In this document: piece by piece, positions 1-49,102 of the stretch
Layout of the letters: each line of letters opens with the position of its first letter
Position numbering within the stretch: position 1 is the stretch's first letter
NCBI GenBank assembly: GCA_021776345.1
Contig: JAJFGC010000264.1
Location: 1 to 49,102, forward strand
Direction: 5' to 3'
From: Hyphococcus sp.
Lineage (GTDB): Bacteria > Pseudomonadota > Alphaproteobacteria > Caulobacterales > Parvularculaceae
DNA length: 49,102 bases
Notes under the pieces: model-generated
Told to the model about the DNA's origin: nothing
Seen by the model: only the letters and a program-made list of their open reading frames with translations
The model's database searches: none
Made by a program: the position numbers and the translations under genes

Positions 1-1101
1 GGCGTGGACTTTGAGCGCGTCATGGTTGAGGGCGATGATATCAATATCAACGGCGTTGCAACGTTTGCGGACGGCGTTCTCAGCGCTGCGTCATTTCCGA
101 GTTTTTATCTGAAGGGCGCTGCTGATCTCTCTCTCGCGGCAAGGCGAAACGCCAGCGGCGCGTTGGATGTGACGGCGACCGGCGCCTATTTTAACGCAGG
201 GCCGGCGGTGCTGCAGTTCACAAAAGGGCAGGGACGCTCGGCCGACAATGGCGATAGCGCAAATCCGTGGGGCGCCGGGATCGCCGCCACCGCGCGGATC
301 GATCGATTGGAACTCAGAAAAAAGGTTCTTTACCAGGACGCATCGTTCGATCTGAAACGCGGAGCCGATGCGCTTGAGGCCCTGAACTTCACGGCGTTGA
401 ACGCAGACGGCGCGCCATTGCGGGTCAACCTCGCCAACACGGGAAATGAAACCGGCCCGGCGCATCGAATTGACGTTCGCTCCAGCGACCTTGGCGGCTT
501 CCTGAAGGGCGTGTTTGGGTTGCAGTCCATGGATGGTGGGCAGGGCTCTATGGCGCTTTATTATGGCGGCGATACGACGGGACTCTCCGGCGAAATCGAG
601 GCGCGCAAAATGCATGTCGTGAATGCGCCGCTGCTGGCGCGTTTATTCTCCGCCGGGTCGCTCGACGGTCTGGCCAATCTGATGCAGGGCGAGGGGATCG
701 ACCTTTCATACGCCTACGGAGAATTTGATTATGGCGATGGCGCATTGTCGTTGCGCGACTTCCGGGCAACTGGTCCGTCTGTCGGGGTGACGGCGGAAGG
801 AACCGTTTCGCTCGCGCAGGATGGGGCAATCGCGCTGAACGGCGCGGTGGCGCCGCTTTATCAGATAAACTCGGTTCTCGGCGCTACGCCCATCATCGGC
901 GATTTTCTTGTCGGACGAAAAGGCGAGGGCATTCTTGCGCTCTCTTACTCGGTGAACGGCGACCGCGCCTCGCCCAATGTTGTCGTAAACCCTTTGTCGG
1001 CGCTGACGCCCGGCATATTCCGCCAGCTCTTTGAGCCGGCCAACACCTTGCCGGAAACAGCGCCGCAACCGATCCCGGTCGAGGCTACTCAATCCGAATA
1101 A
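1..1101 (+). CDS. AsmA/YhdP-like envelope protein, C-terminal part (5' end outside window)
   Basis: The reading frame is open from the first base, so the gene starts upstream of the window; the GTG at position 4 is not the real start. The visible 366 or so residues are beta-rich and low in cysteine, with repeated glycine-aspartate turns of the AsmA-like C-terminal region of large YhdP/TamB-type proteins. The segment from '[18 protein letters not shown]' to '[18 protein letters not shown]' resembles the conserved C-terminal signature of that family. Such proteins span the periplasm and are implicated in phospholipid transport to the outer membrane. The 3' end overlaps the convergent tyrS gene by 17 bases. 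The family call is from pattern recognition only. Confidence 0.72.
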
Positions 1102-2329
1102 TGGCGTGCTTCTTCTTGCCGACGGAGATCTTGACGGCGCCATCGACAATATCGCCTGCTGCAATGTTGCGTTCTTCAGCGACAGGCGCGTCGTTGACCT
1201 TGAGCGCGCCGGCTTTGATGTGACGACGCGCCTCGCCTTTCGACGCACAAAGCCCGGCGGCGATGAACTGGTCGATCAGCGCCACACCAGCGTCGATATC
1301 GCCGCCGCTCAGCGCGACCGTTGGCAGATCGCCCCCAAGCCCGCCCTGTTCAAAGGTTTTCTGCGCGGTTGCCTCAGCGCTTTTCGCCGCGTCTTCGCCA
1401 TGGAGCAGCGCTGTTGCTTCGTTGGCGAGAATTTTCTTGGCTTCATTGATCTCCGCGCCTTCGAGCGCGCCAAGACGGCGCACTTCGTCCATGGGCAACG
1501 TCGTAAAGCGCGACAGCAACAATGCGACGTCGGCGTCTTCGGCGTTGCGCCAATATTGCCAATAGTCGTAGGGCGAAAACATATCGGCGTTGAGCCAGAC
1601 GGCGCCGTCTTCGGTCTTGCCCATCTTTTTGCCGGACGCCGTTGTCAGCAGCGGTGTCGTCAGGCCAAACACTTCCGTTGCATCCTTGCGCCGGCAAAGC
1701 TCAACGCCGTTGACGATATTGCCCCATTGGTCCGTGCCGCCCAGTTGCAGAGTGCAGCCATGCCGGGCCAGCAGCTCATGAAAATCATAGGCCTGCATCA
1801 GCATGTAGTTGAATTCCAGAAACGTCATCGGGCTTTCGCGATCAAGACGCAGCTTGACGCTGTCAAAGGTCAGCATACGGTTGATCGTGAAGTGAACGCC
1901 ATAGTCTCGCAGGAACTCCACATAGCCAAGTTCCGAGAGCCAGTCGTTGTTATTGACCATCATCGCGTCGGTCGGGCCGTCGCCGAAGCGCAGGAATTTC
2001 TCAAAAACGCCCTTGATGCTGTCGATATTGCCTTGAATGTCGGCGTCAGTAAGAAGCTTTCGCTGTTCGTCCTTGCCTGTCGGGTCGCCGACCTTGGTCG
2101 TACCCCCGCCCATCAGCGGCAGCGGTCGGTGCCCGGTCTGCTGCAGCCAGTAAAGCAGCATGATCTGGATGAGACTGCCAGCGTGGAGACTTTTCGCCGT
2201 CGCGTCGAAACCGATATAGCCGGTGACGACCCCGCTTGCTGCTTTTTCGTCGAGGCCCTCAAGATTGGTGCCTTGAGCAATGAACCCGCGTTCATCGAGG
2301 ATGCGGAGAAAATCAGATTTAAACGACAT
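1085..2329 (-). CDS. tyrS: Tyrosyl-tRNA synthetase
   Basis: This 414-residue protein charges tRNA-Tyr with tyrosine in the cytoplasm. It has class I synthetase signatures: a HIGH-like 'LHAGSL' near residue 50 in the Rossmann fold and a KMSKS-like 'KKMGKT' near residue 235. It also has the tyrosine-pocket stretches 'GGTDQWGN' and 'YMLMQAYDF'. The last 70 or so residues form an S4 RNA-binding domain, including '[18 protein letters not shown]'. Length is normal for bacterial TyrS. It is transcribed divergently from anmK across about 166 bases and overlaps the upstream AsmA-like gene tail to tail. No T-box or other leader was noticed. Confidence 0.97.
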
Positions 2330-2495
2330 TTGATCGGCTTTGTATTTTGGGCGTTATCAACCTGCCCGCACCTAGCATGGCGCGGGGCTTTTTTCCAACC
2401 AATCATTGGCTGCTTTGAGGCGCGATTTAAGAAAGCCTTCAGCAAGTCCGGCGATTCTGGTTAAGGTTCTCTCTGAGCGGCAATCGGATTTTGTC

Positions 2496-3629
2496 ATGTC
2501 TGACACACTAACAGCCATTGGTTTGATGAGCGGCACATCGCTTGACGGGATCGACGCGGCAATTCTGGAAACCGATGGCGAGCGCGCCCTGAAACATGGC
2601 GCTGTCCTTCATCAGCCCTATAGCCGGGATCTTAAAATCTGGGTCCGGCGCGCGATCAAGGCGGCGCTTGAAGGCCGTGATGGGGCCGCGGAGATTGGCA
2701 AGGCTTCCGGCGAGGTTAGCTATGCTCATGTCGCCGCCGTCGAAGCGCTGCTGGAAAAGGCGGGCTTGAGGCGAACCGACATTGATGTGATCGGGTTCCA
2801 CGGCCAGACGATCCTGCATCGCCCAGCAAGAGACCCGGGCACAGTTGGCCGAACCTGGCAGATCGGGAACGGCCAGGTGTTGGCCGAAGAAACCCGGATC
2901 GATGTCGTCAGCGACTTCCGCACGGCCGATGTCGCAGCCGGCGGCGAGGGCGCGCCCTTCGCGCCGATTTATCATCATGCCTTGGTCAGTGCGATGAGCC
3001 CGGCGCCGGGGCACGCCGTTGGCGTGATTAATCTCGGCGGCGTTTCTAATATGACATATGTTCCGACGCGCGCGCGCGGGATTGACCTCATTGCCTTTGA
3101 CTGCGGCCCGGGCAACGGGCTGATCGATGAATGGGTTGAATTTCGAACTGGCGAGGCGATGGATAAGGACGGGGCGCTCGCCAACGCCGGGACGGTCAAT
3201 GAAGAAGCGCTTAGAATGATGTTGCTGGCGCCGTATCTGCGTCGGCGCCCGCCAAAGTCGCTCGATCGCCATGACTTCAAAATTGATCACGTCAAAAAAC
3301 TAAAACCCGAAGACGGCGCCGCAACACTGACAGCGTTTACAGCCGCGTGCATCGCCAAATCAGAACAGTTATTGCCAGAACCAGTGGGTGAGTGGATCAT
3401 CTGTGGCGGTGGGCGACACAACCCGGCGATGATGAAGGCCCTCGAAGATTATTTGAGGGCGCCTGTGAAGGCCGCGGAGGCTGCCGGCTGGCGCGGGGAT
3501 GATCTTGAGGCGGAGTGTTTCGCCTATCTTGCTGTCCGCAGCCTGAAAAAACTACCCTTGAGCTTCCCGACAACGACGAGAGTTCCTCGGCCAATGCAGG
3601 GCGGCATTTTTCATCGCACGCCAGTATAG
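2496..3629 (+). CDS. anmK: Anhydro-N-acetylmuramic acid kinase
   Basis: AnmK phosphorylates and hydrolyses 1,6-anhydro-MurNAc to MurNAc-6-phosphate, a step in cell-wall recycling. The protein begins with the family signature 'GLMSGTSLDGIDAAI', followed by 'GFHGQT' and the nucleotide-binding 'NLGGVSNMT' and 'FDCGPGNGLID' segments, and ends with 'RPMQGGIFHRTPV'. The frame stays open 90 bases further upstream, but the ATG at 2496 gives the standard N terminus (377 residues), so it is preferred. Divergent tyrS and anmK are neighbours in many alphaproteobacteria. Its presence shows that this cell recycles peptidoglycan, relevant to the two BlaI/M56 modules nearby. Confidence 0.95.
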   Translation: MSDTLTAIGLMSGTSLDGIDAAILETDGERALKHGAVLHQPYSRDLKIWVRRAIKAALEGRDGAAEIGKASGEVSYAHVAAVEALLEKAGLRRTDIDVIGFHGQTILHRPARDPGTVGRTWQIGNGQVLAEETRIDVVSDFRTADVAAGGEGAPFAPIYHHALVSAMSPAPGHAVGVINLGGVSNMTYVPTRARGIDLIAFDCGPGNGLIDEWVEFRTGEAMDKDGALANAGTVNEEALRMMLLAPYLRRRPPKSLDRHDFKIDHVKKLKPEDGAATLTAFTAACIAKSEQLLPEPVGEWIICGGGRHNPAMMKALEDYLRAPVKAAEAAGWRGDDLEAECFAYLAVRSLKKLPLSFPTTTRVPRPMQGGIFHRTPV

Positions 3630-3772
3630 CGGATGTAACCGCTGGTCCAATCAGCAGTGAAAGTAACATTTTTCGGTGAAACGAAAATCACATAGGGCGA
3701 AGCGATGATTCGTCTATATGCAAAAGGCGCCTTACGCTCCATAGTTACCCGAAGACAAATGGGGGCCTTCTC

Positions 3773-5143
3773 ATGAAGTTCGAAAACATCGCAATCGTCG
3801 TGATTTTGATCAAAAGCCTTGCGGGACCGGCATTCGCCGCACAGGAAATCGTCATTCGAAATGTTCAGCTCGTTACGATGATTGAAGAAGAAAATATCGT
3901 ACTAGGCAAAGCAGTGATCGTTGAGGGCGGCGCGATCAAGGCAATCGTACGCGATGCGCCTTCCGAATTTGCCGATGACGCCATAATCATTGATGGGGGC
4001 GGAGGATATTTGACCCCTGGTCTCATCGACGCTCACGTCCACCATTACGACCCAGTCCCATATCTTAACTATATCGCTAACGGCGTGACGACTGTCATTG
4101 GGTTAGGACAGCGTGACGGTGGTGAAAGCTTCCTTGCACTTCGCAACGCGATCAATGCCGGAGATGAGATCGGACCCGGTATCTACACAACAAGCAAGAC
4201 CATCGCCAGTCACATAGACATCGAAGATCCGGATGAGGCGCGGGCTTATGTCAGGAGTCTTAAGGCGGATGGATTCGATCTGGTTAAAATTTACAACAAT
4301 ACGCCGAAACCCGTTTTTGATGCGGTCGTCGATGAAGCGCGCCGGAACGATTTGTCAGTCTTTGGTCATTTACCGCGCAATTTCCCGGTGCAATACGCGC
4401 TTAGTCACGGGCTAGATGTTGTTGCCCATGCAGAAGAATTTTATTTTGCCTATTTCGGTGGGCCGCGCGATCAACAGCTTGCCGATTTTGATGGTTCAGC
4501 CATTCCCGATCTTAGCAAAATGCAGGAAGTTATCGATCTTATGGTCGAGCATGAGGTAGCGTTGATACCTGATTTTACCTTCACTTTTGTAACCATGAAA
4601 TTTTGGGATGATGAGGACGCTGTACTTGCCGACCCGGAGATCAAGTACTGGCCAGCGATTGCATATGAATCATGGAAAGAAAACAACGGAGCGCGACGGG
4701 ACCAGATCGGAAAGAGAATGCTGCGAGACCGCATCAAATATAATTTGATGCATGAGTTGACGCGACGGGCAAGCGCGGCAGGCGTGCTGATTGTCACTGG
4801 TACGGATGCGCCCGAACGAGGCGTTATATCAGGGCGATCATTGCACAGCGAGATGCGTGAGCTCGTAAAATCGGGGCTTTCATTTGAAAAATCGCTCGCA
4901 GCGGCAACCCGAAATGGCGGCGAACTGATTAATAAATATATAGATGCAGACGCGCGGCTTGGCGTCATCGCACCTGGATATGAAGCTGATTTGATCCTCG
5001 TTGCGGATAATCCGTTGGAGGACATTCGCAACATGCAAGCGATTGAGGCGGTCATGACCGATGGCGTCTGGCACGATCGCCAGACGCTTAAAATGCTTCG
5101 CAATGATCTCGCCGCTCAGCACCAACAAGCTGCAGGAGAATAA
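3773..5143 (+). CDS. Secreted metal-dependent amidohydrolase
   Basis: The 456-residue protein has a signal peptide (residues 1-23, ending 'AGPAFAAQ') and an amidohydrolase-superfamily TIM barrel. Visible metal-site elements are 'DAHVHH' at residues 87-91, a likely carboxylated lysine in 'DLVKIYN', histidines in 'FGHLPR' and 'VAHAEEF', and the aspartate of 'GTDAPE'. The C-terminal 'GVIAPGYEADLILVADNPL' is typical of imidazolonepropionase- and prolidase-like members. Substrate cannot be told; a dipeptide or cyclic amide is plausible. Base composition looks more AT-rich than in neighbouring genes. It lies 82 bases before the BlaI-like gene on the same strand, but the BlaI operators lie after it, so it may be a separate unit. 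Confidence 0.85.
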   Translation: MKFENIAIVVILIKSLAGPAFAAQEIVIRNVQLVTMIEEENIVLGKAVIVEGGAIKAIVRDAPSEFADDAIIIDGGGGYLTPGLIDAHVHHYDPVPYLNYIANGVTTVIGLGQRDGGESFLALRNAINAGDEIGPGIYTTSKTIASHIDIEDPDEARAYVRSLKADGFDLVKIYNNTPKPVFDAVVDEARRNDLSVFGHLPRNFPVQYALSHGLDVVAHAEEFYFAYFGGPRDQQLADFDGSAIPDLSKMQEVIDLMVEHEVALIPDFTFTFVTMKFWDDEDAVLADPEIKYWPAIAYESWKENNGARRDQIGKRMLRDRIKYNLMHELTRRASAAGVLIVTGTDAPERGVISGRSLHSEMRELVKSGLSFEKSLAAATRNGGELINKYIDADARLGVIAPGYEADLILVADNPLEDIRNMQAIEAVMTDGVWHDRQTLKMLRNDLAAQHQQAAGE

Positions 5144-5184
5144 CGCCTATGACGTCTGGCGTGATAGTGTATTGACTCCATCAT

Positions 5185-5220
5185 TTACATCTGTAATTGT
5201 AAGAAAAATTACGGATGTAA
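5185..5220 (+). promoter_or_regulatory. Paired BlaI-type operator sites
   Basis: Two palindromes lie just upstream of the BlaI-like gene: TTACATCTGTAA at 5185-5196 and TTACGGATGTAA at 5209-5220, centres 24 bases apart. The first contains TACA-N2-TGTA, the half-site arrangement of BlaI/MecI operators. Together they form a larger inverted repeat with one mismatch. A TTGACT that could be a -35 element is at 5172-5177, so the first site would sit in the promoter core and the second near the ribosome-binding site of the gene at 5226. Autorepression is inferred from known bla/mec circuits. Confidence 0.7.
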
Positions 5221-5225
5221 ACATT

Positions 5226-5594
5226 ATGGCGGTCAGTGAGGCGGAAAGTGCGGTGATGGAGGCGTTATGGACCGAAAGTCCGCTTAGCGCTGATGACATT
5301 ATTGGGCGCATTGCCGATGAACATGGCTGGCGCGCCGTCACGGTAAAGACACTCCTCAACCGGTTGCTCAAGAAGCAAGCAATCAGCGCCAAGCGCGATG
5401 GTCGCCGATATCTCTATGAGCCGTTGCTGGACCGCAGCGACTATGTTCAGGCGCAGAGCCAGACCCTGATCGATCGCCTCTTTGACGGCCGGGTGGGGTC
5501 GCTGGTGACGCATTTTTCTGAAAACAAAAAATTGACCCCGCAGGATGTTGCTGATCTCAAGCGCCTGATCAAGGAGCTGGATGATGGAAGCTGA
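5226..5594 (+). CDS. BlaI/MecI-family transcriptional repressor
   Basis: This 122-residue protein has the winged-helix domain of BlaI/MecI repressors (residues 1-75, with 'AESAVMEALW' and 'AVTVKTLLNRLLKK' as opening and recognition helices) and a short C-terminal dimerisation region. BlaI-type repressors bind palindromes as dimers and are inactivated when the partner M56 membrane protease is triggered. The frame extends upstream to 5061, but that would cover both operators and the preceding gene; the ATG at 5226 gives the normal N terminus. It overlaps the M56 gene by 14 bases, so the two are very likely co-translated. Confidence 0.9.
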   Translation: MAVSEAESAVMEALWTESPLSADDIIGRIADEHGWRAVTVKTLLNRLLKKQAISAKRDGRRYLYEPLLDRSDYVQAQSQTLIDRLFDGRVGSLVTHFSENKKLTPQDVADLKRLIKELDDGS

Positions 5595-7176
5595 TATTTT
5601 AAGCGTGCTCTTGCGGATGACGATTGCGATCAGCGTTGCCGTCATAGCTGTGCTCATTTTACGTCATCCGGTTCGTTCGTGGTTGGGCGCTCGCAACGCT
5701 TATGCGTTGTGGATGATCGTGCCTCTTTCGGCAGCGGCGATATTGGCGCCGGCCCGCCGGATTGTAGAGGCGCTTCCCAACAATACTCATTCGACCATGA
5801 TGGCGGCGCCTGCTGTGTCCGCGCCTGCCGCAATACACGACTTTAATGCCGTCGCAACGCCTGCCGCTCCATTGCTAATTTATGACGCCATAAGCTGGGA
5901 GCCGGTTTTGTTCGTCGCCTGGGCTGTCGGTCTGGCCGGTGCTTTAGCTTTGTTAGTATGGCGCCAGCAACGGTTTCTGGCGCGCCTTGGCGCGCTTGAG
6001 CGATCGTTCTGTGATGGTGTTGAAGTTTATAAAGCACGGGCGGCCGACATTGGGCCGGCGCTGGTCGGGGCGCTGGCGCCACGCCTGGTTGTTCCGGCGG
6101 ATTTTGACCAGCGGTTCAACGCCAAAGAACGCGCGCTGGTGATCGCCCACGAGCATGTGCATTTGTCGCGAAGAGATGTGCAGATCAACGGCCTTGCCGC
6201 TGTCCTGGGCTGCATTTTCTGGTTCAATCCTCTCTTTGCCTTTGCCATCGTCCGAATGCGCGAGGATCAGGAAATGGCATGCGATGCAACCGTTCTCGCG
6301 CGTGAGAGTGCGGGGCGGGGCGATTATGCGCGTGCCTTGTTGAAGACACAGTTTTCATCCGGCGACATTCCGATCGGCTGCGCCTGGCCCTCGGCAGGAA
6401 GCCATCCCTTAAAGACCCGCATGACGGCGCTGGCGCAAAATAAACCGAACCGATTGCGTGAGCGTACCGGCGCCATTGCGATCGCGTGCGTGGCGCTTAT
6501 CAGCGGCGCGGCGGCCTGGAGCATGCAGCCGCCTATCGTGTCGTCAGTCGCCTTTGATGAGGCCGCGACGACGGTCTCCGCGGCTAGCTCTGCGTCGATT
6601 ACCGTCTCGAGCAACGTGGCGTCGTCTCCGCGCACCAAAGAAGCCGGGTCCAGCGCGTCTTATATCGACAGGCTCGCATCGGCGGGGCTTGTTGATCTAA
6701 CCGCCGACGAACTGATCGCGCTCAAGATTCATAATGTTGATGTTACTGCGATCAAATCTGCGCAACAGCTTGGGTTTGATCCGACCCCGGATAACCTGGT
6801 TGCGATGTCTGTCGCCAATGTGACGCCGGAGTTTGCTGCTGAGGTTCGCGCCGAGGGTTGGAATAACGTAAGCATCGAGGAGCTGATTTCGATGCGGCAT
6901 ATGGACGTTGATCCTGCCGACGGGAAAAAATTTATTGCGCTGGGGTTACAGCAGATGACCGTCCAGCAACTCATTAGCTTTGCAGCGATGGGTGTCACGG
7001 TCGATTATGTCCGTTCGCTGCAAGGCGAAGGCATTACCGAGAAAGACCCGGACGGCTATGCCCGCGCCGCCGCCATGGGCATCACGCCCGACTTTATTGC
7101 AGAAGCGCGCCGCCGCGGTTTTGACGAGCTCACGCTTGATAAGCTCGTGCGCATGAAATCCGCCGATATTTTTTAA
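5581..7176 (+). CDS. BlaR1-type M56 membrane protease with C-terminal helical repeats
   Basis: The 531-residue protein has membrane helices near residues 6-27, 39-58 and 107-127, then a zinc-protease domain with HExxH ('HEHVH', 190-194) and the downstream 'REDQEMACDA' typical of M56/BlaR1 proteases. A last membrane helix lies near 297-313. In BlaR1 the part after this helix is a penicillin-binding sensor; here it is a Ser/Ala-rich linker (320-360) and a helical repeat array (361-531) with motifs such as 'LVAMSVANVTPEFAAEVRAEG'. No SxxK sensor fold is visible. The same repeats make up the next protein. AAGGAG at 5571-5576 serves ATG codons at 5581 or 5584. Probably it senses an envelope signal and relieves repression by the upstream BlaI; the ligand is unknown. 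Confidence 0.85.
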   Translation: MMEADILSVLLRMTIAISVAVIAVLILRHPVRSWLGARNAYALWMIVPLSAAAILAPARRIVEALPNNTHSTMMAAPAVSAPAAIHDFNAVATPAAPLLIYDAISWEPVLFVAWAVGLAGALALLVWRQQRFLARLGALERSFCDGVEVYKARAADIGPALVGALAPRLVVPADFDQRFNAKERALVIAHEHVHLSRRDVQINGLAAVLGCIFWFNPLFAFAIVRMREDQEMACDATVLARESAGRGDYARALLKTQFSSGDIPIGCAWPSAGSHPLKTRMTALAQNKPNRLRERTGAIAIACVALISGAAAWSMQPPIVSSVAFDEAATTVSAASSASITVSSNVASSPRTKEAGSSASYIDRLASAGLVDLTADELIALKIHNVDVTAIKSAQQLGFDPTPDNLVAMSVANVTPEFAAEVRAEGWNNVSIEELISMRHMDVDPADGKKFIALGLQQMTVQQLISFAAMGVTVDYVRSLQGEGITEKDPDGYARAAAMGITPDFIAEARRRGFDELTLDKLVRMKSADIF

Positions 7177-7209
7177 CGCAACCATTTTTGTTTGAAGGAA
7201 GTTGAAACC

Positions 7210-8316
7210 ATGGCCCGCAAATTACATGCATTCTTTGTTGTGATTGTTCTCATGCTTGCCGGCGCCAGCGCGGTGACGGCGGCGCCTGTTGAAGGCACCT
7301 GGGCGCTCGTCAAAAGCGATACGCCCGGTGAGGTCAATGTAACGTTCAATCGCTCAACCAGTCGTCACAATACATGGATTGTTGGACGGGATTTTGATGT
7401 CGCGGAATTCGAGGGGCTCGATCTAAGCAAACCGGGACGTCAGGATGTGAACTTTACGATGAAACGCGATGCCGGCGATATCACTGGCGACGGCGTCGTC
7501 TTGGACGGGTCGGGATCGGGTGTCTTCTCATATACGCCGAACAACGCTTATTTCACCGAGCTAAAACGCATCGGCTTCGATGGCGTCAAAGAAAAACAGC
7601 AATGGGCCTACGCCTTCAATGATGTCAGCTTGTCCTTTGCCCGCGGCATGGCCAAGCGCGCGATCGCGGGCCTCGATGCAGACAAGCTTTTAGGCTATCG
7701 GTCCGTTGGCGGCGATCTCGTCTTTGTTGATGAGTTGCGCAAAGCCGGTATTACCTTTGAAAGCGCCAATAAACTGATTGCCTTTCGCGTTCATGACATC
7801 ACGCCGAGTTTTGTTCGCGATATCAAGAAGGCAGGTCTTTCTCCGACCAACAACCAGTTTGTTGCGATGGCTGTGCATGAGGTGACGCCCGCTTACATCG
7901 CCGAGATGAAGGCAGCCGGGTTTAGCGGCGGTATCAATGATCTCGTCGCGTTCCGCGTTCATGAGGTGACGCCGGCCTTTGCAAAAGAGATCCGTGATTT
8001 GGGATTTTCAGTATCGGGACAAAAGCTCGTTGCCTTGCGCGTGCATGATATTACGCCGGCCTATATTAAGAAGATGCGCAAAGAGTTTGGCGACGATCTG
8101 ACTCTCGATAACATTATCGCCGCCACTGTTCATGACGTGACGCCTGAATTCGTCGCGGAGGTCCGCGCTATGGGTCTGGACCCGAATTTTGACCAACTGA
8201 TTGCAATGGCCGTTCATGATGTGACACCCAACTATATTCAACATTTGCGGTCAAAAGGCGTGACAACAAATGATATCGACAAGTTGGTCAGCCTTAAAAT
8301 TCACGGCATTGACTAA
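7210..8316 (+). CDS. Secreted protein of 28-residue helical repeats
   Basis: The 368-residue protein starts with a clear signal peptide (residues 1-25, ending 'AVTAAP') at the ATG at 7210, preceded by AAGGAAG; a TTG at 7192 is a weaker alternative. Residues 26-110 are beta-like. Residues about 110-170 look like degenerate repeats. Residues 174-368 hold seven units of 27-29 residues with a consensus close to 'LVAMRVHDVTPAYI', two helices joined by G-[FL]. The same unit occurs in the outer part of the M56 protease encoded 33 bases upstream. It is probably an envelope partner, decoy or ligand carrier of that protease. I do not recognise an established function for this family. Confidence 0.82.
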   Translation: MARKLHAFFVVIVLMLAGASAVTAAPVEGTWALVKSDTPGEVNVTFNRSTSRHNTWIVGRDFDVAEFEGLDLSKPGRQDVNFTMKRDAGDITGDGVVLDGSGSGVFSYTPNNAYFTELKRIGFDGVKEKQQWAYAFNDVSLSFARGMAKRAIAGLDADKLLGYRSVGGDLVFVDELRKAGITFESANKLIAFRVHDITPSFVRDIKKAGLSPTNNQFVAMAVHEVTPAYIAEMKAAGFSGGINDLVAFRVHEVTPAFAKEIRDLGFSVSGQKLVALRVHDITPAYIKKMRKEFGDDLTLDNIIAATVHDVTPEFVAEVRAMGLDPNFDQLIAMAVHDVTPNYIQHLRSKGVTTNDIDKLVSLKIHGID

Positions 8317-8413
8317 CGCGCCTTTCAAGCTCTCTTGTTTTAGCCCTCTTGATTTCAGTTGCGACACCCCTCAAATTGACTGCAGATTTTAGTTAACGAG
8401 AGGAGGTGATCCG
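8317..8413. other. Intergenic leader before the micro-ORF
   Basis: This noncoding stretch follows the repeat-protein gene. A TTGACT at 8376-8381 could be a -35 element, but no convincing -10 follows at 16-18 bases, so no promoter is claimed. Its end is the long Shine-Dalgarno sequence AGGAGGTGATCC (8401-8412), complementary over 12 bases to the usual 3' end of 16S rRNA. Confidence 0.4.
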
Positions 8414-8491
8414 ATGTCCAGTGATTTCAAGAAGCCTATGAGGTCTTTGCGGAAGGTACACGTGTCGGAGCAGCCTCTGAGCGATTGCTGA
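8414..8491 (+). CDS. Micro-ORF of 25 codons with an extreme Shine-Dalgarno match
   Basis: ATG at 8414 opens a 25-codon frame (beginning 'MSSDFKKPMRSLRKVHV', ending in Cys) that stops at TGA 8489-8491. The ribosome-binding sequence AGGAGGTGATCC at 8401-8412 is a full-length match to the anti-Shine-Dalgarno region and almost touches the start codon, which is very unusual. After the TGA the same frame stays open for 19 codons, reading 'LPDFEKILRPKAKGNRDPF', to TAA at 8549-8551. The peptide is basic with no membrane segment. It could be a small protein, a leader peptide, a decoy ribosome site in an sRNA, or a gene broken by a stop codon. A strong terminator follows, so it is probably an independent short transcript. 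Confidence 0.5.
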   Translation: MSSDFKKPMRSLRKVHVSEQPLSDC

Positions 8492-8558
8492 CTGCCGGAT
8501 TTTGAAAAGATCCTGAGACCCAAGGCTAAAGGGAATCGCGATCCTTTTTAAGGATTGA

Positions 8559-8590
8559 GGGCCGCTCGAATGAGCGGCCCTTTTCTTTTG
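8559..8590 (+). terminator. Rho-independent terminator after the micro-ORF
   Basis: A perfect nine-base stem GGGCCGCTC / GAGCGGCCC (8559-8567 and 8572-8580) with a GAAT loop is followed by TTTTCTTTT on the plus strand. It ends the transcript carrying the micro-ORF, and perhaps read-through from the repeat-protein gene. A smaller hairpin, ATCCTT-TTT-AAGGAT, lies just before it (8541-8555). The opposite strand has no T-tract, so it is not an obvious terminator for the convergent receptor gene. Confidence 0.88.
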
Positions 8591-8620
8591 TCGGAAAACG
8601 AAGACCGAATAGATTACCGG

Positions 8621-10762
8621 TCAGAAACGGCCGCTGATCGTCAACCGTGCATTAATCGGTTCGCCTGTTGAGATATTATCGTTGCTGTGAGCATCCGGGA
8701 AGTAATTCTCATCAAGAAGATTTTCCAGATTGACCTGCAAGCGAATATCGTCATTCAAATCGTAGTAGACGGCCGCATCGACGCGTATGAAATCCGGGAC
8801 TTCCACCGAATTATCTTCTCGGACAAAAAAGCTATCCTGATAAGTTGCGCCGAGACCCAGGCCAAGCCTCTCAGAAACCTGAAAGTTATTCCAGATAGAG
8901 AACATGTTTTCAGGCGTCTGGCGGGTTCGATTTCCATTGTTGCCGCCGCCATCGACGAGTTCTACTTCGCCATCGAGATAGCTGTAGCTGGCGGTGACAA
9001 ACCACCGATCCGTGAGGCCGCCGGTTAGTTGAACTTCGAAGCCTCTCGTTTCCGATCCTTCAATTACGATCACCTGTCCCGCGTCCTCTGGATCAATTGA
9101 GGTGAAGCTTTCGCGATCTAATTCGAAGACCGCCGCTGTCAGGCTGAGATCGGGCTTGATATCCCACTTAATGCCAATTTCTGTGTTCTCGAAGAATTGC
9201 GGCCGCGTGCTTTCTGCGTCGAGATTCAAGGTAAGGAACTGATCTCCGGAGCGTGGCAAGAATGTCTCGCTATAACTGAAATAGGCCGATAGATTTTCCA
9301 TCGGCTTCAAGATCGCGCCCAGTCGCGGCGTGAACTCGTCGTCCGTACGGCTGAATTGCTCGCCACTGAAGATATCGTTCACGTCGATCTCAAACCGGTC
9401 ATAACGGACGCCGGCGACAAGCTTGAGCCAGTCTGTGACATCGATTTGGTCTTGGAAATAGACAGATGTGAATTCAACTTCCGACGCTCTATCACGCGCC
9501 GGGTCGGAGAATGAAAACGTCGGAATGACGAGCGGATCAGAAAACATAATGAACAACTGATCATCGCCATTCGCAGCGAATACGTTGTCGTTCCGCGCGT
9601 TGGCCGTTTCCTGATCGCCATATTCCGCGCCAAGCAATAATGTATGTCCAAATGGCCCCGTCGCGATTTCGCTAACCAGGTTGCCTTGAACAATCAGGTT
9701 TTCCCGGTCGGTCGTATCTTGGTAGCCTTCGAGCTCGACCTGCGGAAAGGTCCCGTTCGTTACAACAACTTCTTCGCTTGGAAAGAGGTTCTGGTACAGC
9801 TTGTCGTAATCGGCATATTGCACCGTGAAATTTCCGCGCAAAGCGTCAGTGAACGTGTGGTCGACCCGCGCCCGCACTATATGAGCTTCGAGCGTTGTAA
9901 AATTTTGATCGGGTGATCCAAAAAAAGTGTTGTCAAAGCCTTCCAACGGTATGTCGGGCCCGCCGTCCACATTTTGTGACGGGACGCCTCGATCCACGAC
10001 GCGATCGTCATTCACATACTCGTAAGAAAGAACGACTTCCGTATTCGGCGTCGCCTGGAACGCGAAGGTCGGATTAACAGCAAACCGTTCGCCGTCAAAG
10101 AAATCGCGATGGTTGTTCAACCCTTCATAATACGCATTAAGCCGAAACGCGGCGCCTTCACCAACAGCGTAGTTGACGTCTCCGGCGACATTATGGGCGC
10201 CAAAAGTGTCGACGCTGGCTGAGAACCCGGTGAATTGTTCGCCGAACTGAGGGCGTTTTGTGACGCGGTTGATCACGCCGCCGCCGCCGCCGCGGCCAAA
10301 GAGCAGCGCATTGGAGCCGCGCAGGATTTCGATCTGCTCCAGATTATAGAAAGGACGGAAATATTGAACATCATCTCTCAGGCCGTCGATAAAGAAATCG
10401 GCTGTCGTCTGGTTGCCGCGAATGATGATAGCGTCCCTGTGTCCTTCGCCCTGGCTGGTAGAAAGTCCCGGCGTGTAGCGCAGGACGTCGCCAAAATTTG
10501 TGAAGGCTTGGATGGCGATTTGTTCCTTGCCGACGATGGACAAACTTTGGGGAACGTCGATGATCGGCGTTGGCGTTTTAACCGCGTTCAACTTATCTAG
10601 CGAAAGAAACCGACCTTCGACGATAATCTCGTCTACGACGCCAGCAGCCAGCAAAACCTGACGAGCTTCAGCCGAGTTTGCGCTTTCTGCGGCATATGAT
10701 GATTGTGCGGCGGCCATCAGAGCGGCAATAGACGCCGCGCCTGCGAGGCGAATTCTAATCAC
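8621..10762 (-). CDS. TonB-dependent siderophore receptor
   Basis: The 713-residue outer-membrane protein has a signal peptide (about residues 1-24), a plug domain (about 60-170, including 'DVPQSLSIVGKEQI' and 'QIEILRGSNALLFGRGGGGG') and a 22-strand barrel ending 'NARLTISGRF' with the terminal Phe needed for barrel assembly. The pattern 'VDVPQS...R...PGL' is that of ferric-siderophore receptors of the Fiu/FpvA/CirA type, probably for hydroxamate or catecholate iron complexes; the exact ligand cannot be read. The start is GTG at 10762, preceded by GGAAGGA. Two Fur-like boxes lie 48-105 bases upstream, fitting iron repression. It is a single gene, converging on the micro-ORF transcript. Confidence 0.93.
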   Translation of the reverse strand: MIRIRLAGAASIAALMAAAQSSYAAESANSAEARQVLLAAGVVDEIIVEGRFLSLDKLNAVKTPTPIIDVPQSLSIVGKEQIAIQAFTNFGDVLRYTPGLSTSQGEGHRDAIIIRGNQTTADFFIDGLRDDVQYFRPFYNLEQIEILRGSNALLFGRGGGGGVINRVTKRPQFGEQFTGFSASVDTFGAHNVAGDVNYAVGEGAAFRLNAYYEGLNNHRDFFDGERFAVNPTFAFQATPNTEVVLSYEYVNDDRVVDRGVPSQNVDGGPDIPLEGFDNTFFGSPDQNFTTLEAHIVRARVDHTFTDALRGNFTVQYADYDKLYQNLFPSEEVVVTNGTFPQVELEGYQDTTDRENLIVQGNLVSEIATGPFGHTLLLGAEYGDQETANARNDNVFAANGDDQLFIMFSDPLVIPTFSFSDPARDRASEVEFTSVYFQDQIDVTDWLKLVAGVRYDRFEIDVNDIFSGEQFSRTDDEFTPRLGAILKPMENLSAYFSYSETFLPRSGDQFLTLNLDAESTRPQFFENTEIGIKWDIKPDLSLTAAVFELDRESFTSIDPEDAGQVIVIEGSETRGFEVQLTGGLTDRWFVTASYSYLDGEVELVDGGGNNGNRTRQTPENMFSIWNNFQVSERLGLGLGATYQDSFFVREDNSVEVPDFIRVDAAVYYDLNDDIRLQVNLENLLDENYFPDAHSNDNISTGEPINARLTISGRF

Positions 10763-10809
10763 TTTTTTTCCTTCCAGATATCTACCAGCGCCGACGGCGC
10801 GACCCCGTC

Positions 10810-10867
10810 TTGCGAATGATTTGCAATCACAGAATTGCTAGCCATGTTGAGAATGACTGTCAATTGC
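10810..10867 (-). promoter_or_regulatory. Candidate Fur boxes upstream of the siderophore receptor
   Basis: Two sites are visible. TTGCGAATGATTTGCAA (10810-10826) is an imperfect 17-base palindrome of the kind bound by alphaproteobacterial Fur. GAGAATGACTGTCAATTGC (10849-10867) matches the classical 19-base Fur consensus at 12 positions. Both lie in the noncoding space upstream of the minus-strand receptor gene, where an iron repressor would act. They are also upstream of the plus-strand dehydratase gene at 10962, but regulation of that gene is less likely. Confidence 0.5.
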
Positions 10868-10961
10868 AGTTTTGCCGCAGGCGGTGTTTTTCCCGGGACC
10901 GATGACAATAGCGGCGGGCGCCGTTACATCCAGAAGGTAAGTATTATGGAGAATCCTGCCG

Positions 10962-11258
10962 ATGGTGGACAAGCTAAGCGCCGATGACAGAGCTGACTTT
11001 TTCAAGGCGCATTCCGGTTGGGAACAGGTTAAAGGTCGTGATGCGGCTAAGAAGACGTTCACGTTCGACGATTTCAATGCAGCCTTCGGATTCATGACAC
11101 GGGTGGCGCTCGCCGCTGATAAGGCGGACCACCATCCTGAATGGTTTAATGTCTATAATAAGGTAGAGATCACATTGACGACCCATGACGCGAAAGGCTT
11201 GTCCATACGCGATGTCCACCTCGCAGACTTTATTGAAAGGGCCGCGAATGGCGCCTGA
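10962..11258 (+). CDS. Pterin-4a-carbinolamine dehydratase
   Basis: The 98-residue protein dehydrates 4a-hydroxytetrahydropterin, regenerating the pterin cofactor of aromatic amino-acid hydroxylases. The family signature is present: '[18 protein letters not shown]' with the HHPEW active-site core, then '[19 protein letters not shown]' with the later conserved His and Asp. The length is standard. It stands alone, divergent from the siderophore receptor and 105 bases before chvI; no hydroxylase gene is in view. phhB-like is a fair description, but the symbol is left empty because the partner is not visible. Confidence 0.93.
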
Positions 11259-11363
11259 CCGGAAAACTTTTAACGATCATCTGCCACAAAACCGCCTTGG
11301 ACCCGCCTTCTATGCGCCCGGCGGAAGACATAGTAAAAACCTGAAATCAAACGGGGAATAACA

Positions 11364-12059
11364 ATGGCGACAATCGCACTTGTCGATGACGACGAAAATA
11401 TCCTGACTTCAGTGTCTATGGCGCTGGAGAATGAAGGCCATACGGTGAAGACCTTCGAAGATGGCGCCGCAGCATTTGAATTTATCCATGCGACGCCGCC
11501 GGACCTTGTTGTTTCAGACATCAAAATGCCGACCATGGACGGCATGGAACTGTTACGCCGCATCCGGCAGAACTCGGATCTGCCGTTGATCTTTTTGACA
11601 TCCAAAGACGAAGAAATTGACGAAGTCCTTGGCCTCACCATGGGCGCCGATGATTATGTCAAGAAACCGTTTTCGCAGCGCTTGCTGCTGGAGCGTGTGA
11701 AGTCGCTTTTGCGGCGGGCGCAGGCCGATGAAAAACCATCCGCTGAGGAAGAAAAGAAAATTCTCCGCCGCGGTAATCTGACCCTCGATCCCATGCGCCA
11801 TTCATGTTTGTGGAAAGAGCGGCAAGTTGTGCTGACCGTAACCGAGTTTTTGATCCTGCATTCCCTGGCGCAGCGCCCGGGCTTCGTGAAAAGCCGCGAT
11901 CAACTGATGGATGCCGCGTATGATGATCAGGTTTATGTCGATGATCGCACAATCGACAGCCACATTAAACGCGTCCGAAAAAAGTTTCGCGTCGTGGATA
12001 AGGAATTCGATTCCATCGAAACGCTATACGGCGTTGGGTATAAATATAAGGAAGACTAG
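11364..12059 (+). CDS. chvI: Response regulator ChvI
   Basis: The 231-residue OmpR-type regulator has a receiver domain (residues 1-118) with acidic pocket 'DDDEN', phosphoacceptor Asp52 in 'VVSDIKMP' and Lys in 'KKPF', and a winged-helix DNA-binding domain (about 135-231) ending '[12 protein letters not shown]'. '[22 protein letters not shown]' and the adjacent ChvG kinase identify it as the alphaproteobacterial envelope/acid-stress regulator ChvI (ExoR/ChvG/ChvI in rhizobia). chvG starts 6 bases after its stop, so the two are co-transcribed. Confidence 0.93.
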
Positions 12060-12065
12060 TCAGGG

Positions 12066-13787
12066 ATGACCGAAGAGGGTGCCAAGGTGCGCAAACGCCG
12101 GGCGCGCGTCGCGTTTTCGCGTCTGACGGTCACGATCGTCCTCGCCAATCTTATTGGACTGGTCATTCTGCTGATCGGTTCGTTTGCACTGACGCAATAT
12201 CGCGATGGTTTGATCCAGGCAAAACTCGAAGGCGTACGCGCGCAGGCGCAAATCATCGCGGATGTTTTGGCGCAAGTCGCAATTGATGAATCCTCCTGCC
12301 AGCCCGTTGATGAGGCCGATATTGCAAGCCTTGGCGCCGAAGCGACATTGTGTTCGCTCGCGCTCAGCCAAACCGATGTTCGCGAGGTCTTTAATCGGGT
12401 ATGGGATAGCTTTGAAGGACGGGTGCGGATTTTCAATGCGCCACAGACCTTTGACGATCCTCCGGTTTCCAGCGCCGATGTCTTGCTTATTGAAGATGTC
12501 GTCTTGCGCGAAGATAAAATTGTCGCCGAGACATTGCCGCCGTTGGAACAAGATAGCGCTGTGCCGTCGTTTAGTCCGGAGAAAATAACCTACACGGTAT
12601 TGCGTTATTTTTCCAGAAACTACCGCGCGCAGGCGGGGCGCCGAACGATTGAAGCGGAGCTGAACGAAGCGTTATCATCGTCGCCTTTTGCGGAAGACCG
12701 TGGCGCGGCCTCTGTGCGGCTGAATGAGGAGGGCGAGCTTGTTGTTTCGGTAACTGTGCCGATCAGGCGTGTACAGGCAATCTATGGCATGGTGACAGCG
12801 GAAAGCGGCGGTATCGACGCGCTGGTTGAAGAGGCGCGTTTTGCCATTCTGCCATTTTTCGGATTGGGTGTTGCCGCCGCGATCCTGTCTTCGCTTTTGT
12901 TGACGGCAATGATCGCACAACCCATCCGACAGCTGGCGATTGCAGCCGATAAGGTTCGCGAAGGGATTGCCGCGGCGGGCCGCGCGCGAATTCCGGACTT
13001 CACAAGCCGTAAAGACGAAATTGGCGAATTATCCGGGTCGCTAAAATCGATGACGGCGGCGATTTACGCTCGGATCGATGCGATTGAAAGTTTTGCCGCT
13101 GACGTTGCGCATGAGCTGAAAAATCCGCTGACGTCAATTCGCAGTGCGTCCGAAACGCTGGAATTTGCAAAGACGCCTGAGCAGCAGGCGAAGCTGATGA
13201 GCGTCATCCAAAAAGACGTTGCGCGCATGGATCGTCTGATTACGGATATTTCTAATGCATCGAGGCTTGATGCAGAGCTCGCCCGCGAGATCCGGGAAGC
13301 AGTCGATTTGACAAGATTGATCGGCGATATCGTTGCTATGTATGCAGACGCAGCGAAAGAGGACGCCCCGCATATTACCTACACCGACCCCATCCAGGCG
13401 GTTTATATTCTTGGCAACCCGTCTGCATTGGGGCAGGTCATCCGCAACCTTATCGATAATGCGCGCTCCTTTAGCCCGCCTGGTGGGGAAGTGCGGGTGA
13501 CACTCGAAGCACCGACCCAGAGGGAAAATATCGTTCGCATTCTGGTCGAAGATGACGGCCCGGGAATCCCACCCGATAACCTGGAGTCCATCTTTAAGCG
13601 GTTCTACACAAAGCGGCCCAAAGGCGCCGCTTTTGGCAATAATTCGGGTCTTGGCCTTGCCATCTCACGCCAGATCATAAACTCTCATGGCGGCCGGATA
13701 TTTGTTGAAAACCGCCTGAAATATGCAAGTGATACAGATGGCGAGCGGCTGGGCGCCCGATTCGTCATTGAGCTTCCTGCGGATTGA
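12066..13787 (+). CDS. chvG: Sensor histidine kinase ChvG
   Basis: The 573-residue inner-membrane kinase has one transmembrane helix at about 22-43, a large periplasmic sensor region (44-258), a second helix at about 260-283, a HAMP-like linker, the H box 'FAADVAHELKNPLTS' with His349, the N box 'NLIDNARSF', and ATP-binding boxes 'EDDGPGIPP' and 'GLGLAISRQI'. It phosphorylates ChvI in response to envelope stress. The normal next gene in many relatives, hprK, is absent: only 74 noncoding bases separate chvG from the EIIA gene. Confidence 0.93.
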   Translation: MTEEGAKVRKRRARVAFSRLTVTIVLANLIGLVILLIGSFALTQYRDGLIQAKLEGVRAQAQIIADVLAQVAIDESSCQPVDEADIASLGAEATLCSLALSQTDVREVFNRVWDSFEGRVRIFNAPQTFDDPPVSSADVLLIEDVVLREDKIVAETLPPLEQDSAVPSFSPEKITYTVLRYFSRNYRAQAGRRTIEAELNEALSSSPFAEDRGAASVRLNEEGELVVSVTVPIRRVQAIYGMVTAESGGIDALVEEARFAILPFFGLGVAAAILSSLLLTAMIAQPIRQLAIAADKVREGIAAAGRARIPDFTSRKDEIGELSGSLKSMTAAIYARIDAIESFAADVAHELKNPLTSIRSASETLEFAKTPEQQAKLMSVIQKDVARMDRLITDISNASRLDAELAREIREAVDLTRLIGDIVAMYADAAKEDAPHITYTDPIQAVYILGNPSALGQVIRNLIDNARSFSPPGGEVRVTLEAPTQRENIVRILVEDDGPGIPPDNLESIFKRFYTKRPKGAAFGNNSGLGLAISRQIINSHGGRIFVENRLKYASDTDGERLGARFVIELPAD

Positions 13788-13861
13788 ACAGCGCTTTTTA
13801 GTGGACATATGTAATTTTTCCAGCACACGATAAGCGGTGTAGATTTGATTCGAGATTACAG

Positions 13862-14272
13862 ATGATCGGTTTAGTTGTTGTCACCCATGGACGTCTTGCG
13901 GAAGAGTTTCTTTCCGCGGCGGAGCATGTCGTCGGCCCCCAGGAAAAGGTGAAAGCCGTTTCCATTGGCCCCGACGATGACATGGAAAAACGACGTCAGG
14001 ATATTCTCGACGCCGCCAAAGAAGTTGATTGCGGGGAAGGCGTTATTATTTTGACGGACATGTTCGGCGGTACGCCATCCAATCTTGCGATCGCGGTTAT
14101 GGAAAAAGCCAATGCGGAAGTAGTGGCTGGGGTCAACCTGCCGATGTTAATCAAGCTAGCGACGGCGCGGGCGGATGGGGATTTGAATGAGGCGGTCAAA
14201 GCGGCCCACGAAGCCGGACGCAAATATATTAATGTCGCTTCCTGGGTTCTTTCGGGTGATACAACCGAATAA
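13862..14272 (+). CDS. PTS mannose-family EIIA component
   Basis: The 136-residue cytoplasmic protein is an EIIA-Man domain: start 'MIGLVVVTHGRLAEEF' with the phospho-accepting His9, and the conserved 'LTDMFGGTPSNLA' loop. In alphaproteobacteria it acts with EI-Ntr or EI and HPr in a regulatory phosphorelay rather than sugar import, and no EIIB/C/D permease genes are seen here. HPr starts 12 bases after its stop. It lies directly downstream of chvG, where hprK is often found first. Confidence 0.93.
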   Translation: MIGLVVVTHGRLAEEFLSAAEHVVGPQEKVKAVSIGPDDDMEKRRQDILDAAKEVDCGEGVIILTDMFGGTPSNLAIAVMEKANAEVVAGVNLPMLIKLATARADGDLNEAVKAAHEAGRKYINVASWVLSGDTTE

Positions 14273-14284
14273 AGGCGATATACG

Positions 14285-14566
14285 GTGAGCGGCGAAACTG
14301 TAACTGCAACCGTCAAAATCGGCAATAAGCTTGGCTTGCATATCCGCCCTTCGCGACAGTTTTCCTCTCTAGCAAATTCCTGGGATGCGACCGTGACTGT
14401 TCGCAACCAGGAGCGAACGGCCGCAGCTGATTCTCAACTCGACCTTCTGATGCTGTTAGCCAGTTACGGCACGCCGCTTGAAATATCGGCAACGGGACCG
14501 CAAGCCGCAGAGGCTGTGGCTGCGCTCGTTAAGTTGATTGAAGACCGATTTGGCGAGAGTGAATAA
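14285..14566 (+). CDS. HPr phosphocarrier protein
   Basis: The 93-residue protein is a PTS HPr. The active-site motif reads 'NKLGLHIRPS' with His19 as phospho-acceptor and Arg21 retained. Exactly 31 residues later is Ser50 ('ADSQLDLLMLLASYG'), matching the spacing of His15 and Ser46 in classical HPr, the target of HPr kinase. The start is GTG at 14285. It takes phosphate from EI and passes it to the adjacent EIIA. The retained regulatory Ser suggests an HprK is encoded elsewhere or was lost recently. Confidence 0.92.
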   Translation: MSGETVTATVKIGNKLGLHIRPSRQFSSLANSWDATVTVRNQERTAAADSQLDLLMLLASYGTPLEISATGPQAAEAVAALVKLIEDRFGESE

Positions 14567-14570
14567 GTCT

Positions 14571-15692
14571 TTATGCAGAAGGCTCTGGCGTTGTCGTTCC
14601 GATCGTCACAGACTGCCCATCACGAAGTCTTTCACCGCCTCGGATAACAACCTTATCTCCGGGCGAAACCTCGCCGATGACTTCGATGAACTGACCTTCG
14701 GCGGTGCCCAGCTCGACGTCGATGCGCTTGGCGGTATTGTCTTCTCCGATGACAAAAACGCTGACCCGATCCGCCCGCAATATCAGTGCGTCGCGGGGGA
14801 CAGCGGTGACAGTTTTCGCCACCGCCGCCGGCAGACGGACGCGAACAGCCGAGCCAATATACCAATCAGCTTCCGGTAATTCGAGGCGCAGCTCAAGCAT
14901 GCGGGAGAGGGCGTCGCCAACCGGCACAATCGCCCGGATGGTCGCGTCAGCACTTTGTGCGCCGCTGGTAACTTTGATGGTGTCACCAGCTGCGATGTTG
15001 CGCGCAAGATTTGCCGGCGCGCGTGCAGTGACTTCCAGCCGGCGCGTATCAACCAGGCGGATAAGCTGCGTGCCGGGATTTGCATATTCGCCAACTTGCG
15101 TTTCCTGACTAACGACACGACCGGCAAACGGCGCCTTCACCTCGGTCCGCGCGAGATTAATCCCAGCGCGGCGCAACGCTACTTCAGCCTGTTTGACCGC
15201 TTGCAGCGCTTCGTCGCGGTTAGAACGCATTTCGTCAAGCGAGGCCTCAGACTCGCCGGCGTCTTCGCCAAGGCCAACAAATCTTTTATAAAAACTGTCA
15301 AGATAGTTCGCGCGCGCGGTCAGTCGGTTGACCTCCGCTGCTGTGTTGTCGCGCGTCAGTCGCGCATCGGCAGGATCAATGCGGGCGATCACGGCGTCTT
15401 TTTCAACCTCGGCGCCAACCTCCGCCACCCATTCGATCTTGCCCGAAGTCGCCGCGGCGACAAGACTGTCTCGCGTCGAGACGACGGAACCCGGCGTTTC
15501 CGAATGCGGCGCGAGGGAGCGTTGCTCCGCTTCGGCAATGGTGACCGGCGCTGGCGGCGGACCGTTTTGCGCTTCTTCGCCGCCTGTTTCTGCGGCGTCC
15601 GCTCCGACATTGCTGCCGTAGAAAAAGGCGACGCTGCCGGCAACGACAAGAAACGCCCCAGCTGCGCCGGCGATTTGGAGTTTACGGTTCAT
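14571..15692 (-). CDS. RND efflux periplasmic adaptor (HlyD/AcrA family)
   Basis: The 373-residue protein has an N-terminal membrane anchor or signal (residues 8-26), an acidic proline-rich linker, a lipoyl/barrel-sandwich domain split by an alpha-helical hairpin (about 110-175, 'LTRDNTAAEVNRLTARANYL'), the rejoining 'TEVKAPFAGRVVSQETQVGEY', a beta-barrel domain and a membrane-proximal domain ending 'GGERLRDGQSVTIG'. This is the membrane-fusion protein order. It links the RND permease, encoded 17 bases upstream, to an outer-membrane channel that is not encoded here. Substrate is unknown. Confidence 0.92.
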   Translation of the reverse strand: MNRKLQIAGAAGAFLVVAGSVAFFYGSNVGADAAETGGEEAQNGPPPAPVTIAEAEQRSLAPHSETPGSVVSTRDSLVAAATSGKIEWVAEVGAEVEKDAVIARIDPADARLTRDNTAAEVNRLTARANYLDSFYKRFVGLGEDAGESEASLDEMRSNRDEALQAVKQAEVALRRAGINLARTEVKAPFAGRVVSQETQVGEYANPGTQLIRLVDTRRLEVTARAPANLARNIAAGDTIKVTSGAQSADATIRAIVPVGDALSRMLELRLELPEADWYIGSAVRVRLPAAVAKTVTAVPRDALILRADRVSVFVIGEDNTAKRIDVELGTAEGQFIEVIGEVSPGDKVVIRGGERLRDGQSVTIGTTTPEPSA

Positions 15693-15709
15693 GACGATGC
15701 CGATCCTTC

Positions 15710-18700
15710 TTATTCTGCGGGGACAGGCTCAATGCCGCGTGGCGCACGTGCCAGCGCCGGCGCTGCGCCTAATTGCAGGAGCGCGGGCAAGAGAAGCAGG
15801 GTGAAGATTGTTGAGACAGCCATGCCGCCAACGATCACCGTCGCAAGTCCGCGGTAGATCAAACTACCGGCGCCGGGCGACAGCACTAGCGGCAACATGC
15901 CCATCAGCGATGTTGATGTAGACATGAAAATTGGCCGTATACGAAGCAAGAGTGCTTCATGCACAGCCTCAGGGCGGGATTTTCCGGCCTGCTCAGAGGC
16001 GCGGGTCTGCGCCACGAGCAGGATGGCGTTATTGACAACTAGGCCAAGAAGGATGATGAAGCCGATCATACCCAGAAGATCGAGAGGGAGGGGGTTAATC
16101 AGATCAAATCCGCGAATGGCAAGAATGCCGCCGACGGTCGCCATCGGCAGGGTGATGATAACAAGCGCGGAATCTTTCACGGATTTGAATAGCGCCGCCA
16201 TTATTAAAAAGAGAATGGCAATCGCGAGGAAAAAATTGCCGCCAAGGTTTTTGATAGCCCGCGCGAGGCTGTCTGCATCGCCGCCCCACTTGAGCGAGGC
16301 GCCTTGCGGCAGGGCCTCATAGAGTCGTTCCTGAGCATTTTCCTTCAGGGTTTCGACAGCTGGGCCAAGAGCCATTCCATCAGGCGCGGAAATACCGAGT
16401 GAAATCGTCCGACGTCCGTCTATGCGCCGAATGCGTTGCGGACCGACGCCGCGGCCGACCGTGACCAGTTCGCCGAGTGGAACAACAGCGCCAGAAGGAG
16501 TGGCGATCGGCGCCGTTTCTAAAAACTCCGGTTCGGTCCATTCTTTTGCACGCAAGAAGATGTCGATGCGTCCATCCTGATGAAAGAACTCACCAAGCCA
16601 TTGGCCATCGCCAAGCGCCCGCACGGCCCTGGCGACGCTATCGCGCGTCATCCCAACCTCTGCGATGCGGCGATCATTCGGGACCAGCCGCAACTCCGGC
16701 GTCACGATTTGTGGATCTGGGTTTGGCCAGACTTGCGCGCCGGGCAGCGCCTCCTGAATGATGTCTATGGCGGCTGGCACTGATGCGCCAAGCGCTTCAA
16801 AGTCTGCAGCTTGCAATTCCAGGTTGATGGAGCCGGCGGCGCCCCAATTACCAAAAAGATTTCCCTGACTTGCAAAGACGCGCGTATCGGGAAAACCCGC
16901 GAGAATTTCATCATTGACGATATCGACCATCTCTTCGACGCGAGATTGGTCGAGTACTCGGATGCCGGTATTGCCGCCCCATTCTCCGGAATAGAGATAG
17001 TAATTTTTCAGCGCCGGTTCCTTTTCGCCGCTCATATACGGCTCCAGACGTTCGACGACGACCTCGGCAAACTCTTCGCGGATCATGTCGGCGCTGGCGC
17101 CCGAAGGAAATCCGATAAACGCATCGACGGCGTCGCGTTTGACTTCCGGCAGATAGTTAAGTTGCGGCCAGAGGAGAAAACCAACGGCGATCGGCACGAC
17201 GGTAAGGGCGCCGACAATTGAAAGACGGCGCGGATTGGTTGAGGTCGCCCGCATGATCAATTCCGCAAGCCGCGAGACGAAAGCGGGTCGTTTTGCTGCT
17301 TTGGAATTCGGCTCTTGTTTCATGAATAGATGCGCACCGGTCGGCAATAAAGTGACCGCGACAACGAGACTGAAGGAAACAGCGATTGCAATAGTGAGGG
17401 CGAGGTCGGCAAAGAGTTGCCCCTCAACATCTTCGAAAAACATGATCGGAATGAAGATCGCAATCGTCGTCACGGTTGAAGCAAAAAGCGCACCAAAGAC
17501 TTGACCGACCGCTGCTTCCGCCGCCTGAAACGAGGAACGTCCTTCCTCGCGCAGTCGCACAAAGTTTTCGAGTACGACAATTGCTGCATCGAGCACCATG
17601 CCGGTGGCAAAGGCGAGGCCTGCCAGTGAAATCACGTTTATCGTTCGCCCGAAGAGGCTGAGAGCGACAATGGTCGCCATCAGGCAGATAGGGATAGCCG
17701 CCGCGATGATCAGCGTTGGCACAGCGCGACGTAAGAACAGCCACAGCGCGCCAACCGCGAGGATGATGCCGATCATCAAATTGTTGGTGAGAAGGGAGAT
17801 TGCGCGCTTGATAAAGACGGATGGGTCAAAGCTCTTGTGAATAGCGTACCCCATCTCGGCGAGCGGACCAGCATTCAGCTCATCAAGAACGTCCGTCAGC
17901 GCATCAATTGCTTCCAGCGTATTAGCGCCGGGCTCGCGCACAACCCGCATGCCGATCGCCGGATTGCCGTTTTGGTATACAACGCCGCGGCGGCTATCAG
18001 CGGCCACTTTGACCTCTGCGATATCGCCAAGGGTAACCGGGGCGCCATCGCGCCATGCCAGGATCGTTTCGTTGAGTTGGTCCGCGGTAAACCGGCCTTC
18101 AAAACGCATGGTGTAGTTGCGCCGGCCGACTTCGATGGAGCCGCCGGTGACGTCCGATGAGCGGTTTACGTTTTGGCTGATTTCATCAAGCGTAATACCA
18201 AGTTGTGCAGCAAGGAAGGGATCAAACTCGATACTGACGATCTGTTCGCCGTCGTCGGAATTGATGTCAACGCCGCCGACGCCGGGCACTGCTTCCAGAT
18301 CCGGGGCGATGCGTTGCTCGGCAAAGTCGCTCAATTTTACATTTTTGTTGTCATTGCCGGGGAGGCGCTGAAGAAACAGGAAGATCAGCGTGTCGCCGGA
18401 ATCGCCGCCGCCGCTATTAATGCGCGGCCTATCGGCTTCCGCTGGCAGGCCGCGCACGCGCTGCAGCCTTGCATTTACCTCTGTGAAAGCCTGATCCATA
18501 TCGGTGCCGAGAGCGAATTCGACAGAGATCCAGCCGCCGCCCGCATTGGACCAGGATTGCAAGGTCGTCATGCCTGGTATGCCGCGCAACTCGCGTTCGA
18601 TTGGCTCGACAATTTCACTTTCTACTTCGCGCGGCGATGATGCGCGCCATCCCGTCCAGATGCCAATTTGTGGGCGCTCAATTGCCGGGAATAATTGCAC

Positions 18701-18799
18701 TGGCAGTCGGATAATTGACATGGCGCCGAGCAAAGTGATCAGCGCCAGAACAACACCAGCGGCAGCAGGGTTTTTTAGGCAAAGCCGCGTCAGACCCAT
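15710..18799 (-). CDS. RND multidrug efflux permease (HAE1/AcrB-like)
   Basis: The 1029-residue inner-membrane protein has AcrB-family organisation: a first helix (about 12-30), a large periplasmic loop, helices 2-6 (about 335-490), a second loop, and helices 8-12 (about 850-1010). Proton-relay positions differ from AcrB: the helix-4 motif is 'GMVLDAAIVVLEN', with one Asp where AcrB has two, and the helix-10 motif is 'GLVVNNAILLV', with Asn where AcrB has the key Lys. It is the first gene of a two-gene operon with the adaptor. It is probably a proton-driven exporter of amphiphilic compounds. Confidence 0.92.
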   Translation of the reverse strand: MGLTRLCLKNPAAAGVVLALITLLGAMSIIRLPVQLFPAIERPQIGIWTGWRASSPREVESEIVEPIERELRGIPGMTTLQSWSNAGGGWISVEFALGTDMDQAFTEVNARLQRVRGLPAEADRPRINSGGGDSGDTLIFLFLQRLPGNDNKNVKLSDFAEQRIAPDLEAVPGVGGVDINSDDGEQIVSIEFDPFLAAQLGITLDEISQNVNRSSDVTGGSIEVGRRNYTMRFEGRFTADQLNETILAWRDGAPVTLGDIAEVKVAADSRRGVVYQNGNPAIGMRVVREPGANTLEAIDALTDVLDELNAGPLAEMGYAIHKSFDPSVFIKRAISLLTNNLMIGIILAVGALWLFLRRAVPTLIIAAAIPICLMATIVALSLFGRTINVISLAGLAFATGMVLDAAIVVLENFVRLREEGRSSFQAAEAAVGQVFGALFASTVTTIAIFIPIMFFEDVEGQLFADLALTIAIAVSFSLVVAVTLLPTGAHLFMKQEPNSKAAKRPAFVSRLAELIMRATSTNPRRLSIVGALTVVPIAVGFLLWPQLNYLPEVKRDAVDAFIGFPSGASADMIREEFAEVVVERLEPYMSGEKEPALKNYYLYSGEWGGNTGIRVLDQSRVEEMVDIVNDEILAGFPDTRVFASQGNLFGNWGAAGSINLELQAADFEALGASVPAAIDIIQEALPGAQVWPNPDPQIVTPELRLVPNDRRIAEVGMTRDSVARAVRALGDGQWLGEFFHQDGRIDIFLRAKEWTEPEFLETAPIATPSGAVVPLGELVTVGRGVGPQRIRRIDGRRTISLGISAPDGMALGPAVETLKENAQERLYEALPQGASLKWGGDADSLARAIKNLGGNFFLAIAILFLIMAALFKSVKDSALVIITLPMATVGGILAIRGFDLINPLPLDLLGMIGFIILLGLVVNNAILLVAQTRASEQAGKSRPEAVHEALLLRIRPIFMSTSTSLMGMLPLVLSPGAGSLIYRGLATVIVGGMAVSTIFTLLLLPALLQLGAAPALARAPRGIEPVPAE

Positions 18800-18936
18800 G
18801 AAACATTCCTCCCAGCATCAGGCAGACTCATGCCAGTTTAGCATCGCGCATTTATGGGCGAGGCGCATCCGAATTGCGGTGAGTTGGTTTTTAGATGCGG
18901 CGAACGGCGTTTTGCAAAACGGTTAAAACAAGCGGT

Positions 18937-21108
18937 TTACTTGTTCTTGCCTTTGCGTTTTTCACGCTCGAGTTCCGCGCGCATACGATCGAGTTCTGCG
19001 CGCTCTCTTTTCAAATCGCGTTCCGCTTCACGTAACGCTTCTTCGCGCAGATCCAACATCTCTATTTGATGCATGCGCGCTTCTTCAAGCGCTTCCTCGC
19101 GCTCGCGTTCAGACTCTTCCCGATCATAACGTCTTTCGTACTCGCGTTCGCGCTTTGCAGTTTCGCGCTCACGCTCAGCGTGCTTTAGCTCGCGTTTTAC
19201 TTCTTTCATCGCGCGCTTGACTTCGCGTTGTGCTTCTTCCTGTACGCGCCTCACCTCCGCCCGGTCTTCGTCGGACCATTTGAGCATCTCGCCCATGGAG
19301 GCAATTTCCGGCATTTCCAATTGGAAGTCGTTCAGTTCTCCAAAATCGAAATTCATTTCGTTCATTTGCTCGGTTATTTCTTCAATGATTTCTGCGTCGT
19401 CGAAATCAAATTCGAAATCATTCATATCGACAAACGCGTCGAAATTATTAAATTGTTCGCGCAGTTGTTTGTCGAGTTTGCGAAACTTGCCGGCCAGCCG
19501 TTTTTCCAACTTTTCGTCAAATTCTGGATCGAGACCGGCGTCTTCTTCAGGATGATAATCGGATCTGATGGTCGGCGGCATCGGCGCGATGGCGATAGCC
19601 GGCGCAGGCGTAATCGTTATCGCGCGCGCCGGTTTCATCATTGGGCGCGGCGCCGGCATCGGCTCGGCGGCAATTACTGGCGCCGGATCAATGTGAATGC
19701 CATCCTGAATGACTTCGAAATGAAGATGCGGGCCCGAAGATTTACCGGTGGAGCCGACGGCGCCGATTGCTTTGCCGGCTTTTACGTAGTCGCCTTTTTT
19801 AACGACATATCTGTCAAGATGCGCATAGCGGGTGATGAGGCCGTGACCATGGTCAATAACAACGACATTCCCCCAGGCTGGTTGACCTTTATATCTATTC
19901 GTTGCGGCGACGATCTTTCCGTCTCCAGCAGCGCGCACGGTGGTTCCTTTTGGCGCTCTTAGGTCGATCCCTTCATGGGTTTGGGGACGTTCAGCGCCGA
20001 GCGCTTTGCTCTTCTTTCCAAAGCCAAATGTCACTTCGCCTTCAACTGGCGACTGTGGGAGAGCTTCACCAGGCGGCTTCGGCGCCACAGCGAGGGCGGC
20101 TTGGGCAAAAGCAAGACCAGCGGCGGCGACAATGCTCAGTGTCATGCCGATCTTGTTGGGCACGCTCAACATTGGCGATCCGCCAGCCCTTGATAAAATC
20201 GCATCCAGACGTTCGCGGCGCGAGCGCTTGTCGAATGGCGTGAATGAGGGGACCAGCGCATGATCAGCCCTTGGTGAGCCTACGGCAAACCTCAGCCCCT
20301 CAACGAAACATTGTGCATATTGTCGCCGACTCGCGCCGCTCGTAATAACCAGCGCATCTGCCGCCTGCTCGGCTGCAAGATTTGCCCGTGCGGCGATGCG
20401 ATGAACAAAAGGGTTAAACCAGAAGACCGCCTTGACGGCGGTAATAAAAGCAAACAGCCACGTATCCCCACGTTTAATATGCGCCATCTCATGAGCGCCC
20501 ATCAAAATCGCATCATTGACCGAGACCCGATCAAGCAGGCTCATCGGTAATAAAATAACGGGGCGGAAAAACCCGTGCACACAGACGGAGGACACTGCAT
20601 AGGTAAACGCATAACGCGGCGGCCGTTTAATGCCGATACGCGTGCGCCATTCTTCGAAACCAGCTTCAAGGCGCGGCTCATCAAGGTCGTAAGAAAACCC
20701 AACCCGGTATGAAAACCATACCATGCGGACGATGCCGAGCATCAAAAACAAGATAAACCCGTAAAAATAAAGCCCGGCCGCCGTGGTCAAAATATCGGCA
20801 AGGCCCATCGCCGGTTCAGCGGTGACGCGCGGCGTAGATATCGCGACGGGTGCGTAATCGGTTATTGCCGTTGGCGCCCCCATTGGCGGCAGGGGCGCTG
20901 GGTTGCGCAAAGATAAACCAAGCGCCGCGGCGACTGGCGCAAACAACGCTGGCAGAGCGGCGATCAGCAATGCCGATGGCCACAGCTTGTCAGCCAATGC
21001 GGGCGTATCTTGTTTGTTAAGCTTTGACGAGATGAGAAAAACAATCGGCGCCCAGATCATCGAGGCGAGGAGGCAATAAAAGAAAGGCTCTATAATCACT
21101 TGCATCAC
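18937..21108 (-). CDS. BlaR1-type M56 membrane protease fused to an M23 (LytM) peptidase domain
   Basis: The 723-residue protein has membrane helices near 8-26, 44-64 and 105-131, an M56 domain with HExxH ('HEMAH', 206-210), a helix near 320-340, then an M23 endopeptidase domain (about 355-475) with every zinc-site residue visible: 'HEGID' (His378, Asp382), 'RYAHLDR' (His430) and 'GPHLHFEV' (His461, His463). A Pro/Ala linker follows (480-515), then about 190 residues of charged helix rich in Glu and Arg, likely a coiled coil or single helix. No penicillin-binding sensor exists. The start is GTG at 21108 or, equally likely, the ATG at 21105 that overlaps the repressor stop as TGATG. It is probably a cell-wall-sensing partner of the BlaI encoded just upstream. 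Confidence 0.88.
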   Translation of the reverse strand: MMQVIIEPFFYCLLASMIWAPIVFLISSKLNKQDTPALADKLWPSALLIAALPALFAPVAAALGLSLRNPAPLPPMGAPTAITDYAPVAISTPRVTAEPAMGLADILTTAAGLYFYGFILFLMLGIVRMVWFSYRVGFSYDLDEPRLEAGFEEWRTRIGIKRPPRYAFTYAVSSVCVHGFFRPVILLPMSLLDRVSVNDAILMGAHEMAHIKRGDTWLFAFITAVKAVFWFNPFVHRIAARANLAAEQAADALVITSGASRRQYAQCFVEGLRFAVGSPRADHALVPSFTPFDKRSRRERLDAILSRAGGSPMLSVPNKIGMTLSIVAAAGLAFAQAALAVAPKPPGEALPQSPVEGEVTFGFGKKSKALGAERPQTHEGIDLRAPKGTTVRAAGDGKIVAATNRYKGQPAWGNVVVIDHGHGLITRYAHLDRYVVKKGDYVKAGKAIGAVGSTGKSSGPHLHFEVIQDGIHIDPAPVIAAEPMPAPRPMMKPARAITITPAPAIAIAPMPPTIRSDYHPEEDAGLDPEFDEKLEKRLAGKFRKLDKQLREQFNNFDAFVDMNDFEFDFDDAEIIEEITEQMNEMNFDFGELNDFQLEMPEIASMGEMLKWSDEDRAEVRRVQEEAQREVKRAMKEVKRELKHAERERETAKREREYERRYDREESEREREEALEEARMHQIEMLDLREEALREAERDLKRERAELDRMRAELEREKRKGKNK

Positions 21109-21488
21109 TCATCCTCCCATTTGCCGAGCATCTCTTCGAGTTCTTCAAGCTCGTTGTCCGAAAGCAATTTTGAATCAGCAAAAAAAGCCGCCGCGGGCGC
21201 GCCGTCCAGTTCAAGGACGCGTTTGGAGAAATCGGCGATCATCCTGCCGAGTAGGGCGACCTTGCCAACTTCTGCCTCATAAATATTGACACCGTCGATT
21301 GGGTTTTTCGAAACAAGCCCCTTGTCGGCCATTCGCTCCAACACCGTTCTAACGGTCGAATAGGACCAGCTGAAGACATCAGCGATTTCGGTATGAATCT
21401 CGCGGGCGCTCATTTCCTTGTCGCGCCACAAGAGCTTCAAGATTGCCAGTTCCGGTTTTGTCGGATTGTCGGAAGTTCGCTCGCCCAT
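21105..21488 (-). CDS. BlaI/MecI-family transcriptional repressor (second copy)
   Basis: The 127-residue protein has the BlaI winged helix (residues about 8-75; 'PELAILKLLWRDKEMSARE' and 'SYSTVRTVLERMADKG') and an acidic C-terminal dimerisation helix. The frame extends to a GTG at 21524, but the ATG at 21488 gives the family-typical N terminus and length. Its stop overlaps the start of the M56-M23 gene, so the pair is translationally coupled. Operator-like palindromes lie immediately upstream. It differs in sequence from the BlaI at 5226, so the two are not a recent duplication. Confidence 0.9.
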   Translation of the reverse strand: MGERTSDNPTKPELAILKLLWRDKEMSAREIHTEIADVFSWSYSTVRTVLERMADKGLVSKNPIDGVNIYEAEVGKVALLGRMIADFSKRVLELDGAPAAAFFADSKLLSDNELEELEEMLGKWEDE

Positions 21489-21534
21489 GGGATCATCCAG
21501 CCTTATTAAGCATCGGGGCGTCACAACCCCGTGT

Positions 21535-21572
21535 TACAGGTGTCACAACCCTATACTAATGCGACACCTGTA
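21535..21572 (-). promoter_or_regulatory. Inverted operator pair upstream of the second BlaI-like gene
   Basis: TACAGGTGTC (21535-21544) and GACACCTGTA (21563-21572) are exact reverse complements, centres 28 bases apart. Each is a TACA-N2-TGTA BlaI/MecI half-site pair with one base changed. They lie 46-84 bases upstream of the ATG at 21488. The inner bases (GG/CC) differ from the site at 5185, suggesting that each repressor reads its own operator. Autoregulation is inferred. Confidence 0.65.
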
Positions 21573-21665
21573 GCAAGATTTTACTCTAATAATAGGCTGT
21601 CTGCGGCGAACCGACCGAAATATGCGATATTCGGGGATGCATGCCTCAAACGCCCGTTCCGGTGA

Positions 21666-22409
21666 TCAGATGGCGGACAGCGTAGCGGCGAGGCGGGCTA
21701 GATCCGCCGGCGTTGATAGGCTGTGGTCGCCGGTTTTTGTGAGGGTAATTTCGACATCATCCGAAACGATACACTCGGCGAAATCGAGCGCATGACGCCA
21801 CGGCACGGATATGTCTTTCATGCCCTGCAGAATTCTCACTGGGCAATCAACGGGAACAGGCTCGTTCATAACAAGGTTATTTTTGCCATCATCGATCAGT
21901 TTTTTGGTAATGATCTCAGGCTCGTCGGAGTAATCAGAAGGCTGTTCAAGGCGGCCATTTTCGAAAATTTGACGCCGCTGTTCGTCCGAGAAGGCGGGCA
22001 TCATCAGCCGTTCGGTAAAATCCGGCGCTGGTGCAATGAAGATGATTGCAGAAATATGGTCGGGGCGATGTTTCGCAAGAAGTGTCGCAATCCACGCGCC
22101 CATGGAAGAACCGACGAGAATCTGCGGGCCATCCGTCAGCGTATCAAATGCCTTCAGCGCATCGCTCGCCCACTCGCTAATAGAGCCATCTTCGAAAGCG
22201 CCATCTGATTCGCCATGGCCGGAATAGTCAAAGCGCAAAAAAGCGCGGGCCTCACGCGTCGCCCAATCGTCAATAAAAGAAGCTTTCGTGCCAAGCATGT
22301 CAGATCGAAAACCGCCAAGCCACACAATACCAGGTCCCGCACCGGCTCGCTGGCGATAGGCGATGCGGCCATTGGGGCCGTCTATTGTGGCTGAGGGTTG
22401 ATTTTTCAT
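21666..22409 (-). CDS. Alpha/beta hydrolase (ABHD10-like)
   Basis: The 247-residue protein has an alpha/beta-hydrolase fold: strand and oxyanion region 'IVWLGGFRSDM', 'RFDYSGHGESDG', nucleophile Ser in 'VGSSMGAW', acid Asp in 'QGMKDISVPW' and catalytic His in 'TGDHSLS'. Order and spacing resemble ABHD10-type acyl-thioesterase/esterases found in many alphaproteobacteria. The frame extends 36 bases upstream to a TTG, but the ATG at 22409 is preferred. Natural substrate is unknown. It is divergent from the glycosyltransferase gene at 22537. Confidence 0.87.
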   Translation of the reverse strand: MKNQPSATIDGPNGRIAYRQRAGAGPGIVWLGGFRSDMLGTKASFIDDWATREARAFLRFDYSGHGESDGAFEDGSISEWASDALKAFDTLTDGPQILVGSSMGAWIATLLAKHRPDHISAIIFIAPAPDFTERLMMPAFSDEQRRQIFENGRLEQPSDYSDEPEIITKKLIDDGKNNLVMNEPVPVDCPVRILQGMKDISVPWRHALDFAECIVSDDVEITLTKTGDHSLSTPADLARLAATLSAI

Positions 22410-22536
22410 GCTGCGCGCACCCGTTTCATGCTTAGAATAACTCAATGGGTTTATTCGAATCTAATACCAGCGAAACCGCGCGGAAACGTCAAAAACTTTC
22501 CGAGTGCTTATTCCTCTCCTCTGGCGTCGTCGCACC

Positions 22537-23706
22537 ATGAGCCAGCTCAATCGTGTCATCCTCCAAGTCGTGCCGCGCCTTGATACGGGCGGGGCTGAAC
22601 GCACCACGGTCGAAATCGCCAGCGCCATTGTGAATGCCGGCGGCAAAGCGCTGGTGGCGACCTCAGGAGGCCGGTTTGCAGAGGATATTGTCCAGGCTGG
22701 CGGTGAGATTATCGAAATGCCGGTGCATTCAAAAAATCCAGGTCAGATTTGGCTTAATGCCCGCTCGATCGCTCGGCTTATTCGCGAGCGCAAGGTCGAT
22801 CTCATCCACGCCCGATCTCGGGCGCCGGCCTGGAGCGCGCTGCTTGCGGCACGCCGAACTGGCGTTAAATATGTCACGACCTATCACGGCGCCCATAAGA
22901 CCAGCGGCATGATAAAACGGTGGTACAATTCCGCTCTCATCCGAAGCGACATGGTAATAGCAAATTCCCAGTTCACCGCTGAAACAATTATATCCGCTTA
23001 TGGCTTACCAATCGAGCGGTTGCGCATTATCCCGAGCGGCGTCGATACGGACTGGTTTGATCCGGCAAAAGTGGAGGAAGCCCGCGTTAACCAACTTCGC
23101 GATGCCTGGGGCCTGCCTGTGGAAAACAATACATTTCGGGTCCTCTTGCCGGCGCGCTTGACTGACTGGAAGGGGCACCAAACCGCTATTGAGGCGGCGG
23201 AAATGGTTAAATCCTCGTCAACCTATGGCAATCACCGGAAATTGACGCTAGTTTTTTGTGGGGGCGCACTGGGCAATTCTGATTATGAGGATGTTTTGCG
23301 CGCTAAAATAGTCGAGCGTGGGGTTCGCGGGATGGTACATATGGTCGGCGATTGCATTGATATGCCGGCTGCTTATGCATGGTCAGATATTGTTATTGCG
23401 CCGTCGACGCGGCCAGAAGCGTTTGGCCGGGTTGCGGTCGAAGCCGGCGCCATGGGCAAACCGATTGTGGCAACAGCGCATGGCGGGTCGCTTGAAACCA
23501 TCATAGATGGCGCATCCGGGATTTTATTTCGCCCTGGCGACGCCGAGGGATTGGCGCAGGCGATCGAGCGTTTGCAAACAATGTCCGCGCAAGAGCGTAA
23601 GACATTTGGTGAGAATGGCAGGGCGCGTGCGGTCAGCCTTTATTCTGCGTCGGCCATGTGCGAGGCAACACTCCGCACGTACAAAGACCTTCTGGCGGGC
23701 GAGTGA
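22537..23706 (+). CDS. Glycosyltransferase family 4
   Basis: The 389-residue GT-B protein opens 'ILQVVPRLDTGGAERTTVEIA', the usual N-terminal glycine loop, and has the C-terminal donor-binding motif 'RPEAFGRVAVEAGAMGKPIV', an EX7E-type motif for nucleotide-sugar binding. It is probably cytoplasmic and membrane-associated, acting in lipopolysaccharide or other surface-glycan assembly. The ATG at 22537 is chosen over a GTG 33 bases earlier because the fold begins there. A family 9 transferase gene follows after 12 bases, so they form an operon. Confidence 0.9.
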   Translation: MSQLNRVILQVVPRLDTGGAERTTVEIASAIVNAGGKALVATSGGRFAEDIVQAGGEIIEMPVHSKNPGQIWLNARSIARLIRERKVDLIHARSRAPAWSALLAARRTGVKYVTTYHGAHKTSGMIKRWYNSALIRSDMVIANSQFTAETIISAYGLPIERLRIIPSGVDTDWFDPAKVEEARVNQLRDAWGLPVENNTFRVLLPARLTDWKGHQTAIEAAEMVKSSSTYGNHRKLTLVFCGGALGNSDYEDVLRAKIVERGVRGMVHMVGDCIDMPAAYAWSDIVIAPSTRPEAFGRVAVEAGAMGKPIVATAHGGSLETIIDGASGILFRPGDAEGLAQAIERLQTMSAQERKTFGENGRARAVSLYSASAMCEATLRTYKDLLAGE

Positions 23707-23718
23707 TGAGAGCAATTA

Positions 23719-24702
23719 ATGTTCGGGCGTAAAAACGAAAACATTTTGATAATTAAGACGGACAATCTTGCTGGATTTGTCGCTGCTGAGCCTGCGTTTG
23801 ATGCAATCCGTCAGGCGCACCCGAATGCGAAAATCAGCCTGCTGACCATTCCGCCTTTACAGCGTGTTGCGCGCGCATCGCCATATTTTGATCAGGTGGC
23901 GGGCATTCCGAATTTTCGCGATGGAGATGCCCGCAAGGAATTTATTAAACAGCTGAAAGCGACAAAGTTTGAAAAGGTCTATGACCTCGCCTGTGATGAC
24001 GCTGGTAAAAAGCTGTATGGTGCAATGGGACCGTTCAGGCCTAAATGGCATTCCGCAACACCGGCGCCGCGGAAAAAGAAAAACGACCAAACGTCCTTCA
24101 ACACGTTGCCTGATGTCGACAAAATGTTGTTGGAGGCGGGTTTAGAGGGCGCCGCTCGACTGCCTGATCTCGGTTGGGCTTTATCGGCGCGGCGCGATTC
24201 AGCCAATATGAAACCATCATGGTATGGGATTTCCGGCGGCTTTGGTCTGTTGCTCCCTGGACTTGGCGAAGAAAAACGTTGGTCGGCGGCAGGCTATGCC
24301 GGGCTCGCCTCGATTATGGCTCGGTCGGGACTGATGCCGGTGCTTGCCGGGCCCAAAGAGCTTCATCATTTCGGCGATGAAATTGCGGATCAATCGCCGC
24401 AGCTTGTCGATCTGACTGGCAAAACTGATCATTTGCAGTTAGCGGCGCTGGCCCATGCGGCTGCTTTTTTTGTCAGTGACGATGCCGAAGAAGTGCACCT
24501 TGCAGTGAGTGTCGGGTGCGAGGGCGTTTTGATCACCAGCGCCAAAACCCCAAACCCGGCGCCGGCTGGGCGTCACGTGGTGTCGCTCAAAGCCAATGGT
24601 GAGCTTGGATCTGTCGATCCGGATTTCGTCTGGCGCACTTTGACCAATATGGGGCTTCTTGATACTGACAATGATGCGCCAATGACCGCTTCAGCCCGTT
24701 GA
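23719..24702 (+). CDS. Glycosyltransferase family 9 (heptosyltransferase-like)
   Basis: The 327-residue protein begins 'ILIIKTDNLAGFVAAEPAFDAIRQAHPNA', matching the start of family 9 ADP-heptose transferases, with the later 'GLLLPGLGEEKRWSAAGYAGLA' donor-binding segment and 'VDLTGKTDHLQLAALAHAA'. Family members add sugars to the lipopolysaccharide core. Alphaproteobacteria of this kind often lack heptose, so the true sugar is uncertain. It is the second gene of a two-gene unit; its stop codon overlaps the -35 element of the infC promoter. Confidence 0.88.
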   Translation: MFGRKNENILIIKTDNLAGFVAAEPAFDAIRQAHPNAKISLLTIPPLQRVARASPYFDQVAGIPNFRDGDARKEFIKQLKATKFEKVYDLACDDAGKKLYGAMGPFRPKWHSATPAPRKKKNDQTSFNTLPDVDKMLLEAGLEGAARLPDLGWALSARRDSANMKPSWYGISGGFGLLLPGLGEEKRWSAAGYAGLASIMARSGLMPVLAGPKELHHFGDEIADQSPQLVDLTGKTDHLQLAALAHAAAFFVSDDAEEVHLAVSVGCEGVLITSAKTPNPAPAGRHVVSLKANGELGSVDPDFVWRTLTNMGLLDTDNDAPMTASAR

Positions 24703-24726
24703 TAAGTGACGTAAAACCCTTATATA
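24699..24726 (+). promoter_or_regulatory. Probable infC promoter
   Basis: TTGATA (24699-24704) and TATATA (24721-24726) are separated by 16 bases, a good sigma-70-type arrangement. The -35 element overlaps the stop codon of the preceding glycosyltransferase gene. A roughly 90-base leader would follow. Confidence 0.55.
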
Positions 24727-24743
24727 TCGCCGTCTCTGGCCGA

Positions 24744-24784
24744 TGCCCGATCACCATTAATGGTTTTTCGAGGCAATTCGGGCA
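24744..24784 (+). other. Nested hairpin in the infC leader
   Basis: TGCCCGA (24744-24750) pairs with TCGGGCA (24778-24784), and between them lies the perfect palindrome ACCATTAATGGT (24753-24764). It sits between the predicted promoter and the infC ribosome-binding site, so the messenger could fold here. Translation of infC is autoregulated in other bacteria; whether this hairpin plays a part is unknown. Confidence 0.4.
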
Positions 24785-24820
24785 GAGATTAACCCGTTAG
24801 CAACTCGAGGAGAGAAGTCC

Positions 24821-25360
24821 ATAGCACGTAAACCTTTCGCACCCGTCGCACCGAAAAGCACCGGCCCGCGCGTGAATGAAGAAATCGGCGTTCCGCAAGT
24901 CCTCTTAATTGACCACGAAGGTGAGAAAAGAGGCGTTGTAAAAACAGAAGAGGCCATAGCAATCGCATCAGGCGTGGGTCTTGATCTGGTCGAGGTCTCG
25001 CCGAACACGCAGCCGCCAGTGTGCAAAATTCTCGACTACGGGAAATACAAGTATCAGCAGCAGAAGAAAAAAGCTGAGGCCAAGAAAAAACAGAAGGTCG
25101 TTGAGATCAAAGAGATCAAGATGCGCCCAAACATCGATGACCACGACTATGACGTGAAGGTCAAAGCGATGAAAAGATTTTTTGATGACGGCGATAAGGT
25201 GAAAGTCACCTTGAGGTTCCGAGGCCGGGAGATGGCGCACCAGGATCGCGGGTCAGATCTGTTGCAGCGTGTGCAGGATGACTTTGAAGAAATCGCCAAG
25301 GTTGAGCAATTTCCGAAAAAAGAAGGCCGTCAGATCATGATGGTGATGGCGCCGCGCTAG
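24821..25360 (+). CDS. infC: Translation initiation factor IF-3, with ATA start codon
   Basis: IF-3 binds the 30S subunit and enforces correct start-codon selection. The protein has both domains: N-terminal '[20 protein letters not shown]' through '[15 protein letters not shown]', a lysine-rich linker (about 75-90), and the C-terminal '[20 protein letters not shown]' and '[12 protein letters not shown]'. The first in-frame ordinary start (GTG at 24872) would cut off 17 residues, and no ATG lies between it and the upstream in-frame stop. The ATA at 24821, six bases after GAGGAGAG (24807-24814), gives the normal N terminus '(M)[14 protein letters not shown]' and 179 residues. Rare start codons in infC are part of its known autoregulation. 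Confidence 0.93.
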
Positions 25361-25391
25361 GCCTGACTTAACCTCACTATCTAATCCTTTG

Positions 25392-25428
25392 AAAACCGCC
25401 TCGCGCACCCCGCTTGAGGCGGTTTTTT
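25392..25428 (+). terminator. Rho-independent terminator after infC
   Basis: An 11-base stem, AAAACCGCCTC (25392-25402) with GAGGCGGTTTT (25416-25426), extends into a run of six T residues. It lies 31 bases after the infC stop and ends that transcript. Confidence 0.9.
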
Positions 25429-25543
25429 GATGGCGTGTGATTTGCTTTACCATGAAGAAACGGCGGACAGATGGCGTTAGGGCGTTTGGCTGTGCCATGA
25501 TGGCGCCGCTTATGGGTAAACGGGTGAGGGCTGGTTAACGGTC

Positions 25544-25873
25544 ATGTCGTTGTCGGGTTGGATCTTTTTCGGGATTGTCTACGTGCTCGGGCTGGGCACC
25601 GGCTGGTTGCTTTGGCGCCGGTCGAAGGTTAACGCGGCCGCCGCGGAAACTGACGTGGAAGTCTTATCGTCGCCAGGAACACCGCCATCGCCGGAGAAAC
25701 TCGCCGCCTTCGAAAAAGAACTCGAAAATGCCAAAGCCATGCTCGAGGCGGAGGCGGAAGACCGTGAGGATTTGGATAGTGCGCTCAGTGCATTGGATGA
25801 CGCGATCAAGCGCGCTAATGGCCGGCTCAAACTGGTGATGAAGTCAATGAAAAGCGATTCTTCAAACGACTAA
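25544..25873 (+). CDS. Small single-pass membrane protein with coiled coil
   Basis: The 109-residue protein has one N-terminal membrane helix (about 5-24, 'GWIFFGIVYVLGLGTGWLLW') followed by 'RRSK', so the rest should face the cytoplasm. Residues 50-95 are acidic and helical ('LAAFEKELENAKAMLEAEAE'), fitting a coiled coil. I do not recognise a family. It lies after the infC terminator and about 90 bases before a channel-like gene on the same strand. Confidence 0.7.
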   Translation: MSLSGWIFFGIVYVLGLGTGWLLWRRSKVNAAAAETDVEVLSSPGTPPSPEKLAAFEKELENAKAMLEAEAEDREDLDSALSALDDAIKRANGRLKLVMKSMKSDSSND

Positions 25874-25966
25874 TAAAGCAGCTGAGTAGCTCGGCGGGCA
25901 AGCCGCAAGGCTTGATCAGTGCGCGAACGACGGCGACAATTTACAATTGTCAGTAGGGGCTGGGTG

Positions 25967-26413
25967 ATGGATCACACACAACTTTATCAGCAACTGATAA
26001 TTTCGGCTGTGCTGGTTGCATCGACAACATTTGTGCACGGCGTCTTCGTTGCGGCGGCGGCAGCCATCTTGCGAACAACGCGCGGTCGCGTCTACGGTGT
26101 TTTTCGGTTTTTCCGTGACTCGGTCGTCTTAGTGTTACTGATATTATGGTTGATGATCGCCCATATCCTCGAAATGGCGATGTGGGCTTTCACCTATCGT
26201 CGCTATGAGCTTTTTGAAAACTTCGAAACGGCGTTTTATTTTTCATCCGCAAGTTACACAACGCTTGGCTTTGGCGATGTACTATTGCCGGAGGCCTGGC
26301 GTCTGCTCGCGGGCGCGACGGCGGCAAACGGGTTTTTGTTGTTCGGTCTTTCTGCGGCGTTTCTTTTCGATGCGGCCGGACAGCTTCGCCTCGCTGGCGT
26401 CAACCGCGAATAA
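25967..26413 (+). CDS. Potassium-channel-like membrane protein
   Basis: The 148-residue protein has membrane helices near 9-34, 46-68 and 112-135 and, before the last, a pore loop 'FYFSSASYTTLGFGD' whose TTLGFGD matches the TxGYGD/TxGFGD potassium filter of the Ion_trans_2 family. The loop is followed by a helix, as in two-helix channel domains. No RCK/TrkA-N regulatory domain is attached. The ATG at 25967 is chosen; the frame extends upstream to 25919 without a good start. It is probably a small potassium or other cation channel subunit in the inner membrane. Confidence 0.78.
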   Translation: MDHTQLYQQLIISAVLVASTTFVHGVFVAAAAAILRTTRGRVYGVFRFFRDSVVLVLLILWLMIAHILEMAMWAFTYRRYELFENFETAFYFSSASYTTLGFGDVLLPEAWRLLAGATAANGFLLFGLSAAFLFDAAGQLRLAGVNRE

Positions 26414-27700
26414 TTAGGCTGTCGCTGCTTCCTCGCGCGGCCTTTTGATGCGATTAGATGCGATCATCAGTGGAATGAAGGCGAGCATCGTCAGGAAACA
26501 GGCGACGATAAACGGCGCCCCCGGAAAATAAACACTGGCGCCATTTTCAACTATAACGAGGCCGCCAATGGTGAAAGGCGTTCCCGGCGAGGAGAACGCG
26601 GCAAAAGTTTGCGTCATCAATGGCGGGCTTATAATCATCGACAGGCTTGCAATCGCCGAGATGGCGCCCTGGAGCTCACCTTGCGCGTTGGATGGAATGG
26701 TGCGGGACATAATACCTTGCAGCGCTGGCCCGGTCACGCCGGACAGCGATGAGATCGCGATCAACGCGTAGATCATCCATTCTTCGTAGGCAAAGGCATA
26801 AGCCATATAGGAAACGGCGGCGATTAAAGTCCCGGCCAGCGCCGCCTTGCGTTCTCCGATTTTTGGAATAACGACGCGCGTCAACCCGCCCTGAACAATC
26901 GCAGCCATCAACCCGACAAACATCAAGGACACGCCGATCATGCTCGGTGACCAGGAAAATTTCTCTTCTGCGTAGTAAGACCAGACCGACGGAAACGTCC
27001 AATGGGCCAGTTGGAAAAGAAAAATAGCGACGGCAACGGGCAGCATAATCGGGTAATGGCGGAACTGCTTTAAATTGCCAAAGGCGTTCGCGCGTTTCCA
27101 CTCGAACGGGCGCCGGTTTTCTTTCGGCAGGGTTTCGGGGAGGGCGAAGAACCCGAAGGTTAAATTGGTGGCGCCAAGCGCGGCGACAAAAAAGAAGGGC
27201 GCTCGCGGACCGAACTCGGCCCCTAAAAGTCCGCCAATACCGGGGCCGATAATAAACCCGAGACCAAAGGCGGCGCCCATCATACCGAAATTAGCCGCAC
27301 GCTTTTCCGGCGGCGTAATATCGGCGATATAAGCGTTTGCCGTTGAAAACGTCGCCGCGAATGCGCCAGCGAGAAGCCGGGCGATGACGATGACGCTTAT
27401 CACCGGTGCAATTGCCATCATCAAAAAGTCGAAAGAATAAGCGGCGAGCGATGTTAATAAAACCGGACGGCGGCCAAACCGATCCGAGAGGCCGCCGATA
27501 ATCGGCATCATGATGAATTGCATCAGCGCATAAACAAAAGTGAGATAGCCGCCCCATTGCGCCGCTTTGGCGAGGCCTTCTCCGGTAACATCCATAATCA
27601 GCTGCGGCATCACCGGCATGATGACGCCGAGACCGATCATGTTGAGCATGACGGTGATGAAAATAAAGACAAGGGCAAACCGGCCGGGCGATGTCGCCAT
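26414..27700 (-). CDS. MFS transporter, TetA-like
   Basis: The 428-residue inner-membrane protein has about 12 helices and the loop 2-3 motif A 'GGLSDRFGRRPVLL' of drug:proton antiporters. Its first helix 'IGLGVIMPVMPQLI' and helix 5 'FGLGFIIGPGIGG' (antiporter motif C) fit the TCR/Tet subfamily. It could export drugs or metabolites; tetracycline resistance should not be assumed from family alone. It is the last gene of a minus-strand series aroK-aroB-corC-mfs, 30 bases after the CorC-type gene. Confidence 0.9.
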   Translation of the reverse strand: MATSPGRFALVFIFITVMLNMIGLGVIMPVMPQLIMDVTGEGLAKAAQWGGYLTFVYALMQFIMMPIIGGLSDRFGRRPVLLTSLAAYSFDFLMMAIAPVISVIVIARLLAGAFAATFSTANAYIADITPPEKRAANFGMMGAAFGLGFIIGPGIGGLLGAEFGPRAPFFFVAALGATNLTFGFFALPETLPKENRRPFEWKRANAFGNLKQFRHYPIMLPVAVAIFLFQLAHWTFPSVWSYYAEEKFSWSPSMIGVSLMFVGLMAAIVQGGLTRVVIPKIGERKAALAGTLIAAVSYMAYAFAYEEWMIYALIAISSLSGVTGPALQGIMSRTIPSNAQGELQGAISAIASLSMIISPPLMTQTFAAFSSPGTPFTIGGLVIVENGASVYFPGAPFIVACFLTMLAFIPLMIASNRIKRPREEAATA

Positions 27701-27730
27701 GAATGTACCTTCTATTACGAATGCTGCGTT

Positions 27731-29023
27731 TCAAGCGGCCGGCTGCACGATGGGCGAGATTTTTATGGCGGTGATCTGGTTTCGCCGCCTTCTTAAAATG
27801 CTGAAGCGAAATCCGTGAAAAGAAAAGGTCTGGCCAACTTCGGGGATACACTGACCTTCGTGAATGACAAGGCCGGCGACGGTCACGGCTTCGTCATCGG
27901 GCAGGTTCCAGTCCATGGCGCGATTGAGATCACGAATGGTGACGTCGCCATCGACATTAAGCGTACCGTCGCCCTGTGGTCTGACGCCTTGTACCGGACT
28001 GTCATATTCATCTTCGATTTCACCGACGATTTCTTCAAGAATATCTTCCATCGTGACAAGGCCCATGATCGCGCCATATTCATCAACCACGAGCGCGAAA
28101 TGCTCCTGCTTCAACTTAAACGCACCCAGCTGCTCTTGAAGGGTTGTGGTCTCCGGCACAAAATAGGGCTGGCGCGCGATGGTTTCGAAATTAATGCCGT
28201 CAGGCTTGCCGTCGGCGTCCCAAAAGGCGCGCATTAAATCTTTTGCGTGGAGGATGCCGATGATATTGTCCGGGTCACCGCGAAATAGAGGCAGACGCGT
28301 ATAGGCGCTTTCCAGCGCCAGCCGTATAATTTCATCGTTTGGCAGGTCAAGATCGATCATCTCGATCGACTTGCGATGCATCATAATTTCTTCAACGCGC
28401 AGCTCATCCAGCTCGAGCGCGCCGCGGATTAGATCTCGCGCTTCTTTGTCGACGCGCCCTTCCGAGTGATGGAGGTCAATTGCGCCGCGCAGTTCTTCAT
28501 GAGCGGAGAAAACAGCGCTGTCTTTTGATACGTCAAGCCCGAATAAATGGAGTAAGGCGCGCACAAAAAGCTGCACGACATGGGTCACCGGCGCGAAGAC
28601 AAACACAACGACCCGCATCAGCGGCGCGACAAGCATCGCAAAAGAATCAGGGCGCGCAATCGCAGCAGTCTTTGGCGCAACCTCAGCAAAGACCAGCACC
28701 AGCACGGTCATCGTCGCTGTTGCAATGGCGTTTGCGAGGCCGGTTGTGCCGAAGATGGAAATAAACACGCTCGTCGCCAGTGATGTCGCGAGAATGTTGA
28801 CGAGATTATTGCCTAACAGGATCGCGCCAATGAGGCGCTCCCGATCGCGGATAAGAAAATTCACGCGGACGGCGCGTGCATCGCCGTCCGATTCCGCCTT
28901 GTGCATTCGGGCGCTTGAAACCGCCGTCAACGCCGTTTCCGAACCGGAAAAGAAGGCGGATATAAACAGGAGGAATAATATTATCCCGATAGGGATAGAT
29001 AACGCCGGATCAATCGCGCTCAT
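27731..29023 (-). CDS. CNNM/CorC-family membrane protein with CBS domains
   Basis: The 430-residue protein has a DUF21 membrane domain (about 1-190, 'FFSGSETALTAVSSARMH' at the start), a pair of CBS domains (about 205-330, with 'IMMHRKSIEMIDLD' and 'HFALVVDEYGAIMGLVT'), and a C-terminal CorC/HlyC transporter-associated domain (about 345-425). The family is linked to magnesium or cobalt efflux and resistance; older 'hemolysin' labels are misleading. It lies 18 bases after aroB, a common alphaproteobacterial order. Confidence 0.92.
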   Translation of the reverse strand: MSAIDPALSIPIGIILFLLFISAFFSGSETALTAVSSARMHKAESDGDARAVRVNFLIRDRERLIGAILLGNNLVNILATSLATSVFISIFGTTGLANAIATATMTVLVLVFAEVAPKTAAIARPDSFAMLVAPLMRVVVFVFAPVTHVVQLFVRALLHLFGLDVSKDSAVFSAHEELRGAIDLHHSEGRVDKEARDLIRGALELDELRVEEIMMHRKSIEMIDLDLPNDEIIRLALESAYTRLPLFRGDPDNIIGILHAKDLMRAFWDADGKPDGINFETIARQPYFVPETTTLQEQLGAFKLKQEHFALVVDEYGAIMGLVTMEDILEEIVGEIEDEYDSPVQGVRPQGDGTLNVDGDVTIRDLNRAMDWNLPDDEAVTVAGLVIHEGQCIPEVGQTFSFHGFRFSILRRRRNQITAIKISPIVQPAA

Positions 29024-29041
29024 AGGTTCGCCTCTTGGCCC

Positions 29042-30157
29042 TTATCGGGCAACTTTCTTTCTTAGAAATGATTGAACATCTTCTAGCGATGCATCTTTGA
29101 CGGTGGAAGCTTTCCCAACGCCATTTGCCAGGATGAGAGTAAGTTTGCCGCGCTCGACCTTTTTGTCCTGCATCATCGAAGTAACCAGGTTGTCTACTGT
29201 GACCGCTTGGTTATCCGGTAAATCCGAAAATTGTGACGGTAAGCCTGCCGCGGCGATGTGTGCTTTGGCGCGGGCGGCGTCATCGGGCGGGCACAAGCCC
29301 TGTTCTGCGGAATAGTCAAAAGCGAGCGCCATGCCGAGGGCTACGGCCTCACCATGAAGGAGCGCGCCTGAATAGCCATAAGCCGCCTCAAATGCGTGGC
29401 CAAATGTATGTCCAAGATTTAAGAGCGCCCGCGCGCCATGTTCGCGCTCATCAGCGGCGACAATGTCAGCTTTCGCCTTACATGATGTTTTAATTGCATG
29501 CTGGCGTTCTGCTTCTCCGCCGGCGAGGAGCGCTTTGCCATTGGCTTCGAGCCATGTGAAGAATGCCGCATCGGAAATAAGGCCGTATTTGATGACCTCC
29601 GCATAGCCAGCGCGCATTTCCCGCTTGGAAAGAGTGTTTAACGTTGAAGTGTCGGCAAGGACAATCGCTGGCTGATGAAATGCGCCGACCAGGTTTTTAC
29701 CCTGCGCTGTGTTGATCGCGGTTTTACCGCCGACGGCGCTATCGACTTGCGCCAGCAGGCTTGTTGGCATTTGTGCAAAGCGGCAGCCGCGTCTCAAGAT
29801 CGCAGCGGCAAATCCGGTAAGGTCGCCAATCACACCGCCGCCAAAAGCGACAATCAAGTCACCGCGTTCGACCCCCAGATCGAGCAGCTGCCCGGTCAAT
29901 CGTTCAAGCTCGCCGAATGATTTTGTCGCTTCGCCGGGCGCCAAGGAAATAAACGCGGCGTCGATCCCGGCTTTTTGCAACCCGGCTTTTAGTCTTTCGC
30001 CTTGTGCGGCCAGAACATTTTCATCGGTGACAACGGTTACACGTGATCGAGAAAGATGCGGCGTCAACAAGTCGCCAGCTTGCTCAAGCAGCTTTGGTCC
30101 GATGTGAATATCATAGCGGCGCTCGCCCAAGGCAACCGACACAAGTTGATTGCTCAT
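29042..30157 (-). CDS. aroB: 3-dehydroquinate synthase
   Basis: AroB converts DAHP to 3-dehydroquinate, step two of the shikimate pathway, using NAD and a divalent metal. Characteristic segments are 'VAFGGGVIGDLTGFAAAILRRG' (NAD and substrate site), 'VGGKTAINTAQGKNLVGAFHQP', 'NLGHTFGHAFE' and 'HGEAVALGM' (metal histidines). Length is normal at 371 residues. Its ATG overlaps the aroK stop by 4 bases (ATGA), so the two are translationally coupled. Confidence 0.97.
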   Translation of the reverse strand: MSNQLVSVALGERRYDIHIGPKLLEQAGDLLTPHLSRSRVTVVTDENVLAAQGERLKAGLQKAGIDAAFISLAPGEATKSFGELERLTGQLLDLGVERGDLIVAFGGGVIGDLTGFAAAILRRGCRFAQMPTSLLAQVDSAVGGKTAINTAQGKNLVGAFHQPAIVLADTSTLNTLSKREMRAGYAEVIKYGLISDAAFFTWLEANGKALLAGGEAERQHAIKTSCKAKADIVAADEREHGARALLNLGHTFGHAFEAAYGYSGALLHGEAVALGMALAFDYSAEQGLCPPDDAARAKAHIAAAGLPSQFSDLPDNQAVTVDNLVTSMMQDKKVERGKLTLILANGVGKASTVKDASLEDVQSFLRKKVAR

Positions 30158-30732
30158 GTCGAACCAGTCCGGGTCTTTAGGGCCACGCCGAGATGTTCTG
30201 CGAGCGATTCAACAATAAGATTGACCGTCTGCATATGCGGGCCAGGCTGGCTTTCAATGTGAATGGACGCTTGCGCATAAAAGGCCTCGCGCTGTTCCAT
30301 CAGGCGGGTCAGCGTTTCTGCCGGATCGCCTTCCTTGAGGAGGGGGCGGACGCCGCGCCGGGTCGCCCGGCGGGTCAGGGTCTGGGTGTCAGCTTTGAGC
30401 CAGACGCTGATCGCGTCCTTGGCAATCCGCTCGCGGGTCTCCTCTTGGGTCAGGGCGCCGCCGCCGGTAGCCAGGACATGGGGCGGGCCGTCAAGCAATC
30501 GGGTGATGACCCGCGCTTCGCCATCGCGGAAGCTTTTCTCTCCATGTCGTTGAAAAAGCTCGGAAACTGACATACCTGCCGCGGCCTCAATTTCGCTATC
30601 CGCATCAAAAAAGGGCAGACCGATCCGCGGCGCAAGCCGGCGGCCCACCGTGGTCTTGCCGGCGCCCATCATGCCCACAAGAACGATCGTTTGGCGGCAC
30701 TGGAAATCAGGATATTTAACGGTATGGTCCAT
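30154..30732 (-). CDS. aroK: Shikimate kinase
   Basis: AroK phosphorylates shikimate with ATP. The 192-residue protein has the P-loop 'GMMGAGKTTVGR', substrate-binding 'FFDADSEIE' and 'FRDGEARV', the central 'ATGGGAL' and the lid 'RPLL'. The frame is open to 30795, but the ATG at 30732 gives a sensible short N terminus. It heads the minus-strand unit aroK-aroB-corC-mfs and faces away from the small membrane ORF at 30822. Confidence 0.95.
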   Translation of the reverse strand: MDHTVKYPDFQCRQTIVLVGMMGAGKTTVGRRLAPRIGLPFFDADSEIEAAAGMSVSELFQRHGEKSFRDGEARVITRLLDGPPHVLATGGGALTQEETRERIAKDAISVWLKADTQTLTRRATRRGVRPLLKEGDPAETLTRLMEQREAFYAQASIHIESQPGPHMQTVNLIVESLAEHLGVALKTRTGST

Positions 30733-30821
30733 GATCGCTAGGTGTAGGCGAGTGCGGCGGCAAGCGCTAGACGGGGCGCTTGCCGGCTGGGGCAATTTCC
30801 GGGCGGCGATGGAGAAGGTTA

Positions 30822-30947
30822 GTGCGGTTCATATTTATTCTTGTGCTTTTGTTGTTGGCGGCCATGGCGGGCCTATTTGTCTATGGGCAAATGCTTGAGC
30901 CGGATACACGGACCATCACGCAGGAGGCGATAATAAATGGTGAGTAG
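30822..30947 (+). CDS. Small membrane protein of 41 residues
   Basis: GTG at 30822 follows GGAGAAGG and opens a 41-codon frame starting 'VRFIFILVLLLLAAMAGLF', a single membrane helix, with tail 'YGQMLEPDTRTITQEAIING'. It ends at TAG 30945-30947, 11 bases inside the next gene, so translation is probably coupled. Small one-helix proteins of this kind are common just before xerD in alphaproteobacteria; function is unknown. Confidence 0.72.
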   Translation: MRFIFILVLLLLAAMAGLFVYGQMLEPDTRTITQEAIINGE

Positions 30948-32619
30948 ATCATCTCTTCGGATTGCCCTCGCAACAGTGGGGCTTGTGGTGACAGGCGCCG
31001 CGGTTGCGCAAGTCGCAATCCCGGACGCCGTTGAAACGGCGCCGCTTGCCAAAGACGCGTTTTCAACCGGCACCCTCGACCGGACAACCGGCGCGCTGCC
31101 CGCCAGCCTTTGGCAAGGGTCTGATGCGCAAACGCTCGAATATCTCCTAACAAAATTGCCGGCGCGTCCATCCGCGCCAAGCCTCGGCGAGGCCCTCAAG
31201 CGCACCTTGCTCTCACCGGGCACTGCGCCGCGCGAAGCCGCGCCATCTCTGGGCGGGAAAAAACTGCTGGCGCTTGCACGCGCTGGCTTTGTCGAAGAAG
31301 CGCGCACTGTGGCGAGTATCTCCACCGCAGGCCGGGACGATCCCTGGTCAGGGCAGGCGCGCGCCGTTGCTGATCTTCTGGACGGCGATATTTCTGCCGC
31401 ATGCAGACGAAATGCTGGCTTATCAACGGGCCGCGATGAGCTCTTTTGGGTTAAGCTGAGAGTGCTGTGCTATGCGCAAGCGGGCGAAGGCGATGCAGCT
31501 GACTTGACACTCGGCGTTTTGCGCGAACAGGGCGCTCTTTCTAGCGGCGATGACGCCTTTTTGAGCGCGGCGGCGACGGGCGTAGCGCCAAAAATTCCGC
31601 CGGCCGCAGAGACAGCGCTGCAATATGCGATTGCCAGAAAGCTCGATCTTCCTTTGGCGCCCGGACTGCTGGAAAAAGCTGATGGCGGCGTTCTTACGTC
31701 GATTGCGCGAAATCAATCGATTGACGCTGCGACGCGCATTTCCGCCGCCCAGCGGGCGGTCGGGCTTGGGGTGCTCGAGCCCGCTGTCTTGGCTGGATTG
31801 GTTTCATCAATCGCTCTTGATGTGGCAGAAATCGCAACTGCCGCTGACCGCGCTCGTGATCGCGCCAGTGACCCAATAACGGATGCTGTTCTCTTTCAGT
31901 CTGTCGCCAGCATGAGCGCGCCGGAATTTTTACGTGATAAAGCACAGCGCATTGCCTTGGCGCTCAGTCTTAGCGACAGCTTTTATCGCGCCTACGCCTT
32001 GTCGCTGCTTTATGCGGATGAAATTGCCGCGCTCGAAGGGGCAGTCCTTTCTCCCGATGAAGCGTCGAGCTTTGCACTTGCGCGGATGGCGGTGGGTGAC
32101 AGCGTCGGCGCCGGTCGATGGTTGTCGGCGATGATTGGCGCCAATAGTTCCGTTGCGGCATTGCCAGAAGCTCAGGCAATGAAATTTATTGATCAGGTAA
32201 ACCTGCTGGCCGTTCTTGATCCGCAAACCGCGGCACGTATTGCCGGCGCCGCTGATGTCTCATTATTGAACGGCAGCCAAGCGGCGTCCGTCACGGCGGG
32301 TGCGCATGCCGATCCGGCAACAACAGCGGAAATTCTGAAAGCTGCGTTTGATGCAGCGCTTGGAAGTAAAGAAGGTCAGGCGAGCCTGGCTGCGCTGGCA
32401 GCATCAACTGGAGCCGCGCCGGATGGTCAGATCGAGACCGTGGTGACGAGCCAGTCACTGCGAGCCGCCGGGCTTGGCGAATTACAACGCCGCTATGAGT
32501 TTGAACGCGCCTGGGCCTCAAAATTTGATGTTGGATCAGGCGGCGGCACTGGCGCTGCGTCATCGGCTGATGCAGCTCGCGGTTTTGGTCCTAGGTTGAA
32601 ACCACCCCGCGGGCAATGA
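30937..32619 (+). CDS. Secreted alanine-rich helical protein of unknown function
   Basis: The 560-residue protein starts with a signal peptide (about 1-25, 'ALATVGLVVTGAAVAQ'). The rest is alanine-rich and almost entirely helical, with repeats such as 'LLALARAGFVEEARTVASIS' and 'LARMAVGDSVGAGRWLSAMI' that resemble TPR/SEL1-like helix pairs, so a periplasmic scaffold is plausible. AGGAGG lies 9 bases before the ATG. The gene overlaps the small membrane ORF before it by 11 bases and xerD after it by 4 (ATGA), so all three share a transcript. No specific family is recognised. Confidence 0.8.
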   Translation: MVSRSSLRIALATVGLVVTGAAVAQVAIPDAVETAPLAKDAFSTGTLDRTTGALPASLWQGSDAQTLEYLLTKLPARPSAPSLGEALKRTLLSPGTAPREAAPSLGGKKLLALARAGFVEEARTVASISTAGRDDPWSGQARAVADLLDGDISAACRRNAGLSTGRDELFWVKLRVLCYAQAGEGDAADLTLGVLREQGALSSGDDAFLSAAATGVAPKIPPAAETALQYAIARKLDLPLAPGLLEKADGGVLTSIARNQSIDAATRISAAQRAVGLGVLEPAVLAGLVSSIALDVAEIATAADRARDRASDPITDAVLFQSVASMSAPEFLRDKAQRIALALSLSDSFYRAYALSLLYADEIAALEGAVLSPDEASSFALARMAVGDSVGAGRWLSAMIGANSSVAALPEAQAMKFIDQVNLLAVLDPQTAARIAGAADVSLLNGSQAASVTAGAHADPATTAEILKAAFDAALGSKEGQASLAALAASTGAAPDGQIETVVTSQSLRAAGLGELQRRYEFERAWASKFDVGSGGGTGAASSADAARGFGPRLKPPRGQ

Positions 32620-33578
32620 CAGCGCAGAAATCTTCAGAAAATACGTCATCGGCGACTAGTGCCCGCCTCATCGAAGCCTTTTTGGAGATGATGGCGGTTG
32701 AGCGCGCGGCGGCGCCGAGCACCTTAAAAAATTATGGTCGCGATCTGGAACGATTTGCCGGGTTCACACGCACGCGCAACGAAACGCTGGAAACGGCAGG
32801 CGCGGAAGACATCGCCGCATGGTTGGAAACGCTCGAGGCAGATGGCCTTGCCGCCTCAACGGCGGCGCTCAAAGTGTCTGCGCTGCGTCAATTTTTTCAA
32901 TTTCTGTATACGGAAGGCCATCGCGGCGATAATCCGAGCGCAGCCATTGATCGGCCGAAAACCAAACGACCGTTGCCCAAGATATTATCAGCAACGGAAG
33001 TCGATGCGCTTTTTCAGGCAGCTTCGGCAATGGAGGGCGCAGCGGGGACCCGCCTTATCGCCATGCTTGAAATTTTATATGCCGCTGGATTGCGTGTTTC
33101 TGAACTGGTGAGCTTGCCGATTGCGGCTATCCGCAAAGGCGAACGGATGATTATTGTGCGCGGCAAGGGCGATAAAGAGCGCATGGCGCCCTTAACCCAG
33201 CGCGCCATCGACGCCGTCGATGCGTATATCGGCGTGCGCAACGAATTTCTGCCAAAGCAAAAAGCCAGCGCCGGTTCCTCGCCCTGGCTGTTTGCCTCTC
33301 GCGGCAAGACCGGACATCTTACCGCTGCGCGCTTTGCCCAAATGCTGAAAGATCTTGCGGTTATCGCTGGGCTGCCCGTGGCGCGGGTCTCGCCTCATGT
33401 TTTGCGCCATGCATTTGCAACTCATCTGCTTGAGGGCGGGGCTGATCTAAGGAGCGTTCAGCAAATGCTGGGTCATGCAGATATCACAACCACCGAGATC
33501 TATACCCATGTGGCCCAGGATCGCCTCCGGGATCTGGTGTTTTCCAAGCATCCATTAGCAAAAAAGCAGGAAAAATAG
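32616..33578 (+). CDS. xerD: Site-specific tyrosine recombinase XerD
   Basis: The 320-residue recombinase has the N-terminal SAM-like DNA-binding domain (about 15-110) and the catalytic domain (about 120-305) with the tetrad visible: Arg in 'AAGLRVSELVSL', Lys in 'RGKGDKER', 'HVLRHAFATHLLEGGADLR' (His-xx-Arg), 'LGHAD' and the nucleophile Tyr in 'TTEIYTHV'. With XerC it resolves chromosome dimers at dif. The position next to accA and facing aroK is the housekeeping xerD context, arguing against an integrase of a mobile element. Confidence 0.93.
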   Translation: MTAQKSSENTSSATSARLIEAFLEMMAVERAAAPSTLKNYGRDLERFAGFTRTRNETLETAGAEDIAAWLETLEADGLAASTAALKVSALRQFFQFLYTEGHRGDNPSAAIDRPKTKRPLPKILSATEVDALFQAASAMEGAAGTRLIAMLEILYAAGLRVSELVSLPIAAIRKGERMIIVRGKGDKERMAPLTQRAIDAVDAYIGVRNEFLPKQKASAGSSPWLFASRGKTGHLTAARFAQMLKDLAVIAGLPVARVSPHVLRHAFATHLLEGGADLRSVQQMLGHADITTTEIYTHVAQDRLRDLVFSKHPLAKKQEK

Positions 33579-33583
33579 CGCTA

Positions 33584-33604
33584 GGATAAATTTGAAATTT
33601 GTCC
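33584..33604. repeat. Short inverted repeat between xerD and accA
   Basis: GGATAAATT and AATTTGTCC flank a TGA loop, forming a nine-pair stem with one G-T pair. No T-tract follows, so it is not a standard terminator. It could weakly attenuate transcription or be an operator; function is unproven. Confidence 0.35.
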
Positions 33605-33648
33605 CGGCGATCATTAGATTTGCCCCTTCGTTACAGTAAGTTGGACCC

Positions 33649-34620
33649 ATGCGCACTTATCTCGATTTTGAAAAACCGATTGCCGAGCTTGAAGGACGGA
33701 TTGAAGATCTGCGGCAGATGGACGGGTCCGCCGACATCAATGTCGATGAAGAAATTCAAAAGCTCCAGGGTAAGGCCGATCAGCTTTTATCCGACGCTTA
33801 TGGCAAGCTGACACGCTGGCAGAAAACACTCGTTGCGCGCCATGCGGCGCGGCCGCATTTTTCAGATTATGTGGTGCGGTTGGTTGATGATTTTACGCCG
33901 CTTGCCGGCGATCGTGCGTTTGGCGAAGACCAGGCAATTATCGGCGGGCCTGCGCGTTTCCGTGGGCGCTCAATTGTTTTGATCGGACATGAGAAGGGGT
34001 CGGATACGGCGGCGCGTGTGAAGCATAATTTCGGCATGGCGCGGCCGGAGGGCTATCGCAAGGCGATGCGTCTTATGGAGCTGGCTGAACGGTTTAAGCT
34101 GCCCGTCGTGACCCTCGTCGATACGCCAGGCGCCTATCCCGGGCGCGGCGCCGAAGAGCGCGGACAGGCGGAAGCGATTGCGAGTTGCACGGCGAAATGT
34201 CTGGCGCTCGGCTCGCCGCTAATTTCGATTGTTGTTGGCGAGGGCGGTTCCGGCGGCGCCGTAGCGCTTGCTGCGGCAAACCGCGTCTTCATGCTGGAGC
34301 ATTCGGTTTATTCAGTAATTTCGCCGGAGGGCTGCGCCTCAATCCTCTGGAAAGACGCGGCTGGGAAGGGCGACAACAAAGCGCCTGACGCAGCGGAAGC
34401 GATGAAAATATCCGCCCAGGATCTTAAAGATCTCGGCGTTATTGATACCATTATTTCCGAACCTATTGGCGGCGCTCACCGCGATCCTGACGCAACGATC
34501 GAACGGCTTGGCGATGCGGTGGAAACGGCGATACGCGAGCTGGAAGTTTTGTCGCCCGAAGAGTTGCGCAAACAGCGGCGCGAAAAATTTATGGCGATTG
34601 GGCGAACCGGTTTGTCGTAA
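33649..34620 (+). CDS. accA: Acetyl-CoA carboxylase carboxyltransferase subunit alpha
   Basis: AccA and AccD together move the carboxyl group from biotin to acetyl-CoA, giving malonyl-CoA for fatty-acid synthesis. The 323-residue protein begins '[18 protein letters not shown]' and has the crotonase-like core with '[22 protein letters not shown]', '[19 protein letters not shown]' and '[13 protein letters not shown]'. Length is standard. It lies 70 bases after xerD; accD is not in the window. Confidence 0.97.
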
Positions 34621-34636
34621 AGCCGTCGCCGACCGA

Positions 34637-34774
34637 TCAGTACGCGAAATATAATAAGACGATCAGCGTAATAACCCCGGCGATCAATGACAGAAACGCC
34701 AGCCGGCTGGTCGCCGGCTTTTTGTTCTGGTCCAAGTCATCGCTTTGGGCGGGTTCTTCGAATTCTTCCGTCAT
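34637..34774 (-). CDS. Small tail-anchored membrane protein of 45 residues
   Basis: On the minus strand, ATG at 34774 opens a 45-codon frame: an acidic start 'MTEEFEEPAQSDDLDQNKKP', then one membrane helix 'LAFLSLIAGVITLIVLLYFAY' reaching almost to the stop. This acidic-tail, one-helix layout is coherent and unlikely by chance. The ribosome-binding site is weak. It converges on accA. No function is known. Confidence 0.6.
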   Translation of the reverse strand: MTEEFEEPAQSDDLDQNKKPATSRLAFLSLIAGVITLIVLLYFAY

Positions 34775-34823
34775 CGTTGGTTACTCAAACCCATCGGTTT
34801 CGGCGACGTCGAACGCCGCCTTT

Positions 34824-35216
34824 TTATTGCTGGTGAAAATTATAAAACACCGCTCGCGGCAAATCCAGCAAGGCTGGTTTTCCAGTGGTTAGGGCGCCGG
34901 ATAATATTGCCTGATCATTCTGGCGGATTTCAACATTCGCCCCGTCTACGAGATCAGGAATGTCGCCGCCGCACGATGTAATCATGGAGAAATCGCAATT
35001 TCCATCCTTTAGCGCGAATTGCGTAAATTTTTGACCGTTCAGAAAGATTTCGGCCGACTTACCAGCAACACCTCTCAAGCGAACGTTCAGCTTTTTGGCA
35101 CCGCTCCGCCACGCGTGAAAGGCAATGCTGCCGCGACCGGTAAAACCGCTCACGCCATGAAGGATCGCATTCAACCGTTGGTTTTTTCGCCCCAGAGAAA
35201 AAGTAACATTTACCAT
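34824..35216 (-). CDS. Hypothetical beta-rich protein with CHRD-like pattern
   Basis: The 130-residue protein has a repeating beta pattern: 'NVRLRGVAGKSAEIFLNGQK', 'DGNCDFSMITSCGGDIPDLV' and 'GANVEIRQNDQAILSGALTT', resembling CHRD-like or related beta-sandwich proteins seen in Caulobacterales-type genomes. There is no clear signal peptide at the ATG at 35216; the GC-rich run just upstream may serve as a ribosome site. It is followed on the same strand by the small membrane ORF. Function is unknown. Confidence 0.6.
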   Translation of the reverse strand: MVNVTFSLGRKNQRLNAILHGVSGFTGRGSIAFHAWRSGAKKLNVRLRGVAGKSAEIFLNGQKFTQFALKDGNCDFSMITSCGGDIPDLVDGANVEIRQNDQAILSGALTTGKPALLDLPRAVFYNFHQQ

Positions 35217-35344
35217 CTGCCCCCCCGCCCATTTGCTGCTCAGTCATGAAACTAGCTCATGAATATTGGCGGCAAATGATTAATGCTCTCAAAATATGCA
35301 TTGGCGGCGGCGTCCAACAACTCACTTAATATAGAGAGAAAAGG

Positions 35345-36019
35345 CTATTTTTCCCCATGATAATCGCCTTCAGGGCGATCATTGGCGAGGCGAGCATCAA
35401 GATAGCCTTCGGCTAGCCCTAAGAAGTCTTCCATATGTGATTCAAAGAAATGGTCCGCTCCCGGGGATACCTGAAACTCGACTTTTCGGCCCTTTTGGGT
35501 GCGGGTGCGCTCGACCATGCTTTTGGTTTCTTCTGGCGCACAGATTTTGTCGAGCTCGCCATGAATAATGACGCCCGATGAAGGGCAAGGCGCCAGAAAT
35601 GAAAAATCATAAAGATTGGCGGGCGTTGACCCACAGATAAAGCCGACAATTTCCGGGCGCCGCATTAAGAGCTGCATGGCGATCCAGGACCCGAAGGAAA
35701 AGCCCGCAACCCAGGCAAATGGGGCGTTTGGGTTCATCTGCTGCATGTAATCAAGTGCGGTTGCCGCATCGGCAAGCTCGCCCTGGCCCTGGTCATATTC
35801 GCCCTGGCTGCGACCAATGCCGCGGAAGTTAAACCGCATGGTCGAAAACCCGCGGCGCACGAACATTTGATACATCTCATAAGTCGCGCGGTTGTTCATG
35901 GTCCCGCCAAAGAGGGGGTGGGGATGGAGAACGAGGGCGACCGGCGGATTTTCGCCTTTTCCCTTTTGGTAGCGACCTTCAAGACGCCCTTCCGGGCCGG
36001 TAAAAATGACTTCTGGCAT
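35345..36019 (-). CDS. Alpha/beta hydrolase (HPHPLFGG type)
   Basis: The 224-residue protein belongs to the alpha/beta-hydrolase group with the N-terminal 'LVLHPHPLFGGTMNN' and 'RFNFRGIGRSQGEYD' motifs. The nucleophile Ser is in 'AGFSFGSW', the acid Asp in 'IHGELDKICAP' and the His in 'PGADHFFESH'. Members sit next to iscR/suf genes in many alphaproteobacteria, as here, divergent from iscR. Substrate is unknown; esterase or dienelactone-hydrolase-like labels are common but unproven. Confidence 0.88.
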   Translation of the reverse strand: MPEVIFTGPEGRLEGRYQKGKGENPPVALVLHPHPLFGGTMNNRATYEMYQMFVRRGFSTMRFNFRGIGRSQGEYDQGQGELADAATALDYMQQMNPNAPFAWVAGFSFGSWIAMQLLMRRPEIVGFICGSTPANLYDFSFLAPCPSSGVIIHGELDKICAPEETKSMVERTRTQKGRKVEFQVSPGADHFFESHMEDFLGLAEGYLDARLANDRPEGDYHGEK

Positions 36020-36133
36020 TGTCTTCCTTATGACCGCTTTTAAGCGGCTTTTTGATATCCCTGCACGGTGGTTGGTAATCGCGCGAAAATTACCGAAAAA
36101 CCTAGCAATTCCGTCAAAAAATGACTGGGATTA

Positions 36134-36165
36134 ATGTTGACTAAATTAGTAGGATTACCTATTTC
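36134..36165 (+). promoter_or_regulatory. iscR/suf promoter with an IscR-like operator
   Basis: TTGACT (36137-36142) and TATTTC (36160-36165) are 17 bases apart. The -35 forms part of TTGACTAAATTAGTAGG, a near-palindrome around AAATT that resembles type-1 IscR binding sites. The site is about 100 bases upstream of the iscR start, where the regulator would repress its own operon when carrying a cluster. The match to an IscR motif is from memory of the consensus, not a scored search. Confidence 0.55.
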
Positions 36166-36262
36166 CGATGCATAAAGAACCGCCCAGCAGGCGCCTATAG
36201 CATGTTTTCGAGGCGGCGCCAGCTTGAAGCCCAGTGTTTCTAGTGCGTAAAAAGGATTTGAA

Positions 36263-36730
36263 GTGAAACTCACGACCAAAGGCAGATATGCGGTCTCGGC
36301 GATGGCCGACCTTGCCGCCTTTGACGGCGAAGGCCCGGTCGCGCTTTCAGATGTGGCGCTGCGTCAGGGGATTTCGCTGTCTTACCTTGAGCAACTCTTT
36401 GCCAAGCTGAAACGTGCCGAACTCGTCACGAGCGCCCGCGGCGCCAACGGCGGCTATGCGCTTGCGAGCGCGCCTGCGGATATTCGCATCGCCGACATTA
36501 TCGCCGCCGTTGATGAGGAAATAAAAACAACCGCCTGCGCGAGTGGCTCTAACATTGGATGTCAGGGAACAACGGCCCGGTGCCTGACCCATGATCTGTG
36601 GGACGAGCTTGGACGCCAGATCGAAATTTTCCTGAACGCCGTGACGCTTGAAGACATTCTCGCCAAGCGCGTTTTGGGCATGGCGTCGGTCAACCCGCCT
36701 CAATCGACACGGATCGTGGCTGCGGAATGA
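36263..36730 (+). CDS. iscR: Rrf2-family iron-sulfur regulator IscR
   Basis: The 155-residue regulator starts 'KLTTKGRYAVSAMADLA' with the Rrf2 winged helix, including 'ISLSYLEQLFAKLKRAELV' and 'SARGANGGYALA'. The cluster-binding residues are the three cysteines and His of 'ACASGSNIGC...RCLTH' (residues about 92-110). Spacing is C-x7-C-x6-C-x2-H, slightly longer than the C-x5-C-x5-C-x2-H of E. coli IscR. The start is GTG at 36263. It heads the iscS-suf operon; its stop overlaps iscS by 4 bases. Confidence 0.93.
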   Translation: MKLTTKGRYAVSAMADLAAFDGEGPVALSDVALRQGISLSYLEQLFAKLKRAELVTSARGANGGYALASAPADIRIADIIAAVDEEIKTTACASGSNIGCQGTTARCLTHDLWDELGRQIEIFLNAVTLEDILAKRVLGMASVNPPQSTRIVAAE

Positions 36731-37866
36731 CCAGGCATTATCTCGACCATAACGCCACTGCGCCCGTGCGCCCTGAGGTGATTGATGTTGTCGCTGCTGC
36801 AATGGCGCAGGATGGCAATCCATTATCCGTACACGAAGAAGGCCGCTATATGCATAAGCGGCTTGAGGATGCGCGCGAGCAAGTGCGCGCGCTCGTCAAT
36901 GCGCCGGTGAACGGTGTTGTCTTTACCTCGAGCGGCACGGAGTCCATCCACTATGTGCTGCACGGCGCTGCTGATGCACACAAGCTTGAACGCATATTCA
37001 TCAGCGCGATTGAGCACCCGGCAGTAGCCGCGAATGCGCAAACCACCGGCGTTGAAACCGAGACTGTGCCGGTCACCAGTAACGGTCTTATCGACCTTGA
37101 ACGTCTCCGCGCGCAATTGCGCCAATACAAAGACAATGGCGGCGGCGCCTTTCTTGTCTGTTTGATGGTCGCCAATAATGAAACCGGCGCCATCCAGCCC
37201 GTCGCGGAAGCCGCTGCGATCACTCACGAGTTTGAGGGGCTTTTGTTTTCCGATGCGGCGCAGGCGGTCGGCAAAATTCCGGTCAATTTTGTTATGTCCG
37301 GCGCTGATATGATGAGTTTTACCGGCCACAAATTCGGCGGACCCCTGGGCGTTGGCGCGGTGGTCGCCGGGCCGAACTTACCGCTGGCGCCGGTGTTGCG
37401 CGGCGGCGGTCAGGAGATGAACCGCCGGGCGAGCACGACGAACACGCCCGGCCTTGCCGGCCTCGGCAAAGCTTGCGAACTGGCGCGGGAAAGTCTTGCG
37501 CGCGCTGGCGAGATCGCGGCGCTTCGCGACAGGATACAGGCGGCGGTATTGGAAGTTGGTGCGATAGTCTGGAGCGCTGATGTCGAGCGGTTGCCCGGAA
37601 CGCTTTGCCTGTCGGCGCTCGGGTTTCCAGCGGCGACACAACTGATGAATATGGATCTGGCAGGGCTGGCTGTTTCCGCGGGCTCGGCTTGTTCTTCCGG
37701 CAAATCAAAACCGAGCCACGTGCTCGTCGCGATGGGCGCCAGCGAAGAGGAAGCGACAACCTCAATCCGTGTGTCGCTCGGCTGGAATTCAACCGAAGAA
37801 GACGCAGACGCCTTCATCCGCGAATGGCCGGCAGCCTACAACCGTATCAAAGTGAGGGCGGCATGA
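36727..37866 (+). CDS. Cysteine desulfurase, IscS/NifS type
   Basis: The 379-residue PLP enzyme removes sulfur from cysteine for cluster assembly. It opens 'HYLDHNATAPVRPEV', has 'ANNETGAIQP', the PLP lysine in 'SFTGHKFGGPLGVGAV', and the active-site cysteine in the loop 'AGSACSSGKSKPSHV', the group I pattern. It coexists with a group II SufS in the same operon (42122). Both are common in alphaproteobacterial suf operons, and their division of labour is not settled by sequence. It overlaps iscR and the DUF1330 gene by 4 bases each. Confidence 0.93.
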   Translation: MTRHYLDHNATAPVRPEVIDVVAAAMAQDGNPLSVHEEGRYMHKRLEDAREQVRALVNAPVNGVVFTSSGTESIHYVLHGAADAHKLERIFISAIEHPAVAANAQTTGVETETVPVTSNGLIDLERLRAQLRQYKDNGGGAFLVCLMVANNETGAIQPVAEAAAITHEFEGLLFSDAAQAVGKIPVNFVMSGADMMSFTGHKFGGPLGVGAVVAGPNLPLAPVLRGGGQEMNRRASTTNTPGLAGLGKACELARESLARAGEIAALRDRIQAAVLEVGAIVWSADVERLPGTLCLSALGFPAATQLMNMDLAGLAVSAGSACSSGKSKPSHVLVAMGASEEEATTSIRVSLGWNSTEEDADAFIREWPAAYNRIKVRAA

Positions 37867-38161
37867 CAGTTTATGCAGTAGGACAGATCAAGATCAAAAA
37901 TGCTGAAGAGTACGATCTCTATGCGTCGAAATTTTTGGATGTCCTCAACAAATTTAAAGGCAAATTGCTGGCGGCTGACTTTAAGGCGAAAGCCTTTGAA
38001 GGCGAATGGCATGGCGATCGGTTTGTTATCGTTGAGTTTCCCGACAAGCGAGCTTTTCTCGAATGGTCAACCTCGGATGCATATCAAGCAATCGCGAAGC
38101 ATCGCATTGCTGGCGCTGATGCAACGATCATCCTGGTAAATGGAATTGAGGCTTCTCAGTA

Positions 38162-38162
<1 letters not shown>
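37863..38162 (+). CDS. DUF1330-family small protein
   Basis: The 99-residue protein matches the DUF1330 pattern: an initial ferredoxin-like strand '[18 protein letters not shown]', the conserved '[20 protein letters not shown]' and '[14 protein letters not shown]'. Members form alpha-beta dimers of unknown function. It is wedged between iscS and sufB with ATGA and TAATG overlaps at its two ends, so it is translated as part of the suf operon. Its role in cluster assembly is unproven. Confidence 0.88.
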
Positions 38163-39687
<1,525 letters not shown>

Positions 39688-39688
<1 letters not shown>

Positions 39689-40140
39689 TGGCCATTTTTT
39701 CTTCTTTGCTGCCTGTTGTTCTGATTGCGCAACTTGTGCCGCAGCCAGAAAACCCGATACCGCCGGCCGGCGGCGCCATTAAGTTCGCGACGCCGCAAGA
39801 GACGTCTGATAGCGACAACGCGCTCCCCAGCGCGATGGACGCAGGTTGGAACGGCGAGAAAGTTTGCGAGCCGTTGTTTGAGAACGCAGAGTTGCGCGCC
39901 GCGCGCTGCATGTTTGCGCCGGGTATCGGTCATGAACGTCACTATCACCTGCCGCATTGGGGCTACATCGTCGAAGGCGGCGTTATGCAGATCACCGACA
40001 AGGATGGAACGCGCGAACAGAAAACGCCCGCCGGCGCCAACTGGTGGTCTGATGGTGTTGCATGGCACGAAGCGTTGAATATCGGTGACACCACCACAGT
40101 TTATGTGATCATTGAACCAAAAATTGCGAAAGAAGAGTAA
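39688..40140 (+). CDS. Cupin-domain protein with signal-like N terminus, inside the suf operon
   Basis: The 150-residue protein has a hydrophobic N terminus ('MAIFSSLLPVVLIAQLVPQP') that looks like a short signal peptide or anchor, and a cupin barrel with metal-binding residues in 'GHERHYHLPHWGYIVEGGVMQ' and the second His motif 'DGVAWHEALNIGDTTT'. It sits between sufB and sufC with overlaps on both sides (GTGATGG at the sufB stop, TAATG at sufC), so it is part of the same translation unit. A cupin is not a known component of SufBCD. Role and location are unresolved. Confidence 0.85.
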
Positions 40141-40886
40141 TGCTGAATATCGATAATCTCCACGTTACCCTTGGCGGCAACAATATTTTGAGAGGGCTTT
40201 CGCTCGCGGTGAAACCCGGCGAAGTGCACGCGATTATGGGGCCGAATGGTTCCGGCAAGTCGACGCTATCTTATACGATCGCCGGACGCGACGGCTATGA
40301 GGCTACGGATGGCGCCGTCACGCTTGATGGTGAGAGCATTCTCGATCTCGATCCTAATGAACGAGCGGCCAAGGGGCTGTTTCTTTCGTTCCAGCACCCG
40401 ATGGAAATTCCCGGTGTGCAGACGATGAATTTCATCCGCACGGCGCTCAACGCTCAACGCAAAGCGCGCGGAGAAGACGAAATTTCGGCGGCTGATTTCA
40501 TCAAGCTGATCCGCGAGAAAGCAAAGCTCGTGGGTCTTGACGACGCGAAACTGAAACGCCCGTTCAATGTCGGCTTTTCCGGCGGCGAGAAGAAGCGCAT
40601 GGAAATGCTGCAAATGGCGATGTTCGAGCCGCATTTTGCCATCATGGATGAGACGGATTCAGGTCTCGATATTGATGCGCTGAAAATGGTCGGTGAGGTC
40701 GTAAACGCCCTGCGCGGGCCATCTCGCGGGTTTCTTATCATCACGCATTATCAGCGGTTGCTTGAATATATCAAACCCGATCATGTGCATGTGCTGGCAG
40801 GCGGCAGGATCGTTAAATCCGGCGGTCCCGGTCTTGCGGCGGAGCTTGAAAAGTCAGGCTACGAACAGTTTGTCGAGGCGGCGTAA
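40140..40886 (+). CDS. sufC: Fe-S cluster assembly ATPase SufC
   Basis: The 248-residue ABC ATPase energises SufBCD. It has Walker A 'GPNGSGKSTL', Q-loop region 'LSFQHPMEIPGV', the SufC signature 'VGFSGGEKKRMEMLQMA', Walker B 'FAIMDETDSGLD' and a switch His in 'LIITHYQRLL'. Its start is one base inside the cupin stop and sufD starts at the next base after its stop. Confidence 0.97.
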   Translation: MLNIDNLHVTLGGNNILRGLSLAVKPGEVHAIMGPNGSGKSTLSYTIAGRDGYEATDGAVTLDGESILDLDPNERAAKGLFLSFQHPMEIPGVQTMNFIRTALNAQRKARGEDEISAADFIKLIREKAKLVGLDDAKLKRPFNVGFSGGEKKRMEMLQMAMFEPHFAIMDETDSGLDIDALKMVGEVVNALRGPSRGFLIITHYQRLLEYIKPDHVHVLAGGRIVKSGGPGLAAELEKSGYEQFVEAA

Positions 40887-42125
40887 GTGTCGACAAAGTT
40901 ATTCATAAATCCATCTGCGCTTGAGGCTGGCGTTGAGGCCGCCTTTGAGGCCCGGTCAGAGCCAAGCGAGGCCCAAGCGGCGGCTTTTCAACGCTTTGCG
41001 AAACTGCGCCTGCCGCATCGGCGCATTGAAGGTTGGAAATGGTCTGACTTCAACGCGGCGTTGCGAAACTTCACGCCGATCAACGAAGACCCTGGCGCCA
41101 TTGCGATATCGCCCACGGATTTTTCTGCGCTTAACCCCATCGAGTTTCGTATCGTCGATGGGCGCATTCAATTACCTGAAGAAGAAATGCCTGATGGCAT
41201 GCGCTACGGCGTCATCGATCCGGTGGCGACGATCACCGAACTTGAAACCCATGGCATCGCCACGTTGAATGTCGCCATCACGCGCAAAGCGCTTGGCATC
41301 GAAATTCTCGAAGATGCAGCGCCGGAGCGGCCGATCTTGATCCGCCATATCAATTCAGCGGCTGGCTTCTCATTCGCGCAGACCATGATGCGCGTATCAT
41401 CCAATGCAAAAGCGAAGCTGATCGAAACGTATGAAGGCGAGGGCGCCGGGTTTTATTCGCACCTCTTTCATATGGTGGTCCGGGACGGCGCGACGTTTAA
41501 TCGGACAGTGCTGCACGAAACCGGCACGGAGAATATCGTTCATTCGATTTGTGCGGCGAAAATTGATGAGGCGGCGCGGTTCGAACAGACCAGTCTCTCC
41601 ACTGGATCGCGGCTGTCGCGCCATGAAACCATTCTTCATTTCTGGTCGCCCGGATCGACGGCAAAAATCAATTCTGCAGCGCTTTTGGGCGGTGCGTGTC
41701 ATAATGATTTTACCACGCATGTCCTGCATAAAGAGCGCGGCTGTGAGACACGCCAATTGCACAAGGGTGTCGCCACAGATCGTGGGCGCAATGTGTTTCA
41801 GGGCAAGTTTGAGGTTGAACGCGCCGCGCAGAAGACAGACGCGAAGATGACCGCGAATGCGCTGCTCCTGTCAGACATGGCGGAAGCGAACCACAAGCCC
41901 GAGCTTGAGATATATGCTGACGATGTCGAATGCGCCCATGGCAGCACCTCCGGCGCACTTGATAAGGATGCGCTGTTTTATCTGCGCCAGCGCGGCCTTT
42001 CGGAAAAGCAGGCGCGGACTTTGTTGATTGAAGCGTTTGTCGGCGCGGTGATTGATGAAGTCGAAGATGATGGCGTGCGCAATGTTCTACGAGCTAAAAC
42101 GCTGGATTGGCTGGAGGCGGTATGA
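40887..42125 (+). CDS. sufD: Fe-S cluster assembly protein SufD
   Basis: The 412-residue protein is the SufB-like partner of the SufBCD complex, with 'RRIEGWKWSDFNAAL' near the N terminus, 'FNRTVLHETGTEN' and 'GKFEVERAAQKTDAKMTANALLLSD' in the beta-helix core, and the C-terminal 'CAHGSTSGALDKDALFYLRQRG'. The start is GTG at 40887, directly after sufC. SufS overlaps its stop by 4 bases (ATGA). Confidence 0.95.
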   Translation: MSTKLFINPSALEAGVEAAFEARSEPSEAQAAAFQRFAKLRLPHRRIEGWKWSDFNAALRNFTPINEDPGAIAISPTDFSALNPIEFRIVDGRIQLPEEEMPDGMRYGVIDPVATITELETHGIATLNVAITRKALGIEILEDAAPERPILIRHINSAAGFSFAQTMMRVSSNAKAKLIETYEGEGAGFYSHLFHMVVRDGATFNRTVLHETGTENIVHSICAAKIDEAARFEQTSLSTGSRLSRHETILHFWSPGSTAKINSAALLGGACHNDFTTHVLHKERGCETRQLHKGVATDRGRNVFQGKFEVERAAQKTDAKMTANALLLSDMAEANHKPELEIYADDVECAHGSTSGALDKDALFYLRQRGLSEKQARTLLIEAFVGAVIDEVEDDGVRNVLRAKTLDWLEAV

Positions 42126-43363
42126 GCGACGGATCTCCCATTATGACGCTTGATGTCGGCGCCCTGCGCGCGGAATTCCCGATCCTTTCGCGCGACGCTT
42201 ATGGCAAGCGTCTTGTTTATCTCGACAGCGCCGCCTCTGCGCAAAAACCGCGCGCGGTGATCGATGCGATGAGCCATGCGATGGAGCATTCTTATGCGAA
42301 TGTGCATCGGGGCTTGCATCTCCTTTCCAACGAAGCGACGGCGGCTTTTGAAGAGGCCCGGAAAACCGCTGCCGCTTTTATCAATGCGGCATCGCCTGAC
42401 GAGATCGTCTTCACCACCGGCGGTACGGACGCCTTCAATCTTGTGTCTTACGCGCTTGGCGTGAACGAGATCGGCGAGGGCGATGAAATCATTCTGTCAC
42501 TGGCGGAGCACCACTCCAATATTGTGCCATGGCATTTGCTGCGCGAGCGCAAGGGCGCCGTGATCAAATGGCTCGATATTTCCGATGACGGCGAAATTGA
42601 TCTTGACGTCTATCGTGCGCTCTTCACCAGCAAAACCAAGCTGGTCGCCATCTCGCATATGTCGAATGTGCTGGGGGCGCCGACGCCGGCGAAAGAGCTT
42701 GCCAGCATCGCTCATGAGCATGGCGCAAAGATCTTGTTTGACGGGTGTCAGGCGGGCGTGCACGGCGCTGTCGATGTTCGCGATATTGACTGCGACTTCT
42801 ATGTGATGACCGGGCACAAGCTTTATGGGCCTACGGGTATTGGCGTGCTTTATGGCAAAAAGTCCGTGCTTGAAGGAATGCCGCCTTTTAAGGGCGGCGG
42901 TGAAATGATTCATGTCGTCACGACAGAAGCTGTCACTTATAATGATCCACCGCACCGGTTTGAGGCGGGCACGCCGCCAATCCTCGAGGCGATCGGCCTT
43001 GGCGCCGCGCTCACCTGGATGAAAGAGAAGGGCGTTGACGCCATTGCTGCTCACGAAGCGCGATTAAAGGATCATGCGCTTGAAGAGTTGGCGAAGTTGA
43101 ACTTCGTTCGGGTTTACGGACGGGCACCGGGTAAAGCGCCCATCATCGCCTTTACTGTTGACGGCGCGCACCCGCACGATATTTCCGCAATCCTTGACCG
43201 CACCGGCGTTGCCGTGCGCGCAGGACATCACTGCGCCCAGCCGTTGATGAAGCGCCTTGGCGTTGACGCGACGGCGCGCGCTTCTTTTGCCGCCTATAAC
43301 ACACATGACGATGTAGAAGCTCTGATTTCAGGGCTTCACAAAACCCATTCAATGCTTAGCTGA
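42122..43363 (+). CDS. sufS: Cysteine desulfurase SufS
   Basis: The 413-residue group II desulfurase has 'YLDSAASAQKPRAVIDAM', 'HRGLHLLSNEAT', the PLP lysine in 'MTGHKLYGPTGIGVLYG', and the catalytic cysteine in 'RAGHHCAQPLM'. The start is the ATG at 42122 that overlaps the sufD stop; a longer frame from 42107 is not preferred. It provides persulfide sulfur to SufBCD. No sufE gene is seen in the window, so the sulfur acceptor is unknown. Confidence 0.96.
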   Translation: MSDGSPIMTLDVGALRAEFPILSRDAYGKRLVYLDSAASAQKPRAVIDAMSHAMEHSYANVHRGLHLLSNEATAAFEEARKTAAAFINAASPDEIVFTTGGTDAFNLVSYALGVNEIGEGDEIILSLAEHHSNIVPWHLLRERKGAVIKWLDISDDGEIDLDVYRALFTSKTKLVAISHMSNVLGAPTPAKELASIAHEHGAKILFDGCQAGVHGAVDVRDIDCDFYVMTGHKLYGPTGIGVLYGKKSVLEGMPPFKGGGEMIHVVTTEAVTYNDPPHRFEAGTPPILEAIGLGAALTWMKEKGVDAIAAHEARLKDHALEELAKLNFVRVYGRAPGKAPIIAFTVDGAHPHDISAILDRTGVAVRAGHHCAQPLMKRLGVDATARASFAAYNTHDDVEALISGLHKTHSMLS

Positions 43364-43371
43364 GTAGGCCC

Positions 43372-43779
43372 ATGGATAATCAACGCGATATAATTGACGT
43401 AAAAACGAGCGAACCGGTGGTTGAGACGCCTCAGGCCGAAACATCCGGCTCGTCCGCGATCCCTGAGGCGGAGCTTGAGCAGATCACGGCGGAAATCATC
43501 CGCTCTTTAAAGACGGTCTATGACCCGGAAATTCCGGTTGATATTTATGAGCTGGGCCTCATCTATAAGGTTGATCTGGATGATGATCGGCTGCTGACCG
43601 TCGATATGACGTTAACGGCGCCAGGTTGCCCGGTTGCGGGCGAAATGCCCGGCTGGGTTGAAGGCGCCGTGCGCGGCGTCGAGGGCGTCGAAGATGTTAA
43701 GGTCAACATGGTATTCGAGCCGCCCTGGACGCCGGAGCGCATGTCTGACGAGGCGAAACTGGAATTAGGATGGCTATGA
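43372..43779 (+). CDS. sufT: SufT-type (MIP18/DUF59) Fe-S maturation protein
   Basis: The 135-residue protein has a 45-residue low-complexity start followed by the DUF59 domain: 'LKTVYDPEIPVDIYELGLIY', 'DMTLTAPGCPVAGEMP' with the conserved Cys, and the final 'VFEPPWTPERMSDEAKLELG'. SufT proteins help mature iron-sulfur enzymes. It is part of the operon, 8 bases after sufS and overlapping the A-type carrier. Confidence 0.93.
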   Translation: MDNQRDIIDVKTSEPVVETPQAETSGSSAIPEAELEQITAEIIRSLKTVYDPEIPVDIYELGLIYKVDLDDDRLLTVDMTLTAPGCPVAGEMPGWVEGAVRGVEGVEDVKVNMVFEPPWTPERMSDEAKLELGWL

Positions 43780-44144
43780 TGGCGAGACCAAGACCAAAAG
43801 TTGTAACGTTGACTGATGTCGCCGCGGCGCGGATGAGCGAGATTATGACCGGCGCCGATGAGAACTTTATCGGCGTTAAGATCGGCGTCAAAAACGGCGG
43901 CTGCGCCGGCATGGAATATACGATGGATTACGCAACAGAAGCCGGGCCCATCGACGAAGTGGTCGAGGAAAACGGCATCAAGGTGATCATAGATCCAAAG
44001 GCGATCCTGTTCCTGATCGGCACCGAGATCGATTTCGTGACGGAGAAATTGTCCCAGCGCTTTGTCTTCAACAATCCAAACCAGACAGACGCCTGCGGCT
44101 GCGGCGAAAGCGTAACCATTATTCCGCAGAAGATGGATGCGTGA
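43770..44144 (+). CDS. A-type Fe-S carrier (SufA/IscA family)
   Basis: The 124-residue protein has the HesB/IscA fold with the three cluster cysteines: one in 'VKNGGCAGMEYTMDY' and two in 'NQTDACGCGESVTI'. It transfers clusters from SufBCD to target proteins. Starts at 43770, 43776 and 43779 (three nearby ATG codons) are possible; the first is used. It is the last gene of the operon and overlaps sufT. Confidence 0.93.
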   Translation: MAMMARPRPKVVTLTDVAAARMSEIMTGADENFIGVKIGVKNGGCAGMEYTMDYATEAGPIDEVVEENGIKVIIDPKAILFLIGTEIDFVTEKLSQRFVFNNPNQTDACGCGESVTIIPQKMDA

Positions 44145-44157
44145 GTAAGTCCAAACT

Positions 44158-44249
44158 TGTCATCATCGGGCTTGTCCCGATGATCCAGAGGCGCAGATTC
44201 ATGCCCACTAACATGATGCTGGATTGCCGGAACAAGTCCGGCAATGACA
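44158..44249. repeat. Two inverted copies of a 31-base palindromic element
   Basis: Copy one (44158-44188) and copy two (44219-44249) share outer ends TGTCAT and ATCCAG and the core CTTGT in inverted orientation. Inside each is a short stem: ATCGGG/CCCGAT in copy one and GCCGGA/TCCGGC in copy two. The stem bases differ between copies but pairing is kept. Palindromes ending in ATCCAG are widespread in intergenic alphaproteobacterial DNA. The pair could fold into one long hairpin, and may act as a transcript end or stability element after sufA. Confidence 0.75.
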
Positions 44250-44261
44250 CCTAGCACGATA

Positions 44262-44633
44262 ATGTCTCCAACTTCCTCCCACCTCGACTACCTCAAAGAC
44301 CTGTTCTCGCCCTTTGGCGAGGTCACGATCCGAAAAATGTTCGGCGGGGCGGGGGTTTATTGCGACGGGCAGATTTTTGCGATCAGCGACGACGATGATG
44401 TCTGGCTGAAAGTCGATGATGTCACCCGCGATGAGTTTGAGACGGCGGGGCTTCACCCCTTCGAAGTCGAGATGAACGGCAAGAAAGGGACGATGTCCTA
44501 TTACAAGCCGCCCGATGATATTTACGATGACGCCGATGAGCTGACCCGCTGGACCACATTGGCGCTTGGCGCCGCTGCCCGCGCAAAAAAGCCAAAGAAG
44601 AAACCAGCTAAAAAGAAGTCCAAGAAAACTTAA
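44262..44633 (+). CDS. TfoX N-terminal-domain protein with lysine-rich tail
   Basis: The 123-residue protein contains the TfoX-N domain ('LFSPFGEVTIRKMFGGAGVY', 'GQIFAISDDDDVWLKVD', 'MSYYKPPDDIYDDADEL') and a 22-residue tail very rich in Lys and Pro, possibly nucleic-acid binding. Full TfoX regulates competence, but stand-alone N-domain proteins have no proven role. An upstream ATG at 44244 lies inside the palindromic repeat, so the ATG at 44262 is preferred. No clear Shine-Dalgarno sequence precedes it. Confidence 0.85.
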   Translation: MSPTSSHLDYLKDLFSPFGEVTIRKMFGGAGVYCDGQIFAISDDDDVWLKVDDVTRDEFETAGLHPFEVEMNGKKGTMSYYKPPDDIYDDADELTRWTTLALGAAARAKKPKKKPAKKKSKKT

Positions 44634-44713
44634 AAGACTTCACGTTTTCCTGACTGGACATTTTGGCGCGCGTCGCCAAAAGTTCGGGCCGCAAGGCAAA
44701 AGAAGGAAGCACC

Positions 44714-45289
44714 ATGGCTGACATCCGTATCTATTATTCTTTTCGCAGTCCGTATTCACGCCTTGGCTTGCATGTTGTTGAGCGCGCCGGGCTCGAGGTT
44801 GAGTTGATCCCCTTTACTGGCCCGCCGGATGACGTCGCCTTCAACGATCCGACCGCGAACAAGCTGAAGCTTGCTTATTCTCGGCTGGATGTGGGTCGCA
44901 TGACGATGCGCATGGGGCTGCCGATTATGCCGCCTAACCCGTTCGATGTTGACCTGACGCCATCCTATAAGGCGGCGATCGCGGCGGATGCCGATGGACA
45001 CGGAATGGCCTATGCGCTGGCGGTCTCGGATGCGCGCTGGGGCGACGGCAAGAATATCTCTGAGATCGATGTGCTGAAAGAATGCGCCGAAAATATTGGC
45101 TGGGACGCAGGCGCGGTTGAAAAGGCCCAAAGCGCCATTTCGGTTGGTAAAAAAATGAAGCAGCATCGCGCGCTGATAAAAGAGGACGGCGTTTTCGGCG
45201 TGCCCTTCGGTGTGATGGGCGATTCAAAATATTGGGGTCATGATCGCTTTGACTTGCTCGTTGAAAAAGCAAAATCAACAGCTGTTTAG
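44714..45289 (+). CDS. 2-hydroxychromene-2-carboxylate isomerase-like (DsbA-fold) protein
   Basis: The 191-residue protein has a kappa-GST/DsbA-like fold: the active-site 'YYSFRSPYSRLGL' near residue 8, a long helical insertion (about 45-150) and the C-terminal 'VFGVPFGVMGDSKYWGHDRFD' typical of HCCA isomerases, which need glutathione and act in naphthalene-type aromatic degradation. Since no other pathway genes are here, the physiological substrate is doubtful. The ATG at 44714 follows AAGGAAG and is preferred over an upstream TTG. It converges with the diguanylate cyclase gene and overlaps it by 4 bases. Confidence 0.87.
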   Translation: MADIRIYYSFRSPYSRLGLHVVERAGLEVELIPFTGPPDDVAFNDPTANKLKLAYSRLDVGRMTMRMGLPIMPPNPFDVDLTPSYKAAIAADADGHGMAYALAVSDARWGDGKNISEIDVLKECAENIGWDAGAVEKAQSAISVGKKMKQHRALIKEDGVFGVPFGVMGDSKYWGHDRFDLLVEKAKSTAV

Positions 45290-46350
45290 GCGGCGCCGCT
45301 GCGGTTTTCGGATTTCATGTCCTTGAGGCCGGCTTCGTTGATCACCAGGTTACGCCCGGCGTCTTTGGCCGCATAGAGGCATTCATCGGCGCGTTCGATG
45401 ATCGTTTCCATCGTGTCGCCCTTGCGATGAATGCTGATGCCCATGGACATCGTGATCACGCCGAGATCTTCGTCGGTCCGACGTTTTTTTAGCCGCCTTG
45501 ATTCAACGGCGAGGCGAATGCGGTCGGCAAGCATATGTGCATTGTCAAGTGACGTACCAGGCAGAACAATAGCGAACTCTTCGCCGCCATAGCGCGCCAG
45601 CACATCTTGTCCTTTGACATTTGCGTTCATAACTTCCGCCACCAGGCGCAACACCTGGTCGCCGGTTTGGTGGCCCCATTTGTCGTTGAAACTCTTGAAT
45701 TTGTCGATATCAGCCAGCACCAGCGCCAGCGGTTCGTCGCCGGCGACGGCTTCGGCCATTTGCTGTTGCAGCGCCTTGTCAAACATCGACCGGTTGGGGA
45801 TGCCCGTCAGCGAGTCCTTCATCGCCTCGGCCTGGATGTCTTCGACATTGCGCTGAAGCGAGTTAATTTCGCTCACCGAGTCGGCCAGACGATTTTCGAG
45901 GACTTCGTTTTCCGAGCGCATATCCTTGGCGACGGTGATAACGCTTTCGAGAAGTTTGCCGACGGCTGGATACTCTTCTGTTGTCTGGCGCAACTGATCG
46001 GAAAGACCTGTCAGGGTTTCGGTGTGATCGTTGGCGTTTTCGCCCGATTGTTCGATCACATCATAAACGTCAGAAACTTCTGCGCGGAACCGCGTCACAA
46101 GGTCGATGACATCGCGCGACAGATCGGCGTGTTGGATGTGTTCTTTAAAAAGCTGGTCGGCGGCGTCCTGCGTCACCTTGCCGAAGGCGTCTGTCGCAAG
46201 CTGGATATCGCGCGAAAGGGCAGGGTTTTTGCCTTCCGCATGCGCGTACCAGACTTCAAAGTTTCTCGGAATCGCGGCCAAGCCGATTTTCTTTAATGCG
46301 CCAAGCGCAAGCTCGGCAATACGATGTGTTGGTTCTACACCAGACGCCAT
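45286..46350 (-). CDS. Diguanylate cyclase (GGDEF domain)
   Basis: The 354-residue protein has a helical N-terminal region (about 1-170) with no membrane helix, then a GGDEF domain (about 180-340) with active-site 'LARYGGEEFAIVLPG' (GGEEF) and 'DIDKFKSFNDKWGHQTGDQ'. It makes cyclic di-GMP from GTP. At the inhibitory-site position before GGEEF the sequence is KGQD instead of RxxD, so product inhibition may be weak. The N-terminal helix-rich part resembles the sensor/coiled-coil segment of soluble GGDEF proteins in Caulobacterales. Confidence 0.92.
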   Translation of the reverse strand: MASGVEPTHRIAELALGALKKIGLAAIPRNFEVWYAHAEGKNPALSRDIQLATDAFGKVTQDAADQLFKEHIQHADLSRDVIDLVTRFRAEVSDVYDVIEQSGENANDHTETLTGLSDQLRQTTEEYPAVGKLLESVITVAKDMRSENEVLENRLADSVSEINSLQRNVEDIQAEAMKDSLTGIPNRSMFDKALQQQMAEAVAGDEPLALVLADIDKFKSFNDKWGHQTGDQVLRLVAEVMNANVKGQDVLARYGGEEFAIVLPGTSLDNAHMLADRIRLAVESRRLKKRRTDEDLGVITMSMGISIHRKGDTMETIIERADECLYAAKDAGRNLVINEAGLKDMKSENRSGAA

Positions 46351-46480
46351 GAATTCTTCCCCAGCGCATCATCTGCGACAACAGACGTGAATGATCGGCG
46401 TAGACTAGGGGGCGGGCGTAAAGAATAGCTAAATAGGAAACGAAGGCGCCGTCTATTTCGGGCCGCGTGTTAACGAAAGC

Positions 46481-47908
46481 TTAACCAGCGATCGCGCGCA
46501 TAATGAAGTCCGGCACATGGTCGCCCATGCCAACGACCGGATCGCCATTCTCGCGTTTTGGTGATTTGGAAGGGGCGCGCTTTCTCCGCGCGGGCGGAGC
46601 GTCTGTTGACGTTTCGACTGGCGTTTCATCCGGCGTTTCAACTGAAGCATCGACTGCTATCGTTTCATCGGTTTTCGGTTTTGGCTTTTCACGCCGACGC
46701 GGTCGCTTTTCGCGATCGTCTGCTTTGGCTGGTCTGCTGCGACGGTTTGGGCCGCCGGATGTCGGGTTCTTTTCAAAAAAGGCGGAGAGGTCGAGGGCTT
46801 TGATTTCTTCTGCACCCGTTGTTTTCAAAATCGCATCATAGTGCTTGCCGTCTGCAGGGGAGACCAGCATAAGGGCAGCGCCTTTTTTGCCGGCGCGGCC
46901 GGTCCGGCCAATACGGTGGACATAGTCATCTGCATGGATCGGCACATCATAATTGAAAACGTGACTCACATCAGGAATATCGAGACCGCGGGCGGCGACG
47001 TCGGACGCCACAAGAAACTGAATTTCATCATTGCGGAATTTGTCGAGCGTCTCCGTACGGAACGCCTGCGCCAGATCGCCATGGATCGGGCGTGCGTTGA
47101 ACCCGTGCTTTTGCAGCGACTTGGCGACAACATCGACGGTTGATTTACGGTTGCAAAAGATGATGCCGTTCTTGACGTCTTTATGGTTCAAAATCTCGCG
47201 CAGCGCGGCGCGTTTGGCTTTGTCGTCCTTGCCTGGCATGCGGACGATGCGCTGGGTGATTAATTCTGCGGTGGTGGCTGGCTTGGCGACTTCGATGCGT
47301 ACGGGCGTGTGCAGGAACTGGTCGGTGATGCGCTGAATTTCTGGCGGCATGGTCGCTGAGAAAAAGAGGGTCTGACGGGTCATTGGCGTCAGCTTGAAGA
47401 TTTTCTCAATGTCAGGAATGAAACCCATATCGAGCATGCGGTCGGCCTCATCGACCACCATCATTTCGATGCCGGTGAGTAATAGCCGGCCGCGTTCAAA
47501 ATGATCGAGCAACCGGCCGGGCGTTGCAATCAGGACATCGACGCCGCGTGTCAGTTTTGCGTTTTGATCGCCAAAAGAAACGCCGCCGATTAAAAGCGCC
47601 ATGGAAAGCTTGTGGTTGGCGCCGTATTTTTCGAAATTCTCCGAGACCTGTGCCGCAAGCTCGCGCGTTGGCGCCAGCACAAGGCTGCGCGGCATGCGCG
47701 CTTTGGCGCGGCCTTTCGCAAGGCGTTGGATCATCGGCAGGGTAAATGAAGCTGTTTTCCCGGTGCCAGTTTGAGCAATGCCCAAAACGTCTTCGCCTCT
47801 CAACGCCGGCGGAATAGCTTCTATTTGGATGGGGGTGGGGGTCTCGTATCCTGATGCTGCAATAGCTTCGAGAAGTTTCGGCTCAAGGCCGAGATCAGCA
47901 AACGACAT
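46481..47908 (-). CDS. DEAD-box RNA helicase (RhlE-like)
   Basis: The 475-residue ATP-dependent RNA helicase has the full motif order: Q motif 'FADLGLEPKLLEAIAASGYE', motif I 'AQTGTGKTASF', Ia 'PTRELAAQ', II 'VVDEADRMLDMGF', III 'FSATMP', IV-V 'GIIFCNRKS' and 'VASDVAARGLDIPDV', and VI 'HRIGRTGRAG'. A basic, low-complexity C-terminal tail (about 385-475) is rich in Arg, Lys, Pro and Thr. It acts in ribosome assembly, mRNA turnover or cold response. A long noncoding leader lies upstream. Confidence 0.95.
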   Translation of the reverse strand: MSFADLGLEPKLLEAIAASGYETPTPIQIEAIPPALRGEDVLGIAQTGTGKTASFTLPMIQRLAKGRAKARMPRSLVLAPTRELAAQVSENFEKYGANHKLSMALLIGGVSFGDQNAKLTRGVDVLIATPGRLLDHFERGRLLLTGIEMMVVDEADRMLDMGFIPDIEKIFKLTPMTRQTLFFSATMPPEIQRITDQFLHTPVRIEVAKPATTAELITQRIVRMPGKDDKAKRAALREILNHKDVKNGIIFCNRKSTVDVVAKSLQKHGFNARPIHGDLAQAFRTETLDKFRNDEIQFLVASDVAARGLDIPDVSHVFNYDVPIHADDYVHRIGRTGRAGKKGAALMLVSPADGKHYDAILKTTGAEEIKALDLSAFFEKNPTSGGPNRRSRPAKADDREKRPRRREKPKPKTDETIAVDASVETPDETPVETSTDAPPARRKRAPSKSPKRENGDPVVGMGDHVPDFIMRAIAG

Positions 47909-48323
47909 TCGTGCTCCGTGTGTGGTTTTTTGCCGGGCCTTAAAAGGCAGTAATGTCCGGCGTATCGCTTCGGCGGGATAATTTTTGTAACGCCCCGCCC
48001 TTCCGCCGTTGGAAGCGATGCGTCCTCAAAAGCAATGATTTACGCGGCAATAAAGCGCTGGCGTCTTATCATGGGGCCCAAAACAGGCCGGTAGCGCGCG
48101 CTGCGCTGCAACATTACTTGGCGGCGAAGTAGGACCCTTTGAGCCTAATGTCAATGATTTGGGGGCTTTCGGCGGGTAATTAGGGCAGGGTGTGGCCTCA
48201 ATCCCTCACTGGGACTGACCAAAATAATTGAATGGCGGCGGGCCTAGGGCAGGGGGCATAAGATCCGCCGCCATTCGCGGATAATCGGTAGATCAAATCC
48301 CCCAATCAAGTATCGACCATCCA
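47909..48323. other. Long noncoding stretch upstream of the DEAD-box helicase
   Basis: No convincing gene was seen in these 415 bases. In the helicase messenger (minus strand) a GGAG lies six bases before the start codon, preceded by a stem-loop around 47933-47966 (CCGG pairing with an inner GCCTT/AAGGC). Further up is the perfect inverted repeat at 48231-48275. The region may be the helicase promoter and a structured leader. Confidence 0.5.
48231..48275. repeat. Perfect 11-base inverted repeat with a 23-base loop
   Basis: AATGGCGGCGG (48231-48241) and CCGCCGCCATT (48265-48275) are exact reverse complements around a G-rich loop. No T-tract follows on either strand, so it is not a standard terminator. 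It could be a structured leader element of the helicase messenger or a protein-binding site. Confidence 0.6.
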
Positions 48324-48521
48324 CTATGATAATGTCGCGGCGAGTGTTTTGGTTCCTTCAGATGCAGATTTTCTTGCCCGTGCTTGCGTCATTGCGAATA
48401 AAAGGCCTGAAAAAAGCGCCGCGGCTCCTAATGTCGCGTAAAGGCTGCCAATATAGTAAACAGTTGCGGCCTGTTCGATGTCGACCGGGTGGGGGAGGTT
48501 GCCGGCGCGAAAGATCACCAT
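48324..48521 (-). CDS. Small one-helix membrane protein
   Basis: The 65-residue frame reads 'MVIFRAGNLPHPVDIEQAAT', then a membrane helix about 22-44 ('YYIGSLYATLGAAALFSGLL') and a basic, Ser/Thr-rich tail. GGGAAGG lies five bases before the ATG at 48521, a good ribosome site. Family and function are not recognised. It is oriented toward the helicase gene but is separated from it by about 400 bases. Confidence 0.5.
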   Translation of the reverse strand: MVIFRAGNLPHPVDIEQAATVYYIGSLYATLGAAALFSGLLFAMTQARARKSASEGTKTLAATLS

Positions 48522-48744
48522 GACTTCCTTCCCTGCGCGAAGGGTTCAGGCTCGTGGTGCGCCGCACGCGACAACATTCCCGCCAAGGGCGACTGCTTGC
48601 GCATTAAATTCATCTCAAGCGTGTGCTTTATAAAGGATACGTGGAGCCAGAGGTGTGAAATGAAGCCCCAACTTCAAAAGTTATCGAACAGCGTAGCCGC
48701 CGCCTTATGATCCCTCTTCGTCATAAATTGAAAAGGAAAGGGAT
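48522..48744. other. Intergenic region with no recognised feature
   Basis: This stretch lies between the small membrane protein and the 22-codon ORF. I see no gene with a good start and no strong hairpin with a T-tract. It may hold promoters for both flanking small ORFs. Confidence 0.4.
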
Positions 48745-48813
48745 ATGAAACAATCAATGGTCGAAATACGCAACGCCAGCGAAAAGGCGGCCTTGCAAAT
48801 GACATGCTTTTGA
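48745..48813 (+). CDS. Possible 22-residue ORF
   Basis: ATG at 48745 follows the strong ribosome site AAAGGAAAGGGA and opens a 22-codon frame, 'MKQSMVEIRNASEKAALQM' then 'TCF', to TGA at 48811-48813. The good spacing supports translation, but so short a frame may arise by chance. Five bases later is the perfect palindrome AAGAACCGGTTCTT (48818-48831). Confidence 0.3.
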   Translation: MKQSMVEIRNASEKAALQMTCF

Positions 48814-48817
48814 CGAG

Positions 48818-48831
48818 AAGAACCGGTTCTT
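48818..48831. repeat. Perfect 14-base palindrome
   Basis: AAGAACCGGTTCTT is its own reverse complement. It lies between the possible 22-codon ORF and the DUF302 gene. It may be a regulator site or part of a weak terminator; no long T-tract follows. Confidence 0.4.
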
Positions 48832-48853
48832 TGGCCCTGCGCGCGTATCAGCC

Positions 48854-49102
48854 TTATTCTGCTGGCGATGTCGCGACGTTTGTTACCATCTCGAGGCCGT
48901 TAGCGATACGTCCGATGACAGGGTGGTCAGCGGGAATGCCGTGGCGCTGCGCAAGATAGGCGATATCATTGTATTCTACGCAAATCTTGCCTTCTTCATC
49001 TTCAAAGATCAGCGCTTTCAACGGCAAATCGAGACCGATGGATTGGCTAGCGTTCATTAGCTGGGTGCCGATTGCCGGGTTGCCGAAGATCAACAGCGTT
49101 GT
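48854..49102 (-). CDS. DUF302-family protein, C-terminal part (5' end outside window)
   Basis: The minus-strand frame is open to the window edge, so the start is outside. The visible 82 residues contain the DUF302 core: 'LLIFGNPAIGTQLMNASQSI', 'GLDLPLKALIFEDEEGKICV', 'EYNDIAYLAQRHGIPADHPV'. DUF302 domains occur in small proteins, often secreted, and function is unknown. The TTG at 49093 is an internal codon, not the real start. Confidence 0.85.
   Translation of the reverse strand, partial: TTLLIFGNPAIGTQLMNASQSIGLDLPLKALIFEDEEGKICVEYNDIAYLAQRHGIPADHPVIGRIANGLEMVTNVATSPAE

Follow-up and report, generated by a model that had tools for sequence, protein, structure and literature searches.

We analysed a 49,102-nt stretch of DNA from the marine bacterium Hyphococcus sp. 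(contig JAJFGC010000264.1 of assembly GCA_021776345.1; hereafter, the window), in which a gene for a BlaI-type repressor overlaps one that encodes an M56 protease domain and an M23/LytM domain in the same protein. The features at and beside this locus are listed below in window coordinates.

11364..14566, forward strand: genes for an OmpR-type response regulator (ChvI by position only), a ChvG-like kinase, EIIA-man and HPr; context, outside the receptor
14571..15692, reverse strand: RND periplasmic adaptor, a neighbouring gene
15710..18799, reverse strand: RND efflux permease (ACR_tran), 1029 aa, 137 nt past the fusion stop
18877..18904, reverse strand: TTCRYCGCA-N12-YTCRYCG direct repeat with a 21-bp period, upstream of the RND gene
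18937..21108, reverse strand: M56-M23 fusion receptor gene, a single 723-aa ORF
18940..19272, reverse strand: long charged helix, residues 613-723, from the model
19684..19980, reverse strand: M23/LytM domain, predicted periplasmic, residues 377-475, Pfam 113.4 bits
20191..20265, reverse strand: residues 282-306, a stretch containing the autocleavage-like loop PSFTPFDKRSRR, placed by conservation and BlaR1 spacing
20299..21069, reverse strand: M56 (BlaR1-type) domain, residues 14-270, Pfam 94.3 bits
21105..21488, reverse strand: BlaI-type repressor, 127 aa, Penicillinase_R 77.9 bits
21532..21547, reverse strand: operator 2, offset by 28 bp from operator 1 and lying beyond a -10-like element
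21560..21575, reverse strand: operator 1, TGYKACANNTGTMRCA, BlaI-type, overlapping a conserved -35-like TTGC[TG]ACA
21602..21610, reverse strand: TTCRYCGCA element upstream of the blaI promoter, a possible second-regulator site

One protein with M56 and M23 domains, its gene overlapping blaI, had been described in a sequence-only reading of this DNA, and all of this was seen in the window. The fusion ORF starts with GTG and has an ATG at codon 2 (722 aa if used), and the end of blaI overlaps its start by 4 nt or 1 nt, respectively. The HEMAH motif claimed at residues 206-210 is present in the M56 domain, whose Pfam match is above the cut-off (31 bits; 28.7 bits for M23). An assembly or gene-prediction artefact, which that reading had raised, is ruled out and chance can be dismissed, because 20 of 24 same-genus genomes (source genome counted) have a full match to the fusion in one open frame. 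All named fusion records (23 named loci, which overlap with this genome set, so that the two counts are not independent) are from Parvularculaceae or unclassified Alphaproteobacteria. The NCBI name for such proteins is, we presume, 'M23/M56 family metallopeptidase'.

Across 385 genomes of the class, a profile search scoring up to four candidates per genome had, among the matches listed, M56 together with M23 only in the source genome (G000) and G024, while in the other listed matches M23 was accompanied by the last membrane segment at most. Among plasmid records, none reached 80% coverage of fusion residues 1-503. Four same-genus genomes in which the fusion was not found (G006, G007, G010 and G014) were dropped as a natural control; they may be incomplete, because chvG was unmatched in the first three and split over contig ends in G014. 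A literature search largely confined to journals outside subscription found no paper that described a BlaI-paired M56-M23 receptor, and PMC12915585 was set aside as not relevant in its available text. The M23 review PMC9662197, in its accessible part, places M56 among second catalytic domains that together account for <1% of its M23 entries and considers it unproven that M56 takes part in cleaving peptidoglycan; its M23 + M56 proteins have the same domain pair, and that part makes no mention of a receptor, a link to BlaI, the topology or an operator for them.

The M56 part carries the HEXXH and ExxxD motifs of its family, with H206, E207, H210, E247 and D251 invariant in all 20 orthologues. 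The AlphaFold model aligned with BlaR1 (8exs; Z 17.1, 5.5 Å over 255 residues, model residues 7-298), and a PDB sequence search matched the M56 part to BlaR1 weakly (E 0.24, residues 178-257). Mean hydropathy over the family marks four hydrophobic segments with centres at 10-23, 45-61, 110-128 and 320-337, and weaker peaks at 180-183 and 225-226. M23 follows the fourth segment, so hydropathy and the model predict that it is on the periplasmic side, and not in the cytoplasm, the placement that the earlier reading had named as refuting it.

The most conserved of 12 regions compared was residues 282-306 (mean 0.89), with Ser288-Phe289 invariant in 20 of 20 orthologues. According to the available text on BlaR1, its zinc ligands are H201, H205 and E242 and it cuts itself at S283-F284. 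The two Ser-Phe pairs have the same spacing, 82 residues past the first zinc His, in a stretch where the model is uncertain (pLDDT 52 for 281-290; pTM 0.48). Past residue 257 their putative equivalence rests on this equal spacing and on the fold alignment, and the loop is called autocleavage-like. Further BlaI-M56 pairs were found in the source genome, and its M56 paralogues end in TonB_C, ankyrin or other C-terminal parts.

All five residues that had been claimed as the M23 zinc site (His378, Asp382, His430, His461 and His463) are present in the source protein, but the zinc ligands are only His378, Asp382 and His463. The M23 review, in its accessible part, gives the ligands as H and D of H(x)nD and the second His of HxH; by this account His461 and His430 are not ligands and match the water-activating histidines. 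The accompanying claim that the source protein has not lost its zinc ligands stood. Ligands and HxH are invariant in 20 of 20 same-genus orthologues, all with the H(x)nD and HxH motifs. His430, the extra active-site His ~30 residues before HxH, is Gln in 5 of the 20 and also in L056-L059. At one locus (L130) the M23 zinc site is lost and BlaI, M56, loop, tail and pump are retained, and M23 is degenerate in a paralogue of G007 (L060). Judged from these alignments, the intact M23 catalytic set is not kept everywhere. The M56 core and M23 are equally conserved (0.76 vs 0.75), the best PDB sequence matches of M23 are peptidoglycan peptidases such as 6jmx and ShyA, and LytM folds matched the model with Z up to 18.3 (EnvC LytM domain, 18.3 and 18.1).

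The C-terminal charged helix of ~190 residues in the sequence-only reading was too long: a single long helix is present, but the model has it at about residues 613-722 (~110 residues), and residues 481-527 and 555-612 have pLDDT < 50. Of 20 sequences, only some had strong heptad periodicity over their final 45 residues (p 0.15 in the source protein). A canonical coiled coil was rejected, and we named the tail a charged helix because the periodicity is not significant in the source and patchy among the 20.

In the repressor, F103 aligns without gaps with the P1' Phe102 of BlaI and is invariant in 14 of 14 aligned sequences; the alignment suggests that it is the conserved cleavage-site Phe of a putatively cleaved BlaI. 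Operator 1, overlapping the promoter, was found with at most one mismatch at 19 of 19 loci (exact at 18) and a second ACA-N2-TGT core 28 bp further at 18 of them (not at L038); at L114 the operator is ~420 nt upstream of blaI. These operators resemble those of BlaR1 systems, which we take to be of the TACA-N2-TGTA type. Exact sites number 1-4 per genome in 26 of 28 genus genomes, and 0-1 with a reversed-pattern control. Some matches fall inside ORFs, read by us as MoxR-like (L079, L196) and response-regulator genes (L072, L195), and the idea that every match is a target was rejected in part.

Operator-like sites are also found ahead of two transport genes. The tonB orthologue, present in 22 of the 28 genus genomes, is preceded by a site with at most one mismatch in 22 of 22 cases (tonB paralogues, 0/8); the gene was picked because some copies bore the site, and the 15 loci besides the seven that had suggested it (all with one mismatch) are the fairer test. 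Starts of tonB were set from locus length, and site positions may be off, most for L207. A TonB-dependent receptor gene, located in 6 of 24 genomes searched (E up to 1e-100), is preceded by such a site at 6/6 loci; it was chosen likewise, from the G000 and G008 copies, and the four other loci (one mismatch) are the fairer test. The background for this control, 240,755 bases including pieces of the fusion locus, held five exact and no one-mismatch sites. Another BlaI could bind at these genes: at the seventh base many tonB sites depart from the blaI operator sequence, the sites also occur in G006, G007 and G010, which had no fusion match, and the source genome has the further BlaI-M56 pairs.

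Of 18 same-genus loci that could be scored, 17 have the RND pump after the fusion, and none of the 18 same-genus genomes with the pump lacks the fusion. The pump is absent beside the fusion in G019 and L108, and G031, of the same order, has a pump 49% identical and no fusion was found there. The gap before the pump held no BlaI site with at most one mismatch (17/17 loci), and the pump probably has its own promoter, which appears to share a repeat element with that of blaI. Searched genome-wide, the 21-bp repeat was matched 17 times over eight genomes (reversed pattern, 5) but gave a weak result in the source genome, with one match (reversed pattern, 2). In a separate scan, which always yields a best site and used a pattern drawn from the same sequences, scores were 12 to 16 of 16. 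In L108, L114 and L130, the 260 nt ahead of blaI had no exact YTCRYCGCA. The annotated neighbours, part of the genes in the window, are the RND pump, an alpha/beta hydrolase, and PTS and two-component proteins. The sequence-only reading did not cover the pump, the sites before tonB and the receptor gene, or the ChvG-like neighbours.

The accessible text of PMC9731502 and PMC9731437 describes ChvGI as a wall-stress system of Alphaproteobacteria; here a ChvG-like kinase and a response regulator adjoin the locus, and these proteins are distinct from the fusion-BlaI pair. ChvI is linked to the TTCRYCGCA repeat by neighbourhood only and was not accepted as its owner: the motif is unlike that given for Caulobacter in the available part of PMC9731502 (TTGC-N3-GCAA), and no direct repeat of the TTCRYCGCA kind was found upstream of chvI within the window. 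The CenR motif TGA-N8-TGA is also unlike it (PMC9275681, available part), and the available text of PMC10538546 and PMC9491525 had no full BvrR consensus for comparison.

Like BlaR1-BlaI and MecR1-MecI of Staphylococcus aureus and Bacillus licheniformis, the pair has the M56 gluzincin residues, four predicted membrane segments, a Ser-Phe pair (a putative autocleavage site) at equal spacing and a BlaI partner that has the P1' Phe. Detection of beta-lactams is what BlaR1-type receptors are known for. Where BlaR1 has its penicillin-binding sensor, however, the fusion has M23 and the charged helix; Pfam detected no transpeptidase domain in its C-terminal part, and the NCBIfam blaR1_generic score was 48.4 bits (cut-off 400). 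With ShyA, Csd3, DipM and EnvC it has the M23 fold and zinc residues in common, whereas here M23 is fused behind a BlaR1-type protease and His430 is not universal.

The domains, predicted topology, conserved sites, operator-like boxes and gene order are all evident from the sequence or the model. We interpret them as a BlaR1-BlaI-type pair whose penicillin sensor is replaced by M23/LytM and a long charged helix, and give this reading, with the pair working as follows, a probability of roughly 0.6. M23 would engage peptidoglycan peptides, with the fourth membrane segment relaying its state to M56, the protease on the cytoplasmic side. The protease would then cut itself at Ser288-Phe289 and BlaI before Phe103, and release of BlaI from the TGYKACANNTGTMRCA operators would raise blaI and the receptor gene, and probably also the tonB and TonB-dependent receptor genes if this BlaI binds there. 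The inference of the sequence-only reading, that the receptor binds or cuts the wall and signals through M56 to the overlapping BlaI gene, is partly supported: M23, which may bind or cut wall, is at the BlaR1 sensor position in sequence and model and is predicted to be periplasmic, the M56 zinc residues, the autocleavage-like site and the BlaI P1' Phe are kept, and BlaI and BlaI-type operators are adjacent. It is more doubtful, if possible, that the enzyme itself is the receptor, with M23 reading wall cross-links by binding or cutting, M56 acting through BlaI cleavage, and one membrane protein thus sensing peptidoglycan directly, without a drug, and controlling a regulon of export and TonB-dependent uptake. 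The replacement of His430 by Gln and the loss of the L130 zinc site with the locus kept appear to oppose a simple 'senses by cutting'.

The same two observations weaken the idea that M23 is an effector (a membrane-anchored peptidoglycan endopeptidase, with BlaI determining its amount and M56 cleavage controlling its activity or release), and so does its place at the BlaR1 sensor position. Invariant ligands and HxH, the peptidase matches in the PDB and conservation equal to that of M56 speak for such an enzyme, which we nevertheless consider an unlikely account. Equally improbable is a receptor of toxic compounds or pump load, with M23 mainly a wall anchor. The pump and adaptor after the fusion, the fusion in every pump-bearing same-genus genome, and the operator-like sites before the tonB and TonB-dependent receptor genes would fit it, but the pair is kept without the pump in L108 and G019, the G031 pump occurs without a fusion found, the pump has no close BlaI site ahead of it, and an anchor has no need of invariant zinc ligands. 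Least likely is an EnvC-like role for M23, in which a LytM module without catalytic activity docks an amidase or divisome protein as its partner and signals this contact to M56. The EnvC LytM domain among the top fold matches and the degenerate M23 of L130 and L060 would fit it, but the zinc ligands are kept in all 20 same-genus orthologues, unlike those of EnvC-type regulators in the accessible part of the M23 review.

What appears new from these genomes is that the operator is also ahead of the tonB and TonB-dependent receptor genes, and that the RND pump is nearly always next to the fusion. The BlaR1-BlaI-type reading suggests a general role for the M56-BlaI relay, as an output joined to different kinds of envelope sensor. 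If that reading is true, the M56-M23 receptor would be a possible route for a Gram-negative cell to read its peptidoglycan directly, and an efflux pump as well as TonB-dependent transport may be coupled to this wall reading.

The features of the locus and its predicted regulatory sites are listed here.

Features of the fusion locus in the window
18937-21108, minus strand: M56-M23 fusion ORF, 723 aa; Pfam domains M56 (14-270) and M23 (377-475), each scoring well above cut-off
21105-21488, minus strand: blaI, with its 3' end within the start of the fusion gene
21532-21547 and 21560-21575: copies of TGYKACANNTGTMRCA, predicted BlaI operators upstream of blaI, 28 bp apart and flanking a -10-like element
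18877-18904, minus strand: TTCRYCGCA direct repeat (21 bp), upstream of the pump
21602-21610, minus strand: TTCRYCGCA element, at a fixed distance upstream of blaI

Every M56 and M23 residue named in the sequence-only reading was found in the fusion protein, and the claimed overlap with blaI was borne out (4 nt with a GTG start, 1 nt with an ATG start). That reading had allowed for an assembly or gene-prediction error; such an artefact in the host assembly (3.6 Mb, 293 contigs) is excluded, since the fusion occupies a single open frame in 20 of 24 genomes from the genus, counting this one. The four fusion-free genomes (G006, G007, G010, G014) are 84-86% complete, and a chvG match was also not found in three of them. 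Named records supplied 23 related loci, assigned to Marinicaulis, Parvularcula, other Parvularculaceae, or Alphaproteobacteria with no finer label; all except that of the isolate Marinicaulis flavus SY-3-19 are marked as MAG. Four more distant M56-M23 proteins (L056-L059), from another family of the same order, have a BlaI gene directly upstream and no long tail. Among the matches listed in a class-wide search (385 genomes), both domains were found in this genome and G024 only; together with the genus counts, the fusion therefore seems uncommon across the class and stably kept in the genus.

Mean hydropathy revealed strong hydrophobic segments centred at 10-23, 45-61, 110-128, and 320-337, the pattern of BlaR1, with weaker peaks at 180-183 and 225-226; the predicted topology places M23 C-terminal to the fourth segment. 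An AlphaFold model built with 21 sequences (mean pLDDT 68.2, pTM 0.48) had per-block (ten residues) pLDDT of 74-95 over 121-280 and 70-88 over 381-480, and its last helix spans residues 613-722. Low values at 281-290 (52) and 361-380 (52-58) make the placing of domains and loop uncertain. Model residues 7-298 matched the BlaR1 structure 8exs (Z 17.1, 5.5 A, 14% identity), and M23/LytM folds were matched with Z up to 18.3.

The phmmer alignment of the fusion with BlaR1 was weak (E 0.24) and gap-free over 178-257 with an offset of 5; it places H206, H210, and E247 on the BlaR1 zinc ligands H201, H205, and E242, and D251 on D246. BlaR1 cleaves itself between S283 and F284 (PMC9834060). The same offset carries this bond to S288-F289, a putative autocleavage site within PSFTPFDKRSRR. 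P287 to F292 are identical in all 20 orthologues, and residues 282-306 are the best conserved of 12 regions compared (0.89 vs 0.76 for the M56 core). The BlaI paired with the fusion can be aligned to MecI and S. aureus BlaI without gaps; F103 here therefore corresponds to the P1' Phe102 of BlaI, and it is invariant in 14 aligned sequences, of which two come from the order-level family.

The M23 zinc ligands H378, D382, and H463, plus H461, are kept in 20/20 orthologues; at position 430, 15 have His and 5 have Gln, and L056-L059 have Gln as well. M23 is conserved to the same degree as the M56 core (top-residue frequency averaging 0.75 vs 0.76; mean pairwise identity 0.66 each) and so is under selection. 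One locus counts against a need for M23 catalysis. L130, from MAG RI_591, retains BlaI, M56, loop, tail, and RND pump, with an M23 match covering profile positions 14-72 of 96 only and the ligand motifs missing. In L130 (6001-8145), the charged tail also has a weak Metal_resist Pfam match, below the cut-off (23.5 vs 29.2 bits). L060, a paralogue in G007, has a degenerate M23 adjoining a BlaI.

Operators were counted in 19 loci, leaving out L037, which begins inside blaI. The first copy, which overlaps TTGC[TG]ACA, matches exactly in 18 loci, with a single mismatch in L053; 18 loci also keep the ACA-N2-TGT core of the second copy, which L038 lacks. Outside these 19, an exact operator-like site lies no more than 260 nt from blaI in L108, L118, L129, and L130; L114 lacks one in that range and has an exact one ~420 nt upstream. 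Scanning the window with up to 2 mismatches returned the two blaI-promoter sites only, vs 1.16 expected, a count not striking alone. Genome-wide, 26 of 28 genus genomes have 1-4 exact sites (0 in G007 and G014), against 0-1 per genome for the reversed pattern. One or two TACA-N2-TGTA boxes precede blaI in L056-L059; none was seen upstream of the L060 blaI.

An RND permease and adaptor lie downstream of the fusion on the same strand. This pump was found in 18/24 same-genus genomes, all with the fusion, and adjoins it in 17 of 18 scorable loci (exception G019; the G001 and G018 loci stop at contig ends). The pump is also missing in the named record L108, and G031, of the same order, has one 49% identical. 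In the fusion-pump gap (122-232 nt), a search allowing 1 mismatch found a BlaI site in 0/17 loci; the gaps of L043 and L048 each have one BlaI-like site with 2 mismatches. A TTCRYCGCA-N12-YTCRTCG-like element occupies the gap, matching 12-16 of 16 positions in 18 loci (mean 14.9, vs 9.8 in shuffled controls, highest of 200 sets 10.4), a test that is not independent because the pattern was derived from the same sequences. In 19/19 loci, TTCRYCGCA (8 or 9 of 9) is also found upstream of the blaI promoter, with positions of -34 to -37 or -57 to -58 relative to the -35 box. Given these elements upstream of both, a second regulator may act on the blaI-fusion and pump units. A ChvG-like kinase (519 bits vs a curated cut-off of 740) and a response regulator adjoin the locus, but the motif does not match the published Caulobacter ChvI motif.

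Recurrent intergenic operator-like sites precede a TonB protein gene (TonB_C found in 6/7 tested) and a TonB-dependent receptor gene. A site with at most 1 mismatch lies inside 350 nt upstream of tonB orthologues in 22/22 loci, of which 7 had helped suggest the gene and the other 15 each carry exactly 1 mismatch, vs 0/8 tonB paralogues (best 3-5 mismatches). For the receptor, sites were found in 6/6 loci, with gene starts not fixed and the copies in this genome and G008 having suggested it. In many tonB sites the seventh base is not that of the blaI operators, sites also occur in G006, G007, and G010, where the fusion was not found, and other BlaI-M56 pairs exist in this genome; thus, either the fusion-linked BlaI or another may bind the tonB and receptor sites. 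In several genomes, an ORF that reads as adenosylhomocysteinase-like from its sequence adjoins the tonB loci with the conserved predicted BlaI-type box (L199-L220). In G004 and G421 (L188, L194), two divergent genes, named from their sequence as a probable lipoprotein and a deacetylase-like ORF, also have an operator-like site between them, and the window encodes a TonB-dependent siderophore receptor (8621-10762, minus strand).

A second BlaI-M56 pair lies on the same contig (5061-7176, plus strand); the C-terminal region of its 531-aa M56 protein has no Pfam match. Three M56 paralogues in this genome have, in place of M23, TonB_C (L063), ankyrin repeats (L003), or an acidic-residue-rich end without a Pfam match (L002), as if the sensor part had been swapped.

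Most likely, M23 would contact peptidoglycan and M56 would respond; this response would lead to BlaI cleavage and free the operators. According to PMC3305447, a peptidoglycan dipeptide also releases the BlaI of B. licheniformis, which links wall fragments and the BlaI repressor family elsewhere. The M56 and M23 pair is mentioned as a rare M23 architecture in a review (PMC9662197), and the literature searched yielded no work treating this pair as a receptor. BlaR1 is defined by a penicillin-binding sensor domain, whereas the fusion has none. As the testable parts agree with BlaR1 except for the sensor, we rate the fusion as a new variety of the BlaR1-BlaI kind of system.
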